From Natronococcus sp. AD-5 (GTDB lineage Archaea; Halobacteriota; Halobacteria; Halobacteriales; Natrialbaceae), in contig NZ_CP132295.1 in NCBI RefSeq assembly GCF_030734285.1, positions 310,001 through 374,000 of the forward strand: 64,000 bases of DNA. Reading direction: 5' to 3'. The notes beneath the pieces were generated by a model. It was not told the DNA's origin. It did no database searches and saw nothing but the letters and a program-made list of their open reading frames with translations. The stretch's first letter is position 1, and each line of letters begins with the position of its first letter. The position numbers were made by a program, and so were the translations under genes. Shown here in pieces: positions 1 to 64,000 of this stretch.

Positions 1-111
1 GTCCGGCAGTTCGACGATCCCGACGAACTCGAAGACGGGGGCTACGAGTACATCATCGAACGCAACAACGATGTCAGGATCCCGCTGACCGCGACCTGGT
101 CGCGGGAGTAG
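1..111 (+). CDS. C-terminal end of an unidentified protein (partial)
   Basis: An open frame enters from the left edge and ends at a TAG at 109-111, giving 36 residues that finish in TATWSRE. Composition and codon use are haloarchaeal (GAC/GAG/CTC rich), so it is the tail of a real gene whose body lies outside the window. No domain can be assigned from so short a tail. It converges on the sugar-isomerase operon that begins at 191 on the other strand, so it is not part of that operon. Confidence 0.6.
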   Translation, partial: VRQFDDPDELEDGGYEYIIERNNDVRIPLTATWSRE

Positions 112-137
112 ACGCGGACCCCGAGCACCGAGCACGG

Positions 138-150
138 CGCCTTTTTCACG
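138..150 (+). terminator. possible T-tract terminator between convergent genes
   Basis: A run of five T follows a GC-rich stretch (cggcgcctttttcacg) about 30 bases after the stop of the left-edge gene and before the convergent gene ending at 191. Archaeal transcripts commonly end at such T-tracts. The call rests only on composition and position. Confidence 0.3.
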
Positions 151-190
151 CTACCGCGCTCCGACTCGCTCGAAGATCCCGAGCGATCCA

Positions 191-955
191 CTACGACGAC
201 GCGCCTCGAAGGTACTCGAGGTCGGCCTCGATCGCCGTCCGGTACGGGCGGTCGCCGTCGACGAATTCGACGTTCACGAAGCCGGAGAAGCCGGCGTTCT
301 TGAAGATCCCGAGCAGCCGCTCGAGGTCGAAAAACGCGGCCTCGAGCGGGCAGCGATCGCGGGAACCTCGTTCCGGAACCGCCTGTACGTGGACGTTGTT
401 CGAGATCGGCGCGAGATCCTTCGCCTCCTCGACCAGCACGTCCGGGGCCATCGAGAACGCGGGCTGCCAGTTGAGCCGGCAGTTCTCCCGGTCGACCGCC
501 TCGACGAGCCGTCTCGCGCCCTCGCCGTCGTTCGTGAGCGTGTTCGCGTGCTTCTCGACGGTGACGCCGAGGTCGCGATCGGCCGCATGCCGACTCGCCC
601 TCGAGAGGTCCTCCACCGCCCGGTCCCAGTGCTCGTCGTCGTGATCGCCGTACTCCTGGCTGCCGGCCCAGACGCGGATCAGGTCCGCCTCTAACCGCCG
701 TGCGATCTCGAATTCCCGCTCGAGCAGGTCATCGAAGTCCGGCGCACCGACGCGCAGGTACGAGCCGTAGACGGGGATCTCGACCGACGCCGCTCGAGCG
801 GCGTCTCGGATCGACCGACACGTCTCCGGGTTGCCGTCCCCGACGTGGTCTTTCCCCCACACTTCGACGCCGTCGTAGCCCGCGTCGCCGGCGTCGCGGA
901 TCACGGATTCGACGCTCGCCGCCCGATTCGAAATCGTACAGAGTCCGATCTGCAT
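191..955 (-). CDS. sugar phosphate isomerase/epimerase-like TIM-barrel protein
   Basis: 254 aa protein of the xylose-isomerase-like TIM-barrel (AP endonuclease 2) superfamily. The N-terminus MQIGLCTIS with a following GYDGVEVWG strand matches the first barrel strands of this family; acidic and His residues typical of the metal site occur in the VTVEKHAN strand (middle) and near NVEFVDG (C-terminal). Family members isomerise or epimerise sugars and polyols, and some cleave 3-keto glycosides. The ATG at 955 is the first Met and lies right before the conserved strand. It is the last gene of a minus-strand run with the esterase, GH20 and BNR-4 genes, 48 bases behind its upstream neighbour. The substrate cannot be read from sequence. 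Confidence 0.85.
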   Translation of the reverse strand: MQIGLCTISNRAASVESVIRDAGDAGYDGVEVWGKDHVGDGNPETCRSIRDAARAASVEIPVYGSYLRVGAPDFDDLLEREFEIARRLEADLIRVWAGSQEYGDHDDEHWDRAVEDLSRASRHAADRDLGVTVEKHANTLTNDGEGARRLVEAVDRENCRLNWQPAFSMAPDVLVEEAKDLAPISNNVHVQAVPERGSRDRCPLEAAFFDLERLLGIFKNAGFSGFVNVEFVDGDRPYRTAIEADLEYLRGASS

Positions 956-1003
956 GAACGAGGCGTGAGAGCGAGCGGGCTAAACTGTTTCGACGGGTGA
1001 CGG

Positions 1004-3022
1004 TTACTGATACCGCGAGAGGTCACCGTCCCAGTCGATTTCGCGGTCGCCGAGCGCCGCAAGGAGCTGCGGGACGTCGAACTCGCCGACGATTCCGTGA
1101 ACGTTCAGCCGGTGGTCGACCGGGATCTCCTCGGTCGTGGCCTGCTCGTAGAACGAGGGGAACGGCTCGACGGCCGAGACCGTCCGAATCGACGGCTCGA
1201 CGACCGCGGCGAGCAGCGCGTGGATTCCCCACGGTCCGTGCCCTTCGATCGCGATTTCCTCCTCGTCGAGTCGGGATCGAAGGTACTCGACGGCGCGGAG
1301 GACGTCGAACGTCTGCAGCGCGAGCAGCGACGTGCCTAGCATCAGCGCGTCCGAAGCGAGCTTGTTTACCGTTCCGTGGTAATCGTCGTACCCGCCGCCG
1401 TTTTGCTGTCGCGTGTTCACGGTTCGCGAGCGAACGCCGCCGACGCCGCGGGGATCGGCGACGACGACGGTCCCGTGGTCTCGAGCGAGCGACGCGACGA
1501 CGTCGCGTCGCTCCTCGATCTCGTCGGTGCCCTCCTCGAGCAACAGGACGAGCGGCTCTTCGGTGTCCTCCTCGTCCGCGGTCACGACGATAGCCGTGAC
1601 GACGACCTCCCGTTCGCTCAGGAAGAACACCTTCTCCCACGTCACGTCCCCTTCGCTCCCGGTCTGGATCGTCCGCGGGTGGAGTTCGGGCCGGTCGCGC
1701 TCGAGGTCGAACCGGTCGACGAGCCGCGACCGAAGCCGGCGGGCGTACGCCGCCTCGTTATCGACTGCCGGAGCCGTCGCTGCCCCCGGCGCGGTCGCGT
1801 TCGCGTACTCGCGGTTCAGGTCGACGACGGTTCTCTCGTCGGGGAACGCGTCTTTGACCTCGCCGGCGTCGGTACACTCGAGCCGTTCCTGGTCCTCGGT
1901 CGCCGGATCGGCCGTCTCGAACGTCGGCGGCTCGTCCAGCAGGTGGCGTCTGAACCAGTTGACCGTCGCCTCGCGGAGCTCCGGGCCGAAGCCGTGGGTC
2001 GACTCGGCGACGGTGAGATCGAGCGCGTCGCCCTCGTCGTAGCGGTCGTAGACCCTCGAGGCTCGCCCGTACGACTGACGGGTGCCCTCGATGCAGAGGA
2101 AGTCCGACTGCGCGGCCCCGATCAGCGCCGGTTTCGGGGCGAACGCCAGCAGGAAATCGTCGTAGCGGGGCCCGCGGTCGATCGCGCGGTGGACGATCTG
2201 CTCGCCGTCCTGTCCCTGGCCGGTCTTCATGTACGCCTCCTTCGAGGTGATGAAACAGCACGGGACGGCGGCGGCGATCCGGTCGTCGGCCAGCATGAGG
2301 TAGCTGGTCTGCATCCCGCCCCCGGAGTTGCCGGTCACGCCGAGTCGGTCGGCGTCGACGTCCGGACGCGACTCGAGGTAGTCGAGCGCGCGGATGCCGT
2401 CCCAGACGAAGTAGCGCGCGACGTTCGCCCTGGCGAACGCGCACTGGCGGGCGAGGTAGGTGTGCTCGCGGGTGTTCACCCGCGGGTAGTCCCGCGAATC
2501 GTCGGAGACGGGGATCGATCCCGTCTCGGGATCGTAGAACTGGTGGCGTTCGCCCTGGCCGATCGGATCCACCGCGAGGACGACGAAACCGTTGCGAGCG
2601 AGATCGATACACCCCTTCTGGTAGCCGTCGGCGGTCTTCGCGGTGGCGGCGTGGCCGCAGACGAACAGGACGGCGGGGCGCGGTTCGGCGGGCGACGCGC
2701 CGTCCGGGACGTACACGTTCGTCGTCACGTGGAACCCGGGCAGGCTCTCGAAGATCACCGTCTCGACCGCGTAGCCGTCGTACTCGAGTCGGCCGGTGCG
2801 CGTCGCGTTCAGGTCCGTCCGATCCTCGGGCAGTCCACCGATCGCCTCGAAGAAGTGCTCGCGGACGCGCTCGCGGTGCGCTTCGGCCGCCGAGACCGAG
2901 TCGATCGCCGCTCGTCGTTCGTCGCCGCGTTCGAACTGCGGTTCCGCCATCCGCCGGAGGTATCGCGGAAGCTGGTTCTCCACGTCGTAGTAGCCGTCGA
3001 CGTTCTCGTTGAACTGTCGCAT
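1004..3022 (-). CDS. two-domain alpha/beta hydrolase (acetyl xylan esterase-like)
   Basis: 672 aa, about twice the length of a single alpha/beta hydrolase. The N-terminal half carries a classical nucleophile elbow, GVTGNSGGG with Ser at about residue 233, plus a downstream SD acid region and an ESTHGFG histidine. This resembles acetyl xylan esterase/dienelactone-hydrolase-like enzymes that deacylate sugars. The C-terminal half has a second hydrolase-like core, but the elbow position reads EGHGPWG with no serine, so it looks catalytically dead or structural. No signal peptide is seen, so cytoplasmic action is inferred. It sits 46 bases downstream of the GH20 gene in the same operon, which fits removal of ester groups from a glycan before or after glycosidic cleavage. 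Confidence 0.8.
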   Translation of the reverse strand: MRQFNENVDGYYDVENQLPRYLRRMAEPQFERGDERRAAIDSVSAAEAHRERVREHFFEAIGGLPEDRTDLNATRTGRLEYDGYAVETVIFESLPGFHVTTNVYVPDGASPAEPRPAVLFVCGHAATAKTADGYQKGCIDLARNGFVVLAVDPIGQGERHQFYDPETGSIPVSDDSRDYPRVNTREHTYLARQCAFARANVARYFVWDGIRALDYLESRPDVDADRLGVTGNSGGGMQTSYLMLADDRIAAAVPCCFITSKEAYMKTGQGQDGEQIVHRAIDRGPRYDDFLLAFAPKPALIGAAQSDFLCIEGTRQSYGRASRVYDRYDEGDALDLTVAESTHGFGPELREATVNWFRRHLLDEPPTFETADPATEDQERLECTDAGEVKDAFPDERTVVDLNREYANATAPGAATAPAVDNEAAYARRLRSRLVDRFDLERDRPELHPRTIQTGSEGDVTWEKVFFLSEREVVVTAIVVTADEEDTEEPLVLLLEEGTDEIEERRDVVASLARDHGTVVVADPRGVGGVRSRTVNTRQQNGGGYDDYHGTVNKLASDALMLGTSLLALQTFDVLRAVEYLRSRLDEEEIAIEGHGPWGIHALLAAVVEPSIRTVSAVEPFPSFYEQATTEEIPVDHRLNVHGIVGEFDVPQLLAALGDREIDWDGDLSRYQ

Positions 3023-3068
3023 CGAATAGTCCGATACTAGCAGTACGACGGATTATAAGTTCGGGTCG

Positions 3069-4778
3069 TCAGGGACGATCGATCACGCCGCGGCGCTCTC
3101 GATCCGCGACCTCCGCGAGCCACTCGAGACACCGCCGGTACGCCGCTACCGTTTCGGGATACACCGCCTCGTCCGAGTCGGACAGCGCTCGGAGCGTCTC
3201 GAGCGCCTCCTCGTAGTCGTCGCGGGCGTCCCGCGGAGTTCGGTCGCCGAGCGATCGGTGCGCGTGGGCCGGCGGCGACGGGACGTTCTCGCCCTCCGTC
3301 GGGAGGATCGTCCCGCCGAGTTCGCGGTAGACGTCGAACCCCTCGGGAACGAACGGGCCGAGCGCGTGTCGCGTCAGCGCCGTCGAGAACGACGAGCGAT
3401 CCGCGGCGGGATCGGCGTTCCAGAGCCGGTCGGCGAAGACCGGGATCGCCGACGGAAGCGCGCGCTCGAAGTACTCTCGCGTTTCCTCGGACGAGGGCTC
3501 CCACGCCAGGAGCTCGCCGCCGATCACCTGCTCCGATCGCGCGTCCGGAACGGACGGGCGACTCCGCGGCTCCCACCCGAGCACGTACTCCTCCGAGATC
3601 CAGCCGTTGACGTAGGCTGCGTAGACGTACGAGTTGACAACCTCGAACTCCTCCTCGAGGAAGCGCTCGAGGCTACAGCCCTCGACCGGACCCCGACCCT
3701 TCCCGGCGACGCGCCAGAACTGCACCAGCGCGTCGCGCGGGATGTCCGGCGACCCGGCGACGTCGATCTGGTCGTTCCAGAGCATCAGCCGGCGATCGTT
3801 CGCCTCGAGGGTCTCGTCGACCCGACGGACGAACCCGTAGAAGTGCTCGGCGAGCGTCTCCGAGCCCTCGCGGTCCATCCGCTCCCGACACGCCGAACAC
3901 TCGTCCCACGAGTGGCCCATCGCCCACTCGTCGCCGCCGACGTGCACCGTCTCGAAGGGGAACAGCTCGATCACCTCCTCCAGCAGCGTCTCGACGAACT
4001 CGTGCGTCGCGGACGTCCCGATACACAGCGTCCTGTCGCTCGGCTCGCCGTCCTCGACGGTGCACCGGAGCTCCGGATACGTCTCGAGGACGTGGCTCGC
4101 GTGGCCCGGGACGTCGATCTCGGGAAGGATCTCGACGCCGCGGCGGGCGGCGTACTCGACCAGCTCGTCGATCTCCGCGGGGGAGTACGACGGCCGCTGC
4201 TCGCCGTCCGGTCCGCGGTTTAGTTCGGGGAACGCCTCGGATTCCAGGGCGTAGGACTCGTGATCGATCAGGTGCAGGTGGAGTCGATTCAGCTTCGCCC
4301 GCGCGGCCTGGTCGATGCGTCGCTTGACGCGCTCGACCGAGAGAAAGCCCCGCGCCGGATCGAGCATGAATCCCCGCCACCGGGTCGCGGGCCAATCGTG
4401 AACCTCGCCGGCCGGAAACTGCCACGAACCGTCGTGACGGTCGAGGCCACCGACGACGGTCTGACAGCCGTGTCGCAGCCCGTCGATCGTCGCCGATCGA
4501 ACGACGACGCCGTCTTCGCCGGCCTCGAGGACGTACCCCTCCGGATCGTCGAACGCGCTCGAGGGATCGTCGCTGATCACCAGGCTGAGGTCCGGATCGT
4601 CCGATCGATCGACGCGTTCGTTCGTCTCCCGCTCGAGGAGTTCTGACAGTAGTGTAACGGCCGGATCAACGTCCTCGTCTGCTGTCCCGACCGTGAACGG
4701 GGTTTCGAACCGAACCGCCCCTTCGTCCAGATCGGCTCGACGCGGTCGGGGAACGACATCGAGTTCACGCGGACTCAT
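3069..4778 (-). CDS. beta-N-acetylhexosaminidase (GH20 family)
   Basis: 569 aa GH20 enzyme, expected to release terminal N-acetylhexosamine from oligosaccharides with a substrate-assisted mechanism. Residues 1-125 resemble the GH20b N-terminal domain. The barrel starts near WRGFMLDPARGF (about 134) and includes LHLHLIDHE, LPEIDVPGHASH and the hallmark HVGGDEW, where Asp283 and Glu284 are the catalytic pair. The ATG at 4778 opens directly on the conserved N-terminal region and no secretion signal is present, so the protein is probably cytoplasmic. That is unusual for a polymer-degrading hexosaminidase and implies imported substrates. It lies in a minus-strand operon with the BNR-4 protein upstream and the esterase downstream. 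Confidence 0.9.
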   Translation of the reverse strand: MSPRELDVVPRPRRADLDEGAVRFETPFTVGTADEDVDPAVTLLSELLERETNERVDRSDDPDLSLVISDDPSSAFDDPEGYVLEAGEDGVVVRSATIDGLRHGCQTVVGGLDRHDGSWQFPAGEVHDWPATRWRGFMLDPARGFLSVERVKRRIDQAARAKLNRLHLHLIDHESYALESEAFPELNRGPDGEQRPSYSPAEIDELVEYAARRGVEILPEIDVPGHASHVLETYPELRCTVEDGEPSDRTLCIGTSATHEFVETLLEEVIELFPFETVHVGGDEWAMGHSWDECSACRERMDREGSETLAEHFYGFVRRVDETLEANDRRLMLWNDQIDVAGSPDIPRDALVQFWRVAGKGRGPVEGCSLERFLEEEFEVVNSYVYAAYVNGWISEEYVLGWEPRSRPSVPDARSEQVIGGELLAWEPSSEETREYFERALPSAIPVFADRLWNADPAADRSSFSTALTRHALGPFVPEGFDVYRELGGTILPTEGENVPSPPAHAHRSLGDRTPRDARDDYEEALETLRALSDSDEAVYPETVAAYRRCLEWLAEVADRERRGVIDRP

Positions 4779-4877
4779 GTGGTACGTGTTGGCAAAGAAG
4801 ACGTCCGCCTTAACGATTGTCCATCGAAACGGAACGCAGCGGACCCCTCTTCGAAGGAGCCAAACACTGTACGCCGC

Positions 4878-6740
4878 TCAACGGTCGGCGACACTCTCCT
4901 TCGCGTACTTCCGGAGATCCCGGTGGTCGGCCATCGTCGTCGACCGGCCGTAAAGGCGGACCTCGCGAAGGTCGCCGAGGAGTCCGCTCCCCAGCAGGTA
5001 TGCGTCCTTCCCGAGCGTCCAGGACGCGTTCGGTTCGTCGAACGCGATTGGACCGCTAAACGGCGCTTCGTCGACGGTCGTTCCGTCCACGCGTAACTGC
5101 ATCGCCCCGTCGTCGGGATCCCACGCGCCTTCGACGAACCGTTCGTCGCCGGCGGCGAGACCGTCCCACGATGCCATCGTGGTCGACGTTTCGTCGGCCA
5201 GCGAGAGTTCGAGCGCGCCGGCCGTCTCTCGGGCGATATCGAGTCGAATTCCCTCGCCGAACTGCAGGATGGTCTGACGTCGGTCGACGTCCCGCGTTCG
5301 GACGAGCGCCGACGCGGAGACGCCGTCGCAAACCGCCCGTTCGCCGAACAGATCCAGCCCGAGCGTCACGCCGGTTTCGCCGTCGCCGTCGATCCGTCCG
5401 TCGACCGCGTCGGTCGGCAACCCGCGCAGGACGGTCTGAGAGGCGTGCATGCTCTCGTACGATCCCTCGAGCCAGAGCGCAGGACAGTCGTCGCCGGCAT
5501 TGGCGGGAACGACCGGCCGGATCGGCGTTCCGACCGGATTCTCACAGACCGATCGGACGGACCACGACCGTCCACCGGTGTCGGTCTCGAGGCGTTCGAC
5601 GGCGCGGTAGCCGTCCGCCGAGACGCAGGCGTAGGCGACGGTCGGATCGTCGGGGTCGAGCGCGACGCCCGCCGAGTAGTGCCTCTCGACGCCTGCAGCC
5701 TCGACGTATCGGCCGGCGTCTCGGAGGTAGTGATCGCGCCACTTGCCCTCGGCGGCGTCCCACCGAGCGTACCGATACGTGTGGGCGAGCGTCGACGGGA
5801 ACGTCGCGTAGACGACCGCCGGCTCCCCGCGCTCGTCGACGCTCGCGTCCCATACCCAGGCGTACTCGCCGTCGGGCGCCGCGGAATCGTAGACGCGTTC
5901 GAGATCCGAAACCGTCACGGGCAGTTCCGATTCGGTCGCGATCGGCTCCCCGTCGGCCGCGAAGAGCGTCCCGTCCTCGAACGCGGCGTACAGGACGTGG
6001 CGCTTCGGCGCGTCCCCGCCCCGCTCGGCGTCGGTGAAGAACAGGTGGATCGTCTCGTCGGTCGCCGCGTGGACGAAATACGTCCCGTAGTGTCCTTCCG
6101 GTGCGGTCACCAGCCTCGTCTGCTCGCTCCAGGAATCGCCCCCGTCGACGGAGCGGCGATAGTGGACGTGACCGTCGCCCACGTAGCCGTACGGATCGTC
6201 GGTAGCGTCGGTCGTGACCGTTCGGTCGCGGTAGAAGAGGTAGATCGGCGCGTTCGGCTCCCCCTCGAGTTGAATCGGGTTCGGATAGGTGACGCACTCC
6301 TGTTCGATCGATCGAATCGGCCCGAACGAAGCGAGGTCTTCCGGCTTCGTCGAGCGGCGATACCTGATCGCCCCGCCGTTGTGTCCCGACCAGAACACGA
6401 GCAGTCGGCCGCCCTGCCCGACGAGCACCGACGGACTGGTGTGATCGTCGGCCGAAAACGACGGCTCGAGCGTCGTTCGTTCGAACTCGCCGGGCTCGTG
6501 ATCGAAACCGCCGATCACGATGTCGGTGCCCGTCGGACCGCCGAGGTAGCCGACGTACGTCCGATCCCGCTCGTTCGCGTACCTGACGGCGCGCGGGTTC
6601 GTGAACCAGATCCATCGCGCATCGCGTCCGTACCGGCCGTGGTTCTCCCGCGGCGACTCGTCCCACACCGTTCCGCGGTGAGATCTGACGGCCGGCCAGT
6701 AGCCGAGTAATCCGTCTCGAAGCGGCGAACGCGGCGACAT
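4878..6740 (-). CDS. BNR-4 repeat beta-propeller protein with C-terminal LamG-like domain
   Basis: 620 aa protein. Residues about 1-400 show a beta-propeller pattern with Asp-box-like elements (for example SVDGGDSWSEQ, ETDTGGRSWSV) and resemble BNR-4 family proteins, several of which are polysaccharide lyases or uncharacterised carbohydrate-active proteins. Residues about 430-610 look like a concanavalin/LamG jelly-roll that binds sugars. There is no signal peptide. It lies upstream of the GH20 gene in the same operon, so a role in recognising or cleaving the same glycan is likely. Whether it is a lyase, a sialidase-like hydrolase or a binding protein cannot be settled; no complete catalytic set was verified. 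Confidence 0.7.
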   Translation of the reverse strand: MSPRSPLRDGLLGYWPAVRSHRGTVWDESPRENHGRYGRDARWIWFTNPRAVRYANERDRTYVGYLGGPTGTDIVIGGFDHEPGEFERTTLEPSFSADDHTSPSVLVGQGGRLLVFWSGHNGGAIRYRRSTKPEDLASFGPIRSIEQECVTYPNPIQLEGEPNAPIYLFYRDRTVTTDATDDPYGYVGDGHVHYRRSVDGGDSWSEQTRLVTAPEGHYGTYFVHAATDETIHLFFTDAERGGDAPKRHVLYAAFEDGTLFAADGEPIATESELPVTVSDLERVYDSAAPDGEYAWVWDASVDERGEPAVVYATFPSTLAHTYRYARWDAAEGKWRDHYLRDAGRYVEAAGVERHYSAGVALDPDDPTVAYACVSADGYRAVERLETDTGGRSWSVRSVCENPVGTPIRPVVPANAGDDCPALWLEGSYESMHASQTVLRGLPTDAVDGRIDGDGETGVTLGLDLFGERAVCDGVSASALVRTRDVDRRQTILQFGEGIRLDIARETAGALELSLADETSTTMASWDGLAAGDERFVEGAWDPDDGAMQLRVDGTTVDEAPFSGPIAFDEPNASWTLGKDAYLLGSGLLGDLREVRLYGRSTTMADHRDLRKYAKESVADR

Positions 6741-6760
6741 ACGGGAAGAGGCCGGCGAAC

Positions 6761-7921
6761 CTACTTGGTCGTTTCCCCGGTCGCGGGGCGGTCGAGCAGT
6801 TCGAGCGCGCGTGTCGCCGCATCGCGAACCGACGGGTCCGAGTCGTCCGCCGCGAGCGACTCGAGGTCGTCGGCCGCTTCCTCGCGCCCGGCCAGGCCGA
6901 GCGTCAGCGCCGCGTTCGCCCGAACCGGCGCGTAGTCGTCCTCGAGGAGGGGCCGAACGCGCGGAACCAGTTCAGTGATCGCGCCCGGATCCGCCTCTGC
7001 CGCGTACGCGAGGAGGCCGACGCCGACGCCTCGGATTCCCGGATCCCGCCGCTCGAGGAAGCCCTCGATTCGATCGAGGGCCTCACGGAGTTCCTCCCCG
7101 ACGCGGATCGGGTACTCGCCGCCGACGGCGTTCAGCGCGTCCGCCGCGCGCCACGGAACGGGATGGTCCGTATCCGACGCGAGGCGGTCGACCAGCGCCG
7201 GAACGAACGGTTCGACCGCGGCCGGATGCGTCTCGGCCACCGACTCGAGCACCTCGCACGTCCCGGACCGGACGAGGTGGTGGTCGTCCTCGAGTAAGGC
7301 CGCGATCCGCTCCGCGCGGTCGACGACCGCCTCGGGCCGTTCGGCCGCGATCCGCGTGAGCCCGGCCATCGCCTGAACGCGGGTGGACTCTCGTCGATCG
7401 CGTTCCGGACCGGCGGCGGCCGCTACGTCGTCGCCGCGGTGGCCGTCGTCTCGCGACGATCCCGGTGGGACGACCCGCGCGTGACAGACGTCGATCAGCG
7501 GTTCGACCGCATCCGTCGCCGAAGCGGGGCGCTCGAGGGCGAGCGCGGACAGCGCGCGGATCGCGGCGTCACGACCCGGCTCCGCGGGGTCGTTCCCAAT
7601 CGTCCGGAGCGTCGGGACGAGCGTCTCGAACGACTCGGCGTCCGTCCGAATCACTGCCCCCGCCGAAAGCGCCGCTCTGCGACGAACGTACGGGTCGTCG
7701 TCGTCCAGGAATCGCTCGAACGCGGCCGCAGCGGCCGCGGACTCCTCCGGACGGGCGTCGATCGTCTCCTCGAGACACGCCATTGCGATTCGGCGCGTCT
7801 CCGAGTCACCGAGCGCGAGCAGTTCGACGACCTCCGCAGTGGGGACTTGTGCGGGGTTCGTGGCGACGGTGTCGCGAAGGCTCCTCGCGCGGTCGGTCGC
7901 GTTCTCTCCGGGCGAGATCAT
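6761..7921 (-). CDS. HEAT/armadillo-repeat protein
   Basis: 386 aa protein composed of tandem alpha-helical repeats of about 35-40 residues, each with the pattern of a helix pair ending in 'D.xVR..AA.AL' (for example DDDPYVRRRAALSAG, DPGIRGVGVGLLAYA, DPSVRDAATRALELL). Such solenoids act as scaffolds or partner-binding platforms. The start at 7921 (MISPGENATD) is preferred to the upstream GTG/ATG choices because the extra 42 residues are Arg/Ser-rich and would cross the divergent promoter region. Only 20 bases separate it from the BNR-4 gene, so it is probably the first gene of the glycan operon. A HEAT protein leading a glycoside operon is unusual and its job is unknown. Confidence 0.8.
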   Translation of the reverse strand: MISPGENATDRARSLRDTVATNPAQVPTAEVVELLALGDSETRRIAMACLEETIDARPEESAAAAAAFERFLDDDDPYVRRRAALSAGAVIRTDAESFETLVPTLRTIGNDPAEPGRDAAIRALSALALERPASATDAVEPLIDVCHARVVPPGSSRDDGHRGDDVAAAAGPERDRRESTRVQAMAGLTRIAAERPEAVVDRAERIAALLEDDHHLVRSGTCEVLESVAETHPAAVEPFVPALVDRLASDTDHPVPWRAADALNAVGGEYPIRVGEELREALDRIEGFLERRDPGIRGVGVGLLAYAAEADPGAITELVPRVRPLLEDDYAPVRANAALTLGLAGREEAADDLESLAADDSDPSVRDAATRALELLDRPATGETTK

Positions 7922-8056
7922 GCTACGTCGTACCGAGTTTCGGTCAGCCCTTATAGTTGACGTCGCCGACCGGTCGAGCGGCGATTTCGACCGGTGTACG
8001 GTCGCGGTGATCCTCCGGTATTTATTTGTTGATACGTTCGTAACCACTCTGGCACC
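7922..8056. promoter_or_regulatory. divergent promoter region of the glycan operon and an oxidoreductase
   Basis: The 135 bases between the divergently transcribed HEAT and Gfo/Idh/MocA genes hold an AT-rich element (tatttatttg, about 8019-8028) positioned 30-38 bases before the GTG at 8057, consistent with a TATA box. On the other strand an ATAAGGGCT-like stretch near 7945-7955 could serve the HEAT operon. Shared control of both directions is plausible. Confidence 0.5.
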
Positions 8057-9148
8057 GTGTCAGACTACGACGTAGCATTCATTGGAACGGGGCCGGAGCC
8101 CGACAACCCGGTATGGGGCGAAAGCGCGGCGATGGCGTACCACCACGCGGCCGCGTACGAGGAAGACGATCGCTGCTCGCTCGTCGCCTGCGCCGACATC
8201 GTCGAGGAGAACGCGAGCGCGTTCGCCGATCGGAACAGTATCGACGCGTCGAACGTGTTCACCAACTACGAGCGGATGCTTCGGGAGACCGAACCCGACG
8301 TCGTCAGCGTCTGTACGCCGGTTCCGACCCACGCCGACATCGTGATCGACTGTGCGAACGCGGACGGCCTGCGCGCGATCCACTGCGAGAAGCCGATGGC
8401 CGACACCATGGCCGCCAGCCGGCGAATGGTGGAGGTCTGTGCGGACCGCGGCGTCCAGTTGACGTTCAACCACCAGCGGCGGGTGGCGACCCCGAGCCGG
8501 CGTGCGGCCGAACTCGTGGAAGAAGGAGCGGTCGGCGACGTCGCTCGAGTCGAACTCGCGACGAAGAACCTCTTCGACGCCGGCACCCACCTCATCGACC
8601 TCTGCAACGCTATCCTCGGCGATCGCCCCGCGGCGTGGGTGATGGGGCAGATCGACTACCGCGAGGAGAACGTCCGCTACGGGGTCCACAACGAGAACCA
8701 AGCGTTCGCGCGCTGGCAGTACGAGGACGGAACGGACGCCATCATCGCGACCGGCGATAAGAACCCGCTCATCGCGTGCGACGTTCGCGTCGCGGGCACC
8801 GAGGGAGAACTCGAGCTCAACCCCGACGGCGACGCGCAGCTTCGGGTGAAGACGGACGACTCCGCGGCGTGGGACGAGATCGACACCGGCGAGCCGCTGG
8901 CCGACATTCCGGCCGCGGTCGACGACATCGTTCGCGGGCTCGAGACGGACGAAGAGCCCCAACTGAGCGGCCGGCGGGCGCTCGCGACGACCGAGATCAT
9001 CCTCGGCTGCTACGAGTCGGTGCGCCGGCGCGAACGCGTCGAGTTGCCCCTCTCGATCGACGACAATCCGCTCGTCTCGATGGTCGAATCGGGCGAACTG
9101 TCGCCCGAGTCGGCCCGCGACGAGGCGGCGCCGGATGTCAACTCCTGA
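8057..9148 (+). CDS. Gfo/Idh/MocA family oxidoreductase
   Basis: 363 aa NAD(P)-dependent oxidoreductase of the glucose-fructose/inositol dehydrogenase family. The N-terminal Rossmann fold begins VAFIGTGPEP, the hallmark nicotinamide-proximal motif is CEKPMAD (about residue 113), and the C-terminal domain has FDAGTHLIDL, placing the usual substrate-site His. Such enzymes oxidise a sugar or polyol hydroxyl to a ketone or the reverse. A GTG start at 8057 is used; it follows a good TATA element and precedes the conserved strand at once. It faces away from the glycan operon across a short promoter region, so it probably serves the same pathway. The substrate is unknown. Confidence 0.85.
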   Translation: MSDYDVAFIGTGPEPDNPVWGESAAMAYHHAAAYEEDDRCSLVACADIVEENASAFADRNSIDASNVFTNYERMLRETEPDVVSVCTPVPTHADIVIDCANADGLRAIHCEKPMADTMAASRRMVEVCADRGVQLTFNHQRRVATPSRRAAELVEEGAVGDVARVELATKNLFDAGTHLIDLCNAILGDRPAAWVMGQIDYREENVRYGVHNENQAFARWQYEDGTDAIIATGDKNPLIACDVRVAGTEGELELNPDGDAQLRVKTDDSAAWDEIDTGEPLADIPAAVDDIVRGLETDEEPQLSGRRALATTEIILGCYESVRRRERVELPLSIDDNPLVSMVESGELSPESARDEAAPDVNS

Positions 9149-9207
9149 TCGATCGAGATCGCCAGGGAGAAGCGAAGCCGATCGCGCGTCCGCTCGCAAA
9201 CTGCCGC

Positions 9208-10101
9208 TCAGTAGTACGGTTCGTAACTGGCGAGGAACGACTCGCTGTCGATTTCCGTGCGCTCGAGCGGCCCGGCGTCGGGCGTAACGGGTTCTCCGGT
9301 GTCGAAGGCGGTCTGTACGCCGACCAGGAGCGTTCCCGAGTCGACGACCCGATTCCGATCGTCGCGCTCGCCGCGAGCCGCCGCGAGGAACTCGTCCAGG
9401 AACGGCTCGTACATCCGCTCGAGTTCGTCGCTCGAGTTGCCGACCTGGACGGTTCGCGTGCGTTCGCCGACCGTCAGAAAGCCGAACGTGCCGTCGCTGT
9501 CCGGACCGTCGAACCGCAGCGTCGCCGCCGAGCCGTCCGCGAAGTCGATCGTCGCGACTCGCCCCGGGCCGTCGTTCGACGTGACCCGAGTCCAGTCGGT
9601 TCCCGCCAGCAGCCGAACGCTGTCCACGAGGTGGACGCCGTAGTAGAACGAATCGCCGTAGCCGACGGAGAACGCGGTTTCCGGCGTCGTGTCCGCGAGC
9701 GACGAGACGGACGGATGGAACGGAAGCGACGAGCCGCCGAAGAGCGGCGCGCCGCCCCGGACCGCCGCCCGCTCGATCGCGTTCACGTCGGCCACCGATC
9801 CCGCCAGCGGTTTGTCGATCATCGTCGGGACGCCCGCCTCGAGAAACGGCGCGGCGAGGCGGCGGTGTTCGTTCCAGTCGACCGTGAGCACCATCGCCGC
9901 GTCGACGTCGTCGACCATCGCGTGCGGATCGTCGTACCGATTCGCGTCGTAGCGCTCGCAGAACTCTCGCGTGTACTCCCTCTCGCGCACGTCGCCGCCG
10001 TCCCAGACGGCCGCGATCGATACGTCGGCGCGGCCGTCGAGAATGCTCGCGAACGTTTCCGGGTGACTGGTGTCTAACCCGAGTACCCCTAGCTCGATCA
10101 T
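9208..10101 (-). CDS. Gfo/Idh/MocA family oxidoreductase
   Basis: 297 aa, the shortest of the six family members in this window. The Rossmann start is MIELGVLGLDTSH, with a loose glycine pattern, and the EKP-type motif reads IDKPLAG (about residue 98). The start at 10101 is preferred to the ATG 7 codons upstream because it lies directly before the first beta-strand. It converges with the 8057 gene, their stops being 59 bases apart, and lies downstream of the GNAT gene. The departure from the EKP consensus (DKP) is tolerated in the family. Probably acts on a sugar or sugar-derived keto compound, but no substrate can be named. Confidence 0.8.
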   Translation of the reverse strand: MIELGVLGLDTSHPETFASILDGRADVSIAAVWDGGDVREREYTREFCERYDANRYDDPHAMVDDVDAAMVLTVDWNEHRRLAAPFLEAGVPTMIDKPLAGSVADVNAIERAAVRGGAPLFGGSSLPFHPSVSSLADTTPETAFSVGYGDSFYYGVHLVDSVRLLAGTDWTRVTSNDGPGRVATIDFADGSAATLRFDGPDSDGTFGFLTVGERTRTVQVGNSSDELERMYEPFLDEFLAAARGERDDRNRVVDSGTLLVGVQTAFDTGEPVTPDAGPLERTEIDSESFLASYEPYY

Positions 10102-10254
10102 TGTCAATACGTCTCTCTCCACGACATATAATTCTGATTACTACTCGTCGACAGTAGCGCACCGCTCTCTCCGGCGTTTCGCCGGTCGTGCTGGAAGCTC
10201 ATATCGCAACGTAATCCCCGGTAGGAAGGGGACCGGACTAAAACTACCGGTGGG

Positions 10255-11403
10255 TCAGACGTGTTCCGTCGGCCAGATGTAGAACTGGAGCGGCAGCGTC
10301 GCCTCGAGGAGCGGATCCCGCTGGCGAACCTCGCGCAGCCGATTTTCGAAGCCGAACAGCAGGGCCGTCGTCGAGAGCCGATCGAGCGAGAGGGTGGGTT
10401 CGGCGGTGGAGCGCTCGACCGTCACGCGTTCCGGGCCGTACGAGAGCCGAACGGCCGCGTCGGCGCCCTCGAGACCCAGCGTGACGTCGCCGCGCTCGGA
10501 TCGACCGCGGTCGCGCCAGCGCCGTTCGAGCTGTCCTTCGAACGCCTCGAGGAGGGCGGGCAGATCGCGGACGTTCAGTTTGCGGTGGGGTCGCTGCGAC
10601 CAGAACCGACTGTGGCGGTGGAACACGTCGTCGAGCGGGTGGCGCGGATGGACGCGCGCCGCGAGTTCGTTCAGATCGTACGTCGCGAGCACGTGCTCGA
10701 GCAGCGTCTCGACGCCGCGTTCGGAGCCGCCGAACTCCTCGATCGTGCGGCTGCGACTCTCCCGCGTGAGACTGAGGTACGCCGGGCCGTCGTCGCCCTC
10801 GTAGAGGAGCGTCTCGAGCCCCCGCTGGCCGAACACGATCCGACTCCGTTCCCGGTCGCGGCGCACGCGGTACGGTTCGGCCCCGTGGATCTCGCGAAGC
10901 ACCTCGAGCAGTTCGTCCTCGCCCTCGTAGCGCGTGACGTTCTCGCCCGACGGTTCGGGCGTTCCCGCGAACGATCGCTCGGTGACCGTATACCGGAGTT
11001 CGGCGCCGGCGTTTTCGAACCCGAAGTGGTTGTATCGCTGCCGGTTTCCGCTGAGTTCCGACAGCGGGACGCCGGCGTCGTCCATCCGGTCGAACCAAAA
11101 CTCGAGCAACCGGCTCATGTAACCGTTTCCGCGGTATCGCCTGTCGGTGGCGACGCCGCCGATACCCCAGCACTCGACGGTCCCCTCGCCGACGGCGAGC
11201 GTCTGCGGAATGGCGGCGACGTGGCCCACGATCCGTCCGTCTTTCTCGACGATCGCGTGGCGGTCGCTGCGTTCCGGATCGTAACAGAACGGGAGCCGGG
11301 CGGCCATTCCGCCGCGCTCGTAGGCGAAGTACCGATCGAGTAGTGCCATCATCTGGGGGAAGTCGTCCTCGGTTGCGAGCCGCGGACTGTCGGTGTCCGT
11401 CAT
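10255..11403 (-). CDS. GNAT family N-acetyltransferase (Eis-like)
   Basis: 382 aa. Residues about 1-150 form a GNAT domain; the acetyl-CoA pyrophosphate loop is visible as DRRYRGNGYMSRLL, following GGVATD. The remaining 230 residues resemble the second GNAT-like and SCP-2-like parts of Eis-type acetyltransferases, which acetylate amines on diverse acceptors. The start at 11403 (MTDTDSPRL) is favoured over the ATG 10 codons upstream, because the extra MRWLPLTWYR segment precedes the usual family start. It sits between an oxidoreductase gene and the divergently transcribed sulfatase. An amino-sugar acceptor would fit the island, but this is inference. Confidence 0.75.
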   Translation of the reverse strand: MTDTDSPRLATEDDFPQMMALLDRYFAYERGGMAARLPFCYDPERSDRHAIVEKDGRIVGHVAAIPQTLAVGEGTVECWGIGGVATDRRYRGNGYMSRLLEFWFDRMDDAGVPLSELSGNRQRYNHFGFENAGAELRYTVTERSFAGTPEPSGENVTRYEGEDELLEVLREIHGAEPYRVRRDRERSRIVFGQRGLETLLYEGDDGPAYLSLTRESRSRTIEEFGGSERGVETLLEHVLATYDLNELAARVHPRHPLDDVFHRHSRFWSQRPHRKLNVRDLPALLEAFEGQLERRWRDRGRSERGDVTLGLEGADAAVRLSYGPERVTVERSTAEPTLSLDRLSTTALLFGFENRLREVRQRDPLLEATLPLQFYIWPTEHV

Positions 11404-11526
11404 GCGATACCAAGTCAGTGGGAGCCATCTCACAAAAGCTTTGTCAGCCGCGTGATCGTCGGTGCGGCCGAACGGGGGAGAGGGATCCGACGAGAAACGA
11501 ATCGGTCCAGCACCGTCTCGGCGAAA

Positions 11527-11535
11527 CTTATTTTG
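11527..11535 (+). promoter_or_regulatory. TATA box of the sulfatase gene
   Basis: The element CTTATTTTG is centred about 28 bases before the ATG at 11559. This is the classic distance for a leaderless haloarchaeal transcript and supports that start codon. Confidence 0.55.
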
Positions 11536-11558
11536 CCCGTACCGACAGCTAACGATCC

Positions 11559-13037
11559 ATGCGGATACTGTACATCGACTGCGACTCGTTGCGACCGGAC
11601 CACCTCGGTTGTTACGGCTACCGCCGCGAGACGTCGCCCAACATCGACGACCTCGCAGCGGACGGCCGGACGTTCACCGACGTGTACGCGTCCGACGCAC
11701 CCTGTCTGCCCTCCCGGACGGCGTTCTACACGGGTCGGTTCGGGATCCACACCGGCGCGATCAACCACGGCGGTCTCAACGCGGACGTCCGACGACACGG
11801 CTCGAAACGACGCGCGAACTACCCGGAAAAATTCAGGACCTTGGGGTCGGTCCTGAGCGACGAAGGAATTCACACGGCGATGATCAGCCCGTTTCCGGCC
11901 CGCCACGACGGCTGGCAGGTCGTCGAGGGGGTCCGGGAACTGTACGACACCGGCGGCAACGGCGGCGAGCGTGCCGACGAGGTCTACCCCTACGCCCGCG
12001 ACTGGCTCGAGGAGCACGCGGCCGAGGACGACTGGTACTGCCACGTCAACTTCTGGGACCCGCACACGCCCTATCGCACGCCCGAGGAGTACGGCAATCC
12101 GTTCGCCGACGAGCCCGCGCCCGAGTGGTTGACCGAGGAGCTGATCGAGCAGCACTATCGGGAATCGGGCCCCCACAGCGCGCAGGACCTCAAAGGATGG
12201 GGCGGGTCGTGGGACCGCCCGCGAATGCCGCCGGAGATCTCCTCGCGGGAGGAGTTCAAAGAGATGGTCGACGGCTACGACGTCGGCGTCCGCTACATGG
12301 ATCGCTACGTCGGGAAGCTGTTCGACCTCCTCCGCGATCGGGGCGTCTTCGACGAGACGCTAATCGTGATCAGCGGCGACCACGGCGAGAACCTGGGCGA
12401 ACTCAACGTCTACGGCGACCACCAGCTGGCCGACGACAAGACGTGTCGGGTTCCCCTCATCGTTCGCGGTCCCGGCGTACAGCCGGGGACCGACGACGGA
12501 CTCCGCTACCAGCTCGATCTCGCGCCGACGCTCGTCGACCTGGTCGGCGGCGACGCGCCCGAGGGGTGGGACGGCCGGTCGTTCGCCGAAACGATCACCG
12601 ACGGCGCCGAGAGCGGGCGTGACGAACTGATCCTCAGCCAGGGGACGTGGACGTGCCAGCGGAGCGTTCGCTGGGACGACTGGCTGTTGCTCCGGACCTA
12701 CCACGACGCCTACCGGAGCCGCCTCGAGGACGTCATGCTGTTCGACCTCGCGAGCGACCCCCACGAGACGACCGACCTCTCGGCGGAGCGGCCGGACGTC
12801 GTCGACGACGGGCTGGCCAGACTCCAGCGCTGGCACGACGACCGCCTGCTCGAGGCGGCCCGCGGCGAGCGCGGCGGTAACCCGGACGCGCCGAACGGCG
12901 TCACGGACCCGATGTGGCAGGTGCTCGGCGAGAAGGGGCCCTACTACACGTGGAACCGGTTGGACGACTACGTCGACCACCTGACTGAAACGGGTCGCGA
13001 GGAGCGCGCGGCGGAACTCAGGGAGCGACTCGAGTGA
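11559..13037 (+). CDS. sulfatase (type I, formylglycine-dependent)
   Basis: 492 aa arylsulfatase-superfamily enzyme that hydrolyses sulfate esters or sulfamates. The signature CLPSRTAFYTG places Cys49 in C-x-P-S-R, the site converted to formylglycine. Metal-site residues are visible as YIDCDSLRPDH at the N-terminus and SGDHGENLGE about residue 270. The C-terminal part has LFDLASDPHETTDLS, typical of sulfatases acting on glycans. A leaderless start at 11559 is supported by the TATA element. No signal peptide is present, so the sulfatase is probably cytosolic. Together with the GH20 enzyme it suggests breakdown of a sulfated amino-sugar glycan or glycoside. Confidence 0.88.
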   Translation: MRILYIDCDSLRPDHLGCYGYRRETSPNIDDLAADGRTFTDVYASDAPCLPSRTAFYTGRFGIHTGAINHGGLNADVRRHGSKRRANYPEKFRTLGSVLSDEGIHTAMISPFPARHDGWQVVEGVRELYDTGGNGGERADEVYPYARDWLEEHAAEDDWYCHVNFWDPHTPYRTPEEYGNPFADEPAPEWLTEELIEQHYRESGPHSAQDLKGWGGSWDRPRMPPEISSREEFKEMVDGYDVGVRYMDRYVGKLFDLLRDRGVFDETLIVISGDHGENLGELNVYGDHQLADDKTCRVPLIVRGPGVQPGTDDGLRYQLDLAPTLVDLVGGDAPEGWDGRSFAETITDGAESGRDELILSQGTWTCQRSVRWDDWLLLRTYHDAYRSRLEDVMLFDLASDPHETTDLSAERPDVVDDGLARLQRWHDDRLLEAARGERGGNPDAPNGVTDPMWQVLGEKGPYYTWNRLDDYVDHLTETGREERAAELRERLE

Positions 13038-13046
13038 GCGGGGTAC

Positions 13047-13910
13047 TCAGCCGAGCAGTCGATTCAGCTCAGCGAGTTCGTGTTCGGCGACCTCGCGTTC
13101 GTCCTCGAGGTCGCCCCGCGGGACGTGACACTCGTCGGTGACGTAGCCGTCGTATCCCGCCTCGGCGAGGGCGTCGAACAGCGGCCCGTGATCGACGGCG
13201 CCCTCGCCGAGCAGCCGCGGTTGGAACGCCTCGAGCCCGTCGTCGGTCTCGAGTTCGAACGCGCCCGGCCGGTCCGGATCGTCGATTCGCTGCTCGTCCT
13301 TGACGTGGACGTGGACGAGGTCGTCGCCGAGTTCGCGTACCGATTCCGGCCCGAAATCGTCGAGCGTGATGTACATGTTCCCGGCGTCGTGGATGGCGCC
13401 GACGTTCTCGCGGTCGATCTCGTCGAGCAACCGCGTCGTCGAATCCACCGTCTCGGTGATCGTGTGGGCGTGAATTTCGATGCCGATCGTCACGTCGTAC
13501 GCCGCGGCACGATCCGCCGCGCGAGCGAGCCACGCCGCGGCGCGTTCGTAGTCGTCGTCGGTCGCCTCCCGAACCGGGGGGCCGCCGGGGCCGTGCCTGA
13601 CGAGGTCGCAGTCGAGCGCCTCGGCGAACTCGAGGAACCGTTCGAACTCCTCGAGTTCCGCCTCGCACTCCTGCCGGGACTTGCCGACGTAGTGACCGGT
13701 GTACGTCGCCAGACACGGCACCTCCAGACCGAGCTCGTCCAGGCGTTCGCGAAACGCGGTCACCTCCTCGAACGATCGATCCGCGTCGAGGTGGGGCTCC
13801 CGACACATCGGCTCGAATCCGTCGTAGCCGATCTCCGCCGCGAGTTCGGCCGCCTCCTCGAGCGAGCGGTCGCGTAGCACTTTGCTAAACAGGGCTGTCC
13901 GTATCGCCAT
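13047..13910 (-). CDS. sugar phosphate isomerase/epimerase-like TIM-barrel protein
   Basis: 287 aa xylose-isomerase-like TIM-barrel protein, second of its kind here. The start MAIRTALFSKVL leads into IGYDGFEPMCREPH; likely metal ligands fall in GIEIHAHTIT, AIHDAGNMY and VHVKDEQ, all recognisable strands of the family. It could isomerise a keto sugar or catalyse beta-elimination of an oxidised glycoside. It is the distal gene of a minus-strand run with a ceramidase-like protein, DegT aminotransferase and alcohol dehydrogenase. The stop lies 9 bases from the convergent sulfatase stop. Confidence 0.85.
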   Translation of the reverse strand: MAIRTALFSKVLRDRSLEEAAELAAEIGYDGFEPMCREPHLDADRSFEEVTAFRERLDELGLEVPCLATYTGHYVGKSRQECEAELEEFERFLEFAEALDCDLVRHGPGGPPVREATDDDYERAAAWLARAADRAAAYDVTIGIEIHAHTITETVDSTTRLLDEIDRENVGAIHDAGNMYITLDDFGPESVRELGDDLVHVHVKDEQRIDDPDRPGAFELETDDGLEAFQPRLLGEGAVDHGPLFDALAEAGYDGYVTDECHVPRGDLEDEREVAEHELAELNRLLG

Positions 13911-13964
13911 TGCGACTACGGTACCGCTACTGAACCTTAAAGACTGGTGTCCATTCCCCCACGC

Positions 13965-15272
13965 TCACTCGTCGGGTCCGCGGACGCGCTCGGCGAGCGC
14001 TCGAGCGGCCTCGAACACGCGCTCCTCGACCGAGGGCTCCAGCCGACCGGGATACCGACGAAACCGCGTGACGTCGCCGCCCTCGTACCCGCCCTCCGCG
14101 AGCACCCGCCTCGAGGGGACGTAGGTGAAACTGCCGCTCGTGTAGCCGGCGACCCAGATGGGACCCGGCAGCTCCGCCTCGAGCCCGATGGCGTAGTCGA
14201 CGACGACCTCCCCCGCGAGCGCGAGGAGCGTCAGATCGTCGCCGAAGCCGATCGCTCGCATCGGGTACGGGTACTCCGTCGGCAGTTTGCCGGCGTCCTC
14301 GAGTCGCTCGAGCAGCAGCGTCGCGTGCCGGCGCTCGTACGGATCGTCGGACGCCCGTAGCGACTCGAGTTCGTCGCGGTCGTAGCCCTCGAAGCTGAGC
14401 GGGATCTCCTCGTGTGCGAGTCGCAGCGAGCCGCGAAGCCGTCGCCGGGGCGCCTCGAGCGCGGCCTCCACCGCGTTCGCCAGCGACTGTCCGTGCTGTT
14501 TCGGAAGCTCCGGTCTCCGACGCGGGTACGGGTTCTGGTCGCCGGCGCAGCCGGTGAGAAACAGCGCGGTCGCGTCGGGGTATCGGTCCTCGACGGCCGC
14601 CATGGCGTAGCCCGGCCAGTCGCCGGAGTAGCCGTCGGTCTTCGTCACAGTTGCGTGACACGCGTAGCCGAAGACGACCGCTCGAAGGGTCCTCGCCGAC
14701 TCGACCGCGAGCACCGGGACGCCGTGATCGACCGGCCCGTCCGGATTGGGACCGTGGACGATCCCATCGGGCGTCGGCCGACGCCGGTTCATCGCGAACC
14801 CGCACCGTGTGCGGCTGTACGCGAGCGTCGCGGGTCGGCGGTCCGCGAGCGCGTCGTCGATCAGGTCGAGCAACGCGTCCTCGAGGCGGTCCCGGTACGA
14901 AAGCGACCGCGCGATCAGGTCGTCGTCGACGCCGTAGATTCGCCCGCGAAACTCCTGCAGGAGCGGGCCGCAGTGGGTGTGCGTGGCGGCGAACGCCACC
15001 GACTCCGGGCCGAGCCCGAATCGATCCGCGCACCGCCGCTCGAGGTTCTCGCGGAGCGCCGGCGGGATCGAGATCACCTCGACGCTGACGAGGACGAGCG
15101 TCTCGCCACTCGCGTCGCTCACCGCCAGCGCCTTCGCGTGAAGGTCGGTCTCCACGCCGTCCGCTGTGGCGTCCCTGGAAGCAAACCCGGCGAGCCACAG
15201 CGGCTCCTCGGGCGTGATGACGGTCGTCGCGGTGCCGGCGCGCCATTCGGGAGGCTGCACGTCCGTCGTCAT
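13965..15272 (-). CDS. neutral/alkaline ceramidase-like hydrolase
   Basis: 435 aa protein resembling the N-terminal catalytic part of neutral/alkaline non-lysosomal ceramidase. Recognisable elements are TTVITPEEPLWLAGF at the start, DLHAKALAVSD, and FAATHTHCGPLLQ, a zinc-binding His motif, followed by a YACHATV His segment. Length is well below the roughly 650-700 aa of secreted bacterial ceramidases, and no signal peptide is present. Many short homologues occur in sugar-degradation clusters with no known substrate, so an amidohydrolase-like activity is more secure than ceramide cleavage. The ATG at 15272 is preferred over the one at 15308 because the longer form overlaps the preceding gene; here only 1 base separates them. 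Confidence 0.75.
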   Translation of the reverse strand: MTTDVQPPEWRAGTATTVITPEEPLWLAGFASRDATADGVETDLHAKALAVSDASGETLVLVSVEVISIPPALRENLERRCADRFGLGPESVAFAATHTHCGPLLQEFRGRIYGVDDDLIARSLSYRDRLEDALLDLIDDALADRRPATLAYSRTRCGFAMNRRRPTPDGIVHGPNPDGPVDHGVPVLAVESARTLRAVVFGYACHATVTKTDGYSGDWPGYAMAAVEDRYPDATALFLTGCAGDQNPYPRRRPELPKQHGQSLANAVEAALEAPRRRLRGSLRLAHEEIPLSFEGYDRDELESLRASDDPYERRHATLLLERLEDAGKLPTEYPYPMRAIGFGDDLTLLALAGEVVVDYAIGLEAELPGPIWVAGYTSGSFTYVPSRRVLAEGGYEGGDVTRFRRYPGRLEPSVEERVFEAARALAERVRGPDE

Positions 15273-15273
15273 C

Positions 15274-16500
15274 TCACGCGTCCCGCAGCTCGTCGGCGTG
15301 GGTCTCAATCTTCCGGATCGCTTCCGGGATCGTCGCGATGCCCGCCTCGTCGGCCAGCAGCACCGGGTGGGAGTAGGCGACGTTTTCCCGACAGAGCCGT
15401 TCCGCGCCGGGAAGGTGAAGGTTCCGGTAGTCGGGGACGTCCGTTCCCGGCGGAACGAGCCGACGGACCTGATCCCGGAAGAACGCGGGCTGCTTGTAGA
15501 TCGGGACCTCGTAGCCGTCGTAGACGGGGACGCCCTCAGCCCGCATCGCCTCGATGAACCGATCCCGGCTGAGTCCGTCGAATTCGTCCGGATCGTAGCG
15601 AACGTTCTCGAGGCAGTATCCGCGGGCGGTGATGCGATCGTCCCGCGGCTTCGTGCGGATTCCGTCGATCGTCTCGAGTTCCTCGAGCAGCCGCGCCTCG
15701 TTTCGCTCGCGGAGGTCGTTCTCCGCCGGCAGCTTCTCGAGTTGTGCGGCCGCGAGGGCGGCCTGGAGGTCCGACAGTCGGGAATTCGACGACAGCGCGT
15801 AGTGACGGTAGCCGGTCTCGCCGTGCGCGCGGCCGATATTCTGCATGGTCCGGGCTCGCTCGGCCAGCACGTCGTCGTCCGTCACGACGATACCGCCCTC
15901 GCCGGCGGGCAGCGACTTCGACTCCTGAAACGAGAACGTCCCGAACTCGCCGAAGGTCCCGACCTTCTCGCCCTTCCACTCGCTGCCCTGCGCGTGGGCC
16001 GCGTCCTCGATCAGGAAAAGGTCGTGCGCCGCACAGATCGGGAGCAGTTCGTCGAGGTCCATCGGATACCCCGCGAAGTGAACGCCGATGATCCCGACGG
16101 CGTCGTCCGTGATCCGCTCGCGGACCGACTCGGGATCGACGTTGAATGTCTCCGGGTCCGTGTCGACGAACCGCGGCACCGCACCGACCGCCGGGACGGC
16201 ACTCGCGCTGGCAATAAAGGAGTACGACGGGACGAGCACCTCGTCGCCGGGTTCGACGCCGACCGCCCGCAGGGCCAGTTCGATCGCGACCGTCCCGTTG
16301 CTCACGGCGATCGCGTGCTCGGCGTCGTGGTAGTCCGCGAACTCCTCCTCGAGGCGGTCGATCCACGAGCCGCGACACCAGTTTCGGCTCTCGAGCGCGT
16401 CGAGCACGTTCTCCCGGCACGCGTCCGTGACCTGCGGCCACTCCGGGACCGATAGCGCTTCGGCAGCCTCGGGGCCGCCGTTTATGGCAAGTTCACTCAT
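15274..16500 (-). CDS. DegT/DnrJ/EryC1/StrS family aminotransferase
   Basis: 408 aa PLP-dependent sugar aminotransferase family. The Schiff-base lysine is Lys195 in FQESKSLPAGEGG, and the PLP-phosphate/pyridine contact region is LIEDAAHAQGS (Asp166). Family members transaminate keto sugars at C3 or C4, though some have dehydratase activity. The start at 16500 (MSELAINGG) matches family N-termini; a longer frame to 16671 is Arg/Ser-rich and runs into the next gene. Spacing of 1 base to the ceramidase-like gene indicates co-translation. With the many sugar dehydrogenases here it could interconvert 3-keto and 3-amino sugars, which is inference. Confidence 0.85.
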   Translation of the reverse strand: MSELAINGGPEAAEALSVPEWPQVTDACRENVLDALESRNWCRGSWIDRLEEEFADYHDAEHAIAVSNGTVAIELALRAVGVEPGDEVLVPSYSFIASASAVPAVGAVPRFVDTDPETFNVDPESVRERITDDAVGIIGVHFAGYPMDLDELLPICAAHDLFLIEDAAHAQGSEWKGEKVGTFGEFGTFSFQESKSLPAGEGGIVVTDDDVLAERARTMQNIGRAHGETGYRHYALSSNSRLSDLQAALAAAQLEKLPAENDLRERNEARLLEELETIDGIRTKPRDDRITARGYCLENVRYDPDEFDGLSRDRFIEAMRAEGVPVYDGYEVPIYKQPAFFRDQVRRLVPPGTDVPDYRNLHLPGAERLCRENVAYSHPVLLADEAGIATIPEAIRKIETHADELRDA

Positions 16501-16567
16501 ACCGCTGTTTCTGTCGTCGGATCCGCCATAAATCTTCGTCCGGGCGGCTCGGAATCGCGGCGTTCGA

Positions 16568-17587
16568 CTACGGACGGAGAACGGCCTTGATGACGCCGTC
16601 CCGTCGCTCGGTGACCGTCTCGATCGCGGTCTCGTACTCCTCAAGCGGGAACTCGTGGGTGACGATTCCATCGGTCGTGAGATCGCCGCGTCGAAACAGC
16701 GAGATGACGTCGTCCGTCGCGTGCGAGGCCGTGACGCCGCCGACGACCTCGAGTTCCTTCGCGACGATCTGGTTCGGGTCGATCTCCTTGCGCTCGCCGA
16801 AGACGCCGGTGAGGACGATCGACCCCCGCTTCCGGGTCGCCCGGAGGCAAGTGTCGACGACGTCGCCGGCGCCGGCCGTTTCGACGCAGAGATCGACGCC
16901 GTCGCCGTCCGTGTACGAGCGAAGCGCCTCGACGGGATCCTCCTCCCGGACGTTGACGGTCAGGTTCGCGCCCAGCGACTCGCCGGCGGTGAGTCGTTCG
17001 TCTCTCGTGCCGGTCAGCACGACGTCGTCGACCCCCTGGGCCTTGAGCAGTTGCACGCCGAACAGGCCGAGCGAGCCGGGACCGAGAACGGCCGCGGTGT
17101 CGGAAAACGACGTCTCGACGCGCTGGAGCCCGTGTAGCGTACAGGCCGCCGAGTCGATCTGGCAGGCTTCGACGTCGGAGACGTCGTCCGGGATCGGCGT
17201 CAGGGTGTACGCCGGAAACGCGGCGTACGTGCGGTAGCCGCCGGCGACGGTGAAGCCGATCTCCCGGAGGTCGTCGCACTGGTAGTACCGCCCCTCGCGA
17301 CAGGGGGTGCAGGTGCCGCAGTAGACGAATCCGTGGAGCGCCACTCGGTCGCCGACCGAGAGCGACTCAACGTCGGAGCCGAGTTCGACGACCTCGGCGC
17401 ACACCTCGTGGCCGGGCGTCAGCGGGTACTCCGTCCAGGGCGGCCCTTCGCCGTGAATCAACCCGATGTCGCTTCCGCAGATACCGACGGCGCGAATCCC
17501 GACCAGCGCTTCGTCGGGACCGGGCTCCGGCCGCGGCTGCTCTTCGTCCCATATCTCTCCCTCGCCGTTCGTGACAATTGTTCTCAT
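16568..17587 (-). CDS. zinc-dependent alcohol/polyol dehydrogenase (MDR family)
   Basis: 339 aa medium-chain dehydrogenase/reductase. Catalytic zinc ligands are visible as GICGSD (Cys37) and PGHEV (His60, Glu61); a structural zinc site is formed by the four cysteines in FVYCGTCTPCREGRYYQC (about residues 86-103). The nucleotide fold carries VLGPGSLGLFGVQ. Such enzymes oxidise polyols, sugars or L-threonine. Start at 17587 is chosen over an ATG 7 codons upstream because MRTIVTNGEG is the usual beginning. It is the first gene of the run leading to the aminotransferase. The substrate is probably a sugar alcohol or sugar, not determined here. Confidence 0.85.
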   Translation of the reverse strand: MRTIVTNGEGEIWDEEQPRPEPGPDEALVGIRAVGICGSDIGLIHGEGPPWTEYPLTPGHEVCAEVVELGSDVESLSVGDRVALHGFVYCGTCTPCREGRYYQCDDLREIGFTVAGGYRTYAAFPAYTLTPIPDDVSDVEACQIDSAACTLHGLQRVETSFSDTAAVLGPGSLGLFGVQLLKAQGVDDVVLTGTRDERLTAGESLGANLTVNVREEDPVEALRSYTDGDGVDLCVETAGAGDVVDTCLRATRKRGSIVLTGVFGERKEIDPNQIVAKELEVVGGVTASHATDDVISLFRRGDLTTDGIVTHEFPLEEYETAIETVTERRDGVIKAVLRP

Positions 17588-17690
17588 ACTAGCTCGTGTG
17601 GACCGCAATCGTCATCAGTCCCCTGTACGGGAGCCGGGATGCCACGCACTTATATCTAGCCTCGAGTGAACGCTCACTGTCGAGGGGAGC

Positions 17691-17698
17691 CTTTATCT
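17691..17698 (+). promoter_or_regulatory. TATA box of the RidA gene
   Basis: CTTTATCT is centred 29 bases before the ATG at 17724, the spacing expected for a leaderless haloarchaeal transcript. Confidence 0.5.
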
Positions 17699-17723
17699 CC
17701 TCGTCGCGAAATCACCAGCGTGT

Positions 17724-18098
17724 ATGGACGCGATCAACGCAGCAGACGCACCCGACAGCATCGGCCCGTTTTCACAAGCAGTCGTTCACGACGACACCGT
17801 CTACGTCTCCGGGCAGGGACCGGTGAATCCCGAAACCGGCGAGGTCGACGTCGAGAGCATCGAGGAACAGACCGCACGGACGCTCGAGAACATCGGCGCG
17901 ATCCTCGAGGAAGCGGGCACGTCGCTCGAGAACGTCGTCAAGGCGAACGTCTACGTCACCGACATGGACGACTACGACGCCGTAAACGAGGCCTACGCCG
18001 AGTACGTGTCGGAGCCGTATCCGGCGCGCTGCGCCGTCGAAGTCTCCGACCTGCCGATCGACATCGGCGTCGAGATCGAGGTCGTCGCGAAGGTGTAG
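17724..18098 (+). CDS. ridA: RidA family (YjgF/UK114) enamine/imine deaminase
   Basis: 124 aa, the usual RidA length. Conserved features are GPFSQAVVHDDTVYVSGQ near the N-terminus, ENVVKANVYVTDM in the middle, and PARCAVEVSDLPID, where the Arg binds the substrate carboxylate. RidA hydrolyses reactive 2-aminoacrylate and related enamines made by PLP dehydratases. A threonine ammonia-lyase is encoded 9 kb away and an aminotransferase next door, both plausible sources of enamines. Monocistronic and leaderless by its promoter. Confidence 0.88.
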   Translation: MDAINAADAPDSIGPFSQAVVHDDTVYVSGQGPVNPETGEVDVESIEEQTARTLENIGAILEEAGTSLENVVKANVYVTDMDDYDAVNEAYAEYVSEPYPARCAVEVSDLPIDIGVEIEVVAKV

Positions 18099-18105
18099 CG
18101 AGACG

Positions 18106-18128
18106 GTTCCGTTTCGCGCGGTCTTTTT
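18106..18128. terminator. T-tract between convergent genes
   Basis: A GC-rich segment followed by a five-T run (cgcggtctttttgg) lies just after the ridA stop and before the convergent transporter gene that ends at 18184. Position and composition suit an archaeal terminator. Confidence 0.35.
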
Positions 18129-18183
18129 GGACGAACAGAGCGCGAAACGGCCGACAAACGATTCACCGGCCGAAGGCAGAGCC

Positions 18184-19434
18184 TCAGAGATACTGCACGA
18201 GTTCGGAGACGACCTCGTACAGGTAGTTGCCGACGATTCCGACGATCGCGAGGTAGCCGAGGACGCCGAGCGCGGTGACGAGGCGGCCGTTCGAGTGCGC
18301 CCCCATGACGTCGTCGCTGCCGGCGAGCGAGAGGATGAGGAAGCCGAGGATCGGGAACGCAACGACGGCCGCCGCCTGTGCGACGCGGAGCAGTTCGACC
18401 GGATCGCCCTCGAAGAGCAGGACGACGACGAGCCCGAACAGCACGGCGACCGTCGACCAGACCTTGACCGGGCGGCCGTCCATCGAGGGATCGCGGCCAA
18501 GGCCGTCGACCAGCAGCGTCGCGCCGATGAGCGCGTTGACGACGAGCGAGGAGAGACTCGCGAAGAAGAAGCCGAGCGTGAACAGGTAGAACGCGCCAAA
18601 GCCGGCGACGGGCTCGAGCTGCGCGGCCATCCCCGTCGCCGAGAAGACCGGCTCGCCCGCGCCGTAGATGACGCTCGCGCTGGTCAGGAGGATGACCGTG
18701 ACGATCAGCCCCAGCACGGCGATGCCGAGGATGCTGTCCGTTCCCTTTTCGGAGAGCTGGTCGACGCCCCACTCCTTCTCGCGCACCAGGTAGCTCTGGT
18801 AGGTCGCCGCGGCGATCGAGAAGGTCGTCGCGGCCATCCCGAGCGCGAGGAGCGCGGCGTCGACGTCTGGAACGGTGGGAACGATACCGGCGGTGCTGGC
18901 GCGGACGTCGAAGCCGACGGTCGCGAGCGTTCCGACGAACGCGAGCAGCATCACGCCGACGACGGTTTTCACGAGCAGTTCGATCTTGTCGTACAGGTCG
19001 GGCAACCAGAGGAAGCCGATCGCCGCGAGCGAGAAGACCGCGGCCCACAGGCGGACGTCGTAGCCGACGAGCGCGTTGGTGGCGAAACCGATTCCGGCGT
19101 TGTTCCCGGCCTGAAAGGCGAGGATCGCGAGGAATCCGAAGAATCCACCGGCCGTCGCGACCGCGGATCCGTATCGTTCCCTGGCGACCTGCAGGATCGT
19201 GTCGCCGGTGACCAGTCCGATTCGCGCGGCCATCCAGGTGTAGGCGATCATGAAGACCGTCGCGACGACCGGCACCCAGAGCAACTGATAGCCGTACAGA
19301 CTGCCCGCGATCGTGCTGAGCGCGATGCTCCCCGGACCGACGACCACTGCCGCGAGCACGAGCGCCGGGCCGATCGTCCGAATCTGGTTCCACACCGTCC
19401 CACCCGACACCGCCCTCGAGATTCGCGCGAACAT
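18184..19434 (-). CDS. Nramp-like transporter with non-canonical metal site
   Basis: 416 aa membrane protein with about 11 hydrophobic segments and the overall Nramp/SLC11 layout. TM1 reads GPGSIALSTIAG (from residue 33) where canonical Nramp has DPGN, and TM6 reads AAATYQSYL where MPHN is expected. Both metal-coordinating Asp/Asn and Met positions are therefore replaced, so classical Mn/Fe transport is doubtful; related divergent members occur beside catabolic enzymes. The start at 19434 is preferred to the ATG at 19461 since a TATTTATGG element lies about 27-33 bases upstream of it and overlaps the earlier ATG. Divergent to the flavoenzyme gene at 19763. Confidence 0.8.
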   Translation of the reverse strand: MFARISRAVSGGTVWNQIRTIGPALVLAAVVVGPGSIALSTIAGSLYGYQLLWVPVVATVFMIAYTWMAARIGLVTGDTILQVARERYGSAVATAGGFFGFLAILAFQAGNNAGIGFATNALVGYDVRLWAAVFSLAAIGFLWLPDLYDKIELLVKTVVGVMLLAFVGTLATVGFDVRASTAGIVPTVPDVDAALLALGMAATTFSIAAATYQSYLVREKEWGVDQLSEKGTDSILGIAVLGLIVTVILLTSASVIYGAGEPVFSATGMAAQLEPVAGFGAFYLFTLGFFFASLSSLVVNALIGATLLVDGLGRDPSMDGRPVKVWSTVAVLFGLVVVLLFEGDPVELLRVAQAAAVVAFPILGFLILSLAGSDDVMGAHSNGRLVTALGVLGYLAIVGIVGNYLYEVVSELVQYL

Positions 19435-19454
19435 ATACGCTACTATGTCAGTAC

Positions 19455-19470
19455 GTACCATAAATACTCG
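19455..19470 (-). promoter_or_regulatory. TATA element of the Nramp-like gene
   Basis: Read on the minus strand, agtatttatggtacg lies 25-35 bases ahead of the ATG at 19434. It decides the choice of that start over the ATG at 19461, which would overlap the promoter element. Confidence 0.5.
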
Positions 19471-19575
19471 TCGGCGCGACAGTTATCGCTCAGTGCAGGA
19501 ACCGTCCGCGGCCACGACCGGAGGAACTGCACGAGCGCGATCGAGTACTGCGCGTGCCAGTCGTCGGTCCGAACG

Positions 19576-19595
19576 CTCCCACTCCGCAGTGGGAG
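19576..19595. repeat. perfect 8-bp inverted repeat (hairpin)
   Basis: CTCCCACT and AGTGGGAG form perfect arms around the four-base loop CCGC. It lies in the 328-base interval between the divergent Nramp-like and flavoenzyme genes, 168 bases before the flavoenzyme start. No T-tract follows, so an operator or RNA structure is as likely as a terminator. A weaker repeat GTGAT...ATCAC (19596-19612) follows immediately. Confidence 0.6.
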
Positions 19596-19652
19596 GTGAT
19601 CACACCCATCACAAGTTACATTAGGAACTAGTCCGTCAACGCAGACGAACGA

Positions 19653-19766
19653 ATGCCTGCCAGCAGCCTAGTACGCGTAGAGATGCCAGCGTCTGCCCTC
19701 AGCACCGACGATCCCCGTCGTCTCACTGCAACCGACGAAACCGGAGACGGGGTGAGCCGATCGTGA
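19653..19766 (+). CDS. possible small leader ORF coupled to the flavoenzyme gene
   Basis: An ATG-started frame of 37 codons (MPASSLVRVEMPASALSTDD at its beginning) ends in a TGA that overlaps the GTG start of the next gene (GTGA). Overlaps of this kind usually mark real co-translated pairs, and composition is moderately haloarchaeal. There is no recognisable domain and the length is short, so it may be spurious. Confidence 0.25.
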   Translation: MPASSLVRVEMPASALSTDDPRRLTATDETGDGVSRS

Positions 19767-20743
19767 AATTCGGCGTCTTTCTGAACCAGTACTACACGCC
19801 TGACGGCGACTTCGAAGTCACCGATCTGTACGAACAGGCCGAGCTGATCGAGGACGTCGGCTTCGACGGCGTCTCGCTCGGCGAGCGACACGTCCACGAC
19901 GAGGGCGTCGTCGAGCCGATCACGGGGCTCTCCGCGATCGCGGCGCGAACCGAGACGCTCGATCTCTCGACGATGGCGATGCTACCGATGCTGTACAACC
20001 CGCTGCACCTCGCCGAGTACGTCGCGACGATCGACCGACTCTCGGGCGGACGTATGCACTTCGGCGCCGCGGTCGGCTACCGCGAGCGCGAGATCGAGCC
20101 GTTCGGTATCGAGATGGAGGAGCGATCGAAGGCGATGATCGAATCGTTGCACGTGCTCAAGCAGTTGTGGACCGAGGACAGCGTCAGTCACGACGGAACG
20201 CAGTGGTCGTTCGACGACGCGTTCGTCAGTCCCCGGCCGGAGGGGGAGATGCCGGTCTGGATCGGCGGCCACGCGGATATCGCGATCAAGCGAGCGGCCT
20301 ACCGCGGCGACGCCTGGATCGCGAGCGCCTCCTCGACGACCGCCGACCTCGAGGAGCAGATCGGCGTCTACGAATCGGCCCTCGAGGAGTTCGACAAGGA
20401 CCGCGAGGACAACGAGGTCATCCTCATGCGGGACTGCTTCGTCGCCGATTCGGTCGAGGAAGCGCGGGAGACCATCGAGCCCTACCTCCTGAAGCTCTAC
20501 CAGATGTACGCCCGCTGGGGGCAGACCTACATGGACGAACACGAGGTCGAGGTCGACTACGACGAACTCGAGGAGAAGTTCGTCATCGGCTCGCCCGCGG
20601 ACTGCGTCGAGCAGCTGCGCGAGTACGAGGAACTCGGCGTCGACCAGGTGTACGTCCGCTGTCAGTTCCCCGGACAGCCCCAGGAGACGACGCTCGAGTG
20701 TCTCGAGCGCTTCGGCGACGAAGTCATCCCCGCGTTCGAGTGA
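19763..20743 (+). CDS. luciferase-like (LLM class) flavin/F420-dependent oxidoreductase
   Basis: 326 aa TIM-barrel protein of the bacterial luciferase superfamily. The N-terminus MKFGVFLNQYYTPDGD, the GVSLGERHVHDEG segment, LSGGRMHFGAAVGYRE and WIGGHADIAIKRAA are characteristic. Members use reduced FMN or F420 for monooxygenation or hydride transfer; haloarchaea make F420, so an F420 enzyme is possible. The GTG start is followed at once by the first strand. The next gene, a Gfo/Idh/MocA protein, begins 2 bases after the stop, so the two enzymes probably act on the same substrate. Confidence 0.85.
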   Translation: MKFGVFLNQYYTPDGDFEVTDLYEQAELIEDVGFDGVSLGERHVHDEGVVEPITGLSAIAARTETLDLSTMAMLPMLYNPLHLAEYVATIDRLSGGRMHFGAAVGYREREIEPFGIEMEERSKAMIESLHVLKQLWTEDSVSHDGTQWSFDDAFVSPRPEGEMPVWIGGHADIAIKRAAYRGDAWIASASSTTADLEEQIGVYESALEEFDKDREDNEVILMRDCFVADSVEEARETIEPYLLKLYQMYARWGQTYMDEHEVEVDYDELEEKFVIGSPADCVEQLREYEELGVDQVYVRCQFPGQPQETTLECLERFGDEVIPAFE

Positions 20744-20745
20744 CC

Positions 20746-21852
20746 ATGGCCAAATCCGATACCCCAACGACGGACGTCGGCACCGGCGACGGAACGGAGG
20801 GGCCGATCGTCGGTTACGTCGGCCTCGACCACCACCACGCCGAGCCGTACTTGCAGACGCTCGAGACGTTGCCGGCGACGGTGACCTGCGCCTGCGAGCC
20901 GAACGACACGTTCGACGCCGAGTCGGTCGCGAGCCTCGGCGACGTCCCCGTCTACGGCGATCTGGAGACGATGCTCTCGGATACCGCCCTCGACGCGGCG
21001 TTCGTGACGCTCTCGAACCGGGACACGCCGGCGGCCATCCAACGCGCGCTCGAGCACGGCGTCGACGTCTACACGGAGAAGCCGGCGGCGCGCACCGCTG
21101 CAGAACTCGAGCCGCTGATCGACCTCGCGGCGGGCACCGACGCGACCGTCTGCGTCTCCTACCCGTGGCAGGGTCACCCGATCGCCGAACAGCTGAAGTC
21201 GCGCCTCGACCGCGGCTTCTTCGGCGACCTCCGCGGGTTCGAGGCGCGGTTCGTCGCCTCGCAGCTCGAGTATCGAAACGCCGACCACTTCATCTTCGAC
21301 GCGGACGCGAGCCGCGGCGGCATCCTCCAGTGGCTCGGCATTCACTGGATCCAGCTCCTGTCGTGGCTCCTCGACTCACCGATCGCTCGAGTGAACGCCA
21401 GTATGGCCGCCGAGTTCGACGGAGTCGACGTCGAAGACGGCGCGACGCTCCAGCTGGAGACCGAGGCCGGCGCGCTCGGGACGTTCCACTGCGGCTACTA
21501 CCTGCGCGAGGGCGTGTACGACACCCAGCTCAATCTCTACGGCAGCGGCGGCCGGAGCAGCTGGGATCCGATGGGGCGGACCTTCGGCTTCGACGGCGAG
21601 ACGGCGCTCGAACTCGAGTCGACGGACGACGACTGGGGCGCCACGCCCCGCCGAACGATCACGCACGAGTACGAGTCGGAAGCCGGCTACGGCGGCGCGT
21701 GGGGGCGGGAGTTCGTCCAGGAGTTCTTCGAGGCTCGCGTCTCGGGGACGGAGCCTCCCGTAACGCTCGAGGACGCTCTGACCGTACTCCGGATTCTCGA
21801 CGCGGCGTACGAGTCGGTCGAGACCGATCGGTGGGCCGCGGTCGACGGCTGA
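20746..21852 (+). CDS. Gfo/Idh/MocA family oxidoreductase
   Basis: 368 aa. An N-terminal stretch of about 18 polar residues precedes the Rossmann fold (IVGYVGLDHHHAEPY). The EKP motif reads YTEKPAARTA (about residue 120), and the C-terminal domain includes ILQWLGIHWIQLL with the usual His position. The ATG at 20746 is chosen because it follows the preceding stop by two bases and the upstream extension of the frame overlaps the luciferase-like gene. The glycine-rich loop is degenerate (GLDHHH), so cofactor binding may differ from standard members. Confidence 0.82.
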   Translation: MAKSDTPTTDVGTGDGTEGPIVGYVGLDHHHAEPYLQTLETLPATVTCACEPNDTFDAESVASLGDVPVYGDLETMLSDTALDAAFVTLSNRDTPAAIQRALEHGVDVYTEKPAARTAAELEPLIDLAAGTDATVCVSYPWQGHPIAEQLKSRLDRGFFGDLRGFEARFVASQLEYRNADHFIFDADASRGGILQWLGIHWIQLLSWLLDSPIARVNASMAAEFDGVDVEDGATLQLETEAGALGTFHCGYYLREGVYDTQLNLYGSGGRSSWDPMGRTFGFDGETALELESTDDDWGATPRRTITHEYESEAGYGGAWGREFVQEFFEARVSGTEPPVTLEDALTVLRILDAAYESVETDRWAAVDG

Positions 21853-21974
21853 ACGGTTACCAACGCGGGACGCGTCGCGATACGACGCGGTCCGTCTTCT
21901 CGAGAACGCGATCGAAGAATCGGTACGGCGATCGTCGTTCAACGGAAGGACGAAACGGGACGGCCGATTCGCCG

Positions 21975-22709
21975 TTACCGGGCGACGACGCGGTTCTCGA
22001 GCGTGCCGACGCCCTCGAACTCGACCTCGACGACGTCGCCGTCGCTGAGCGGACCCGGGCCGAACGGCGTGCCGCTCGCGATGACGTCGCCGGGCTCGAG
22101 CGTGATGAGCTCCGTCACCTCGGCGACGAGTTCCGGAACGGAGAAGATCATCATATCGCGCGTCGTCTCCTGTTTCACCTCGCCGTTGAGTCGAAGCTCG
22201 AGTCGCGCGTCGTCGGGAACCTCGTCTGGCGTCGCGAGCACGGGCCCCATCGGGAGCGAGGCGTCGAACGCCTTGCCGCGGACCCAGTTGCGTTCCTCGG
22301 CCTGGTCGTCGCGGTTCGAGACGTCGTTGACGCAGGTGAATCCGCGAACGACGTCCATCGCCTCCGCCTCGCTGACCTCGCGGCACTGCTCGTCGATGAC
22401 GATGCCGAACTCCGCCTCGAACTCGACCTCGTCTCGTCCGGGTGGCAGTTCGATCGCGTCGCCGTGGCCGACGACGCAGTTCGGCGTCTTCATGAACAGT
22501 TCGGGCCGGTCCGGCAGGTCGTCGAAGCCGGACTCCTCGCGGTGGTCCACGTACCCGCCGGCCTGGCAGACGATCTTGGTCGGATCGCTTGGCGGGAGAA
22601 GCGTCACCTCTTCGGAGTCGTAGCTTCGGTCGCCGCTTTCGATACCGCTGTCGGTCCACGTTCCGGTCCGGACGAGGCCGGACGGATCGCTAAATCGGAC
22701 TGTGCGCAT
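21975..22709 (-). CDS. fumarylacetoacetate hydrolase (FAH) family protein
   Basis: 244 aa FAH-fold protein. Conserved elements are PSDPTKIVCQAGGY, LFMKTPNCVVGHGD, the metal-binding EFEAEFGIVID (the E-x-E pair), NDVSNRDDQ and the C-terminal IASGTPFGPGPLSDGD. The family hydrolyses or decarboxylates 2,4-diketo or 2-keto-3-deoxy acids; in sugar clusters it often acts on 2-keto-3-deoxy or 2,4-diketo sugar acids. The ATG at 22709 fits the family length. Faces the oxidoreductase pair convergently. Confidence 0.85.
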   Translation of the reverse strand: MRTVRFSDPSGLVRTGTWTDSGIESGDRSYDSEEVTLLPPSDPTKIVCQAGGYVDHREESGFDDLPDRPELFMKTPNCVVGHGDAIELPPGRDEVEFEAEFGIVIDEQCREVSEAEAMDVVRGFTCVNDVSNRDDQAEERNWVRGKAFDASLPMGPVLATPDEVPDDARLELRLNGEVKQETTRDMMIFSVPELVAEVTELITLEPGDVIASGTPFGPGPLSDGDVVEVEFEGVGTLENRVVAR

Positions 22710-22817
22710 CCTCGTCCGATCATGGACCTACCGGAATAATGTTCTTTCGGTCGCAGCAACGAATCGACCGAGTCGGTCGGTCTCGATCGACAGCGTTCGT
22801 CGCTCCCTCGATCGGTG

Positions 22818-23300
22818 CTATTCGTCTTCGTCTTCCGCTCTGTCTCCGTCCGCCGTTGCACCCTCGAGGACCAGCGTGATCTTCTCGTCTTCCTCCCCGA
22901 CCGAGACGTCCTCTTCGACGGGCTCGAACTCGTCCTCCGTGCTCTCGGCGATCACCGTATACTCGCCTTCGTCCTCGAGAGAGATGGTCACCTCCCCGTC
23001 CTCGATTCCCTGACGGTACGTGTAGGAGAGGGGATCGTCCTCGAGGTCGACGGTGATCTCGACCGCTTCCGAGACGGGGTCCCCGTCCTCGTTTTCGAGC
23101 TGAACGGTCAGAGATCCCGGCCCCTCGTCCTCGACGTCCGGCTCTTCGCCGGACCCGCCGTCCGTCCCGTTCTCGTCCGAGTCGTCGCCGTTTTCGGTCT
23201 CGTCGGCATCGTCGTCGCTCGCACAACCCGCGATTGCCGTTCCCAGGCCAGCCGCGAGCGCTACGCTGAGCTGTCGCCGTGTGAAGTGGTCTGAGTTCAC
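22818..23300 (-). CDS. Tat-exported lipoprotein with PEGA/Cna-B-like domain
   Basis: 160 aa. The N-terminus has a twin-arginine motif (FTRRQLSVAL) followed by a hydrophobic stretch and the lipobox AGC, so it is predicted to be exported by Tat and lipid-anchored on the cell surface. An acidic linker follows (DDDADETENGDD), then a beta-rich domain of about 80 residues with GDPVSEAVEITVDL and GEYTVIAEST, like PEGA or carboxypeptidase-regulatory folds. The start is GTG at 23300 with a TATA element (ttttatatgac, 23322-23332) about 27 bases upstream. Function unknown; probably a surface structural or binding protein. Confidence 0.75.
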   Translation of the reverse strand: MNSDHFTRRQLSVALAAGLGTAIAGCASDDDADETENGDDSDENGTDGGSGEEPDVEDEGPGSLTVQLENEDGDPVSEAVEITVDLEDDPLSYTYRQGIEDGEVTISLEDEGEYTVIAESTEDEFEPVEEDVSVGEEDEKITLVLEGATADGDRAEDEDE

Positions 23301-23321
23301 GCTAGAGCGTTACGGGAAAGG

Positions 23322-23332
23322 TCATATAAAAT
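23322..23332 (-). promoter_or_regulatory. TATA box of the lipoprotein gene
   Basis: On the minus strand TTTTATATGAC lies about 27 bases before the GTG at 23300. This is ideal leaderless spacing and supports the non-ATG start. Confidence 0.55.
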
Positions 23333-23344
23333 TTATCCAGGAGA

Positions 23345-24034
23345 CTACCTATCGGTTTCCGTCCGTCGACGCGCGTACCCGAGAAAGTTGTCGAACACGG
23401 TTTTGGCGTCCGTCGCGGCGTCGACGGTTTCGTCGGTGATCCCGTCGAGGACGCCCCGGATCCGCTCGTCGGGGAGGTCCTTGTTTCGCGTCACTCGTTC
23501 CGCCGAGGCGCGATCGTACTCGGGGTGGAACTGGACGCCGAACGCGTGCCCGCGTCGAAACCCCTGAATCGAGCACTCGTTCGCCGCGATCACCGTCGCG
23601 TCCGGTGGCAACGCCGTCACCTCGTCGGAGTGCGTGGTGAACGCGACGAACCGGTCGGGCAGGCCGTCAAACAGTACCGACGAATCCTCGACCTCGACCT
23701 CGCGATAGCCGAGTTCGTACTCGCCCATCGGCGACACGTCTCCGCCGAGCGCGTGCGCGACGAGCTGGTGACCGAAACAGACGCCGAGCACCGGTACGTC
23801 CCGTTCGATCGCCCCACCGACCCAGTCGGCCAGGGGCTCGATCCAGGGCTCGTCCCAGTAGACCGACGCGCCCGACCCGCTGACGATGACGGCGTCGTAC
23901 TCGAACGTCTCCGGACGGTGGCCCTTGTTCACCGCGAACGGGCGGACGTCCGCGTCGACGTCGCGACGGAAGTTCTCCGTCGTCATCGAATCGTTGTACG
24001 AAGCGTTCAACAGCGCGACCTGCAGCGTTCCCAT
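23345..24034 (-). CDS. class I glutamine amidotransferase-like protein
   Basis: 229 aa stand-alone GATase1 domain. The catalytic triad is visible: Cys86 in VLGVCFGHQL, His170 and Glu172 in QFHPEYD. Stand-alone members include GMP synthase subunit A-like proteins and gamma-glutamyl hydrolases of small amines. The start at 24034 (MGTLQVALLNAS) matches family N-termini; the 28-codon upstream extension is Arg-rich. No synthetase partner is adjacent, so hydrolysis of a gamma-glutamyl compound is more likely than amide transfer, but this is inference. Confidence 0.82.
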   Translation of the reverse strand: MGTLQVALLNASYNDSMTTENFRRDVDADVRPFAVNKGHRPETFEYDAVIVSGSGASVYWDEPWIEPLADWVGGAIERDVPVLGVCFGHQLVAHALGGDVSPMGEYELGYREVEVEDSSVLFDGLPDRFVAFTTHSDEVTALPPDATVIAANECSIQGFRRGHAFGVQFHPEYDRASAERVTRNKDLPDERIRGVLDGITDETVDAATDAKTVFDNFLGYARRRTETDR

Positions 24035-24146
24035 CGGTTCGACCGGTGTACCCGGCGGGACAAAAACCTTCGTCGGCTCGCGGGTTCGTTCGACACGCGC
24101 ACCCGAGAGCCGCCGCACACGCTCATCCGGTGCGACCGACCGGTGG

Positions 24147-25157
24147 TCACCGATACTCGGCCAGTCGAACGGCCTCGCCGCGATCGCTCGAGTCGTAAAT
24201 CGCGCGGAGCACCCGCTGGACGGTCAGCGCGTCGTCGACGGTCCCCGCGAGCTCGGTCCGCTCCCCGGCGAGGGCCTCAAGGAACGCGCGGTCCTCCGCC
24301 AGGTGCATGTCGTCGACGTCGACGGCCAGCGTCTCCTCAACGGTCGTCCGAGCGTCGAACACCTCGACGTCCGGCTCGGTGACGTCGAACTCGGCGCCCG
24401 CGTCGGTTCCCCGGACGACGCACCGCTGGGACGGCGAGCGCGTCGCTCGCCAGGACGTCTGAACGGAGATCGTCCGGCCGTCGGCACACCGCAGCAGCGC
24501 GAGCGCCGAGTCCTCCACGTCGTACTCGCCGAACTCGCTGCGGGTGACGCCGGTCACCTCGAGGACGAGCGGATACTCGAGCAGGTACAGCGCCAGGTCG
24601 AGCACGTGGACGCCGAGATCCATCGCGACGCCGCCGCCGGCCAGTTCCGGATCCGTAAACCAGCTGCGCCCCTCGCCGGGCAGCGCGTCCCGTCGGAGGT
24701 AGTCCACGTCGACGTGCCCGATCGAGCCGAGTCGTCCCTCCTCGCGCAGCGTCGCGACGCGCTTCGTGAGGTTCGAGAATCGCATCGTAAAGCCCACCAC
24801 GCAGAACGCGTCGGCCTCCGCGGCCGCGACCGCGATCCGGTCGGCGCTCTCGAGGGAATGGGCCAGCGGTTTCTCGAGGAGGACGGCACACCCGCGCTCG
24901 AGGGCGTCCGTTGCGACCCGTTCGTGAACGCTGTTCGGAACGCAGACGAACACTGCGTCGATTGCGGCGTCCGCGAGCATCGTCTCGTGGTCCGCGTACG
25001 TCGAAACGCAGTGCTCCGCCGCGAACGACTCGCGCGCGTCGGCGCTCACGTCCGCGCCGGCGACGAGCGTCGCGTCGAGTCGCTCGATCCGGTCCGCGTG
25101 AATGCGGCCGATCGTCCCGAGTCCGACGATCGCGACGCGAGGGGCCGTCTCGCTCAT
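24147..25157 (-). CDS. Gfo/Idh/MocA family oxidoreductase (third gene of a coupled trio)
   Basis: 336 aa, the most canonical member here. It begins RVAIVGLGTIGRIHAD, has LLEKPLAHS (about residue 95) and GGGVAMDLGVHVLDLALYLL, matching the family D-x-G-x-H-x-x-D motif. The start at 25157 overlaps the stop of the upstream gene by 4 bases (ATGA), showing translational coupling. It probably dehydrogenates a sugar or inositol-type substrate with NAD(P). The three consecutive members share the order Rossmann fold then EKP then GGG motif but are clearly diverged, so they are paralogues with separate tasks rather than recent copies. Confidence 0.88.
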   Translation of the reverse strand: MSETAPRVAIVGLGTIGRIHADRIERLDATLVAGADVSADARESFAAEHCVSTYADHETMLADAAIDAVFVCVPNSVHERVATDALERGCAVLLEKPLAHSLESADRIAVAAAEADAFCVVGFTMRFSNLTKRVATLREEGRLGSIGHVDVDYLRRDALPGEGRSWFTDPELAGGGVAMDLGVHVLDLALYLLEYPLVLEVTGVTRSEFGEYDVEDSALALLRCADGRTISVQTSWRATRSPSQRCVVRGTDAGAEFDVTEPDVEVFDARTTVEETLAVDVDDMHLAEDRAFLEALAGERTELAGTVDDALTVQRVLRAIYDSSDRGEAVRLAEYR

Positions 25158-26149
25158 GACGAACGGTTCACCTCGACCGGCTGCCCGGTCGCCGCGGATT
25201 CGTACGCGGCTTCGACCACGGCGACCGCCTCGAGTGCGTCGGTCGGCGCCACGGCGAGTTCGCGTCCGTCGGCGACGCTGGCGACGAAGTCCCGTATCAG
25301 ACCGGCGTTCGGGTCGGTTCCGCAGAAGACCGAGTGGACGCCCTCGTCCTCGCCCGACGCCTTCGTGTGGCGGAGCGACCGGTCGAAGCAGTCGACGGCG
25401 ATCGTTCCCTCGCTGCCGACGAACTCGACCGCGGCGTCGCCCCACGTGTGCCACGCGTCAGGCTTGCTCCAGGAGCCGTCGAGCAGGAACGTCGTTCCGT
25501 CCGTCAGCCGCATCGAGAGGACGTTGACGTCCTCGACGTCGATCTCGTGAAATCGGGTCCCCGTCTCCGCGTACACCTCTTCGACCCGCTCGCCGATGAT
25601 GTGAGACACCAGATCGACGACGTGAACGGTGTGGTCCATCACGGCGCCGCCGCCGGCCTCGTCGGGCTCGACGAACCAGCCGCCGGGCATTCGTCCCCGG
25701 TTGGTTCCGGAGATCGAGAGCACGGTCCCGATTTCGCCCGACTCGAGCGCCGCCTTCGCCCGCCGCGCGGGTTCGCTGAATCGGAGCGGCATCGCCACCC
25801 CCAGCCCGATGCCGGCGTCGCGCCAGCGGTCAACGATCCCTCGGGCCGCCTCCACGGACGGCGCGAGCGGTTTTTCGCACAGGACGTCGACGTCCGCGTC
25901 GGCCGCCCGGTCGATCCACTCGGCGTGGCGAGCGTTCGTCGAGCAGACCAGCGCACCGTCGATCCGATCGAGCAACGCGTCGGCGTCGGGGACGTAGTCG
26001 ACGCCGTGACGGTCGGCGGTTTCGCGGCCCCGATCCACGTCCTCGTCCGCGATTCCGGCGAACTCGACGTCGTCTCGAGCGGCGAGCAGTCGCGCGTACT
26101 CGTCCGCGTGCACGTGGGCCACCGACAGGATTCCGACAGAGACGGTCAT
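25154..26149 (-). CDS. Gfo/Idh/MocA family oxidoreductase (second gene of a coupled trio)
   Basis: 331 aa. The Rossmann start is atypical, MTVSVGILSVAHVHADEY, with no glycine-rich loop; the EKP motif is LCEKPLAPS (about residue 96), and the C-terminal domain has GGGAVMDHTVHVVDLVSH. Loss of the dinucleotide glycines, with VAHVHA in their place, is seen in a subset of this family and may change cofactor or activity. Start at 26149 overlaps the upstream gene stop by 4 bases, and its own stop overlaps the downstream start by 4 bases. Confidence 0.86.
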   Translation of the reverse strand: MTVSVGILSVAHVHADEYARLLAARDDVEFAGIADEDVDRGRETADRHGVDYVPDADALLDRIDGALVCSTNARHAEWIDRAADADVDVLCEKPLAPSVEAARGIVDRWRDAGIGLGVAMPLRFSEPARRAKAALESGEIGTVLSISGTNRGRMPGGWFVEPDEAGGGAVMDHTVHVVDLVSHIIGERVEEVYAETGTRFHEIDVEDVNVLSMRLTDGTTFLLDGSWSKPDAWHTWGDAAVEFVGSEGTIAVDCFDRSLRHTKASGEDEGVHSVFCGTDPNAGLIRDFVASVADGRELAVAPTDALEAVAVVEAAYESAATGQPVEVNRSS

Positions 26150-27108
26150 CGACCCACCTCCGTCGGCGAGACTGGTTCGCCGCGCTCGGCCGAGCGCCGC
26201 GCGGCGAGCGCGAGCCGGAGCGATTCGACCGCCTCTTCGGGATCGACCGCCGGCTCCGAACCCGACTCGAGACGGGAGACGAAGTGCTCGAGTTCGCGCC
26301 GGTAGCCGTCTTTCGCGAGCGGTCGCTCCACCGTCGATCCGTCCTCGGTCCAGCGAACGTACGGTTCGTCGTCCGCGCTCGAAAATTCGACGAGTCCGTC
26401 GTTGCCGGCGAGTTCGAGTTCGGACGTCAGCGGTCTGCTCGAGGGTTGGGCCCACGAGGCCTCCACGTACCCCGCCGCGCCGTTCTCGAAGCGGAGCGTG
26501 GCGAATCCGTGCGCCGACTCCGCCTCGCCGCTCGTTCTGGCGAAGACGCGGTCGACCGGCCCCCAGCACCACCGGAGGTAGTCGAGGTCGTGGATCGCCA
26601 GGTCGACGAAGATCCCGCCGCTCTTCTCGGGATCGGCGAACCAGCCGTTCGATCCCCAATTGGGAAACGGCGAGAGGCGACGCGCTCGCGCGACGCCGGG
26701 CGAACCGATCGCGAGGGCTCTCGCTCGCCGGTACGCCGGCATAAATCGAACGACGTGGCCGACCATGCACGTCGCGTCCGCGTCGTCGACGAGCGCGGCC
26801 AGTTCGCGAGCGCCGGCGAGCGATTCCGCGATCGGCTTCTCGAGAAAGACGTCGAGCCCCGAGTCGACCGCGGTTCGGACGATCGGAAGGTGCGTGTGCG
26901 TCGGCGTGCAGACGTCGAGGAAGTCGACCTCCTCGCGTTCGCACATCGCGGCGACGTCGGCGTACGCCTCGGCGTCGAGATCGAACTCCTCGATCGTCTC
27001 GCCGGGGCCGCTCGGGGACGAGATCGCCGCGATCTCGACGTCCATCTCTCGGTACGCCTCGATGTGGGTCCGCGCCGTGAAGCCCGCACCCGCGATTCCG
27101 ACACGCAT
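26146..27108 (-). CDS. Gfo/Idh/MocA family oxidoreductase (first gene of a coupled trio)
   Basis: 320 aa. Standard glycine motif MRVGIAGAGFTARTHIEAY at the N-terminus, LEKPIAES (about residue 93) and GGIFVDLAIHDLDYLRWC in the substrate domain. First gene of the three-gene coupled set: its stop overlaps the following start by 4 bases. The 116-base gap to the threonine ammonia-lyase gene upstream probably contains the promoter. Likely a sugar or polyol dehydrogenase; substrate not deducible. Confidence 0.88.
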   Translation of the reverse strand: MRVGIAGAGFTARTHIEAYREMDVEIAAISSPSGPGETIEEFDLDAEAYADVAAMCEREEVDFLDVCTPTHTHLPIVRTAVDSGLDVFLEKPIAESLAGARELAALVDDADATCMVGHVVRFMPAYRRARALAIGSPGVARARRLSPFPNWGSNGWFADPEKSGGIFVDLAIHDLDYLRWCWGPVDRVFARTSGEAESAHGFATLRFENGAAGYVEASWAQPSSRPLTSELELAGNDGLVEFSSADDEPYVRWTEDGSTVERPLAKDGYRRELEHFVSRLESGSEPAVDPEEAVESLRLALAARRSAERGEPVSPTEVGR

Positions 27109-27224
27109 ATGCTGTGAGGGTCTACCACGGCACGGATAATCGTTTGGTACGCGGGTCGGCGCTCGAGCGAACCGGACGGCTTCGGACCGCGGGTCGGCGA
27201 CGTCGATCGCTCGAAGCGCACCCT

Positions 27225-28445
27225 TCAGTTTACGCGTTCGACGTCGTATCCCTCGTCTTCGATCGTTTCGATGATGTCGCTCGCGTGACTGGCGCCGCTC
27301 GTCTCGACGAGAAAGACGAGGTACGCTTCGCCGACGGAGAGGGAATCGTTCGCCCGATAGTGGTGGACGGACCTGATGTTCGCTCCGCGATCAGCGATGC
27401 AGTTCGAGAGGTGCGCCATTTTCCCGGGTCCGTCGTCGATGCGAACGCGCAGGCGGATGAGCTGGCTCCGCGAGGTGAGTTCGTGGGTCAACAGCGTCTG
27501 CAGCATCGACATGTCCAGGTTTCCGCCCGACAGGAGCGGAACCACCGTCTCGCCCGTCACGTCGAGCCGATCGCTCAGCAGCGCGGCGACCGGCGCCGCG
27601 CCGGCGCCCTCGACGAGCTGCTTCGCGCGCTCGAGCAGGAGCACGACGCCGCTGGCGATCTCCGCGTCCGAAACGGTGACGACCTCGTCGACGTGCTCAT
27701 CGATGAGCTCGAGCGTGAGCGAGGACGTTCCCCCGGTCGCGATCCCGTCGGCGATCGTGTTCGGCTCGTCGAGGACGAGCGGTTCGTCCTTGTCCAGACT
27801 CTCCGGAACCGTCGCGGCGGATTCCGCCTGCACGCCGACGATCCGGACGTCCGGGGCGTGCTCGGCGAGGGCGGCGCCGATGCCGCCGACGAGTCCGCCG
27901 CCGCCGATCGGGACGACGACCGTCTCCACGTCGGGGACGTCGTCGAGGATCTCGAGCGCGACGGTTCCCTGCCCGGCGACGATATCGGGGTCGTCGAACG
28001 CGTGGACGAACGCCGTTCCGTCGCGGTCCGCGAGCGTCCGCGCGTGGTCGACCGCCGCGCCGAAGTTCAACCCCTCGAGCACGACGTTCGCGCCGTAGCC
28101 GTCGGTCGCCTCGATCTTCGACTGCGGCGCGGTCGTCGGCATGACGATCGTCGCCGGCACTCCCGTTTTCATCGCGGCCAGGGCGACCCCTTGCGCGTGG
28201 TTCCCCGCGCTCGCGGCGACGACCTCGCCGATATCGTCGCGTTCGGAGAGCGCGAGCAGCTTTCGATACGCGCCTCGCGTTTTGAACGAGCCGGTGCGTT
28301 GCAGGTGTTCCATCTTGAGGTGGATCTCGCCGCCGGTCGTCTCGCTGAGCGTCCGGCTGTACTCGATCGGGGTTCGCTGTACGATATCCGGATCCTCGAA
28401 TCGACGAGCGGCTTCGTCGACGTCGCTGGCTGTGACCCGAGTCAT
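27225..28445 (-). CDS. ilvA: threonine ammonia-lyase (threonine dehydratase) with ACT domain
   Basis: 406 aa fold-type II PLP enzyme that deaminates threonine (or serine) to a 2-oxoacid, feeding isoleucine synthesis or catabolism. The PLP lysine is Lys55 in RTGSFKTRGAY; the phosphate cradle is IGGGGLVGG, and AASAGNHAQG is the asparagine loop. The last 75 residues form a single ACT-like regulatory domain (RLRVRIDDGPGKMAHL). This length matches the short catabolic or archaeal type, not the longer two-ACT biosynthetic enzyme. RidA, which removes the enamine by-product, is encoded 9 kb away. Confidence 0.9.
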   Translation of the reverse strand: MTRVTASDVDEAARRFEDPDIVQRTPIEYSRTLSETTGGEIHLKMEHLQRTGSFKTRGAYRKLLALSERDDIGEVVAASAGNHAQGVALAAMKTGVPATIVMPTTAPQSKIEATDGYGANVVLEGLNFGAAVDHARTLADRDGTAFVHAFDDPDIVAGQGTVALEILDDVPDVETVVVPIGGGGLVGGIGAALAEHAPDVRIVGVQAESAATVPESLDKDEPLVLDEPNTIADGIATGGTSSLTLELIDEHVDEVVTVSDAEIASGVVLLLERAKQLVEGAGAAPVAALLSDRLDVTGETVVPLLSGGNLDMSMLQTLLTHELTSRSQLIRLRVRIDDGPGKMAHLSNCIADRGANIRSVHHYRANDSLSVGEAYLVFLVETSGASHASDIIETIEDEGYDVERVN

Positions 28446-28569
28446 TCGTTCTCAGTACACGTCCGGCGCGGCGTATTAATGTATGGTGTCGCTCGGACCG
28501 CCCGTCGGTTCGGTCAGGATGGTTATGCTTTCCGCAGAAATTAAGAGCGGCCGACGAGTGGCCGCGTGT

Positions 28570-30015
28570 ATGACCGTTAGCGTCCGTTCCGTCGACCAGT
28601 ACGTGCTGGACATGGAGCTGCGAATGCCGTTTCACTTCGGGAACACGACTCTCACCGAACTTCCGCACCTGTTCGTCCGGGTCGAGTGCGGGGGCGAACT
28701 GGCAGGACGGGAGGGCGTCGCGGCCGAAGGGCTCTCTCCGCTGTGGTTTCTCAAAGAGCCGGACGTCACCTTCGCGGACGGGCTCGACCGGATGCTCGAG
28801 GTCGTCGACGAGGCGACCGCTCGCGCCGCGGAAATCGACGCCGACACGGTCTTCGACTTCTGGTTGACGCTCTACGGACGACAACGCGAGTGGGCCGCGA
28901 CGACGGCGCATCCGCCGCTGCTCTGGTCGTTCGGCGCGAGCCTCGTCGAGCGCGCGGTGATCGACGCGTTCTGTCGGGCTCGAGGGACGACGTTCGATCG
29001 GGCGATCCGCCGGAACGCGTTCGGAATCGACCTCGGCGAGATCTATCCGGAGTTGGCGGGTACGGAACCCGCGGACTACCTGCCGGCGGAACCCCGGCGG
29101 ACGACGGCGATCCGGCACACGGTCGGGTTCACCGATCCGCTAACCGACGCCGACCTCGACGCCGAGAGTCGGCTCGAGGACGGACTGCCCCAGACGCTGA
29201 CCGAATACGTCGAAGAGCAGGGCGTCTCCTTCTTCAAAATCAAGCTCAGCGGCGACGTCGACCGCGACGCGAATCGGTTAGCGCGGCTGGCCGACGAACT
29301 CGAGGAGGTGACGAGCGAGTACGCCGTGACGTTCGACGCGAACGAGCAGTACGGCGACGCCGAATCGTTCAGAGCGGACTGGGATCGGTTGACGAACGCA
29401 CCGGGGACCGGCGCGCTGCTCGATCGATTACGCTACGTCGAACAGCCGCTCGCTCGCGGCGACGCCCTCACCGACGCCACTCGAGGGACGTTCACTGGCT
29501 GGGACGCTCGCCCGCCGATGATCATCGACGAATCGGACGGCGAACTCTGGAGTCTCGCGCGGGCGCTCGAGTGCGGCTACGTCGGAACGAGTCACAAGAA
29601 CTGCAAGGGCGTCTTCAAGGGAATCGCGAACGCGTGTCTGGTCGAACGGCGCCGGCGCGAGGACCAGGATACCGAGTACGTCATCAGCGGGGAGGATCTC
29701 TCGACCGTCGGGCCGGTTTCGCTGTTGCAGGATCTCTCCGTGATGGCGACGATGGGAAAGCGACACGTCGAGCGAAACGGGCACCACTACTTCCGCGGCG
29801 CGGCGATACTCCCCGCCGAACTTCAGGACGAACTCCTCGAAACCCACGGCGATCTGTACCGAGAACACGAGCGAGGGTACCCCACGCTCGACGTCGACGA
29901 CGGGCAGGTTTCGCTCGAGACGGTCGTCGAGTCGCCGTTCGGGTACGCCGCCGACCTCGACCTCGAGCGATTCGCGCCGCGACCCGAGTGGGAGTTCGCC
30001 CCGTCGAGCGACTGA
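28570..30015 (+). CDS. enolase-superfamily enzyme (mandelate racemase/muconate-type)
   Basis: 481 aa protein with the enolase-superfamily order: an N-terminal capping domain, then a barrel with FFKIKLSG (the K-x-K base pair), VTFDANEQY (first metal Asp), YVEQPLARGD (second metal Glu), IIDESDGE (third acid) and GTSHKNCKGVFKG (a Lys on a later strand). The family abstracts the alpha-proton of carboxylates, giving racemases, sugar-acid dehydratases and cycloisomerases. The start at 28570 is chosen because MTVSVRSVDQYVLD opens the capping domain; an upstream extension to 28483 overlaps promoter sequence. Divergent from ilvA and followed by an IclR gene. A sugar-acid dehydratase role fits the neighbourhood but is inferred. 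Confidence 0.82.
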   Translation: MTVSVRSVDQYVLDMELRMPFHFGNTTLTELPHLFVRVECGGELAGREGVAAEGLSPLWFLKEPDVTFADGLDRMLEVVDEATARAAEIDADTVFDFWLTLYGRQREWAATTAHPPLLWSFGASLVERAVIDAFCRARGTTFDRAIRRNAFGIDLGEIYPELAGTEPADYLPAEPRRTTAIRHTVGFTDPLTDADLDAESRLEDGLPQTLTEYVEEQGVSFFKIKLSGDVDRDANRLARLADELEEVTSEYAVTFDANEQYGDAESFRADWDRLTNAPGTGALLDRLRYVEQPLARGDALTDATRGTFTGWDARPPMIIDESDGELWSLARALECGYVGTSHKNCKGVFKGIANACLVERRRREDQDTEYVISGEDLSTVGPVSLLQDLSVMATMGKRHVERNGHHYFRGAAILPAELQDELLETHGDLYREHERGYPTLDVDDGQVSLETVVESPFGYAADLDLERFAPRPEWEFAPSSD

Positions 30016-30028
30016 CGCGTGAAATCGC

Positions 30029-30053
30029 CGCCGTTTTATCCTCCAAAACGGCG
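30029..30053 (+). terminator. hairpin 14 bases after the enolase-superfamily gene
   Basis: CGCCGTTTT and AAAACGGCG form a nine-base perfect stem around the seven-base loop atcctcc. It starts 13 bases beyond the stop codon at 30015. The location suits a transcript end or stabilising 3-prime structure before the separately promoted IclR gene. Confidence 0.5.
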
Positions 30054-30168
30054 CTCCTTCTATTACAGCTCGCGCGAGTCGCCACCTCGCGACAAACGGC
30101 CGATACCGGTCCTCGTTCGCCCAAATAGGGATACCTACGTAGTCCAAGTAACAGGTAGGCCGAACGGA

Positions 30169-30187
30169 TGTTTGGTATACCCAAACA
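30169..30187. promoter_or_regulatory. palindromic operator candidate upstream of the IclR gene
   Basis: TGTTTGG and CCAAACA are perfect seven-base arms around TATAC. The palindrome abuts the AT-rich element catttaatc (30185-30193), the likely TATA box about 30 bases before the ATG at 30223. IclR-family proteins bind such short palindromes near their own promoter, so autoregulation is the simplest reading. A second inverted repeat, CTGGT...ACCAG (30194-30215), lies between it and the start codon. Confidence 0.55.
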
Positions 30188-30222
30188 TTTAATCTGGTGA
30201 GTCGTATCATACCAGATAACGG

Positions 30223-30984
30223 ATGAACTCGGCAAAACACCCCATACAAGCGGTCCAACGCACGCTCGACATCGTCGACGTGCTCAAAGCACAGCGGGAG
30301 GCTCGCGTGACCGACATCGCCGACGAACTGGACCTCTCGAAGGGGACGATCCACTGTCACCTGGCGACGCTCGAGCAGAACGGATACGTCGTCAAAAACG
30401 GACAACGGTACGCGCTCGGGCTCCAGTTTATCGATCTCGCCCACCACGCAAAAGATCGCGTCGACATCTACGATATCACGCGGGCCGAAGTCGACGCGCT
30501 CGCGGCCGAGTCGGGCGAGATGGCGCTGTTCACCGTCGAGGAACACGGGGAGGGCATCTGCCTCTACAAAGCCGAAGGCGACAACGCCGTACAGACGGAA
30601 CTGTACGTCGGCTACCGAAACGAACTGTATCACACCGCCGTGGGGAAGGCGCTCCTTGCATTCATGCCGGAGGAGCGCCGAGAGGATATCATTCGGGGGA
30701 CCGACTTCGAGCAGATCACGCCGAAGACGATCACGGATCCGAACGAGCTCCGAGAGCAGCTGGCCGAGATTCGCGAGCGCGGTATCGCGTACAACCACGA
30801 GGAGTCGATTCAGGGACTTGTCGGCATCGGGGCGCCGATCCGGGATCAGGACGGGACGCTCTACGGAGCCGTGTCGCTCATCGGTCCGGTGAGCCGAATG
30901 GAGAACGACCGACTCACGGAGGAGTTTCCGGAGCTGATCCGCCGAGCGGTCAATATTATCGAGGTGAACATCACCTCGCTGTAG
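30223..30984 (+). CDS. IclR family transcriptional regulator
   Basis: 253 aa with an N-terminal winged helix (about residues 10-70; DIADELDLSKGTIHCHLATLE is the recognition helix region) and a C-terminal IclR effector domain (GEMALFTVEEHGEGICLY to the end). Effectors are typically small organic acids or sugar acids. The start at 30223 fits a leaderless transcript. Candidate targets are its own promoter (palindrome at 30169) and neighbouring genes of the sugar-acid branch. A paralogue of the same length is encoded at 49288. Confidence 0.88.
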   Translation: MNSAKHPIQAVQRTLDIVDVLKAQREARVTDIADELDLSKGTIHCHLATLEQNGYVVKNGQRYALGLQFIDLAHHAKDRVDIYDITRAEVDALAAESGEMALFTVEEHGEGICLYKAEGDNAVQTELYVGYRNELYHTAVGKALLAFMPEERREDIIRGTDFEQITPKTITDPNELREQLAEIRERGIAYNHEESIQGLVGIGAPIRDQDGTLYGAVSLIGPVSRMENDRLTEEFPELIRRAVNIIEVNITSL

Positions 30985-30993
30985 TCCGGTCGG

Positions 30994-31692
30994 TCACTCG
31001 AGATACGCGACCGACGTCGTGTGCAGCGACGTAAACCCTTCCGCGAACGGGACCCCGGCCCGCTGACCGAGCGATCGCGCCCTGGCGCGCACGTTCTCGA
31101 CGAGATCGTCGAACTCGCCGTCGATGCCGCCGTGATCGTCCAGCCACGCAACCTGTGATTCGTGGGCCTCGACCGCCCGCAGTTTCCGCTCGACGTGTTC
31201 GGAGACGTCCACGAACGTTTCCGGTTCGAACGACGACGTCGGCTTGCCAAAGTAGTAGACGTTCGACGGATCACACGGCGGTGACGCCGTTTCGACGAGC
31301 GGCAGCGACGTCATGTAGTACGCGTCCGTAACCAGCCGCGACGTGACGCGGTGATCCGGGTGCATGTCGTCCCGGTAGTGCGTTAGAACCAGTTCCGGGT
31401 CGTGTCTGCGGATCGTCTCCACTATTTCGAGTCGGTTCTCCATCGAGTACGTCACCCGACCGTCGAGAAAGTCGAGAAACTCGACCGTCGCGCCGAGTTC
31501 GTCGCCCGAGCGGCGCGCCTCCTCCTCTCGGACGGCGGCGATTTCCGCTTCGTCGCCGTCCGCCGTCCCGAGCTCGCCGCGCGTCATGTGAACGATCGTG
31601 ACGTCGTCTCCGCGATCGGCGTGCTTGGCCAGCGTTCCGCCGCAAAAGATGTCGGCGTCGTCCGGATGCGCAACTATCGCTACGATGGACAT
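30994..31692 (-). CDS. PIG-L (LmbE-like) family N-deacetylase
   Basis: 232 aa PIG-L deacetylase fold. The zinc motif AIVAHPDDADIFCGGTL is at the N-terminus, and the later DDMHPDHRVTS supplies the third ligand region. The family removes acetyl groups from N-acetylglucosamine derivatives. The start at 31692 (MSIVAIVAHPDD) is preferred to the ATG 9 codons earlier. The gene converges with the IclR gene, with stops 9 bases apart. A de-N-acetylation role would complement the GH20 hexosaminidase further left, but distance makes this only a suggestion. Confidence 0.87.
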   Translation of the reverse strand: MSIVAIVAHPDDADIFCGGTLAKHADRGDDVTIVHMTRGELGTADGDEAEIAAVREEEARRSGDELGATVEFLDFLDGRVTYSMENRLEIVETIRRHDPELVLTHYRDDMHPDHRVTSRLVTDAYYMTSLPLVETASPPCDPSNVYYFGKPTSSFEPETFVDVSEHVERKLRAVEAHESQVAWLDDHGGIDGEFDDLVENVRARARSLGQRAGVPFAEGFTSLHTTSVAYLE

Positions 31693-32519
31693 GGCAGAGC
31701 CGAGCCACCGCGGTAGCAAAATACTTTCGGTCAGTACGGTCGCTGAGAGAATTGTTTGATGATATAAAACAGACCGAGGACGGCCGGTGGCGCTAGCGCG
31801 GCCATCGACCGACTACTGCGACAATGGTATTACAGCTGTACCGTTGTAATACCCTGTTACTAGCCCGCTATCCGACGCGTCCATCGTCAGTGAGCGGCTG
31901 TCGATGTTATCTCCACGACGTATCGTCCCCTTCAACACGAGTGAATGAGTATCTCGACGGGTATCCCTGTGAACGATTTACTCCCCGAAGATCGAAGCGA
32001 AGCACGAGACCTCGCTCGTTTGAATTACTCGGCCGATAGTTTCACAATTATGGGGTGATGATCCGATTACAGTGCCAGAGACAGGTGTCAAATCGAATTA
32101 TACACAATACGGTGACTAACCGGATCTGAATAGTAGAAGAAAACCGAATTTATAACTGTGAGTGTGAGCAGTTATTTCCGCCCTACCGATAATGTGCGCC
32201 TGTGTTTCCTCATGTTCTCTTACGTTTTCCCGAAGTATATCGAATTCAATGTAGGTAATATGGTATGGTAATTCTCGTTTCGGTACGCTGCGCTCTCGAG
32301 TTCGAGCGAGACATCAGATAGTTGGAGAGTGTGCGGATTAGATAACCAGTAGCGTGTCCTACCGGGCCGATCCAGACTGGTAGTCTCGAGCGAATCGAAG
32401 CGAATCGCTAAAACGGTCCGTAAACCAGAGACGGCGTCGACCAGTAACGGATCACGAAACCTTCGAGCGAATAGTCCAGCGCTCGAGCGCGGCACCGGCT
32501 TCAATACGGGGCGGGCGGA
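31693..32519. other. 827-base gene-poor, AT-richer gap with an inverted repeat
   Basis: No convincing gene was found: open frames here have non-haloarchaeal composition and no recognisable motif. Local AT content is visibly higher than in flanking genes (for example 32040-32160). At 31826-31834 and 31845-31853 lie perfect nine-base arms, GGTATTACA and TGTAATACC, with a ten-base spacer. The region may be remnant or regulatory sequence. Confidence 0.5.
31826..31853. repeat. perfect 9-bp inverted repeat
   Basis: GGTATTACA, spacer gctgtaccgt, TGTAATACC. It could be an operator, a hairpin or a mobile-element relic. It is not adjacent to any confirmed start codon; the nearest gene start is the PIG-L gene on the other strand at 31692. 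Confidence 0.55.
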
Positions 32520-32792
32520 TCGAGCCCGTGACGCGTCGTCCAGACGGCCGAGTCAGCGCTCGAGTCCCACGAGTACGAGGCGCTGACGGCGAGGGCGTAT
32601 ACGTCGTTGCGGCGGCCGGCTACGACTCGGCGAAGGCCGCTATCGCCGAACTGCTCGGGGGCAGCGGTCGGAGATCCCTCTCACCCAGAGGATGACCACG
32701 GGATCAACCGCGTCGCCGGCGCGTTCGAGTGGGACGAAGGCGACGTCGTCGTTCGAACCGATTACGAGCACTTCTCGGGAATACTGCCGTGA
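32520..32792 (+). pseudogene. decayed coding remnant, family not recognised
   Basis: Protein-like sequence jumps between frames: SALESHEYEALTA in one frame, then GEGVYVVAAAGYDSAKAAI in another, then DDHGINRVAGAFEWDEGD to the TGA at 32790-32792 back in the first. Each stretch is acidic and haloarchaeal in codon use, unlike the surrounding gap. This suggests a gene broken by at least two frameshifts. I cannot name the parent family. Confidence 0.4.
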
Positions 32793-32821
32793 CGCCGTCT
32801 CGAGCGAACCAGCGCGAAGGG

Positions 32822-33247
32822 TTACCGGACGACGATAACCGGCGTCGGTGACCGCTGGACGACGTTCTCCGCGACGCTCCCGAGTAGTATTCGTGACATC
32901 CCCTCTCGGCCGTGGCTTCCGACGACGATCACGTCGAATCCTTCGTCTTCCGCTCGCTCCACGATGCGGTTATCCGGCTGTCCCGCAACGACGTCGGTGT
33001 CGAGTTCGCGATCGTGTTCGGCCGCGATCTCCCGCGCGGTGTGGAGGACGTCGTCCGCGTGTTCGCGGGCCTTCTCGGTAACGGGCGGTCGCACCTCCGG
33101 GCCCTCGAACGCGGGCCAGTATCCCTCCGGGATCTGGATCACGTGGAGGGCGGTGACGTCGGCGTCGGGAAATTTCTCGAACGCGAACTCGAGCGCGCTG
33201 TCCGCGGGAGATGAGCCGTCGTATCCGACGAGAATTCGGTCGCTCAT
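32822..33247 (-). CDS. universal stress protein (UspA family)
   Basis: 141 aa, the standard single-domain Usp length. It begins SDRILVGYDGSSPADSALEFA and has the ATP-binding loop GSHGREGMSRILLGSVAENV near the C-terminus (G-2x-G-9x-G-S pattern). Such proteins bind ATP and help in stress tolerance. The start at 33247 is favoured over an ATG nine codons upstream. Neighbouring fragments of other Usp-like genes (33290 and 34243) suggest a once larger group here. Confidence 0.88.
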   Translation of the reverse strand: MSDRILVGYDGSSPADSALEFAFEKFPDADVTALHVIQIPEGYWPAFEGPEVRPPVTEKAREHADDVLHTAREIAAEHDRELDTDVVAGQPDNRIVERAEDEGFDVIVVGSHGREGMSRILLGSVAENVVQRSPTPVIVVR

Positions 33248-33289
33248 ACGGGACACCGTATTCGCAGTCCCCACATAATGCTATCCACC

Positions 33290-33425
33290 CTACCTACGAC
33301 TGATAGAACCGTTATCCGGCGGCCAGCAGTGGCCTTCGAGCCGATTTCACCGCGCTCTCGAGCGCGATCGAACGCTAGATCGGATCCGTCAAGCGGAACC
33401 AGTACGCGTCTTCCCGTAGGAGTAC
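33290..33425 (-). pseudogene. probable UspA-like gene fragment
   Basis: The minus strand reads RRVLVPLDGSDLA, a typical Usp N-terminus, followed after a degenerate stretch by RRITVLSVVG, the usual second strand. There is no start codon in the right place and no ATP-binding loop. It is best read as a decayed Usp fragment. The rest of the 33248-33610 interval shows nothing else. Confidence 0.35.
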
Positions 33426-33610
33426 CGACATGATATGGACGGAAAGCAGTCCGCGGCGATTCTCGACCGCGAGGGAGTTTCGGTGGCTGCTCCGCGCCGG
33501 CGCGACGCGGTTCCGTCGAGAGCGTCTCGCGACTAGCGCTTCGCTCGAGAAACGAGGTCACTCACGGTGTCACCGGCTGGAAACCGATCGTCGCCGCTCG
33601 CGGGTCGCGG

Positions 33611-34060
33611 CTACGATTGCGACTGGGCTTCCTTTCGTCCCGTCACCCTCTCGGGAGCCAGCTGAAAGTCTCGAAACGTCATCTGTTCTCGAGGCCGCTC
33701 GAAGATGTCGACCTTGGGGATATCGATTCCCCACATCCCCTGGACGGTGCTGGATGCGTACGGCGCATCTCTGACCTCCTCGAGTTGTCCCGTTGCGACC
33801 ACGCTCTGCCATCCGTCGTCTGTCTCGTCGTACGTGACGAACGAGACCTTCCGCTCGACGAGTTCCTCTTTCCTGCTGTCCGGTGGGATGGAGAGGCGGA
33901 AATAGAACGCCTCGACGTCTTCGTTGTACCCGTAGGACACCGGTATCGAGACCGGTGGGGTGTCCGCCCCCGTCGCGAACGAGATGACGCCCGTTCCGCC
34001 CTGTCCGAGAAACTCGTGTATCTCCCGCTCGCTCATCTGGAGCCAGCGTAGGCCTTGCAT
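33611..34060 (-). CDS. pyridoxamine 5-phosphate oxidase-family FMN-binding protein
   Basis: 149 aa split-barrel flavin/F420-binding fold. Typical elements are EFLGQGGTGVISFATG, PVSIPVSYGYNEDVEAFYFRL and WQSVVATGQLEEV. Haloarchaea carry many such small proteins, probably FMN- or F420-dependent reductases or sensors. The start at 34060 is chosen; the next internal Met (34036) is also possible, while an extension to 34138 adds a poor N-terminus. A broken paralogue lies at 35175-35535. Confidence 0.8.
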   Translation of the reverse strand: MQGLRWLQMSEREIHEFLGQGGTGVISFATGADTPPVSIPVSYGYNEDVEAFYFRLSIPPDSRKEELVERKVSFVTYDETDDGWQSVVATGQLEEVRDAPYASSTVQGMWGIDIPKVDIFERPREQMTFRDFQLAPERVTGRKEAQSQS

Positions 34061-34242
34061 ACCGGTAGGACACGGTCCTGGAGCAAAAAAGACCCCTCCC
34101 ATAGCGATCGAGACGGTCAACTCGGCGGGAACGTTCACGGGGAACAGTAGTCCGCGTCTCGATACTTCCTCGCTCGAGCGTCGTTTCCGGCGGGTACTCG
34201 GGGACCCCTCGGATTACTGCCCGTGCGGTAGACGGAACGGGT

Positions 34243-34385
34243 ATGACGTTCGTCGTACCGTTCAATGGATCACCGTTTGCGGAGGTCGCGCTCGTTCGAG
34301 CGCCGAGTACGGGACCGCCCTCGACGAAGACGTCACCCCGTGAGCGTCGTTCCCGAACGAAAGCGCTACGCGAGAGAGAAGGACC
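34243..34385 (+). pseudogene. frameshifted UspA gene remnant
   Basis: ATG at 34243 opens MTFVVPFNGSPFAEVALVRA, a clear haloarchaeal Usp N-terminus. The match then continues in a second frame as EYGTALDEDVT and in a third as SVVPERKRYAREK. Two frameshifts within 90 bases and a missing C-terminal ATP loop show that the gene is dead. Confidence 0.65.
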
Positions 34386-34462
34386 GGATTACCCTCTCGC
34401 GAACCGATCGGTCCCGAACTCGAGCGGCTCGGACCGATACCCGACGCTGGAAGCGGCAACCC

Positions 34463-34566
34463 GGACCCCTCGAGCGGGCGGCCGACCTGCTGGCCGAGGC
34501 CGAGAATCCGGTGACGGTCGTCGGCGACCACGTCGCACGGTCGGGTGTGGACGCCGTTACCGCAGG
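34463..34566 (+). pseudogene. fragment of a thiamine-diphosphate enzyme central domain
   Basis: About 34 codons read RAADLLAEAENPVTVVGDHV, which matches the start of the central (TPP_enzyme_M) domain of acetolactate-synthase/benzoylformate-decarboxylase-like enzymes. Nothing of the flanking N- or C-terminal domains is present, and the fragment abuts the CBS gene that ends on the other strand at 34572. It joins Usp remnant sequence directly, a sign of deletion-driven fusion of two decayed genes. Confidence 0.55.
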
Positions 34567-34571
34567 GTCGT

Positions 34572-34994
34572 TCAGTACGGTGGCCGCTGCGCCCGAACGA
34601 CGTCCGCCAGCTCCTGCTGTTCGTCGGCGAGTAATTCGCTCAGGTCATCGGCCGTGATGATCCCGGTCAACTGATCGTCGGCGTCCGTCACGGGAACGCG
34701 TCGGATACCGTATCTGCTCATCAGTTCGGTCGCCTCGTAAAAGCCGGCGTCGCGTTGAATCGTCCGCAGTTCCTCCGACATCACGTCCTCTGCAGCCATT
34801 TCCCCGGGATCGGCCTGCTCAGCGAGCACCTGCATCGTCAGATCGCGATCGGTGACGATTCCAACCGGCGTTTCTCCGTCGGTGATCACGATGCTACCGA
34901 CGTCCTCCTCCCGCATCGTCGTCGCGAGTTCGTGAACCGATTCGTCGGGCGAGGCCGTGATGACGTCGCGTCGGGCGAGGTTTTCGATAGGCAT
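34572..34994 (-). CDS. tandem CBS-domain protein
   Basis: 140 aa made of two CBS motifs, residues about 5-60 (VITASPDESVHELATTMRE ... VGIVTDRDLT) and 75-130 (GFYEATELMSRYGIRRVPV ... LTGIITADDL). CBS pairs bind adenosyl nucleotides and act as energy or redox sensors. The start at 34994 (MPIENLARRDV) is preferred over a longer Arg-rich frame. Seen beside Usp and PNPOx-like genes, it belongs to a stress/signalling group. Confidence 0.87.
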   Translation of the reverse strand: MPIENLARRDVITASPDESVHELATTMREEDVGSIVITDGETPVGIVTDRDLTMQVLAEQADPGEMAAEDVMSEELRTIQRDAGFYEATELMSRYGIRRVPVTDADDQLTGIITADDLSELLADEQQELADVVRAQRPPY

Positions 34995-35174
34995 TGTCCT
35001 TCGGTCGACCGTCCCACACCGAGCGTAATAGTTGCTTTCGACGATCGCGACGACAGTCGACCGGCCGCGGCGATCAGCGACGAGTTCGTCGATAGGCGGA
35101 GTTTGCGAGCGACGACGCCGCATCGTGGAGCCGTTTCCGGCGACTGCGGAGAAATCGGTCGACGGGACACCCTA

Positions 35175-35535
35175 CGTGACGTGCTCGCTCGTCTTCCGTC
35201 CGTGAGTTCCTCGATCCCGAGTTCGTAGAACGTCCACTCGACCGCATCGATCTCCTCGTCGAAGATTCGCGGCTCGGAAAACCGCTCGGTTGCGGCCGCG
35301 TCGTCGAACCCCCGTTGGGCGTCGGAGAGTTCGCGTACCGACCCGATGGCGACGACGCTCTACGAATTATCAGATACAGCGACGACCCGTCGTGGTAAAA
35401 CGAGACGGAAATCGGGTACGCGGCACCATCACTCACCAGCGAGAGCACGCCGACGTCGTTCGTCTCGAGCGCCTCGGCGATGACGTCCATTCCGAACGTG
35501 TACGCGTATTCGATCCGGTCGAGCGTTCTCCGTGA
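35175..35535 (-). pseudogene. frameshifted PNPOx-like flavin-binding protein gene
   Basis: On the minus strand, RIEYAYTFGMDVIAEALETN followed by GVLSLVSDG and ISVSFYHDGSSLYLI gives the N-terminal half of a PNPOx-family protein. The frame is then lost, and the C-terminal half reappears in another frame as FDEEIDAVEWTFYELGIEEL ending near 35180. The central part is missing. At least one deletion/frameshift has inactivated it; the intact relative is at 33611. Confidence 0.65.
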
Positions 35536-35704
35536 TCACGCCTCCGTACGGGCCGCACTACCATGAACCGCCGTGGAGGTACGCTCCGAGCACATCGGGA
35601 TCGATCGAGTAGAATTACACGGCGTTATCACTTGCGAGTGTAACTCGCCGTACTCGCTGACACGAGAGGCAGCCGAAGGATTCGTCGCTGCTCGACTCGC
35701 GCGT

Positions 35705-35884
35705 TCAGTCGCGCTCCTCTCGCAGTTCCTTCAACCGCGAGAGCAGTTCCTCGATCGAGTCGTCGCCGGTGTACTCGACGCGGCCCTCGAAATCGATCCG
35801 TCGATCGTCCGACTCGGTCTCGACGGAACTGATCATCTTCTCGCGGCGCTCGAACTCCTCCGCATCGTACGTTCCCATCGACAT
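35705..35884 (-). CDS. small haloarchaeal protein (DUF5786-like)
   Basis: 59 aa, very acidic, MSMGTYDAEEFERREKMISS at the start and DDSIEELLSRLKELREERD at the end, matching the short haloarchaeal DUF5786-type family. No enzyme motif; function unknown. The start at 35884 is chosen by similarity of N-termini in this family; a longer frame to 35995 adds unrelated basic residues. Confidence 0.7.
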   Translation of the reverse strand: MSMGTYDAEEFERREKMISSVETESDDRRIDFEGRVEYTGDDSIEELLSRLKELREERD

Positions 35885-36048
35885 CAGAATCTCCTCCGTG
35901 ATGGATATTGGTACCGAGCGGATAAATCGATATCGGCAACCTCCGAAGAATCGGAGGTGGAAGCCGATCGCGCGTCGGTTTCGACGTTCGCTCACTAGTG
36001 TACCCGGCCCCTGCGTCGATATCCGTCAGACTTCGTTTCGTCCCGGGG

Positions 36049-36231
36049 TCAACGCGCGTCGTCGGTCGTCGGCACGTGATCGTACGCCGGCGGGTCGCTC
36101 TCGGCGAGGGCCCACTCGAGTGCGGCGATCTCCCCGCGGAGATACGTCGCGTACGGATCGTAGTAGTCACACGCCCGCGCGATCCGCCGGAGGTCCTGAA
36201 GTCGGTCGCGGATCTCGTCTTCCGACTGCAT
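36049..36231 (-). CDS. small hypothetical protein
   Basis: 60 aa, MQSEDEIRDRLQDLRRIARA at the start and then an amphipathic helix-rich sequence (YATYLRGEIAALEWALAES). Codon use and acidity are haloarchaeal. It may form a coiled-coil or short helical hairpin. A five-codon longer start at 36246 is possible. No family recognised. Confidence 0.6.
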   Translation of the reverse strand: MQSEDEIRDRLQDLRRIARACDYYDPYATYLRGEIAALEWALAESDPPAYDHVPTTDDAR

Positions 36232-36333
36232 CGGTATCGTCAACACCGCCGAGCCCTATAAGGCACTCACCGGTACAGCGCGCTGCGACCGACGCTAGAC
36301 GGGGCGGGTCCGATCGTGTGACCGTTCGCACGG

Positions 36334-37542
36334 CTACCAGCGCGGCCCCTCGGCCGGCTGCATCGTCTCCTCTGGTCGGTCGGCGGGTTCCGGAACACCG
36401 GCCCGCCCCTGCACCGAGCGGACGGATCCGATGCTGAGCGCAGTGATCACGTCCGTCCGCGTGACGAGCCCCGCGAGCCGCTCGCGTTCGTCGAGGACGA
36501 TCAGACGCCCGATCTCGTTGCGCTGCAACGACGTGAGCGCCTCCCAGGCGTCGTCGTCCCGCGAGAGCGTCTCGAGATCCGTCGTCATCACCTCGCGAAC
36601 CGGCGTCGAGTCGCGTTCGGACGGGGAGACGGTGCGAGCGTCCTCGAGCGTGACGACGCCGACGATCGAACCGGCTTCGACGACGGGAAAGCCGGTGTGG
36701 CGGTGCTGCATCATCTCGTCGAGCAGTTCGGTTACCGTAATCTCCGGCGAGACGGTGTCGAGTTCGTCGGCGGGCGTCATCACGTCCTCGATCGTGATCC
36801 CTTCGACGGCTGCCTGGAGCGCAGTCTGGCGCGCTTCCCCGGTCGCTGCGATGTAGATGAAAAACGCGATGGCGATCAGAACGATGTTGAACGCGAGGAG
36901 GCCGAACAGGCCGAGCAAGAGGGCGAACGCTTTGCCCACCCGCGCAGCCTGGGCGGTTGCGACGGTGAACGGCCGATTGCGCCCCAGGATCGCGCGAAGA
37001 ACGCGGCCGCCGTCCATCGGGAAGCCCGGCAGCATGTTGAAGGCCGCGAGGACGACGTTGATGACCGCGAGGTACGCGAAGACGAACTGTACCGTCTCGA
37101 GAGCCGCTGGAAGCACGAGCACGAGCGCGTAGAACGCCACCCCGAGGCCGACGCTGACGATGGGGCCGGCGATCGCGATCGCCAGTTCCTGCCGCCAGTT
37201 CGTCGGCTGGTCAGAGAGCTGCGCGACGCCGCCGAGCAGCCAGAGCGTGATCGAGTCGATCGGAAAGCCGTACCGGATCGCGACGAGCGAGTGGCCGAAC
37301 TCGTGGAGCAGGACGCTCGCGAAGAGCCCGATCGCGGCGGCCGTTCCGAGCAGCCACGGCGTCGATCCGGTCGTGAGTGGTTCGGCCGCGATGCTCGTCC
37401 CGAGCGCCGCGTTAAGCATCGGCACGATATCCGCGATCTGAACCGCGATGATCCACGCGAACACCGGCAAGATCAACAGAAACGTGACGTCTAGCTTGAC
37501 CGGAATCCCGAAGAGGGAGCCGATTCGGAAGCTCTTGAACAT
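36334..37542 (-). CDS. site-2 protease-type zinc metalloprotease with CBS domains (M50)
   Basis: 402 aa integral-membrane protease. The zinc motif HEFGH is at residues 80-84 inside TM2-3, and the second conserved motif NMLPGFPMDGGR is near residue 170. Residues about 250-380 form two CBS domains (ITIEDVMTPADELDTVSPE... and VREVMTTDLETLSRDDDAW...), which sense nucleotides and may gate proteolysis. Such enzymes cleave transmembrane substrates in regulated intramembrane proteolysis. The start at 37542 opens MFKSFRIGSLFGIPVKLD, the family N-terminus. Confidence 0.9.
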   Translation of the reverse strand: MFKSFRIGSLFGIPVKLDVTFLLILPVFAWIIAVQIADIVPMLNAALGTSIAAEPLTTGSTPWLLGTAAAIGLFASVLLHEFGHSLVAIRYGFPIDSITLWLLGGVAQLSDQPTNWRQELAIAIAGPIVSVGLGVAFYALVLVLPAALETVQFVFAYLAVINVVLAAFNMLPGFPMDGGRVLRAILGRNRPFTVATAQAARVGKAFALLLGLFGLLAFNIVLIAIAFFIYIAATGEARQTALQAAVEGITIEDVMTPADELDTVSPEITVTELLDEMMQHRHTGFPVVEAGSIVGVVTLEDARTVSPSERDSTPVREVMTTDLETLSRDDDAWEALTSLQRNEIGRLIVLDERERLAGLVTRTDVITALSIGSVRSVQGRAGVPEPADRPEETMQPAEGPRW

Positions 37543-38446
37543 ACTCGTTCTACGGGCCAGACGACCTTATGTGAATTCCCATATCTCGTGAGGTAGTCGT
37601 CAATACGTGATCGCCGTCGAGACGCGGCTGGTGCCGGATATCGGATCGTTTAGCCGCCGTGGCGTCGATCGGAGGGTCGCATTCTACGTCGGCTCGTCGC
37701 GAAACGTGATCTTTCAATTCCGTTCAGACTATATATCAAATTGCATACTAACATTTAAAGGTGATAGATTAACGAAGCAGGAAGCGGTTGCCGTATTTTA
37801 TCAATCGTCTCTATATCCGTTTTTATCCACATATTATTCAGTTTATTATGCTTTGATGAGCATTTATCGTCGATTTAGTCACGGTCTAACTGAAAATATA
37901 TCTTCTCCGTCTATTTCAACACGACATCCCGAGGAATTATTCAGAGTGGTTGCTTCCGACAGTATGTACGGCTTTGTAACCGTGTTCAGCGGTTGTCGGA
38001 TCAGGATCCATAAAATGTATATTAAGCTGATAAATACACTATTATATCTATTGAAGGTAGTGTTCGACACCGTTCCGATTTCTCTGTTTGTATCTCGAAA
38101 TCGGAGATCCCGGTCACCGAGTACAGTGTTGAGCCACGGTACAGAATCGATGAGAAGTAGGACATAATTGGCGTCGTGCTCCTTTCGGAGTTCAGCGGGA
38201 AACGTCGGAATCTGTGCCGTCGTCCGGGTCGAATAGCACTTTACACGGAGGCATTTGTTAACTCCGAAACCGACAGCGATGGACGGTTGCTAGCATGGAC
38301 CGCTGAGAAAGCTGTAATCCTGCTCTTTTCGGTCTATTGGTTGTCGTTCGGTTTTCTGTGCTCGATTACGGACGTCCGATCTTCGATCGACGAGATCGAC
38401 GGCCGCCAGGGCCGCAGCGACGGCAAGCGTCTTCGCCGAAGGGTAT
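37543..38446. other. 904-base AT-rich gap without a supported gene
   Basis: Much of 37700-38060 is strikingly AT-rich compared with the genes on either side. Frames that stay open here have residue and codon use unlike the rest of the window, and no domain is recognised. No terminal inverted repeats or transposase traces were seen. It could be a promoter/insulator region or the footprint of lost DNA. Confidence 0.5.
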
Positions 38447-41431
38447 CTACGAGCGCGGGAGTCGCTCCTCGATCTTTTCGATCGGGTGTGGCGGCGTTTC
38501 GTCGTACTCGTCGCCGATCTGGCTTCGACAGGAGGCACCGGAAGCGACCGGGTTCCCGTCGCTTCGCTCGAGCTTCTCGTAGAGCCGCTCGCCGATCGAC
38601 TTCGAAAGGTCGTAGTGCTCCGCCTCGTACCCGAACGAGCCGGCCATTCCGCAACAGGTCGACTCTATCGGATCGACGGCGTAGCCGGCCCGTCGAAGGA
38701 CGCCGACGGCGTGGTGATCCTTTCCGGTCGACTTCTGATGGCAGTGACCGTGGTAGGCGAGCGTTTCGTCGGTCTCCTCGAGCGGAAGCTGCTCGACGAG
38801 CCGGTGGACGTCCATGTACTCGGCGATACCGTACGAGTGAACGGCGACGCGCTCGGCGGTCGCGGACGGAACGAGGTCGAGGTACTCGTCCTGGAACATC
38901 ACCGCATCGGACGGTTCGATCGTGACGATCTCGTATCCGTCGTCGAGGTACTCGTCGAACCGCTCGACGTTCGCTCGAGCGCGCTCCTCCGCGGTGTCGA
39001 GCATGCCCACAGAGTACGCCGCCCGCCCGCTCGGACCGGTGTCCGCCGGAATCTCGACGTGGACGCCCGCGGACTCAAGGACGCGCACGGCGGCTTTGCC
39101 GGGCCGCGGATAGCTGTAGTTCGTGTAGGTGTCGGGGAACAGCACGACCTTCCGATCGGCGTCGGCCGGATCGACGCGCGGTCCGCGGTTCGCGAACCAG
39201 TCCTGGAGCGACTCTCGCCGGAACGACGGCAGTTCCCGCTCGGGTGCGATGCCGGCGACCGTCTCCATCACGAGGCGGCTACCGGGGAGCTTCTGGCCGA
39301 CGTTCGAGAGCGGCGCGAGCCGGCTTCCGACCTTCGACAGCGTATCGATGTTTCCGAACAGGCGCTCTCGCAGCCCGATCCCCTCGCGCTCGTGGTACTG
39401 GTACTTGGTCTCGGCTTTGAGCTTCGCCAGGTCGACGCCCGTCGGACAGTCGCTCTTACACCCCTTACAACCGACGCAGAGGTCGAGCACCTCCTCCTGG
39501 AACCGCTCGGAGTACATTTCGTCCTCCGGGAGATCGTCGGAGATCGCCGCCCGGAGCATGTTCGCTCGGCCGCGGGTCGTCGCGATTTCATCTTTCATTC
39601 CGCGGTACGTCGGACACATCACGTCGTCCGTCTGCCGGCAGGTCCCACAGCCGTTACACAGCTCCACGAGGTGTGTGAAGCCGCCCTCGTCGGAGAAATC
39701 GAGCTTCGTCTGGTGTTCGATCGACGCGTACGACGCCCCGTACCGCAGGTTGTCCCGCATGTCGGTCGGCTCCTCGTCGGTGTAAACGACCTTCCCGGGA
39801 TTCATCCACCACTCCGGGTCGAAGGCGGACTTGACCGCCTTGAACGCCTTCCAGAGGTCGTCACCGTACATCTTCGGATTGAACGCGGTGCGGGCGAGAC
39901 CGTCGCCGTGCTCGCCCGAGAACGACCCCTCGTGCTCGAGGACGAGGTCGGTCACGTCGTCGGTGATCGACTGCATCGTCTGGATACCGGCGTCGTCCTT
40001 GAGGTTGAGGATCGGCCGGATATGCAAGGTGCCGCTCCCCGCGTGAGCGAAGTACGCCGCCGAGGTGTCGTGATCCTCGAGGACGTCAATGAACTTCTCG
40101 ACGTACTCCGCGAGCTCCTCGGGCGGAACCGTCGCGTCCTCGATGAACGGGTATGGCTTCGGATCGCCTTCGAGGCTCATCAGCAGCGGAATGGCCGCCT
40201 TCCGGAGCTTCCAGAGTTTCGTCTGATCCTCGTCGGTGTAGGCCTCGAGCGTCTCGAAGGCGTCGCCGTTTTCGACGAAGTGCGCGTTCGTCCGCCCGAT
40301 CTGCTCTTCGAAGTCGTCGTGGAGCTCAGAATCGAACTCGAGCATCAGCGCCGCCTCGGTGCCGTCGGGGATCGGCTCCTCGTATCGCGAGAACTGTTCG
40401 GACTCGCGGGCGAGTCGGAACACCTCGTTGTCCATCAGCTCGACGGCGCTCGGGTCGAACTCGAGCGCCTCGGGCACCGCCTCGAGAGCGTCGAGGAGGT
40501 CGTCGAAGCAGTAGAGGACGAGAGCCGTCTCTTCGGGCAGGGTCACGAGGCTGATCTCGGCTTCGACGACCACGCCGAGCGTCGATTCCGCGCCGACGAG
40601 GAGCTTCGAGAGGTTGATGACCGTCTCGCCGGCGTCGTTCTCGTAAACGACCTTGTTGAGGTTGTAGCCGGAGACGTTGCGCTTGAGTTTCGGGTACCTG
40701 CGTTCGATCTCGTCCTCGTTCTCCTCGACGAGTCGTCGAACGGTTCGGTAGATCTCGGCCTCGCGGTCGTCCTTCGAGACGATCGCGTCCCACTCGTCGG
40801 AGTCGAGCACGACCTCGCGAGTGTGAACGAGCGAGCCGTCCTCGAGGACGACTTTCAGCTCCTCGGTGTACGCGTCGGTGATCCCGTAACGGACGGAGTG
40901 GGCGCCGGTCGAATTGTTGCCGATCCCGCCGCCGATCGTCGCCCGGTTCGACGAGGCGGGGTCCGGAGCGAACTTGAGACCGTACTCCGCGGCTCGCTCG
41001 TCGAAGTGGTCCTGAACGACGCCGGGCTGGACTCGCGCTCGCTTTCGGTCGGCGTCGATCTCCAGAATGTCGTCCATATAGGTCGTCATGTCGAGCACGA
41101 CGCAGCCCGGTCCCACCGCCTGTCCGCCCAGAGAAGAACCCGACCCGCGGGCGATGATCGGGACGCCGTGTTCGGACGCGACGCGGACGGTGGTCTGCAC
41201 GTCCTCGATGTCTCGCGGGAGCACTACCCCCGCCGGCCGAGCCTTGTAAATACTCCCGTCGGTCGCGTACAGAACCTGCGCGTACTCATCGAAACGCACC
41301 TCGCCGTCGACGACCGACCGAAGATCAGCAGCCAGATCGACGTACTCGCCGACGTCGTCGTAGTCGTAGCCGAGTTCATCGCGAAGCTCCTCGTAGTTGT
41401 CCAAATCACCGTGCGGCTTTTCAACAGCCAT
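38447..41431 (-). CDS. FAD-linked 2-hydroxyacid dehydrogenase fused to Fe-S/CCG module (GlcD-GlpC type)
   Basis: 994 aa. Residues about 45-270 are an FAD-binding type 4 domain (GSGSSLGGQAVGPGCVVLD, FAPDPASSNRATIGGGIGNN), residues about 280-520 the FAD-oxidase C-terminal domain. A ferredoxin-like part follows with LCNGCGTCRQ and CVGCKGCKSDCPTG clusters, and the C-terminal part carries CCG motifs, seen as STCCGMAGSFGYE. The set oxidises D-2-hydroxyacids such as glycolate or D-lactate and passes electrons through Fe-S clusters to the membrane quinone pool. Start at 41431 (MAVEKPHGD) is chosen over one three codons earlier. A full-length paralogue is at 50103. Confidence 0.9.
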   Translation of the reverse strand: MAVEKPHGDLDNYEELRDELGYDYDDVGEYVDLAADLRSVVDGEVRFDEYAQVLYATDGSIYKARPAGVVLPRDIEDVQTTVRVASEHGVPIIARGSGSSLGGQAVGPGCVVLDMTTYMDDILEIDADRKRARVQPGVVQDHFDERAAEYGLKFAPDPASSNRATIGGGIGNNSTGAHSVRYGITDAYTEELKVVLEDGSLVHTREVVLDSDEWDAIVSKDDREAEIYRTVRRLVEENEDEIERRYPKLKRNVSGYNLNKVVYENDAGETVINLSKLLVGAESTLGVVVEAEISLVTLPEETALVLYCFDDLLDALEAVPEALEFDPSAVELMDNEVFRLARESEQFSRYEEPIPDGTEAALMLEFDSELHDDFEEQIGRTNAHFVENGDAFETLEAYTDEDQTKLWKLRKAAIPLLMSLEGDPKPYPFIEDATVPPEELAEYVEKFIDVLEDHDTSAAYFAHAGSGTLHIRPILNLKDDAGIQTMQSITDDVTDLVLEHEGSFSGEHGDGLARTAFNPKMYGDDLWKAFKAVKSAFDPEWWMNPGKVVYTDEEPTDMRDNLRYGASYASIEHQTKLDFSDEGGFTHLVELCNGCGTCRQTDDVMCPTYRGMKDEIATTRGRANMLRAAISDDLPEDEMYSERFQEEVLDLCVGCKGCKSDCPTGVDLAKLKAETKYQYHEREGIGLRERLFGNIDTLSKVGSRLAPLSNVGQKLPGSRLVMETVAGIAPERELPSFRRESLQDWFANRGPRVDPADADRKVVLFPDTYTNYSYPRPGKAAVRVLESAGVHVEIPADTGPSGRAAYSVGMLDTAEERARANVERFDEYLDDGYEIVTIEPSDAVMFQDEYLDLVPSATAERVAVHSYGIAEYMDVHRLVEQLPLEETDETLAYHGHCHQKSTGKDHHAVGVLRRAGYAVDPIESTCCGMAGSFGYEAEHYDLSKSIGERLYEKLERSDGNPVASGASCRSQIGDEYDETPPHPIEKIEERLPRS

Positions 41432-41604
41432 CACGCACACTTCGATATCAATTATGATAAATCATGTGTTCGTTCCCATCACGCGTTCCCGGAATGAATT
41501 CGGTAGCCGGCCGCTTTCGGCAGTTTTTGCCACGGACGAGCGGTCGTCTGAACCGGGTCGCACTACTCGAAGCCGTTAGCGTCGGGATTCGATGATGGTC
41601 GCTC

Positions 41605-43265
41605 GAGGATCGTACGCTCGAGCGCGATCGCGACGGCTCGCTTCTACGTCTCCCTGGGCGTCGATCCCGACAAGATCACGATGTGCGACTCCTCGGGATT
41701 ATCACGCGCGAGCGCGCCGAGTCGGGCGACGTCAACGAGTACAAGCGGGAGTTCGCTAGCGACGCCCCCGAGGCGGCCTCGCGGACGCGATGGACGGTGC
41801 GGACGTCTTCGTCGGCCTGTCGGCAGCCGGCATCGTCTCTCAAGAGATGGTGTAATCGATGGCCGACGATCCGATCGGCTACGAGGAGGCCAAGGCGGCC
41901 CGCGACGACACGGTGATCATGGCGACCGGGCGCTCGGACTATCCGAACCAGGTCAACAACGTGCTCGGCTTCCCGTTCATCTTCCGCGGGGCGCTCGACG
42001 TGCGCGCCACCGAGATCAACGAGGAGATGAAAGTCGCCTGCGCCGAAGCGCTCGCCGACCTCGCGAAGCAGGACGTTCCCGACGCCGTGATCAAGGCGTA
42101 CGGCGACCAACCGCTGCGGTTCGGTCCCGAGTACATCCTGCCGAAGCCGATCGACCCGCGGGTGCTCTTCGAGATCGCACCCGCCGTCGCCCGGGCTGCG
42201 ATCGAGAGCGGGGCCGCCCGCACCGAAGTCGACGCCGACGAGTACCGGGAACGACTCGAGGCCCGCCTGGGCAAGTCCCGCGAGATGATGCGCGTCGTCC
42301 TCAACAAGGCCAAGAGCGACCCCAAGCGGGTACTCCTCTCGGAGGGCGAAGACAAGAAGACGATCCGGCCGCCTACCAACTCTAGGAGGAGGGGATCGCG
42401 TCGCCGGTACTGCTCGGAGACCGGGAGCAGATTTCGACGACGGTGTCCCGACTCGGACTCAAGTTCGGCCCCGAGGTCGTCGATCCCTCCGTCGGCGACT
42501 ACGAGACCTACGCCGATCACCTCTACAAGAGCCGGCAGCGCAAGGGGACGACCCGCAGCGAGGCCGACGACCTCGTCCGGAGCGATCCGAACTACCTCGG
42601 CAGCGTGATGCTCGACTTCGGCGACGCCGACGCCCTGCTGACGGGCCTGATCCACCACTATCCCTCGGCGCTGCGACCGCCGTTACAGGTCATCGGAACG
42701 GGAAACGAAACTGCTACGCGGCGGGCGTCTACACGCTCACGTTCAAGAACCGCGTCGTCTTCGTCGCCGACGGCACGGTGAACCAGGATCCCGACGGGGA
42801 GATCCTCGCCGAGGTGACGCGACACACGGCCGACCTCGCGAGGCGGTTCGACATCGAGCCGCGGGCCGCGCTCCTGTCGTATCGTACTCGGACTTCGGCA
42901 GCGTCGACAACGAGCGCCCGCGGCCGTCCCGCGAGGCGGCTCAACTGCTGCAGTCCGATCCGGCGGTCGACTTCCCGGTCGACGGCGAGATGCAAGGTGA
43001 CACCGCCGTCGTCGAGGAGATCCTGAACGATACCTACGAGTTCTCCGAGCTCGAGGAGCCGGCGAATGTGCTGGTCTTCCCGAACCTCGAGTCCGGAAAC
43101 ATCGGCTCCAAGCTGCTCCAGCGTCTCGGCGGCGCGGAGGCGATCGGGCCGATGCTCGGCGGCATGGACAAACCGGTGCACGTCCTCCAGCGCGGCGACG
43201 AGGTCGAGGACATCGTCAACCTCGCCGCGGTCGCCGTCGTCGACGCGCAGCGCACGGAGAACTGA
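41605..43265 (+). pseudogene. maeB: multiply broken NADP-malic enzyme with phosphotransacetylase domain (maeB-type)
   Basis: Collinear pieces in changing frames match the MaeB family: [77 protein letters not shown] and [16 protein letters not shown]. The phosphotransacetylase half then runs through [24 protein letters not shown] and LVFPNLESGNIGSKLLQRLG to the TGA at 43263-43265. Lesions seen: the N-terminal two-fifths of the malic domain is missing; in-frame TAA after SQEMV (near 41853) and TAG in the AAYQL segment (near 42384); several frameshifts; and a small internal deletion where the family motif with MANPDPE should be. The C-terminal 92 codons stay open. Confidence 0.8.
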
Positions 43266-43279
43266 GGACGCGACGCTCC

Positions 43280-44218
43280 TCAGGCGACGCGGTTTTTCAG
43301 CAGGTCGCCCGATCGGTACCGCTCGACGTTTTCGGCGATCAGCTCCGCGATGTCGAGGTGGTACCGGTTCGTCGCCGATCCCTTGTGCGGGAAGACGATG
43401 ACGTCGTCGAACTCCCACAGCGGCGACTCGGACGGGAGCGGTTCGGTCTCGAAGACGTCCAGCCCCGCGCCGGCGATTTCGTTCGTCTCGAGTGCCGTCA
43501 TGAGCGCGTCCTCGTCGACGACCGGACCGCGCGCGACGTTGATCACGTACGCGTCCTCGCGCATCAGTTCGAACTCCGCGTCGCCGAGCAACCCATCGGT
43601 GCTCGGCGTGTGCGGGACGGTGAGGACAACGAACCGCGCGGTCTCGATCGCGTCGTGGAGTCGATCGGGTGTGAACACCTCGTCGACGCCGGGAACCGGT
43701 TCGTCCGAGCGGCGGACGCCGACGACCTCCATGCCGAGCGCGTCACAGCGGGTGGCGACCGCTTCGCCGATCGTCCCTAGGCCAACGACGCAGACGCGCT
43801 CGTTCTCGATCGTGAAGGGGCGCTCGTACGGCGGTTCCCACCACTCACCCTCGTTCTGGTGGTCGCGGTAGCGGTGACCGAGCCGGGCGAGCGAGAGCAT
43901 GAAGTTGAGGGCGACCTCGCTGACCGTCGTGCCGTGAATTCCCGAACTGTTGGTGAGCGGGACGCCCGCGCGTTCGTAGGCGTCCGTGTCGAACTCGTCG
44001 TAGCCGGCGCGGGTGCAGTGGACCCAGCCCGCGTCAAGAAATTCCGGACGCGGGACGTAGGTCGCCACCGCGTCGGTGGGTCCGTACTCGCGACCGTCGC
44101 CGACGAGTTCGGCGGGGGCCGGGAGGTCGTCGAACGCGTCGACGAATGCCTCCTTCGGAATCACGCTCTCGACCGATTCGTGGACGTACAGCTGCTCGAG
44201 ATCGGGACGATCGACCAT
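43280..44218 (-). CDS. D-isomer-specific 2-hydroxyacid dehydrogenase
   Basis: 312 aa NAD-dependent dehydrogenase that interconverts 2-oxoacids and D-2-hydroxyacids such as glyoxylate/glycolate or hydroxypyruvate/glycerate. The cofactor fold begins VCVVGLGTIGEAVA; the catalytic residues are visible as NVARGPVVDEDAL (Arg), GLDVFETEPLP (Glu) and FPHKGSATN (His). The start at 44218 (MVDRPDLEQLYV) is chosen; an extension to 44491 enters the divergent PPC gene promoter. It lies next to a tartrate/isopropylmalate-type dehydrogenase and the 2-hydroxyacid dehydrogenases, consistent with hydroxyacid turnover. Confidence 0.87.
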   Translation of the reverse strand: MVDRPDLEQLYVHESVESVIPKEAFVDAFDDLPAPAELVGDGREYGPTDAVATYVPRPEFLDAGWVHCTRAGYDEFDTDAYERAGVPLTNSSGIHGTTVSEVALNFMLSLARLGHRYRDHQNEGEWWEPPYERPFTIENERVCVVGLGTIGEAVATRCDALGMEVVGVRRSDEPVPGVDEVFTPDRLHDAIETARFVVLTVPHTPSTDGLLGDAEFELMREDAYVINVARGPVVDEDALMTALETNEIAGAGLDVFETEPLPSESPLWEFDDVIVFPHKGSATNRYHLDIAELIAENVERYRSGDLLKNRVA

Positions 44219-44369
44219 ACCTACTCCTTTCGAGGAAAGGAATTGAATGTTTCGTATTATTCGAATATTGAAGCCAGCGAACAAAGGTGAGTCGTCGGTT
44301 TCGAAAGTAAGGGTCGCGACCGGTCGAACCACCGTAATCTTTTTCATGGAACGTGACACGTATTGTGCT

Positions 44370-44795
44370 ATGGAGTACCGAGAAGTCGACGCGACTCGAG
44401 AGTTCCTCGCACGGCTCGAAACCGGGCAGGACTGGCGAGCCGAGATCGAATCGCTCGCCCGCGAAGAGGAGATCGAGGCGGGCTGGTTCAACGCGATGGG
44501 CGCGGTCTAGGACGCCAAAATCTGGTTCTACGGCCAGGACGACCGGGAGTACCAGTCGGTGACGTTCGACGAACCGCTCGAGGTCGCCGCCTGCGTCGGA
44601 AATATCGCGCGGCTCGACGGCGACGTGTTCGTCCACACTCACGCCGTGCTCTCGCGACGGGACGGCGAGACGCTCGCCGGTCACCTCGAGGGCGGAACCG
44701 TCTTCGTCGGCGAAGTCCACCTTCGGGCCTTCGAGGAGCCGCTCGTCCGAACTCCCGACGAGACGACGGGACTCGACCTCTGGCTCAACGAGTAA
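44370..44795 (+). pseudogene. PPC-domain (DUF296) DNA-binding-like gene interrupted by an amber codon
   Basis: An ATG at 44370 opens MEYREVDATREFLARLETGQ and continues to GWFNAMGAV, then TAG at 44508-44510 (codon 47). The same frame resumes at once as DAKIWFYGQDDREYQSV and runs to TAA at 44793-44795, giving a complete 141-codon PPC domain. The family has Gln where the TAG stands, so a single CAG to TAG change explains it. PPC proteins bind DNA or small ligands as trimers. The gene is most likely a very young pseudogene; a sequencing error or stop readthrough cannot be excluded. Confidence 0.75.
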
Positions 44796-44849
44796 CGCCG
44801 AGAGAAATCGAACACGTTTCCGACGATCGACTCGGTACCGAATCGACCC

Positions 44850-45905
44850 TCAGAGACGCGTCCGGAGGTCTTCGATCACGTCCTCGGTTCCGCTCGAGCC
44901 ACCCAGGTCGGGCGTCCGCGGGGCGTCGGGATCGGCGAGTTGGTCGGTAACGGCGCCCCAGAGTGCGTCGCTGGCCTCGGGTTCGCTGAGGTGGTCGACC
45001 ATCATCGCGCCAGAGAGTACCGTCGCGAGCGGGTTCGCGACGCCATCGCCGACGATGTCGGGAGCGCTGCCGTGAACCGGTTCGAACATCGACGGGTACT
45101 CCTTCGAGGGGTTGACGTTCGCGGAGGGAGCGAGTCCCATGCTCCCCGTGATGATCGCGCCGATGTCGGTGAGGATGTCGCCGAAGAGGTTCGACGCGAC
45201 GACGACGTCGAACTGCTCGGGACGGCGAATGAAGTCCATGCTCGCGGCGTCAACGAGCAACCGCTCGACCGTGATTTCGGGGTACTCTTCTGCGATCTCC
45301 TCGACGATCTGGTCCCAGAACACCATGCTGTGAGCCTGGGCGTTCGACTTCGTAATGCTCGTCAGGTGCCCCTCGCGCTCGGTTGCCGCTTCGAACGCGG
45401 CGCGGACGATGCGCTCCGTTCCGGCGCGGGTGAAGACCGAACTCTGTACCGCGATCTCGTGGCCGTGTCCGGGGTGTTCCTGCCCACCCACGTTGGCGTA
45501 CTCTCCCTCGGTGTTTTCGCGGTAGACGACGAAGTCGATGTCTCCGCCTTCGTACCCCTCGAGCGGGCTCTCGACGCCGTCGAAGAGGATCGCGGGCCGC
45601 TTACAGATCGCCTGGTCGAATCCCTTACGGATCGGGAGCAGAAGGTTGTTCAGCGTCACGTGATCCGGGACGTCCGGGTGCCCGATCGCGCCCAGCAGGA
45701 TCGCGTCGTATTCCTCGAGTTCCTCGAGTCCGTCGTCGGGCATCATCGAGCCGTCTTCGAGGTGCCGCTCTGAACCCCAGTCGTGCTGCGTCAGGGCGAG
45801 TTCGAACCCGAACCGTTCGGACACGTCCTCGAACACCGGCCGAGCCGCGTCGACGACCTCTGGCCCGATACCGTCACCCGGGATACTCGCTACGTGGTAG
45901 ACCAT
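44850..45905 (-). CDS. tartrate/D-malate-type beta-decarboxylating dehydrogenase (isopropylmalate dehydrogenase family)
   Basis: 351 aa. Begins VYHVASIPGDGIGPEVV; metal and substrate motifs include YRENTEGEYANVGG, SITKSNAQAHSMVFWD, LLVDAASMDF and SNLFGDILTDIGAI. The SPLEGYEGGDIDFVVYREN spacing fits tartrate dehydrogenase/decarboxylase or D-malate dehydrogenase rather than LeuB, which usually lies with leuCD. These enzymes oxidise and can decarboxylate tartrate, D-malate or isopropylmalate using NAD and Mn. Located among hydroxyacid genes, so a C4 hydroxydicarboxylate substrate is likely. Confidence 0.8.
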   Translation of the reverse strand: MVYHVASIPGDGIGPEVVDAARPVFEDVSERFGFELALTQHDWGSERHLEDGSMMPDDGLEELEEYDAILLGAIGHPDVPDHVTLNNLLLPIRKGFDQAICKRPAILFDGVESPLEGYEGGDIDFVVYRENTEGEYANVGGQEHPGHGHEIAVQSSVFTRAGTERIVRAAFEAATEREGHLTSITKSNAQAHSMVFWDQIVEEIAEEYPEITVERLLVDAASMDFIRRPEQFDVVVASNLFGDILTDIGAIITGSMGLAPSANVNPSKEYPSMFEPVHGSAPDIVGDGVANPLATVLSGAMMVDHLSEPEASDALWGAVTDQLADPDAPRTPDLGGSSGTEDVIEDLRTRL

Positions 45906-46080
45906 GGTGGGTGATATCGTTCAACTGCCAAAAAGACTCGGAAAGGGACAACGATTCGCTCGCCGATACGGGCACGACGGAACCAGTTGCTCGAGTCGAA
46001 TCGATCGGACGCGCTTCGATACGCGACGACGATTGTCAATACCCCGTGAATTTAATAGAGCATTCGTCCGGAGAAACGGT

Positions 46081-46449
46081 ATGGAGCTCATCCATATCAA
46101 TATCAACGTCGCCGACGCCGACAAGACGATCGCCTTCTACGAGCAGTTCGGTTTCGAGGAGAACTGGGAGTTCGAAACGCCCGACGGCGAGACCGTGAAC
46201 CGGTACATCGCGGACGAGAACGGCGTCGAACTACAGCTTTCGGACACCGACGGCGAGGATTCCTTCGACGACGTCTCCTCGTGGGACCACCTCGCGATCG
46301 GCGTCGACGACGTCGACGCGGTGTTCGAGGAGATCGATCACTACGGCGTCGAGAAGGAACCGGGTGACCAGCCCGAAGCCGGCGCTCGCACGGCGTTCGT
46401 CTACGATCCCGACGGACGGAAGGTCGAACTCGTCGAACCGCTGAGCTGA
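46081..46449 (+). CDS. VOC (glyoxalase/dioxygenase) superfamily protein
   Basis: 122 aa with two beta-alpha-beta-beta-beta modules. Metal-ligand positions are seen as IHININVADADK (His5), GVELQLSD (Glu), DHLAIGVDDVD (His) and RKVELVEPLS (Glu). This matches lactoylglutathione-lyase-like enzymes, which isomerise hemithioacetals or related keto-aldehydes. The start at 46081 gives the family length. It could detoxify methylglyoxal or glyoxal-like products; substrate unproven. Confidence 0.85.
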   Translation: MELIHININVADADKTIAFYEQFGFEENWEFETPDGETVNRYIADENGVELQLSDTDGEDSFDDVSSWDHLAIGVDDVDAVFEEIDHYGVEKEPGDQPEAGARTAFVYDPDGRKVELVEPLS

Positions 46450-46645
46450 GACGGACTGAGACGTTCCCCCTCCGGGTGTGCGACGGAGGCCGACGGTGAA
46501 TTGAGAGCCGGTCGTCCCTCCGTTCTCCCGCCTTCGTTCCTCCGTGACGGAGTACGAGGCTGTGTGCCGTGTGCGACGAGAGAGACGACCGACTCCCGAC
46601 CGCCAGTTCCACTACCGAGAATTGGGAGCAGCCCGGACGCGGTCG

Positions 46646-46664
46646 TTTCTCTATTTCAGAACAC
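46646..46664 (+). repeat. 19-base imperfect palindromic motif, copy 1
   Basis: TTTCTCTATTTCAGAACAC. It matches copy 2 at 17 of 19 positions. The TTCT...AGAA arms give partial dyad symmetry, typical of a regulator binding site. Confidence 0.6.
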
Positions 46665-46770
46665 CCAGGATCACGGCGACCTTCCCGTATCTTATTACAA
46701 AAATACAGCTGTAAATGCACCGATATCCTCTCGTAGCCGTGGGAGAGAGAAAGAGGAAGTGCTACGCATC

Positions 46771-46789
46771 GTTCTCTATTACAGAACAC
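46771..46789 (+). repeat. 19-base imperfect palindromic motif, copy 2
   Basis: GTTCTCTATTACAGAACAC; GTTCT and AGAAC are perfect arms around CTATTAC. Lies in the gap before the malate synthase gene. Confidence 0.6.
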
Positions 46790-47267
46790 GTGATCGTCGA
46801 GAACTCACCGAATCCGCCCCAACCGGTCAGACTCCGTCGAGTTAGATCGGGCGGTCCGATCCGTCCGCACCGTCGTTTCCTCCAGGAGGGTAGTATTTGC
46901 GCCACCGGTTCGAGTACGGTCGAGTCGACCGCACGGGTGAGGGGCGAGCGGCCACCCCGGCGAACGAAAGACGGGAAAGCGTGGCTCGTCCCGATACGTG
47001 CAGCGAACGCAATTCCGTCGCCGAGACCGACTACCGAACCTCTCTCACGAATCCGGTCGACCCCATCTCTCGAAGAACACTACGAACTCGAGCGAACGCG
47101 GCGTTGCGATAGGTGACGAGGAGCGACTCGAGGGGAGAGGCCGCATCGCCGAGCCAACCCGTCCGGGTCGGACGATATCGGTGCGATCGGCGTTTCGGGC
47201 CCGTCGGCCCGAATCGACGATGACTGAGGGACGACGACGAGAGTTACTTGTGAAGCGTTACCAAATG

Positions 47268-47277
47268 TTTTAATATT
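47268..47277 (+). promoter_or_regulatory. TATA box of the malate synthase gene
   Basis: TTTTAATATT, centred about 32 bases upstream of the ATG at 47304. Together with an aggtgg element close to the ATG it supports this start and a strong promoter. Confidence 0.55.
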
Positions 47278-47303
47278 AGAACGCAATAGACATAGGTGGA
47301 CTC

Positions 47304-48614
47304 ATGAGCACGCACATTGACCGTCTTCACGATCGGAAATTCGTGCGGACGTTCTTTACTACGCCGACTGCTGTGGAAGGAGAGGACGATTCTGCTAAGA
47401 TGCTGCAGGGCGCCGTTCAGCTTCGCGGAATGGAAGCGCCGGACGTCTGGGTGCCCGACAACGAGGACGCGACCGCTCCCTCGATGCGCGACGAAGGGGT
47501 CGAGAACATGATCGACGTGATCTCGGAACACGGAGCCGACTTCCCCGGCGAGATTCATCCCCGCGTCGTCTGGCACCGAGAGAGTCCCGCCACCCGATAC
47601 CAGGGATTCCAGCAGATCCTGGCGCTCGCCGATCCCAAGAACGGCGCCGTCGAGCACCTCGACGGCTTCGTGATCCCGGAAGTCGGCGACATCGACGACT
47701 GGAAGAAGGCCGACGAGTTCTTCACGATCGTGGAAAACGAACACGGGCTCGAAGAGGGGAGCCTGGCTATGTCGGTCATCGTCGAGAGCGGCGAGGCCGA
47801 GCTGGCGCTCGGGGACCTACGCGAAGAGATGGGCAAGCCGTCGAACAACCTCGAGCGCCTCTTCCTCCTCGTCGACGGCGAGGTCGACTACACCAAGGAC
47901 ATGCGCGCGATCACGCCCACCGGTGAACTGCCGCCGTGGCCGGAGCTGCGACACAACACCTCCCGCGGCGCGAGCGCGGCCGGTCTGATCGCGGTCGACG
48001 GCCCGTACGACGACATCCGCGACGTCGAGGGGTATCGCGAGCGCATGGTCGACAACCAGGCGAAGGGGATGCTCGGGATCTGGTCGCTGACGCCGGGCCA
48101 GGTCGTGGAGGCGAACAAGTCCCCGCTCCCGCCGAAGAACGGGAGCTGGCTGCTCGAGGTCGACGACCGCGAGATCGAACTCGAGGAGGAAGACGGCTAC
48201 CACGTCTACGAGGACAGCGGGATCGAACTCGAGGAGACGGGCGAGGATCAGTACACGCTCCACGTCGGCGGCGACGAGCGCGAACTCGACGGCGACGAGC
48301 TCGCACAGGAGCTGCTGGACCTGACCTCCTACATCCCGAGCCTGAACGACATCGTCGACTCGATGGAGGAGTTCGAAGCGGCCAAGGAAGCCGGAAAGGG
48401 TGCGATCGCCATGGAGCGCTCGGCCACCCTGGTCGTCGACGACGTGGAAGTCGAGGTTAGTAACGACCGAATGTGGGACGAAGCGACCTATCAGGCGGCC
48501 CAGACACCGATCTCGCTGTTCCAGGACGTGTACGAGAACCGTCCCGATCAGCACGAGGACCTCGAAGAGCTCTATGGCGAGGATATCGTCGAGCGGGCGC
48601 TAGTCGTCGGTTAA
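47304..48614 (+). CDS. aceB: malate synthase, haloarchaeal isoform H (HpcH/CitE-like fold)
   Basis: 436 aa. Condenses glyoxylate with acetyl-CoA to malate, the last step of the glyoxylate bypass. The haloarchaeal enzyme is a distinct, short isoform related to the HpcH/HpaI aldolase and citrate-lyase beta family rather than to bacterial AceB/GlcB. Stretches typical of it are KFVRTFFTTPTAVEGEDD, APDVWVPDNEDATAPS, LERLFLLVDGEVDYTKDM, ELRHNTSRGAS and DVYENRPDQHEDLEELYG. Metal ligands Glu and Asp lie in SVIVESGEAELA and VPDNEDA. Flanked by copies of a palindromic motif and followed by an IclR gene, so acid-responsive control is likely. Confidence 0.88.
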   Translation: MSTHIDRLHDRKFVRTFFTTPTAVEGEDDSAKMLQGAVQLRGMEAPDVWVPDNEDATAPSMRDEGVENMIDVISEHGADFPGEIHPRVVWHRESPATRYQGFQQILALADPKNGAVEHLDGFVIPEVGDIDDWKKADEFFTIVENEHGLEEGSLAMSVIVESGEAELALGDLREEMGKPSNNLERLFLLVDGEVDYTKDMRAITPTGELPPWPELRHNTSRGASAAGLIAVDGPYDDIRDVEGYRERMVDNQAKGMLGIWSLTPGQVVEANKSPLPPKNGSWLLEVDDREIELEEEDGYHVYEDSGIELEETGEDQYTLHVGGDERELDGDELAQELLDLTSYIPSLNDIVDSMEEFEAAKEAGKGAIAMERSATLVVDDVEVEVSNDRMWDEATYQAAQTPISLFQDVYENRPDQHEDLEELYGEDIVERALVVG

Positions 48615-49236
48615 CCGCCGTTCGATACCCCTCCGAGGGTGGTAATTTTTCTGAAAATTATCGTATCGTTCCCGTCGTTCGAAACCGTCGGCTTCTAGCA
48701 GTGTGTTCGCCGGTTGAAGCGTGGAAGATCGTTCGTCAAGGAGAAAACGAGAACGAATCGTACGGAGGAGTAACTGCGTCCGGACGGCGACGGTCCGGGG
48801 CCCGAGCCCACCGCCGGATCATCTGATCGGCTGCTGCCGTACGTCTGGTCGGCAGATGGGTGCGCTAACGGATCGGGCGGGGCGTGCGTTCCTTCGCTCG
48901 AAGAACGCGTCGATCGCGCCACGGAAGAACTCCGGACGAGAGGTGCTCTCCGGCGGTACCGAATAGCGATTTCTCGCTTCGGTACGACGCTCTCCGTGCG
49001 AAAGAACGGTTCGAGGGTGGAGCGCGATCGATCCTCACGGCTGTCGACGAGCGGGGTGTTTTCTATCTCAGAACACACTCCCTCCGCACACCCCGATCTG
49101 CGAGTGTACCGCAGTACGGTAGTGTAGGCGGTTGTACCGTCCGTTTGCGACACTTTCCCGCCGTGTTCCCCGGTACCGAGAACGGGTTAAGAACGCACGC
49201 TCTCGCTCGAGAGAGGTGAAACCGCCGAGTGACGGC
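48615..49236. other. 622-base gap between malate synthase and IclR genes
   Basis: No supported protein gene: frames here are short and of poor composition. It contains a third copy of the 19-base palindrome (49058-49076) and ends at the IclR promoter. A small RNA cannot be excluded. Confidence 0.5.
49058..49076 (+). repeat. 19-base imperfect palindromic motif, copy 3
   Basis: GTTTTCTATCTCAGAACAC matches copy 2 at 16 of 19 positions. It lies about 210-230 bases upstream of the IclR start. Confidence 0.55.
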
Positions 49237-49264
49237 GTTCTCTATGAGAGATCAACCTTTATTG
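49237..49264 (+). promoter_or_regulatory. IclR promoter with operator-like copy of the motif
   Basis: GTTCTCTATGAGAGATCAA (49237-49255) matches copy 2 at 15 of 19 positions. It abuts CTTTATTG (49257-49264), a TATA box about 27 bases before the ATG at 49288. The position next to the promoter suggests autoregulation by the IclR protein. Confidence 0.5.
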
Positions 49265-49287
49265 ACTTCGGCGAATTGGCTTCGCGT

Positions 49288-50049
49288 ATGGAAAAACGTG
49301 CCAAACACCCCGTCCGAACGACCGAGAAGTCGTTGAAGGTCATCGCGGAGTTGAATCGGCGTAACGGAGCGCGGGTGACGACGCTGGCGAACGAACTGGA
49401 TATGGGCAAGAGCGCGGTACACAACCACCTCAGCACGCTCGAGGAGCACGGATACGTCGTGAAAGACGGGAACACGTACCGGCTCAGCCTCCGGTTCCTC
49501 GACATCGGCGGCCAACTACGTAGCGAGATGGACATTTACAAGGTCGCCGAGCCGCAGGTCGAAGCCCTCGCCGAGGAGTCCGGAGAACTCGTCCACCTCG
49601 TCGTGGAGGAAAACGGCGAAGGGGTCTACCTCTGCCGGGCGAAGGGCGATCAGGCCGTCGACCTCGACACGTACGTCGGCTGCCGACACCCCATGCACAG
49701 TTCGGCGTTCGGCAAGGCGATCCTCTCTCAGCTTCCGACCGAACGCGTCGACGAGATCATAGACCAGCACGGGCTGCCGCGCGTCACGTCGGAGACGATC
49801 ACGGATCGAGACGCCCTCTTCGAGGCCCTGGAGCGAACGCGCGAGCGCGGGTTCGCGGTCGACGGTGAGGAACGCCTCGAGGGGCTGCGCTGTATCGCCG
49901 CCCCGATCAGGTTCGATTCGGACGTCATCGGCGCGATCAGTATCTCGGCGCCGACCGCCAGGATCGACGACGACTGGGAGAGCAACGAGTACGTCGAACC
50001 GCTCCGACGGGCGACGAACGTGATCGAACTGAACAAGTACAAGATTTAG
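49288..50049 (+). CDS. IclR family transcriptional regulator
   Basis: 253 aa, paralogue of the regulator at 30223. The winged helix includes TTLANELDMGKSAVHNHLST (about residues 31-50), and the effector domain starts near LVHLVVEENGEGVYLC. Start at 49288 (MEKRAKHPVRTTEKSL) is favoured by the TATA box and family N-termini; the frame runs upstream to 49132 but that part has poor composition. Flanked by malate synthase and a 2-hydroxyacid dehydrogenase, it probably senses glyoxylate, glycolate or a related acid. Confidence 0.88.
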   Translation: MEKRAKHPVRTTEKSLKVIAELNRRNGARVTTLANELDMGKSAVHNHLSTLEEHGYVVKDGNTYRLSLRFLDIGGQLRSEMDIYKVAEPQVEALAEESGELVHLVVEENGEGVYLCRAKGDQAVDLDTYVGCRHPMHSSAFGKAILSQLPTERVDEIIDQHGLPRVTSETITDRDALFEALERTRERGFAVDGEERLEGLRCIAAPIRFDSDVIGAISISAPTARIDDDWESNEYVEPLRRATNVIELNKYKI

Positions 50050-50102
50050 GGATCCGACTCGCGGCGCTCTCCGCGAGTACTCCGATCTCCGATCGCGAAA
50101 CG

Positions 50103-53069
50103 TTACGCGAGCGCCTCGTCGAGCTTCGTGATCGGGTGTGGCGGCTTCTCGTCGTACTCGTCGCCGATCTGCGTCCGACAAGAGGCGCCCGGAGCGACGA
50201 CGGCGTCGCCGTCGCTCTCCTCGAGCTGTCCGAAGAGCTGGTTCCCGACCGCGCGACTCATCGAGTAGTGCTCGGCTTCGTACCCGAACGAGCCCGCCAT
50301 TCCGCAGCAGCTGCTGTCTAACGGATCGACCGCGTACCCCGCCCGCCGCAACACGCCGACCGCGTGGTGGTCCTTCTTGGTCGCCTTCTGGTGGCAGTGG
50401 CCGTGGTAGGTCAGGCGCTCGGCCACCTCGTCGAACTCGAGGTCCTCGTCGAGGCGATGGACGTCGAGGTACTCGCAGACGCCGTACGTGCGTTCGGCGA
50501 TCGTGTCGACGTCGTTCCCGACGACGAGATCGGGGTAGTCCGACTGGAACATGACCGCGTCGCTCGGCTCGCACACGACGACGTCCCAGCCGTCTCTGAC
50601 GTCCGGGACGAGCGCGTTGACGTTCCGTTCGGCCCGTTCGCGCGCTTCGTCGAGGAACCCCTTCGAGAAGGCGGGTCGGCCGCTGCTGGTCACGCCCTCC
50701 GGGAGGGCGACGTGGACGCCGGCGGCCTCAAGGACGCGCACGGCGGCCTTGCCGATCTCGGGATCGTTGTAGTTGGTGTACACGTCCGGGAACAGGAGGA
50801 CCTTGCGTTCGGCATCGTCCGGATCGACCCGGGAGCCCCGGTCTTCGAACCAGTCGGCGAAGGTCTCCCGGTGGAACACCGGCAGCGATCGCTCCCGGGC
50901 GATCCCGATGGTTCCCTCCAGTACCGCTCGCGCCCCCGGAAGCTTCGTCGCGTAGTTCGACACCGGCGCGGTGAGGCTTCCGAGCTTCGAGAAGGTGTGG
51001 ATGTTCGCGAACAGTCGGTCGCGAACCGAGGCTCCGTGTCGCTGGTGGTACTCGTGTTCGACTTCCGCCTTGAGTTTCGCCATGTCGACCTCGCTCGGGC
51101 AGTCCTTCGCACACCCCTTACAGCCGACGCAGAGGTCCATGACCTCGGTCACGAACTCGTCGCTGAACGCCTCGCCTTCGTCGAGGCCGCCCGTCATCGC
51201 CTGCCGGAGCATGTTCGCCCGCCCTCGAGTGCTCGTGATCTCCTCCTGGGCGGCCCGGTAGGTTGGACACATCACTCCCCCGGTACCCTCCTGGCTGGTC
51301 CGACAGCCGCCGCAGCCGTGGCAGAGTTCGACCATTCCCTGGAACCCGTTCTCGGTGTCCCAGTCGAGCACCGGATCGAACCCGGCTTCGAACCGACTGT
51401 CGGGACCGACCCGAAGGTTCTCGGTCATGTCGTGGTCGCCGCAGACCGATCCCGGATTGAGCAGCCAGTCCGGATCAAACGCGGTCTTCAGCTCGCGGAA
51501 GACGTTCCAGACGCGATCTCCGTACAGCTTTCGGTTCCACTGGGTGCGCGCCCGGCCGTCGCCGTGTTCGCCCGAGACGCTCCCGCCGTACTTCACCGCG
51601 AGATCGGTCGCGTCGTCGGCGATAAACTCCATCGTCTCGACCCCCTCGGCGTTTTTCGTGTTGACCAGCGGCCGGATGTGGATGCACCCCGGTCCGGCGT
51701 GTGCGTAGAAGCTGCCGAACGTGTCGTAGTCCTCCATGATCACCTGGAAGTCCGCGATGTAATCGGAGAGGTGCTCGGGCGGTACCGCGATGTCTTCGAT
51801 GAAGGCGATGTGCTTCTCGTCGCCGGTTCGAGAGAGGAGGATCGGCGTCGAAGCCTTCCGCATCTTCCAGAGACGCTTCTGTCTGGCCTCGTCGTACGCC
51901 GTCAGCGCGCTGAACGCGCGGTCGCCGTCTCGGTCGTCGATCAGCTGATCGACCATCTCGCGACTCTCCGCGTCGGTGTCGGCGTAAAACTCGACGAGTA
52001 AGAACGAGCCGGTGCCGTCGGGAAGGATGTCGACGACGTCTGCGAACTCCTCGGTGTTACGCGCCAGGTCGAGTATGACGTCGTCCATCACCTCGACCGC
52101 CACGGGATCGTGTTCTAAGATCGCACCCACGTCGTCCATCGCCTCGAGCAGGCTCCGATAACAGAGTACCGCGACGGATTTCGTGTTCGGAATCGACTCG
52201 AGGGACACCTCAGCCTCGGTCACGATGCCGAGCGTCCCCTCGCTTCCCACGAGCAGCTTCGCGAGGTTGACGGTCCCGGACCCCGCCTCCTCGATCAGGA
52301 CGTCGAGGTTGTAGCCGGAGACGTTCCGCTTCAGCGTCGGGTAAGCGTCCTCGATCGCGTCGCTCTCCTCGTCGATGATTCGAACGACCTCGGTGTAGAT
52401 GCGCTCGACGAACTCCCCGTCGGGGTCCGCACGCGACCGGAGTTCGTCGACGTCGGTCTCGCCAAAGCGCTCGACGGAGCCGTCGGCGAGGACGACCTCG
52501 CACTCCTCGACGTAGGCGTCGGTCTTCCCGTACTTCAGGGAGTGTGCGCCGGTCGTGTTGTTTCCGATCGCCCCGCCGAGCGCGCTCCGATCGGCGGTCG
52601 ACGGGTCCGGGGCGAACTTCAATCCGGTGGACTCGAGCGCCCGGTTGAGCGCTCCGATCGTGATGCCGGTCTCCGCGCGGGCCCGGCGCGCCTCGGGATC
52701 GATCTCCGTCACCCCGTTCATGTACCGAGTGAAGTCGAGGACGACGGCCTCGTTGACCGTCTGACCGGCGAGGCTCGTCCCGCCGCCGCGGGGCAGGACC
52801 GGAACGTCGTGCTCGGCACAGTACCGCATTACCGCCGCCACGTCTTCCGTTCCGGTCGGGTAGACGACCCCGATCGGTAACACCTCGTAGGCGCTCGCGT
52901 CGGTCGCGTACAGCTCTCGCGAGTACTCGTCGAAACGGACGTCCCCGTCGACGCGCGCCTCGAGCGCCGACACGAGGTCCGGACGGTTCGTCGTGTCGTT
53001 CCGGTAGTCGTACGCCGTGCGACGATCCGTCGCCGGATCTCCGTCGATCGTTCGATCGTTCGTAGCCAT
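50103..53069 (-). CDS. FAD-linked 2-hydroxyacid dehydrogenase fused to Fe-S/CCG module, second paralogue
   Basis: 988 aa with the same order as the protein at 38447: FAD-binding type 4 (PRGGGTSLAGQTVNEAVVLD, FAPDPSTADRSALGGAIGNN), FAD-oxidase C-terminal domain, two Fe-S motifs (CHGCGGCRTSQEG and CVGCKGCAKDCPSE) and a CCG region (DSSCCGMAGSFGYE). Both proteins end in the same IGDEYDEKPPHPI-type tail, so they are full-length duplicates with diverged sequence. Start at 53069. It is on the same strand as, and downstream of, the tripartite transporter, suggesting oxidation of the imported hydroxyacid. Confidence 0.9.
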   Translation of the reverse strand: MATNDRTIDGDPATDRRTAYDYRNDTTNRPDLVSALEARVDGDVRFDEYSRELYATDASAYEVLPIGVVYPTGTEDVAAVMRYCAEHDVPVLPRGGGTSLAGQTVNEAVVLDFTRYMNGVTEIDPEARRARAETGITIGALNRALESTGLKFAPDPSTADRSALGGAIGNNTTGAHSLKYGKTDAYVEECEVVLADGSVERFGETDVDELRSRADPDGEFVERIYTEVVRIIDEESDAIEDAYPTLKRNVSGYNLDVLIEEAGSGTVNLAKLLVGSEGTLGIVTEAEVSLESIPNTKSVAVLCYRSLLEAMDDVGAILEHDPVAVEVMDDVILDLARNTEEFADVVDILPDGTGSFLLVEFYADTDAESREMVDQLIDDRDGDRAFSALTAYDEARQKRLWKMRKASTPILLSRTGDEKHIAFIEDIAVPPEHLSDYIADFQVIMEDYDTFGSFYAHAGPGCIHIRPLVNTKNAEGVETMEFIADDATDLAVKYGGSVSGEHGDGRARTQWNRKLYGDRVWNVFRELKTAFDPDWLLNPGSVCGDHDMTENLRVGPDSRFEAGFDPVLDWDTENGFQGMVELCHGCGGCRTSQEGTGGVMCPTYRAAQEEITSTRGRANMLRQAMTGGLDEGEAFSDEFVTEVMDLCVGCKGCAKDCPSEVDMAKLKAEVEHEYHQRHGASVRDRLFANIHTFSKLGSLTAPVSNYATKLPGARAVLEGTIGIARERSLPVFHRETFADWFEDRGSRVDPDDAERKVLLFPDVYTNYNDPEIGKAAVRVLEAAGVHVALPEGVTSSGRPAFSKGFLDEARERAERNVNALVPDVRDGWDVVVCEPSDAVMFQSDYPDLVVGNDVDTIAERTYGVCEYLDVHRLDEDLEFDEVAERLTYHGHCHQKATKKDHHAVGVLRRAGYAVDPLDSSCCGMAGSFGYEAEHYSMSRAVGNQLFGQLEESDGDAVVAPGASCRTQIGDEYDEKPPHPITKLDEALA

Positions 53070-53250
53070 TGTGATCCTGGTAGTGTCGTGAAGGTCGCTC
53101 CGTTAGCGCAAGCGAAAGCGGTGATCGCCCCGCCCCCTCGGCGTCGGCCGCGCCGACGGCGGCCCAGGCAGAGTGGCGGGAAACAGAGATGCGGGGTGCT
53201 GCGAAAGCGGTAGCGGTCACCCAGTATTTGCCAATCGCTTGCATATCTTG

Positions 53251-53282
53251 TGTGTGATAACTCATAGTCGAGGGATCACACA
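53251..53282. repeat. 8-bp inverted repeat
   Basis: TGTGTGAT and ATCACACA are perfect arms with a 16-base spacer. It lies in the 241-base gap between the small membrane protein and the 2-hydroxyacid dehydrogenase gene and may be a regulator site or hairpin. Confidence 0.5.
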
Positions 53283-53310
53283 TAGCTGTTGTGCCGCCCG
53301 CATCGCGAGT

Positions 53311-53475
53311 TTACCCCTCGTAGCTGTCGTCCGTCCGATAGACGAGGACGAGGTACGCCGTGACGATCAGGAACACCGTCGCGTAGAGCACCGATCGCGC
53401 GTAGACGGAGTAGACGAACGCCGACGCGTTGAGCAAGATTCCGACCAGCACGAGACCCTCCTGGAGCCGCTGCAT
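53311..53475 (-). CDS. small two-helix membrane protein
   Basis: 54 aa: a polar N-terminus (MQRLQEG), two hydrophobic segments (LVLVGILLNASAFVYSV and VLYATVFLIVTAYLVLVY) and an acidic tail (RTDDSYEG). It follows the cupin gene by 38 bases on the same strand. Could be an accessory subunit of the adjacent tripartite transporter, but no family match is recognised. The ATG at 53475 is the natural start. Confidence 0.6.
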   Translation of the reverse strand: MQRLQEGLVLVGILLNASAFVYSVYARSVLYATVFLIVTAYLVLVYRTDDSYEG

Positions 53476-53513
53476 GCGTACGGATACGGAAACCCGGATA
53501 GTAAGTCCGGCGA

Positions 53514-53939
53514 TCACCCGGAGTCGTCCGTCGCGCGACCGTCGATCGCCTTGTCGGTCGTCTCGAGCTGGTGAACCGGGTACCGTCCGTCCTGCGGCCA
53601 GCCGATCGCCGCGAGTTTGCACGGCTCCTCGAACGGGTTGTGGAGCACGTGCGCGCCCGCCTCTCCCTCTCGAAACGCGATGAGCTCGTCCTCGCCGAGC
53701 GTCACGCTCTCCGTGGTCGTCTCGGCGCGGCAGGCACCGGACACGACGTAGAACAGCTCCTTCTGGTTCTCGTGGTAGTGGAAGTGGTTCTGCGAGAGTC
53801 GTTCGCCGGGCTCGAGCACCGCGACGTTGAAATTGAAGGCGTCGATTCCCAGGCTCGGCGAGGCCTCCCACCGGTTAGCCGGCTTTTCGGGATTCGTCTC
53901 GAACTCGTCCAGCACGACGTGTGTCCAGCCCTCTGCCAT
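53514..53939 (-). CDS. cupin-domain protein
   Basis: 141 aa single cupin. The first metal motif reads QNHFHYHENQKELFYVVSG and the second HVLHNPFEEP, giving the His/Glu set that holds a divalent metal. Single cupins act as small-molecule isomerases, dioxygenases or sensors. It lies 89 bases behind tctA on the same strand, so it may modify or sense the transported substrate. Confidence 0.82.
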   Translation of the reverse strand: MAEGWTHVVLDEFETNPEKPANRWEASPSLGIDAFNFNVAVLEPGERLSQNHFHYHENQKELFYVVSGACRAETTTESVTLGEDELIAFREGEAGAHVLHNPFEEPCKLAAIGWPQDGRYPVHQLETTDKAIDGRATDDSG

Positions 53940-54028
53940 GGGCTAACACTCGACGCTCGGGACTTAGTCGTTGCGGTGATCGTTCATGTAGCCCGTGTGC
54001 GCTCCGAAAACGGTTCCGAGACGGGAAT

Positions 54029-55528
54029 TCATCCGCTCGTAACCGCCTGTTCGAACCGTCCCTTGAGGAACGGCCCGAACAGGATCAGGAGAATGGCGAG
54101 CGACAGCAGGAACGAGAGCGGTTGTTCGATCGGATGGATGAAGATCCTGTATTCGCCGCCGGAGATCTGCAGCGACCGGAAGAAGTTCTCCTCCGCGATC
54201 GGTCCGAGAACGATACCGAGCACGAACGCGATGATCGAGTAGTTGTTCCGGACCATGTAGAACCCGAGGAGACCGAGGGCGATGACGGCGCCGACGTCCC
54301 ACCAGTTCTGGTTCAGCGTGAAGGCTCCCGCGAACGAGAGGACGACGACCATCGGGATGATCACGTTCGTGTCGAGCTCGGTGATTCGACTCGCGTACGG
54401 GATGAGGGTCAGTCCGACGACGAGGATCAGAATGTTCCCGAGGAACAGCGAGATGAACAGCGCGTACGTGATCTGGAGTTGCTCGCCGAACAGAACGGGA
54501 CCCGGCTGGAGACCGTGCATGAGGATGCCGCCGAGCAGAACCGCGGTCGATCCGCTTCCCGGAATGCCGAACGACAGCGTCGGGATGAGCGATCCGCTGA
54601 CGGTCGGATTGTTCGCGGCCTCCGGCGCGATGACACCGCGCGGATCTCCCTCGCCGAACTTCCCGTCCTTGGTCGACGATCTCGCCTCCTCGGCGTAGGC
54701 GACGAACGTCGACGTCGTCGCTCCGGAACCGGGAACCATACCGATTCCCATCCCGATGAGACCTGACTTCAGCGTCGTAACCGGGTACTTGAACACCGCC
54801 AATATACCGTCGCGGACGTTCCCCGCGATCTCGACGTCGTCTTCCGAGATCTGCTTTCTCGCGGCGAGTTTCATCATCTCGGCGAACGCGAACATGCCGA
54901 TCAGCGCCGCCACGAAGTCGATCCCCTCGTAGAGGCCGAACTGGCCGAACGTGTAGCGCGGACGCGGACTGAGAATGGCGGTACCGATCGTCGAGATCAT
55001 GAATCCGAGTGCGCCGGCCACGAGCCCTTTGACGATCGATCCCTGCGTGACGATCGTGATGAGCGAGATTCCGAGAATGGCGAGGAGGAAGTACTCGGGC
55101 GAGCCGAACGCGAGGACGACCTCGATGAGTAGCGGCGACAGGACGATCAGCGCGATCGCCGCGAGAAAGCCGTTCAGCGCCGACGCGGTCGTCGCGATCG
55201 CCAGCGCGTTCTTCGCCAATCCGTTCTTCGACATCGGATAGCCGTCGAGCGTCGTCGCCGCGGCCGACTCCGTTCCGGGGGCGTTGATGAGGATGGCCGA
55301 GATCGATCCGCCGAACATCGCACCGCTGTAAATCGCCACCAGCAAGATGATCGCGGCCGTCGCGTCGAGGGGGAGGGTGAGCGGCAAGACGATCGCCATC
55401 CCGACCGGCGAACCGATCCCTGGTAGCGCGCCGAGGATGATGCCGAGCAGTAAGCCGAGCGTCAGCCAGACGAGCATCTGGCCGCTTGTCGCTATCGACA
55501 GCCCCTCGAGAAAGGCGTCGAGCGCCAT
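54029..55528 (-). CDS. tctA: tripartite tricarboxylate transporter, large permease (TctA)
   Basis: 499 aa, about 11-12 membrane segments. The family hallmarks are LGALPGIGSPVGMAIVLPLT near the N-terminus and GMVPGSGATTSTFVAY in the middle. Forms the channel of a secondary, binding-protein-dependent importer for di- or tricarboxylates and related acids. The ATG at 55528 directly follows the TctB stop, so the two are co-translated. Confidence 0.92.
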   Translation of the reverse strand: MALDAFLEGLSIATSGQMLVWLTLGLLLGIILGALPGIGSPVGMAIVLPLTLPLDATAAIILLVAIYSGAMFGGSISAILINAPGTESAAATTLDGYPMSKNGLAKNALAIATTASALNGFLAAIALIVLSPLLIEVVLAFGSPEYFLLAILGISLITIVTQGSIVKGLVAGALGFMISTIGTAILSPRPRYTFGQFGLYEGIDFVAALIGMFAFAEMMKLAARKQISEDDVEIAGNVRDGILAVFKYPVTTLKSGLIGMGIGMVPGSGATTSTFVAYAEEARSSTKDGKFGEGDPRGVIAPEAANNPTVSGSLIPTLSFGIPGSGSTAVLLGGILMHGLQPGPVLFGEQLQITYALFISLFLGNILILVVGLTLIPYASRITELDTNVIIPMVVVLSFAGAFTLNQNWWDVGAVIALGLLGFYMVRNNYSIIAFVLGIVLGPIAEENFFRSLQISGGEYRIFIHPIEQPLSFLLSLAILLILFGPFLKGRFEQAVTSG

Positions 55529-56161
55529 CTACGCACCACCTCCCGGGAACGTCGTAGACGCGTCGAGAAACAGCGGTAGGAGCGGGCTGAAGTCGAAGAT
55601 GTGACCCTGATCGAACGGAAGGACGAGGTACGTCATAAACAGGTAAATCACGACCGTACCCAGGACGGCGAGTCCGACGCTGAGGGCGGGATTGACTCGG
55701 AACCAGAGGGTGTACGCGAGAATGTACAACGGCGTGGCGAAGAGAAACCCGGCACTCCACCCCACGATGAAGTACAAAATCGCCGTCGACACCATGAACA
55801 CCGTCTCGTTCACCTCGTAGCCGTACTCTGCACCGATCGTGTCCTTTTTGTACTCCTCGTCGGCGGTCGCCTCGTCCTCCTGGTCGCTCTCGTCGGCCGC
55901 AATCGTGTCCTCGTCGGAACTGGTAATACTGACACTTTTGGCGACGAACTTGTGGAGCGGGTCCGGAAGGTAGTTTTGCGACAGCAGGAGCAGCGATCCG
56001 ATAAAGACGACCGACGCAGTCAGTTGCGGGAATACTCTCGCATCGTCCGGGTAATTTTCGACGGCGGGTTCGATGATGAACACCGCGCTCACGACGAGGA
56101 ATGTGAGCAACATCACCTGTTCCGCCGTTACTCCTTTTCGTATCGATTTCAGAGTACTCAT
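55529..56161 (-). CDS. tctB: tripartite tricarboxylate transporter, small permease (TctB)
   Basis: 210 aa with four membrane segments, two before and two after an acidic 50-residue loop (TSSDEDTIAADESDQEDEA) that is much longer than in bacterial TctB (about 150 aa). Lies between the receptor and TctA genes without gaps. The extra acidic loop is probably a halophilic adaptation. Confidence 0.85.
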   Translation of the reverse strand: MSTLKSIRKGVTAEQVMLLTFLVVSAVFIIEPAVENYPDDARVFPQLTASVVFIGSLLLLSQNYLPDPLHKFVAKSVSITSSDEDTIAADESDQEDEATADEEYKKDTIGAEYGYEVNETVFMVSTAILYFIVGWSAGFLFATPLYILAYTLWFRVNPALSVGLAVLGTVVIYLFMTYLVLPFDQGHIFDFSPLLPLFLDASTTFPGGGA

Positions 56162-56182
56162 TATGGTATCAAAGGGCCGTGG

Positions 56183-57250
56183 CTAGGCGTGTTCTTCAAT
56201 GAGTTCGACGACTTCCAGTTCCTCCATCTCTTCGAACGCGTCGTCTATCGCCGCGTTCGCCTCTTCCGGCCCCTCGTAGAAGACCGGGTTCCCGGTTTCC
56301 TCCGACCAGTTCTGATACTCTTCGTGTTCGGTTGCCGTTTCGACTCGCGTGGTTAATTTCTCGATAACGCCGTCGGGAGTGTCCGGCGGCGCGTACAGTC
56401 CGCGCGTTACGCCAGCGATGAAGTCCATATCCGGGTATCCCTCGTCAGTTACCGACGGAATGTCCGGATACACTTCGGTTCCCTCGCTAAAGAACGTACA
56501 GATCGGATACACTCCTCCCGCGGCGACGTCGGGTTCCGTCCCCGCGTCGGTTCCGATCCCACAGGGGACCTCCCCGGATGTCACCGCTTCGGTGATCGGT
56601 CCGGTGCCGGTATACTGTACTCGTTCTTCCCACTGCCAGTCGTACTCCTCGGCGTATCCCTCGCCGTACTTCGCCAACAGCGTCATGATATCCTGCGGGC
56701 TTCCCGGCTCCTGGATACCGATCGAATCCCACTCGCCGGAGTTGTGCATCTCCCGCACGTCGTCGAACGTTTCGACCTCCCCTTCGTACTCCTCGTTGAC
56801 GATGAGACACCACGTTGACCGTCCGATATTGGCGACGCCCTTCAGTTCTCGTTGATCGAATCCCGGGTCCTCGAGCATCTGCGGTGGGACCTCAAGTGGC
56901 GTCGCGCTCCCCGCGATCGTGTGACCGTCCGGATTCGATCCGTACAGGTCTCCGAACCCGTTCAGCCCCCCTCCGCCCGGTACGTTGTCAACTTGGATGT
57001 CCTGGTCCATCGCCTCCGTGAGCGATCCGTGAATCCCTCGAGCGTACACGTCGGTACCGCCACCCTCGTCGTACGGGACGATGTACCGGATCGTCTCCGA
57101 CGGTTCCCAGTCTTCGCCGTCACCCGCTGCGGGCGCGTCGTCCTGCAGACACCCGGCGATTGATACGGCCGTTCCCGCACCAGCTACCCGGAGGAATCGC
57201 CGTCTAGTCGTTTCCCCTGCTAGTGTTGTTCGGTTTGTTTTCCCGGACAT
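56183..57250 (-). CDS. tctC: tripartite tricarboxylate transporter receptor (TctC-like lipoprotein)
   Basis: 355 aa solute receptor. The N-terminus has ETTRRRFLRVAGAGTAVSIA followed by GCLQ: a Tat signal with a lipobox, so it is exported folded and lipid-anchored outside. The mature part shows IRYIVPYDEGGGTDVYARG, the BugE/TctC ligand-binding start, and ends in GLYAPPDTPDGVIEKL. It delivers a carboxylate to TctAB. The ATG at 57250 is used; a GTG at 57292 would add 14 residues. A TATA-like element lies at 57322-57340. Confidence 0.88.
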   Translation of the reverse strand: MSGKTNRTTLAGETTRRRFLRVAGAGTAVSIAGCLQDDAPAAGDGEDWEPSETIRYIVPYDEGGGTDVYARGIHGSLTEAMDQDIQVDNVPGGGGLNGFGDLYGSNPDGHTIAGSATPLEVPPQMLEDPGFDQRELKGVANIGRSTWCLIVNEEYEGEVETFDDVREMHNSGEWDSIGIQEPGSPQDIMTLLAKYGEGYAEEYDWQWEERVQYTGTGPITEAVTSGEVPCGIGTDAGTEPDVAAGGVYPICTFFSEGTEVYPDIPSVTDEGYPDMDFIAGVTRGLYAPPDTPDGVIEKLTTRVETATEHEEYQNWSEETGNPVFYEGPEEANAAIDDAFEEMEELEVVELIEEHA

Positions 57251-57321
57251 ACTTGTTGAACGCGAACTCTGTAGCGTGTTATTCTGCTTCACGGGTCAGA
57301 GTCACACTACCATGATCAAAC

Positions 57322-57340
57322 AGTATAAATATAAAGTTTT
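57322..57340 (-). promoter_or_regulatory. TATA element of the tctCBA operon
   Basis: On the minus strand AAAACTTTATATTTATACTG is a strong AT-rich TATA region about 72-90 bases before the ATG at 57250 and 30-48 before the GTG at 57292. It implies a short leader if the ATG is used. Confidence 0.5.
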
Positions 57341-57427
57341 CTCTTAATTCCAGCGCCGACCGTCGGATCGGTATCTAATACGGTACCGTTTACTTGTTTT
57401 TATTATGATATTATTGCGCCGTCCCGA

Positions 57428-57450
57428 CCGCCCGGTTGCAGAACGGGCGG
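57428..57450. repeat. 7-bp inverted repeat
   Basis: CCGCCCG and CGGGCGG with a nine-base spacer, between the tct operon promoter and the Usp gene at 57538. Likely a hairpin or operator. Confidence 0.4.
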
Positions 57451-57537
57451 CCGTAACGGTACTCGTCTGAGCGAACCGTCGGCGTTTCCGCCGCGGGGCG
57501 GGTAAACGATATATGGGATGCGACCATCGACGTAGCC

Positions 57538-57966
57538 ATGACGATCATTGCAGCGATCGATCGGTCCGATAGGGCGCCTGCGATCATCGAGGAAGCGAAA
57601 CGATTAGGGGAGGCTTTCGACGAACCCGTTGAAGTCGTTCACGTCCTCTCCCGCGACGAATTCGTCTCGCTTGAGCAGACGAACGTCAGCGAGACGGGGG
57701 ACACGATACCGACGCAGGAGGTCGTAGAGATCGCGGCGGAGATCGCAGCGGAGGCGATCGACCGGTCGGACGTCGAGGCGACGCCGGTCGGACTCCTGGG
57801 CGATCCCGCGGACGAGATCGTCGACTACGCTGCCGACGAAGGGGCGAGTTACCTCGTCGTCGCGGGGCGAAAGCGCTCGCCGGTCGGAAAGGCGCTGTTC
57901 GGAAGCGTCGTGCAATCGATTCTGCTCAACGCCTCCTGTCCCGTCGTCTCCCTCCGCGTCGAGTAG
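57538..57966 (+). CDS. universal stress protein (UspA family)
   Basis: 142 aa. Starts MTIIAAIDRSDRAPAIIEEA and has the ATP-binding loop GRKRSPVGKALFGSVVQSIL (G-2x-G-9x-G-S-like). Divergent to the tctCBA operon across about 290 bases. Frequently found beside transporters in haloarchaea, possibly as a nucleotide-dependent regulator. Confidence 0.85.
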   Translation: MTIIAAIDRSDRAPAIIEEAKRLGEAFDEPVEVVHVLSRDEFVSLEQTNVSETGDTIPTQEVVEIAAEIAAEAIDRSDVEATPVGLLGDPADEIVDYAADEGASYLVVAGRKRSPVGKALFGSVVQSILLNASCPVVSLRVE

Positions 57967-58093
57967 CGCCGTCTGGTCCGTCGCCCGGTTGATTCGAAAC
58001 TGCGTCGCGAAGGCGAGTCGGTTTCGTCCCGCCCGGGTGGCGAATGGTACCGAAACGCAAAATTTTTTGCAAGATTACGTTCTACACAAACGC

Positions 58094-58879
58094 ATGGGCA
58101 GCTATAGCGACTACGAGAGTATTACAGTCGACGTCGAAGACGGGGTCGCCACGATCGAATTTCACCGGCCCGAAGTACACAACGCGCTCAACAACGACGT
58201 TATGTTGGATCTCAAGCGGGCGTTCGACGAGATTCAGTTAGACCGCGATATCGACGCGGTCGTCATCACCGGCGAGGGCGACGACGCGTTCTCCGCGGGT
58301 GCGGATATCTCGCAGTACGCCGGGCCGGCGGACGAGCACGATCCGCTCCAGAAGGATCGCCAGGAACTGTTCTACGAGATGTACCAGAAGCCGTTCGAGT
58401 GTCACGCGCCGGTCATCGCGAAGATCAACGGTTACTGCGTCGGCGGCGGCCTGATCTTCGCGATGTACTGCGACCTTCGAATCGCGGTCGAGGAGGCGAA
58501 GTTCGGCGTTCCGACCGCGAACATCGGTCAGATTCCGACCGGCGGTTCGACGTGGCGGGCCGTCGAGCTCGTCGGCGAGGCGAAGGCGAAAGAGCTCGTG
58601 TACACCGCGGGGATGATCGACGCGGCGGAAGCAGAACGGATCGGACTGATCAACCGCGCCGTTCCGAGAGCGGAACTGGACAGAACCGTCGACGACATCG
58701 TGGCCGGAATTCGAGACACCGGAAGGCAGGCGGTGAAAAACTCGAAACGGGCGCTCAACGGCGCGACCCGCGCCGAGAACATCGACGAAGCGCGGGACCA
58801 AGAGGCGGAGATCTGGTGGGAGCAGTTCGCCACCGAGGAGCGCCGCGAACTCGTCGACGAGTTCAACGAGGAACGATGA
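58094..58879 (+). CDS. crotonase-fold acyl-CoA enzyme lacking the usual catalytic glutamates
   Basis: 261 aa enoyl-CoA hydratase/isomerase superfamily member. CoA and oxyanion-hole segments are clear: AFSAGADISQY and YCVGGGLIFAMYCDLRIA. However, the two catalytic Glu positions of hydratases are Ile121 (in GGGLIF instead of GGGCEL) and Thr141 (in GVPTANIG instead of the PE motif), so hydration is unlikely. Isomerase, thioesterase or decarboxylase chemistry is possible. The start at 58094 follows an AT-rich promoter (aaattttttgc). Its TGA overlaps the next gene start (ATGA). Confidence 0.85.
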   Translation: MGSYSDYESITVDVEDGVATIEFHRPEVHNALNNDVMLDLKRAFDEIQLDRDIDAVVITGEGDDAFSAGADISQYAGPADEHDPLQKDRQELFYEMYQKPFECHAPVIAKINGYCVGGGLIFAMYCDLRIAVEEAKFGVPTANIGQIPTGGSTWRAVELVGEAKAKELVYTAGMIDAAEAERIGLINRAVPRAELDRTVDDIVAGIRDTGRQAVKNSKRALNGATRAENIDEARDQEAEIWWEQFATEERRELVDEFNEER

Positions 58880-60063
58880 CCGGGGGACCGCTGTCCGACG
58901 TTTCGGTCGTCGAGATGACCGGCCACCGAGCAGGTCCCTTCTGCGGTGCGCTCCTGGCGGACATGGGCGCCGACGTCGTGAAGATCGAACGTCCAGGCGT
59001 CGGCGATCCGGCGCGGTCTCAGGGGATCGGCCCCGACGGCAAGTCCGGCTACTTCATGGCCAACAATCGCAACAAGCGCTCGGTCACGATAGATCTCAAG
59101 TCCGACGCCGGCACGGAAGCGGCGCGCGAACTCATCGCCGGCGCGGACGTCTTTGTCGAGAACTTCGGGTACGGGGTGACCGACAAGCTCGGCATCGGTT
59201 ACGACGATATCAGCGAGCGTAATCCCGAGATCGTGTATGCGAGCATCAAGGGATACGGCGAGACCGGGCCGAAACGAAAGCGTCCGGGGCTCGACCTGAT
59301 CCTCCAAGCGGAGGGCGGGATCATGAGTGTCACCGGTCCGGAGGGCGGCGAACCGGTCAAGGTCGGCCAGGCGATCGGCGACCTCACTACTGGCATGTTC
59401 GCCGCGATTGGAATCCTCGCACGGCTGTACGAGCGCGACTGCGCGTCGGAGTTCACGGGGAAGTTCGACGTCGGCCTGTTCGACACCATCGTGACGCTGA
59501 TGAACGAGTACCTCACCGAGTACTCGATGGACGGCTCCGTTCCGGGTCCGCAGGGCGTGACCCATCAGACGCTCGTTCCGTACCAGCGGTTCGAGACCGC
59601 AGACGGGGCGATCGTCACCGGCGTCCCGAGCGACGACCGCTGGGACGATTTCGTCGACCTCGTCGGAACCGAGGCGCTCCGCGAGTACTCGACGAACGCA
59701 TCCCGCCAGGAAAACCAGGAGCGGGTTACGGATCTGATTCAGGCGGCCCTCGAGGAGGAATCGACCGAGTACTGGATCGAGACGCTGACCGCGGCGAACT
59801 TTCCCTGCGGACCGATCAACGACGTGGCGCAGGTCGTCGAGGACGAGCAGACGAGCGCTCGAAATCTCGTCGTGGAACACGAGGATCCGGACTGGGGCGA
59901 GTGTCTGCTGCCGGGGCACCCGATCAACTTCCCGGACCACGACGAGACCGTGCGCTCGCCGGCACCGCGGCTCGGCGAGCACACTCGAGAGGTGTTCGAC
60001 GACGTCGCGGACGATCAGACGACCCTCAAGCAGTGGACCGAGGACGGCGCGTTCGGCGGCTAG
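58876..60063 (+). CDS. class III CoA-transferase (CaiB/BaiF family)
   Basis: 395 aa. N-terminal VSVVEMTGHRAGPFCGALLA and KIERPGVGDPAR are family motifs; the catalytic Asp is Asp140 in KRPGLDLILQAEGG. It exchanges CoA between organic acids through an enzyme-bound anhydride. The 4-base overlap with the crotonase gene shows they act together, so the acid is activated to a CoA ester and then changed by the crotonase. Substrate not identified (oxalate, 2-hydroxy- or branched acids are options). Confidence 0.88.
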   Translation: MTGGPLSDVSVVEMTGHRAGPFCGALLADMGADVVKIERPGVGDPARSQGIGPDGKSGYFMANNRNKRSVTIDLKSDAGTEAARELIAGADVFVENFGYGVTDKLGIGYDDISERNPEIVYASIKGYGETGPKRKRPGLDLILQAEGGIMSVTGPEGGEPVKVGQAIGDLTTGMFAAIGILARLYERDCASEFTGKFDVGLFDTIVTLMNEYLTEYSMDGSVPGPQGVTHQTLVPYQRFETADGAIVTGVPSDDRWDDFVDLVGTEALREYSTNASRQENQERVTDLIQAALEEESTEYWIETLTAANFPCGPINDVAQVVEDEQTSARNLVVEHEDPDWGECLLPGHPINFPDHDETVRSPAPRLGEHTREVFDDVADDQTTLKQWTEDGAFGG

Positions 60064-60099
60064 CTCGTCGATCTTTTCCCGAAGAACGAAAAAGGACGC

Positions 60100-61710
60100 T
60101 TACTCGAGGTCCGGTCGCGAGAGTTCGGTCTCCTTCGCGGTGATGATCTCGAGCAGCGCCGGCGTTCCGGACTCAGTCTGCTCGAGGGCGCGCTCGATCG
60201 CCGGTGCGACCTCGTCGGGATCCTCGACCCGCTCGCCGTAGCCGCCGAGCGCCGTTCCGACGTCCGCGAAGTCCCCTGAGAACGGCGTATCGTAGGAGGC
60301 CATCTCGTAGTTGTTCAGGTGGATCGTCAGGATCGGGAGGTCCTCCCTGACCGCCGTCTCGAAGTCAAGACCGGTCATCCCGATCGCACCGTCGCCCATG
60401 ATGTTGATACAGTGCTTGTCCGGGTGGAGGAGCTTGGCGCCCATCGCCAGGCCGAGTCCGTACCCGAGCTGCGTGGTCTTCCCCCAGCCGATGTACGACA
60501 GCGGCTCGGTCGACTCCCAGAACGGTGCCAGGAAGTCCCGCGGATTGCCGGCGTCGTGAGTGATGATCGCGTCCTCGGCGTCGACGACCTCGGTGAGTTC
60601 GTTGATCACGCGGTACGGGTTGATCGGCGTCTCGTCGGAGGTCAGCTTCGGACGCCACTCCTCCAGCCACTCCTCCTTGACGGATTCGATCTCGGCGGTG
60701 ACCTCGTCGTACCGACCGCGGGAGTCGCCGACCCGCTCGTCGATCGACCGGGTCAGTGCGTCGAGAGTTAGCTTGGCGTCGCCGACGAGCGAGTGGTCGG
60801 CTTCGACGTCCTTGTCGATGTCCGTCGGATCGAGCGTCGCGTGAACGATCGTCGGCCCGTCGGGAACAGTCACACCGTAGGCGGTTTCGATGAAGCTACA
60901 CCCGATACCGAAGATGAGATCCGCCTCCCGGAAGAAGTGGGCGAGCTGTCCCGGTTCGCTCTTACTTCCGGCGCCGAGCGACAGCGGATGGGTCTCGGGA
61001 AACGCGCTCTTCCCGTTCAGACTGGTCGCGACGGGTGCTTCGAGCGTCTCTGCCAGCGACCGGAGTTCGTCCCACCCCTCCGCGTAGTGAACTCCCTGCC
61101 CGGCGTAGATAACCGGGTTCTCGGCCTCGAGCAGAACCGTCGCGATCTCGTCGACGTCGTCTGGATCGGGGCCGGTCCGGTTCGAGGACGTCGTCTGGTA
61201 CTCGAAGTCCTCAGACAGGTCGGTGTAGAAGACGTCCTTGGGGACCTCGACGACGGCCGGTCGCGGCCGGCCGTTTCTCGCCGCGCCGAAGGCCCGGCGC
61301 ATCGTTTCGCCGACTGCGTCCGGATTCGTCAGTTGCTCGCAGGATTTGCTCACCTGCTGATAGTTGATTAGCGAGTTGAACTTCGGATCAACGTCGGTCT
61401 TCGCCTCGTCGTAACCGGCCGGAATCGCGACGAGCGGCGCCGATTCGCCGTAGGCCTGGGCGACTCCGCCGAACGAGTTCTCCGTCCCGGGCCCGTGCTG
61501 GCACGCGAACGCGCCGACCTTCTCACCGGAAGTCAGCCGGCCGACCGCGTCCGCCATGTGGACGGCGGTCCGCTCCTGTCTGGTAATGATCGTCCGAATT
61601 CCCACCTCTTCGGCCGCTCCGGTGTCGAAGAGCGGATTGCTCGGAAAGCCGAACAGATACTCTACTCCCTCCTCCTTCAGGATACTCGCGATTGCTTGAT
61701 TAACGTCCAT
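60100..61710 (-). CDS. thiamine-diphosphate-dependent enzyme (acetolactate synthase-like)
   Basis: 536 aa three-domain ThDP enzyme. The catalytic glutamate is Glu46 (TRQERTAVHMAD), the central domain starts at about residue 190 (EIATVLLEAENPVIYAGQGV), and the ThDP-binding motif is NIMGDGAIGMTGLDFETAVR, about residues 410-430, followed by LNN. The family includes acetolactate synthase, 2-hydroxyacyl-CoA lyase, oxalyl-CoA decarboxylase and sulfoacetaldehyde acetyltransferase; the active-site set here does not fix one. Start at 61710 (MDVNQAIASILKEE) is preferred over the 15-codon longer frame. Lies between two CoA-transferase genes, a context that suits a CoA-dependent lyase. Confidence 0.82.
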   Translation of the reverse strand: MDVNQAIASILKEEGVEYLFGFPSNPLFDTGAAEEVGIRTIITRQERTAVHMADAVGRLTSGEKVGAFACQHGPGTENSFGGVAQAYGESAPLVAIPAGYDEAKTDVDPKFNSLINYQQVSKSCEQLTNPDAVGETMRRAFGAARNGRPRPAVVEVPKDVFYTDLSEDFEYQTTSSNRTGPDPDDVDEIATVLLEAENPVIYAGQGVHYAEGWDELRSLAETLEAPVATSLNGKSAFPETHPLSLGAGSKSEPGQLAHFFREADLIFGIGCSFIETAYGVTVPDGPTIVHATLDPTDIDKDVEADHSLVGDAKLTLDALTRSIDERVGDSRGRYDEVTAEIESVKEEWLEEWRPKLTSDETPINPYRVINELTEVVDAEDAIITHDAGNPRDFLAPFWESTEPLSYIGWGKTTQLGYGLGLAMGAKLLHPDKHCINIMGDGAIGMTGLDFETAVREDLPILTIHLNNYEMASYDTPFSGDFADVGTALGGYGERVEDPDEVAPAIERALEQTESGTPALLEIITAKETELSRPDLE

Positions 61711-61928
61711 AGTATTCTCTCCGAATTGCGGACTATCTACTCTACTCCCGAGCACTGAGATAAATGCTTCGGCGCCCTCACCGATTCTCGACCGGCCGTC
61801 GACTGCTACCCGCGGAGAGGCTACGTACGCTCGGTTCTCGGATCGGACGGTGATCGAAACGTCGGTGACGTCGGTCGTGGATAGTGCTGCCGCTCGAGCG
61901 ACCGACGCCGGGTCGGTCCGCCTCCGGG

Positions 61929-63179
61929 CTACCCGGATAACACGCCCTTTTCGCGAAGTTCCTCGATCTCCGACTCCGAATACCCTAACGCCGCGACGAG
62001 CGCGTCGGTATCCTCGCCGAGCAGCGGCGGTGCCTCGTCGAATCCGCTCTCGGCCGTTTCGAAGTTCAGCGGGTGCTCGAGGATCGGAATTTCGCCGGCG
62101 GCGGAGTGCGAGAGCGTGTCGACCGCGCCTCGCGCTCGTACCTGTTCGCTGTTCAGCGCCTCGCTAACGTCATAGACGGGACCGACCGGCAGGCCGGCGT
62201 CGTCGGCGAGGCGTTCGACCCACTCCTCGGTCGGTCGCTCGGTGAACGTTTCGGCGAGTTCGTCCTCGAGGGTGTCCATGTTTTCGACGCGGTCGGCGTT
62301 CGACTCGAATCGCGGATCCGAGGCGAGGTCTTCGCGACCGATCTCCTCGCAGAGCTGTCGCCACAGCTTCTGGTTCCCACAGGCGACGTTCAGGTAGCCG
62401 TCGGCGGTCGGATAGCTCTGGTAGGGCGCGAGGACGGGGTCCTTCGTCCCCATTCGGGCCGGCTCCTCTCCGACGAAGGCCTTCGCTGCCTGTTTCGTCA
62501 GCCACGGGAGCGACGCGTCGAGCATCCCGAGTTCGACGCGTTCGCTCTCGCCGGTTCGCTCGCGCCGGTAGAGCGCGGTAACGATCCCGAACGCCGACCA
62601 CATCGCCGTGATGAGGTCGGTCTGCGGGAGTCCGACCTTGGCTGGATCACCGTCCTCGGGACCGGTGACGCTCATCATCCCGCTCATCCCCTGGATCAGC
62701 AGATCGTAACCGGGCCGCTCGCTCCAGGGACCGGACTCGCCGAATGCGGAGATAGAACAGTAGACGAGTTCGGGATGGTCTTCGCGTACCTCCTCGTAGC
62801 CGAGTCCGAGCCGTTCCGCCGTTCCCGGTCTGAAGTTCTCGACCAAGACGTCGGCTTCGTCGATCAGTTCCCGACAGATCTCGTACCCCTCCTTCGACTT
62901 GAGGTCGAGCTCGACGCTTCGCTTGTCGTAGTTGACCGTCCAGAAGTAGGGTGATTCGCCGTGTTGCGACGCCGATCGCCCCTCCCCTTCGTAATCGGAA
63001 GTGTCGACGAACGGCGGCCCGGAGTGGCGACTGTCGTCTCCTACCTCGGGACGTTCGATCTTGATTACCTCCGCCCCTTGGTTCGCGAGCATCAGCGTCG
63101 CGAACCCGCCGGTGACGAAGGTCGTGAGATCGACTACAGTAATGCCTTCGAGGATCGCACCGCTAGCATCGGATCCCAT
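61929..63179 (-). CDS. class III CoA-transferase (CaiB/BaiF family), second copy
   Basis: 416 aa. Family start EGITVVDLTTFVTGGFATLM and KIERPEVGDD; catalytic Asp159 in SERPGYDLLIQGMSG. Diverged from the protein at 58876 (416 against 395 aa and different motifs), so the two probably have different substrates. Start at 63179 (MGSDASGAILEGI) is preferred over the ATG five codons earlier. It precedes the ThDP enzyme on the same strand with a 218-base gap in which nothing else was seen. Confidence 0.87.
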   Translation of the reverse strand: MGSDASGAILEGITVVDLTTFVTGGFATLMLANQGAEVIKIERPEVGDDSRHSGPPFVDTSDYEGEGRSASQHGESPYFWTVNYDKRSVELDLKSKEGYEICRELIDEADVLVENFRPGTAERLGLGYEEVREDHPELVYCSISAFGESGPWSERPGYDLLIQGMSGMMSVTGPEDGDPAKVGLPQTDLITAMWSAFGIVTALYRRERTGESERVELGMLDASLPWLTKQAAKAFVGEEPARMGTKDPVLAPYQSYPTADGYLNVACGNQKLWRQLCEEIGREDLASDPRFESNADRVENMDTLEDELAETFTERPTEEWVERLADDAGLPVGPVYDVSEALNSEQVRARGAVDTLSHSAAGEIPILEHPLNFETAESGFDEAPPLLGEDTDALVAALGYSESEIEELREKGVLSG

Positions 63180-63250
63180 ACACGGAGCATACAAGAATAC
63201 GGTATTAAACCTTGTCGTTGGTTACTCATTCTCACTGTCAAACCGCGTCG

Positions 63251-64000
63251 TTAGTTACCGTTCGCACCGTATAACGTAAAGAGGCTCAGAACGATTCCCG
63301 CACCGAGGAGCGCGAGTCCGCCGAGCGTCACGAGCAGGACCGTTTCGTTCGCGTAGGTGAGCAGCGAGCCGGCGAGCGCCGCTCCGGCCGCCCCGAAGCC
63401 GAACATGCCCAGGTACGCGTAGCCGTAAGAGAGCCCGTGTACGTCGGCGGCCGCGTACTCCGCGATTACCACCTGATAGATCGGTGCGGTCGCGTACAGG
63501 CAGAATCCCAGCGCGGCGCAGACGAGCAGAAACGGAGCGAGCCCCCACCCGACGGAGGGAATGAACACGAACGCGAGTACGCCGAGCGCGAACATCGTCG
63601 AGAAGAACGCGCACTCCGTCCGGACACGATCGGTGATCCGCCCACCCGCGTACTGACCCAGAATGCCGATCATCAGGATACCGGTGTAGACGTACTGCGC
63701 CGGCTCGGCTTCCTGCCCGAGTATTTCGTACGTTCCGAACTGCGGTAGACCGCCGATCATATCCGGCAGGAAAGTCAGGAGGCCGCGGTAGTAGACGCCG
63801 TAGGTCATGATCGCGGCGAACGTGAGGAGGAAGCCGGTCGTAAAGAGCAGTCTCGAGTCGTCGATAATCGATTCGAGCGTCATCGGCGAATCGTCCTCGC
63901 TGTCGGCGCCGTCGGTACCACCGTCGGCCGCGGTGGCGGCGGTCTCGTCGAACTCGATCATGGAACCGAACGCAACGACGGCGATCGCCGGCACGGTGAG
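63251..64000 (-). CDS. MFS transporter (C-terminal part, runs off the window)
   Basis: About 250 residues of a major-facilitator permease, with at least six membrane segments (for example FAAIMTYGVYYRGLLTFLPD and GFGAAGAALAGSLLTYA) and an acidic cytosolic loop (DGGTDGADSEDDSPMT). The frame continues beyond 64000, so the N-terminal half is outside. Stop at 63251-63253. It lies in line with the CoA-transferase and ThDP genes and may import their substrate. Confidence 0.75.
   Translation of the reverse strand, partial: LTVPAIAVVAFGSMIEFDETAATAADGGTDGADSEDDSPMTLESIIDDSRLLFTTGFLLTFAAIMTYGVYYRGLLTFLPDMIGGLPQFGTYEILGQEAEPAQYVYTGILMIGILGQYAGGRITDRVRTECAFFSTMFALGVLAFVFIPSVGWGLAPFLLVCAALGFCLYATAPIYQVVIAEYAAADVHGLSYGYAYLGMFGFGAAGAALAGSLLTYANETVLLVTLGGLALLGAGIVLSLFTLYGANGN

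Follow-up and report, generated by a model that had tools for sequence, protein, structure and literature searches.

Gfo/Idh/MocA proteins A and B as a conserved gene pair of archaea and bacteria: repeated loss of the active site in A suggests a partner role beside a putatively catalytic B

Introduction

The closest described systems to the genes studied here are the homo-oligomeric sugar dehydrogenases of the Gfo/Idh/MocA family, such as GenD2 (6nor), KanD2 (6jw6), a levoglucosan dehydrogenase (6a3g) and the inositol dehydrogenases, whose two-domain fold is also that of the proteins A and B described below. The fold has a non-enzymatic use as well, in the Gfo/Idh-like yeast regulator Gal80, a transcriptional repressor; unlike A, Gal80 is not known to be paired in the genome with a catalytic paralogue. 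For the inositol dehydrogenases, one study describes a Lys-Asp-His triad, reports that a scyllo-inositol dehydrogenase lost its activity on replacement of Lys, Asp and His by alanine, names the C-terminal sheet as the dimer face of such an enzyme, and gives the family structures reported up to 2018 as homo-dimers or homo-tetramers (PMC5969746). The C-terminal sheet is likewise reported as the dimer interface in PmdC (PMC11489326). Another related system is LgdA/LgdC, two related oxidoreductases clustered with two annotated sugar phosphate isomerases and a sugar ABC transporter; each was purified and active alone, and the accessible text mentions no pseudoenzyme partner (PMC7676230). Our literature search for a heteromeric Gfo/Idh/MocA pair, which left most subscription papers outside its reach, found no report of one.

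Here we analysed a window of 64,000 nucleotides from Natronococcus sp. AD-5, a piece of a 1.02 Mb contig, which carries three tandem genes of this family (A, B and C). In contrast to the homo-oligomeric family structures, A and B look like an unlike pair, and the cofactor loop of B differs from theirs.

Results

Three overlapping Gfo/Idh/MocA genes in the window

An earlier note made from the sequence of the window had described three tandem Gfo/Idh/MocA genes with ATGA overlaps at both junctions, and both the frames and the overlaps were confirmed in the sequence, in the order A, B and C on the minus strand (Table 1). All three proteins matched the Rossmann domain PF01408 above its curated cut-off of 24 bits (A 80.9, B 59.6, C 90.2), and all were above the Pfam cut-offs for PF02894 and PF22725 (C-terminal alpha/beta-sheet domain). 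The eight-stranded C-terminal sheet was present in the AlphaFold2 models of both A and B. The Lys-Asp-His triad was complete in A and B, and the EKP lysine and the D-x3-H motif were kept by A, B and C alike. The GxGxxG/A loop was present in A and C and absent from B, whose PF01408 match begins only at model position 13; this loop is usual in the Gfo/Idh/MocA family, but the curated family model does not demand it. Matches to PF01408 numbered 22 in the whole 5.17 Mb genome and were also found in all 14 control genomes.

Table 1. Coordinates of the three Gfo/Idh/MocA genes, their junctions and motifs, and two neighbouring genes
Feature	Position in the window	Strand	Remarks
Gene A, Gfo/Idh/MocA, 320 aa	26146..27108	-	GAGFTA loop, K91, D169, H173; AlphaFold2 mean pLDDT 92.7
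Gene B, Gfo/Idh/MocA, 331 aa	25154..26149	-	S-x-A-H-x-H loop, K93, D172, H176; AlphaFold2 mean pLDDT 95.9
Gene C, Gfo/Idh/MocA, 336 aa	24147..25157	-	Canonical GLGTIG loop; not always present beside A-B
ATGA overlap A/B	26146..26149	-	A stop and B start inside the same ATGA; 4-base overlap in 44/46 pairs of the order
ATGA overlap B/C	25154..25157	-	B stop and C start inside the same ATGA
B residues 9-14, S-V-A-H-V-H, replacing the glycine loop	26108..26125	-	S-x-A-H-x-[HN] in 107/110 B
A residues 7-12, glycine loop GAGFTA	27073..27090	-	Read in the sequence
C residues 12-17, glycine loop GLGTIG	25107..25124	-	Read in the sequence
A residues 137-261, eight-stranded C-terminal sheet (model)	26326..26700	-	Part surviving in A remnants elsewhere
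Threonine ammonia-lyase (context)	27225..28445	-	TIGR01127 above cut-off; 116 bases upstream of A
PIG-L family deacetylase (context)	30994..31719	-	Relatives recurrent near A-B pairs

We further compared the three proteins with the named NCBIfam equivalogs, and each of them was below every cut-off. The scores of A, B and C were 152.6, 124.3 and 135.5 for the inositol 2-dehydrogenase IolG (TIGR04380, cut-off 355), 124.4, 107.1 and 115.8 for the archaeal UDP-GlcNAc 3-dehydrogenase (NF040723, cut-off 450), and 69.2, 85.4 and 92.8 for the halophile xylose dehydrogenase Gfo6 (NF041392, cut-off 350). They also fell below the cut-off of 650 for levoglucosan dehydrogenase (NF052479), with 51.6, 62.7 and 80.7.

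A and B are a conserved unit

A search with B detected it in 32 of 293 genomes of the order, the window's own genome included, and in 13 of 301 genomes of the Chloroflexota (the phylum of a Caldilineaceae genome). The whole-genome searches of this study scored the best few candidates per genome (for example 7 in the order and 5 in the class census described below) under strict E limits, so that weaker B copies are possibly uncounted. From the order, 37 loci with 51 B frames were fetched. In 46 of the 51, the gene immediately upstream on the same strand was of the A type, with the 4-base overlap in nearly all of these pairs (Table 1) and with identities of the paired A proteins to the window's A down to about 26 percent. 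One of the five remaining B frames was a contig split, the other half of which carries A. In the Chloroflexota, A was upstream of B in 11 cases; in the remaining two, A was partly off the contig (L169) or absent (L168).

The same arrangement was found among named GTDB genomes, of which the best 80 of 349 matches were kept, yielding 78 loci (by title, 34 archaeal and 44 bacterial, the latter from Bacillota, Chloroflexota, Poribacteria, Actinobacteria and UBP4). Of the B frames of at least 250 bits in these loci, 43 were archaeal and 44 bacterial, and A was directly upstream of 40 and 42 of them, respectively (exceptions L073, L090, L091, L110 and the contig-edge L112). A gap of -4 between A and B was counted 37 times among the archaeal pairs and 12 times among the bacterial ones; in 38 archaeal and 40 bacterial pairs the two genes were no more than 50 bases apart. 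Among the GTDB matches kept, the closest named relative of B was from Natronococcus pandeyae (85 percent). The evolutionary distances of A and B were correlated (r 0.65 over all pairs, a value reached in 0 of 2000 permutations, and 0.81 in archaea), a correlation that is largely species relatedness and that we did not use as proof of pairing.

The two genes can also occur apart. Solo A genes exist (L029 of G036, L050 of G041), and B was found without an adjacent A where A is convergent and about 1.2 kb off (G166/L073), about 35 kb off (G179) or about 1.9 kb upstream (L110, also recorded as L213 and L244), where another Gfo type occupies the place of A (G227/L091 and L090), and in two further cases (L030_6139 of G116; L168). 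Long open frames in three Chloroflexota genomes, considered as candidates for a natural A-B fusion, turned out to be overlapping frames with A and B separate, and no fusion was seen among the loci examined.

The third gene was less constant. C-like genes adjoin A-B in some lineages only, and we therefore rejected C as a constant third subunit: such a gene was seen near A-B in G279, L059, L087 and L093, as A'-B'-C in G057 and G040, and in convergent orientation in G237. Loci of one Bacillota group (L140-L145, L148, L149, L151, L153, L154) have a third Gfo gene of another kind after B, and among the loci of the order and of GTDB the B/C junction was not conserved in the manner of the A/B junction. 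By sequence, the closest solved structure to C is that of the DgpA glycoside 3-oxidoreductases (E 4.4e-29), and C would be an enzyme in its own right, optional in the operon. Taken together, A-B is a conserved unit and C an occasional neighbour. The adjacency of A and B could in itself reflect shared regulation only.

B carries a conserved loop and intact catalytic residues

The earlier note had given the three N-terminal loops as GAGFTA in A, GLGTIG in C and a loop without glycines in B, all of which are present as described, and had regarded the loop of B as lost. This last reading did not hold, since S-x-A-H-x-[HN] stands in its place in B of 107 of 110 non-redundant pairs. Lys-Asp-His was present in B of 110/110 of these pairs and in 177/177 of a larger protein set, where for L058-L135 one of the two fetch patterns contained MDH, so that D172 was partly preselected, and the other sets came from whole-protein searches. 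The B residue at the end of strand beta-2 was D or E in 96 of the 110. We conclude from these sequences that the missing glycine loop of B is a conserved replacement and not decay.

In the model of B, the mean pLDDT was 97 over residues 1-20, which include the loop. The solved folds nearest to this model, at 24-28 percent identity and a VIA-align Z of 38.9, were those of GenD2 (rmsd 2.4 A) and KanD2 (rmsd 2.3 A), whose structures were both determined with NAD. Searches of the solved structures with whole B, with its N-terminal 118 residues and with the family profile returned the usual family members; any of those aligned (the best 3 for whole B, the best 5 for the profile) may or may not have a loop like that of B. 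From sequence and model we infer that B should bind NAD(P) through the divergent loop S-x-A-H-x-[HN].

A has repeatedly lost its active site

The catalytic lysine was lost from A in 17 of the 110 non-redundant pairs. Fifteen of these dead A proteins, all archaeal, form one clade (support 1.0), with named members or identical places in Haladaptatus, Halogeometricum, Halegenticoccus and Halocatena. Their 15 B partners also form one clade with support 1.0, which indicates that the pairs duplicate as units, and at 12 fetched loci the dead-A pair is faced by another pair, in which A is intact. In all 15 proteins, the lysine is changed to proline, the aspartate is replaced and the histidine is kept; 10 of them lack the second glycine, 2 retain it, and in the other 3 that position is not covered.

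We took a census of the 398 genomes in the class to which Paenibacillus xerothermodurans belongs; 44 of them carried B, at 54 loci in all, some of which are near-identical. An A-type frame was upstream of B at all 54 loci, as 37 live A, 14 dead A and 3 short remnants. Both glycines and Lys-Asp-His were present in 37/37 live proteins. The catalytic Lys and Asp were absent from 14/14 dead ones, among which His was kept in one (L191) and the N-terminal part was also missing from two (L182 and L188). The weakest A of this census, the short remnant at L198, was recognised only weakly (E 0.0014 in a four-sequence search). When the state of A was mapped by Fitch parsimony on a tree of 177 B proteins, scoring A as live unless flagged (the contig-edge L169 included), 7 changes were found, in archaea and bacteria.

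To compare selection on these genes, pairwise dN/dS was calculated by the Nei-Gojobori method from pairs with unsaturated dS. At the high divergence of the proteins the values are rough: the archaeal medians were 0.235 for dead A (100 of 105 pairs usable), 0.085 for live A from the same or matching genomes (91 of 105) and about 0.11 for B, the bacterial medians were 0.254 for dead A (29 of 55), 0.04 for live A (45 of 45) and 0.095 for their B, and the median for the remnants was 0.293 (92 of 136). Values so far below 1 indicate that dead A is under purifying selection, and it remains in frame beside B. Dead A evolves faster than live A, which would fit a protein left with part of its former role.

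Shortened A genes keep the C-terminal half

The short remnants were studied in the Bacillota family of one remnant genome (159 genomes, 46 with B). Among 30 B loci inspected, the gene upstream of B was a remnant of A at 17, a live A at 10 and a dead full-size A at 2 (L234, L236); at one (L213) none was close by. The 17 remnants measure 216-260 residues between stops. Three more were found in other families (L163, L239 and L198, the last also numbered L240). When these 159 genomes were searched with a remnant profile, 28 places in 26 genomes were identified, and coordinate comparison placed 27 of the 28 directly upstream of B, the exception being G1131, without B nearby.

A profile of 16 remnants aligned with residues 114-284 of the A family (hhalign probability 96.5, E 7e-10), as against a probability of only 0.9 with the B family, and in the A model the C-terminal beta-sheet domain lies within this stretch. 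The fold residues R144, D174, G183, G210 and G235 were kept in 17/17 remnants. The catalytic Asp or His was kept in none of the 17, and the K91 column held K in 3, in a part where the alignment is unsure. Standard profiles hardly recognise these proteins: of 5 remnants scanned with Pfam, none reached a cut-off (no match in 4, a sub-threshold match in 1), none of 4 matched NCBIfam, and a profile search of the PDB gave no remnant match up to E 1.

Neighbouring genes point to sugar metabolism

PIG-L deacetylases lie near A-B pairs at 37 loci, the window included, where the loci come from two collections that overlap in organism and are not independent. PF01261 TIM barrels, sugar ABC transporters, DgaE-like PLP enzymes and IclR regulators are also recurrent near the pairs, and the window itself contains GH20 and sulfatase genes. 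These neighbours point to sugar or amino sugar catabolism, and a sugar or amino sugar would be our guess for the substrate.

Discussion

The comparison of these loci suggests that A-B is probably a hetero-oligomer, in which B is the catalytic chain and A is a partner or scaffold that is still enzyme-like in the window. A and B would associate via their C-terminal beta-sheets, the dimer face of the Gfo/Idh/MocA fold, as unlike subunits of an NAD(P)-dependent sugar oxidoreductase. B would be the indispensable chain, with Lys-Asp-His kept and with the cofactor predicted to bind through S-x-A-H-x-[HN]. A would be a full enzyme at origin, and its lasting job would be structural or allosteric, because in other lineages it persists after loss of the active site or as little more than the beta-sheet half. 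Since such an A keeps the dimer face and its place before B and loses the rest, it is best explained as a structural partner of B. A has decayed in both archaea and bacteria, so it is simplest to suppose that B depended on A before either arose, and this dependence should then apply to the window's pair as well, where A is still complete.

The earlier note had suggested that the three proteins might form a hetero-oligomer, with one subunit possibly turned into a structural or regulatory partner, or might act in sequence on one molecule. For A-B, the first proposal gains comparative support from the upstream pairing and from the selection on dead A; it does not extend to C, which is a facultative neighbour. 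The partner role seems to apply to A, given the repeated motif loss in other lineages, rather than to B.

Alternatively, A, B (and C) might be separate homo-oligomers that act in sequence on one sugar, for example by C3 oxidation and then re-reduction after TIM-barrel elimination and hydration, like LgdA/LgdC. The recurrent PF01261 TIM barrels, the EKP Lys and D-x3-H motif in all three proteins of the window and the example of the Lgd pathway, where two such oxidoreductases stand around two annotated sugar phosphate isomerases (PMC7676230), are consistent with such a route. However, it leaves unexplained why A stays selected and adjacent to B after about seven losses of catalysis, and why the remnants match the beta-sheet half only, and we consider it unlikely.

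Much less probable still is that B, the middle protein, is a degenerate non-catalytic subunit, as its lack of GxGxxG and its late-starting PF01408 match might suggest, for it has Lys-Asp-His throughout, a conserved replacement loop and mostly an acidic beta-2 residue, and in the dead-A pairs it would be the only possible catalytic chain of the two. Equally improbable is that dead or shortened A genes are mere translational leaders, which couple the translation of B and have no role at the protein level: overlaps of 4 or 1 bases are common in the remnants too (18 of 21 rows, two of which are the same locus), but dN/dS is well below 1, the remnants have a conserved amino-acid core, and nearly all dead and remnant A proteins retain R144, G183, G210 and G235.

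Some observations speak against the A-B hetero-oligomer that we favour: the solo A genes, the B genes with no adjacent A, the remnant of G1131 without B nearby, and the histidine that the dead archaeal A proteins and L191 keep. A of the window, with all of its catalytic residues kept, may also act alone. Within a complex it may be a second active site, and by analogy with LgdA/LgdC a second site in A may possibly serve a redox-neutral route. A wider proposal, which we put forward tentatively and rate as rather doubtful, is a two-chain class of Gfo/Idh/MocA enzymes with face-to-face sheets, of an age that would explain its presence in both archaea and bacteria, whose complete form, represented by the window, would oxidise and then reduce one sugar skeleton at two unlike sites of a single complex (3-keto type, redox-neutral), and in which an unneeded A site would decay stepwise to a docking sheet.

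If the unlike pair is widespread, some Gfo/Idh/MocA proteins expressed alone would miss a partner. The signature S-x-A-H-x-[HN] near the N-terminus together with GGG-A-x-x-D-H can be used to find the putative catalytic chain and, with it, the unannotated partner. The series from live enzyme through dead full-length partner to short beta-sheet remnant, beside a putative catalytic chain that does not change, gives ready-made test proteins, and it appears to be a natural record of the change from enzyme to scaffold, made about seven times.

Further Gfo/Idh/MocA genes around the A-B pair

Two A-B pairs (A directly upstream of B, both Gfo/Idh/MocA genes) of different subfamilies were found in convergent arrangement at loci L035, L037-L039, L042, L043, L045-L049 and L051 from other genomes, and one of the two pairs has a dead A protein, which has lost catalytic residues. 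At L053 (8489-10554), L090 and L091, a Gfo/Idh/MocA protein from another subfamily precedes B, with a 4-base overlap between the two genes at L053; it is possible that the partner of B has been swapped at these loci. In a Bacillota group, the gene directly after B is a third Gfo gene that differs in type from C, the third gene in the window; examples are L142 (2491-3462) and its relatives within L140-L154. The window itself carries three additional Gfo/Idh/MocA genes, two of them with the unusual loops GLDHHH and GLDTSH, surrounded by GH20, sulfatase, esterase and TIM-barrel genes.

Features of the window (loci of the two collections overlap in organism, so counts are not independent)
Feature	Position	Relatives
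Additional Gfo/Idh/MocA gene	8057-9148	
Additional Gfo/Idh/MocA gene	9208-10122	
Additional Gfo/Idh/MocA gene	20740-21852	
PIG-L family deacetylase	30994-31719	36 other loci

Recurrent neighbours of the A-B pair

Near many haloarchaeal pairs we observed members of one gene cluster (24 loci, including L028, L032, L035 and L047). The sole member scanned, from L047, is a Cdc6/Orc1-type replication initiator, suggesting that these pairs may often lie close to replicon origins. When neighbours were clustered, with Gfo genes and antisense frames set aside, the PIG-L family deacetylase was the commonest across A-B loci. Relatives of AAC(3)-type N-acetyltransferases occur near the pairs at L024, L031, L044, L052, L056 and L067 (PF02522 in the member scanned, from L044), hinting at amino-sugar substrates.
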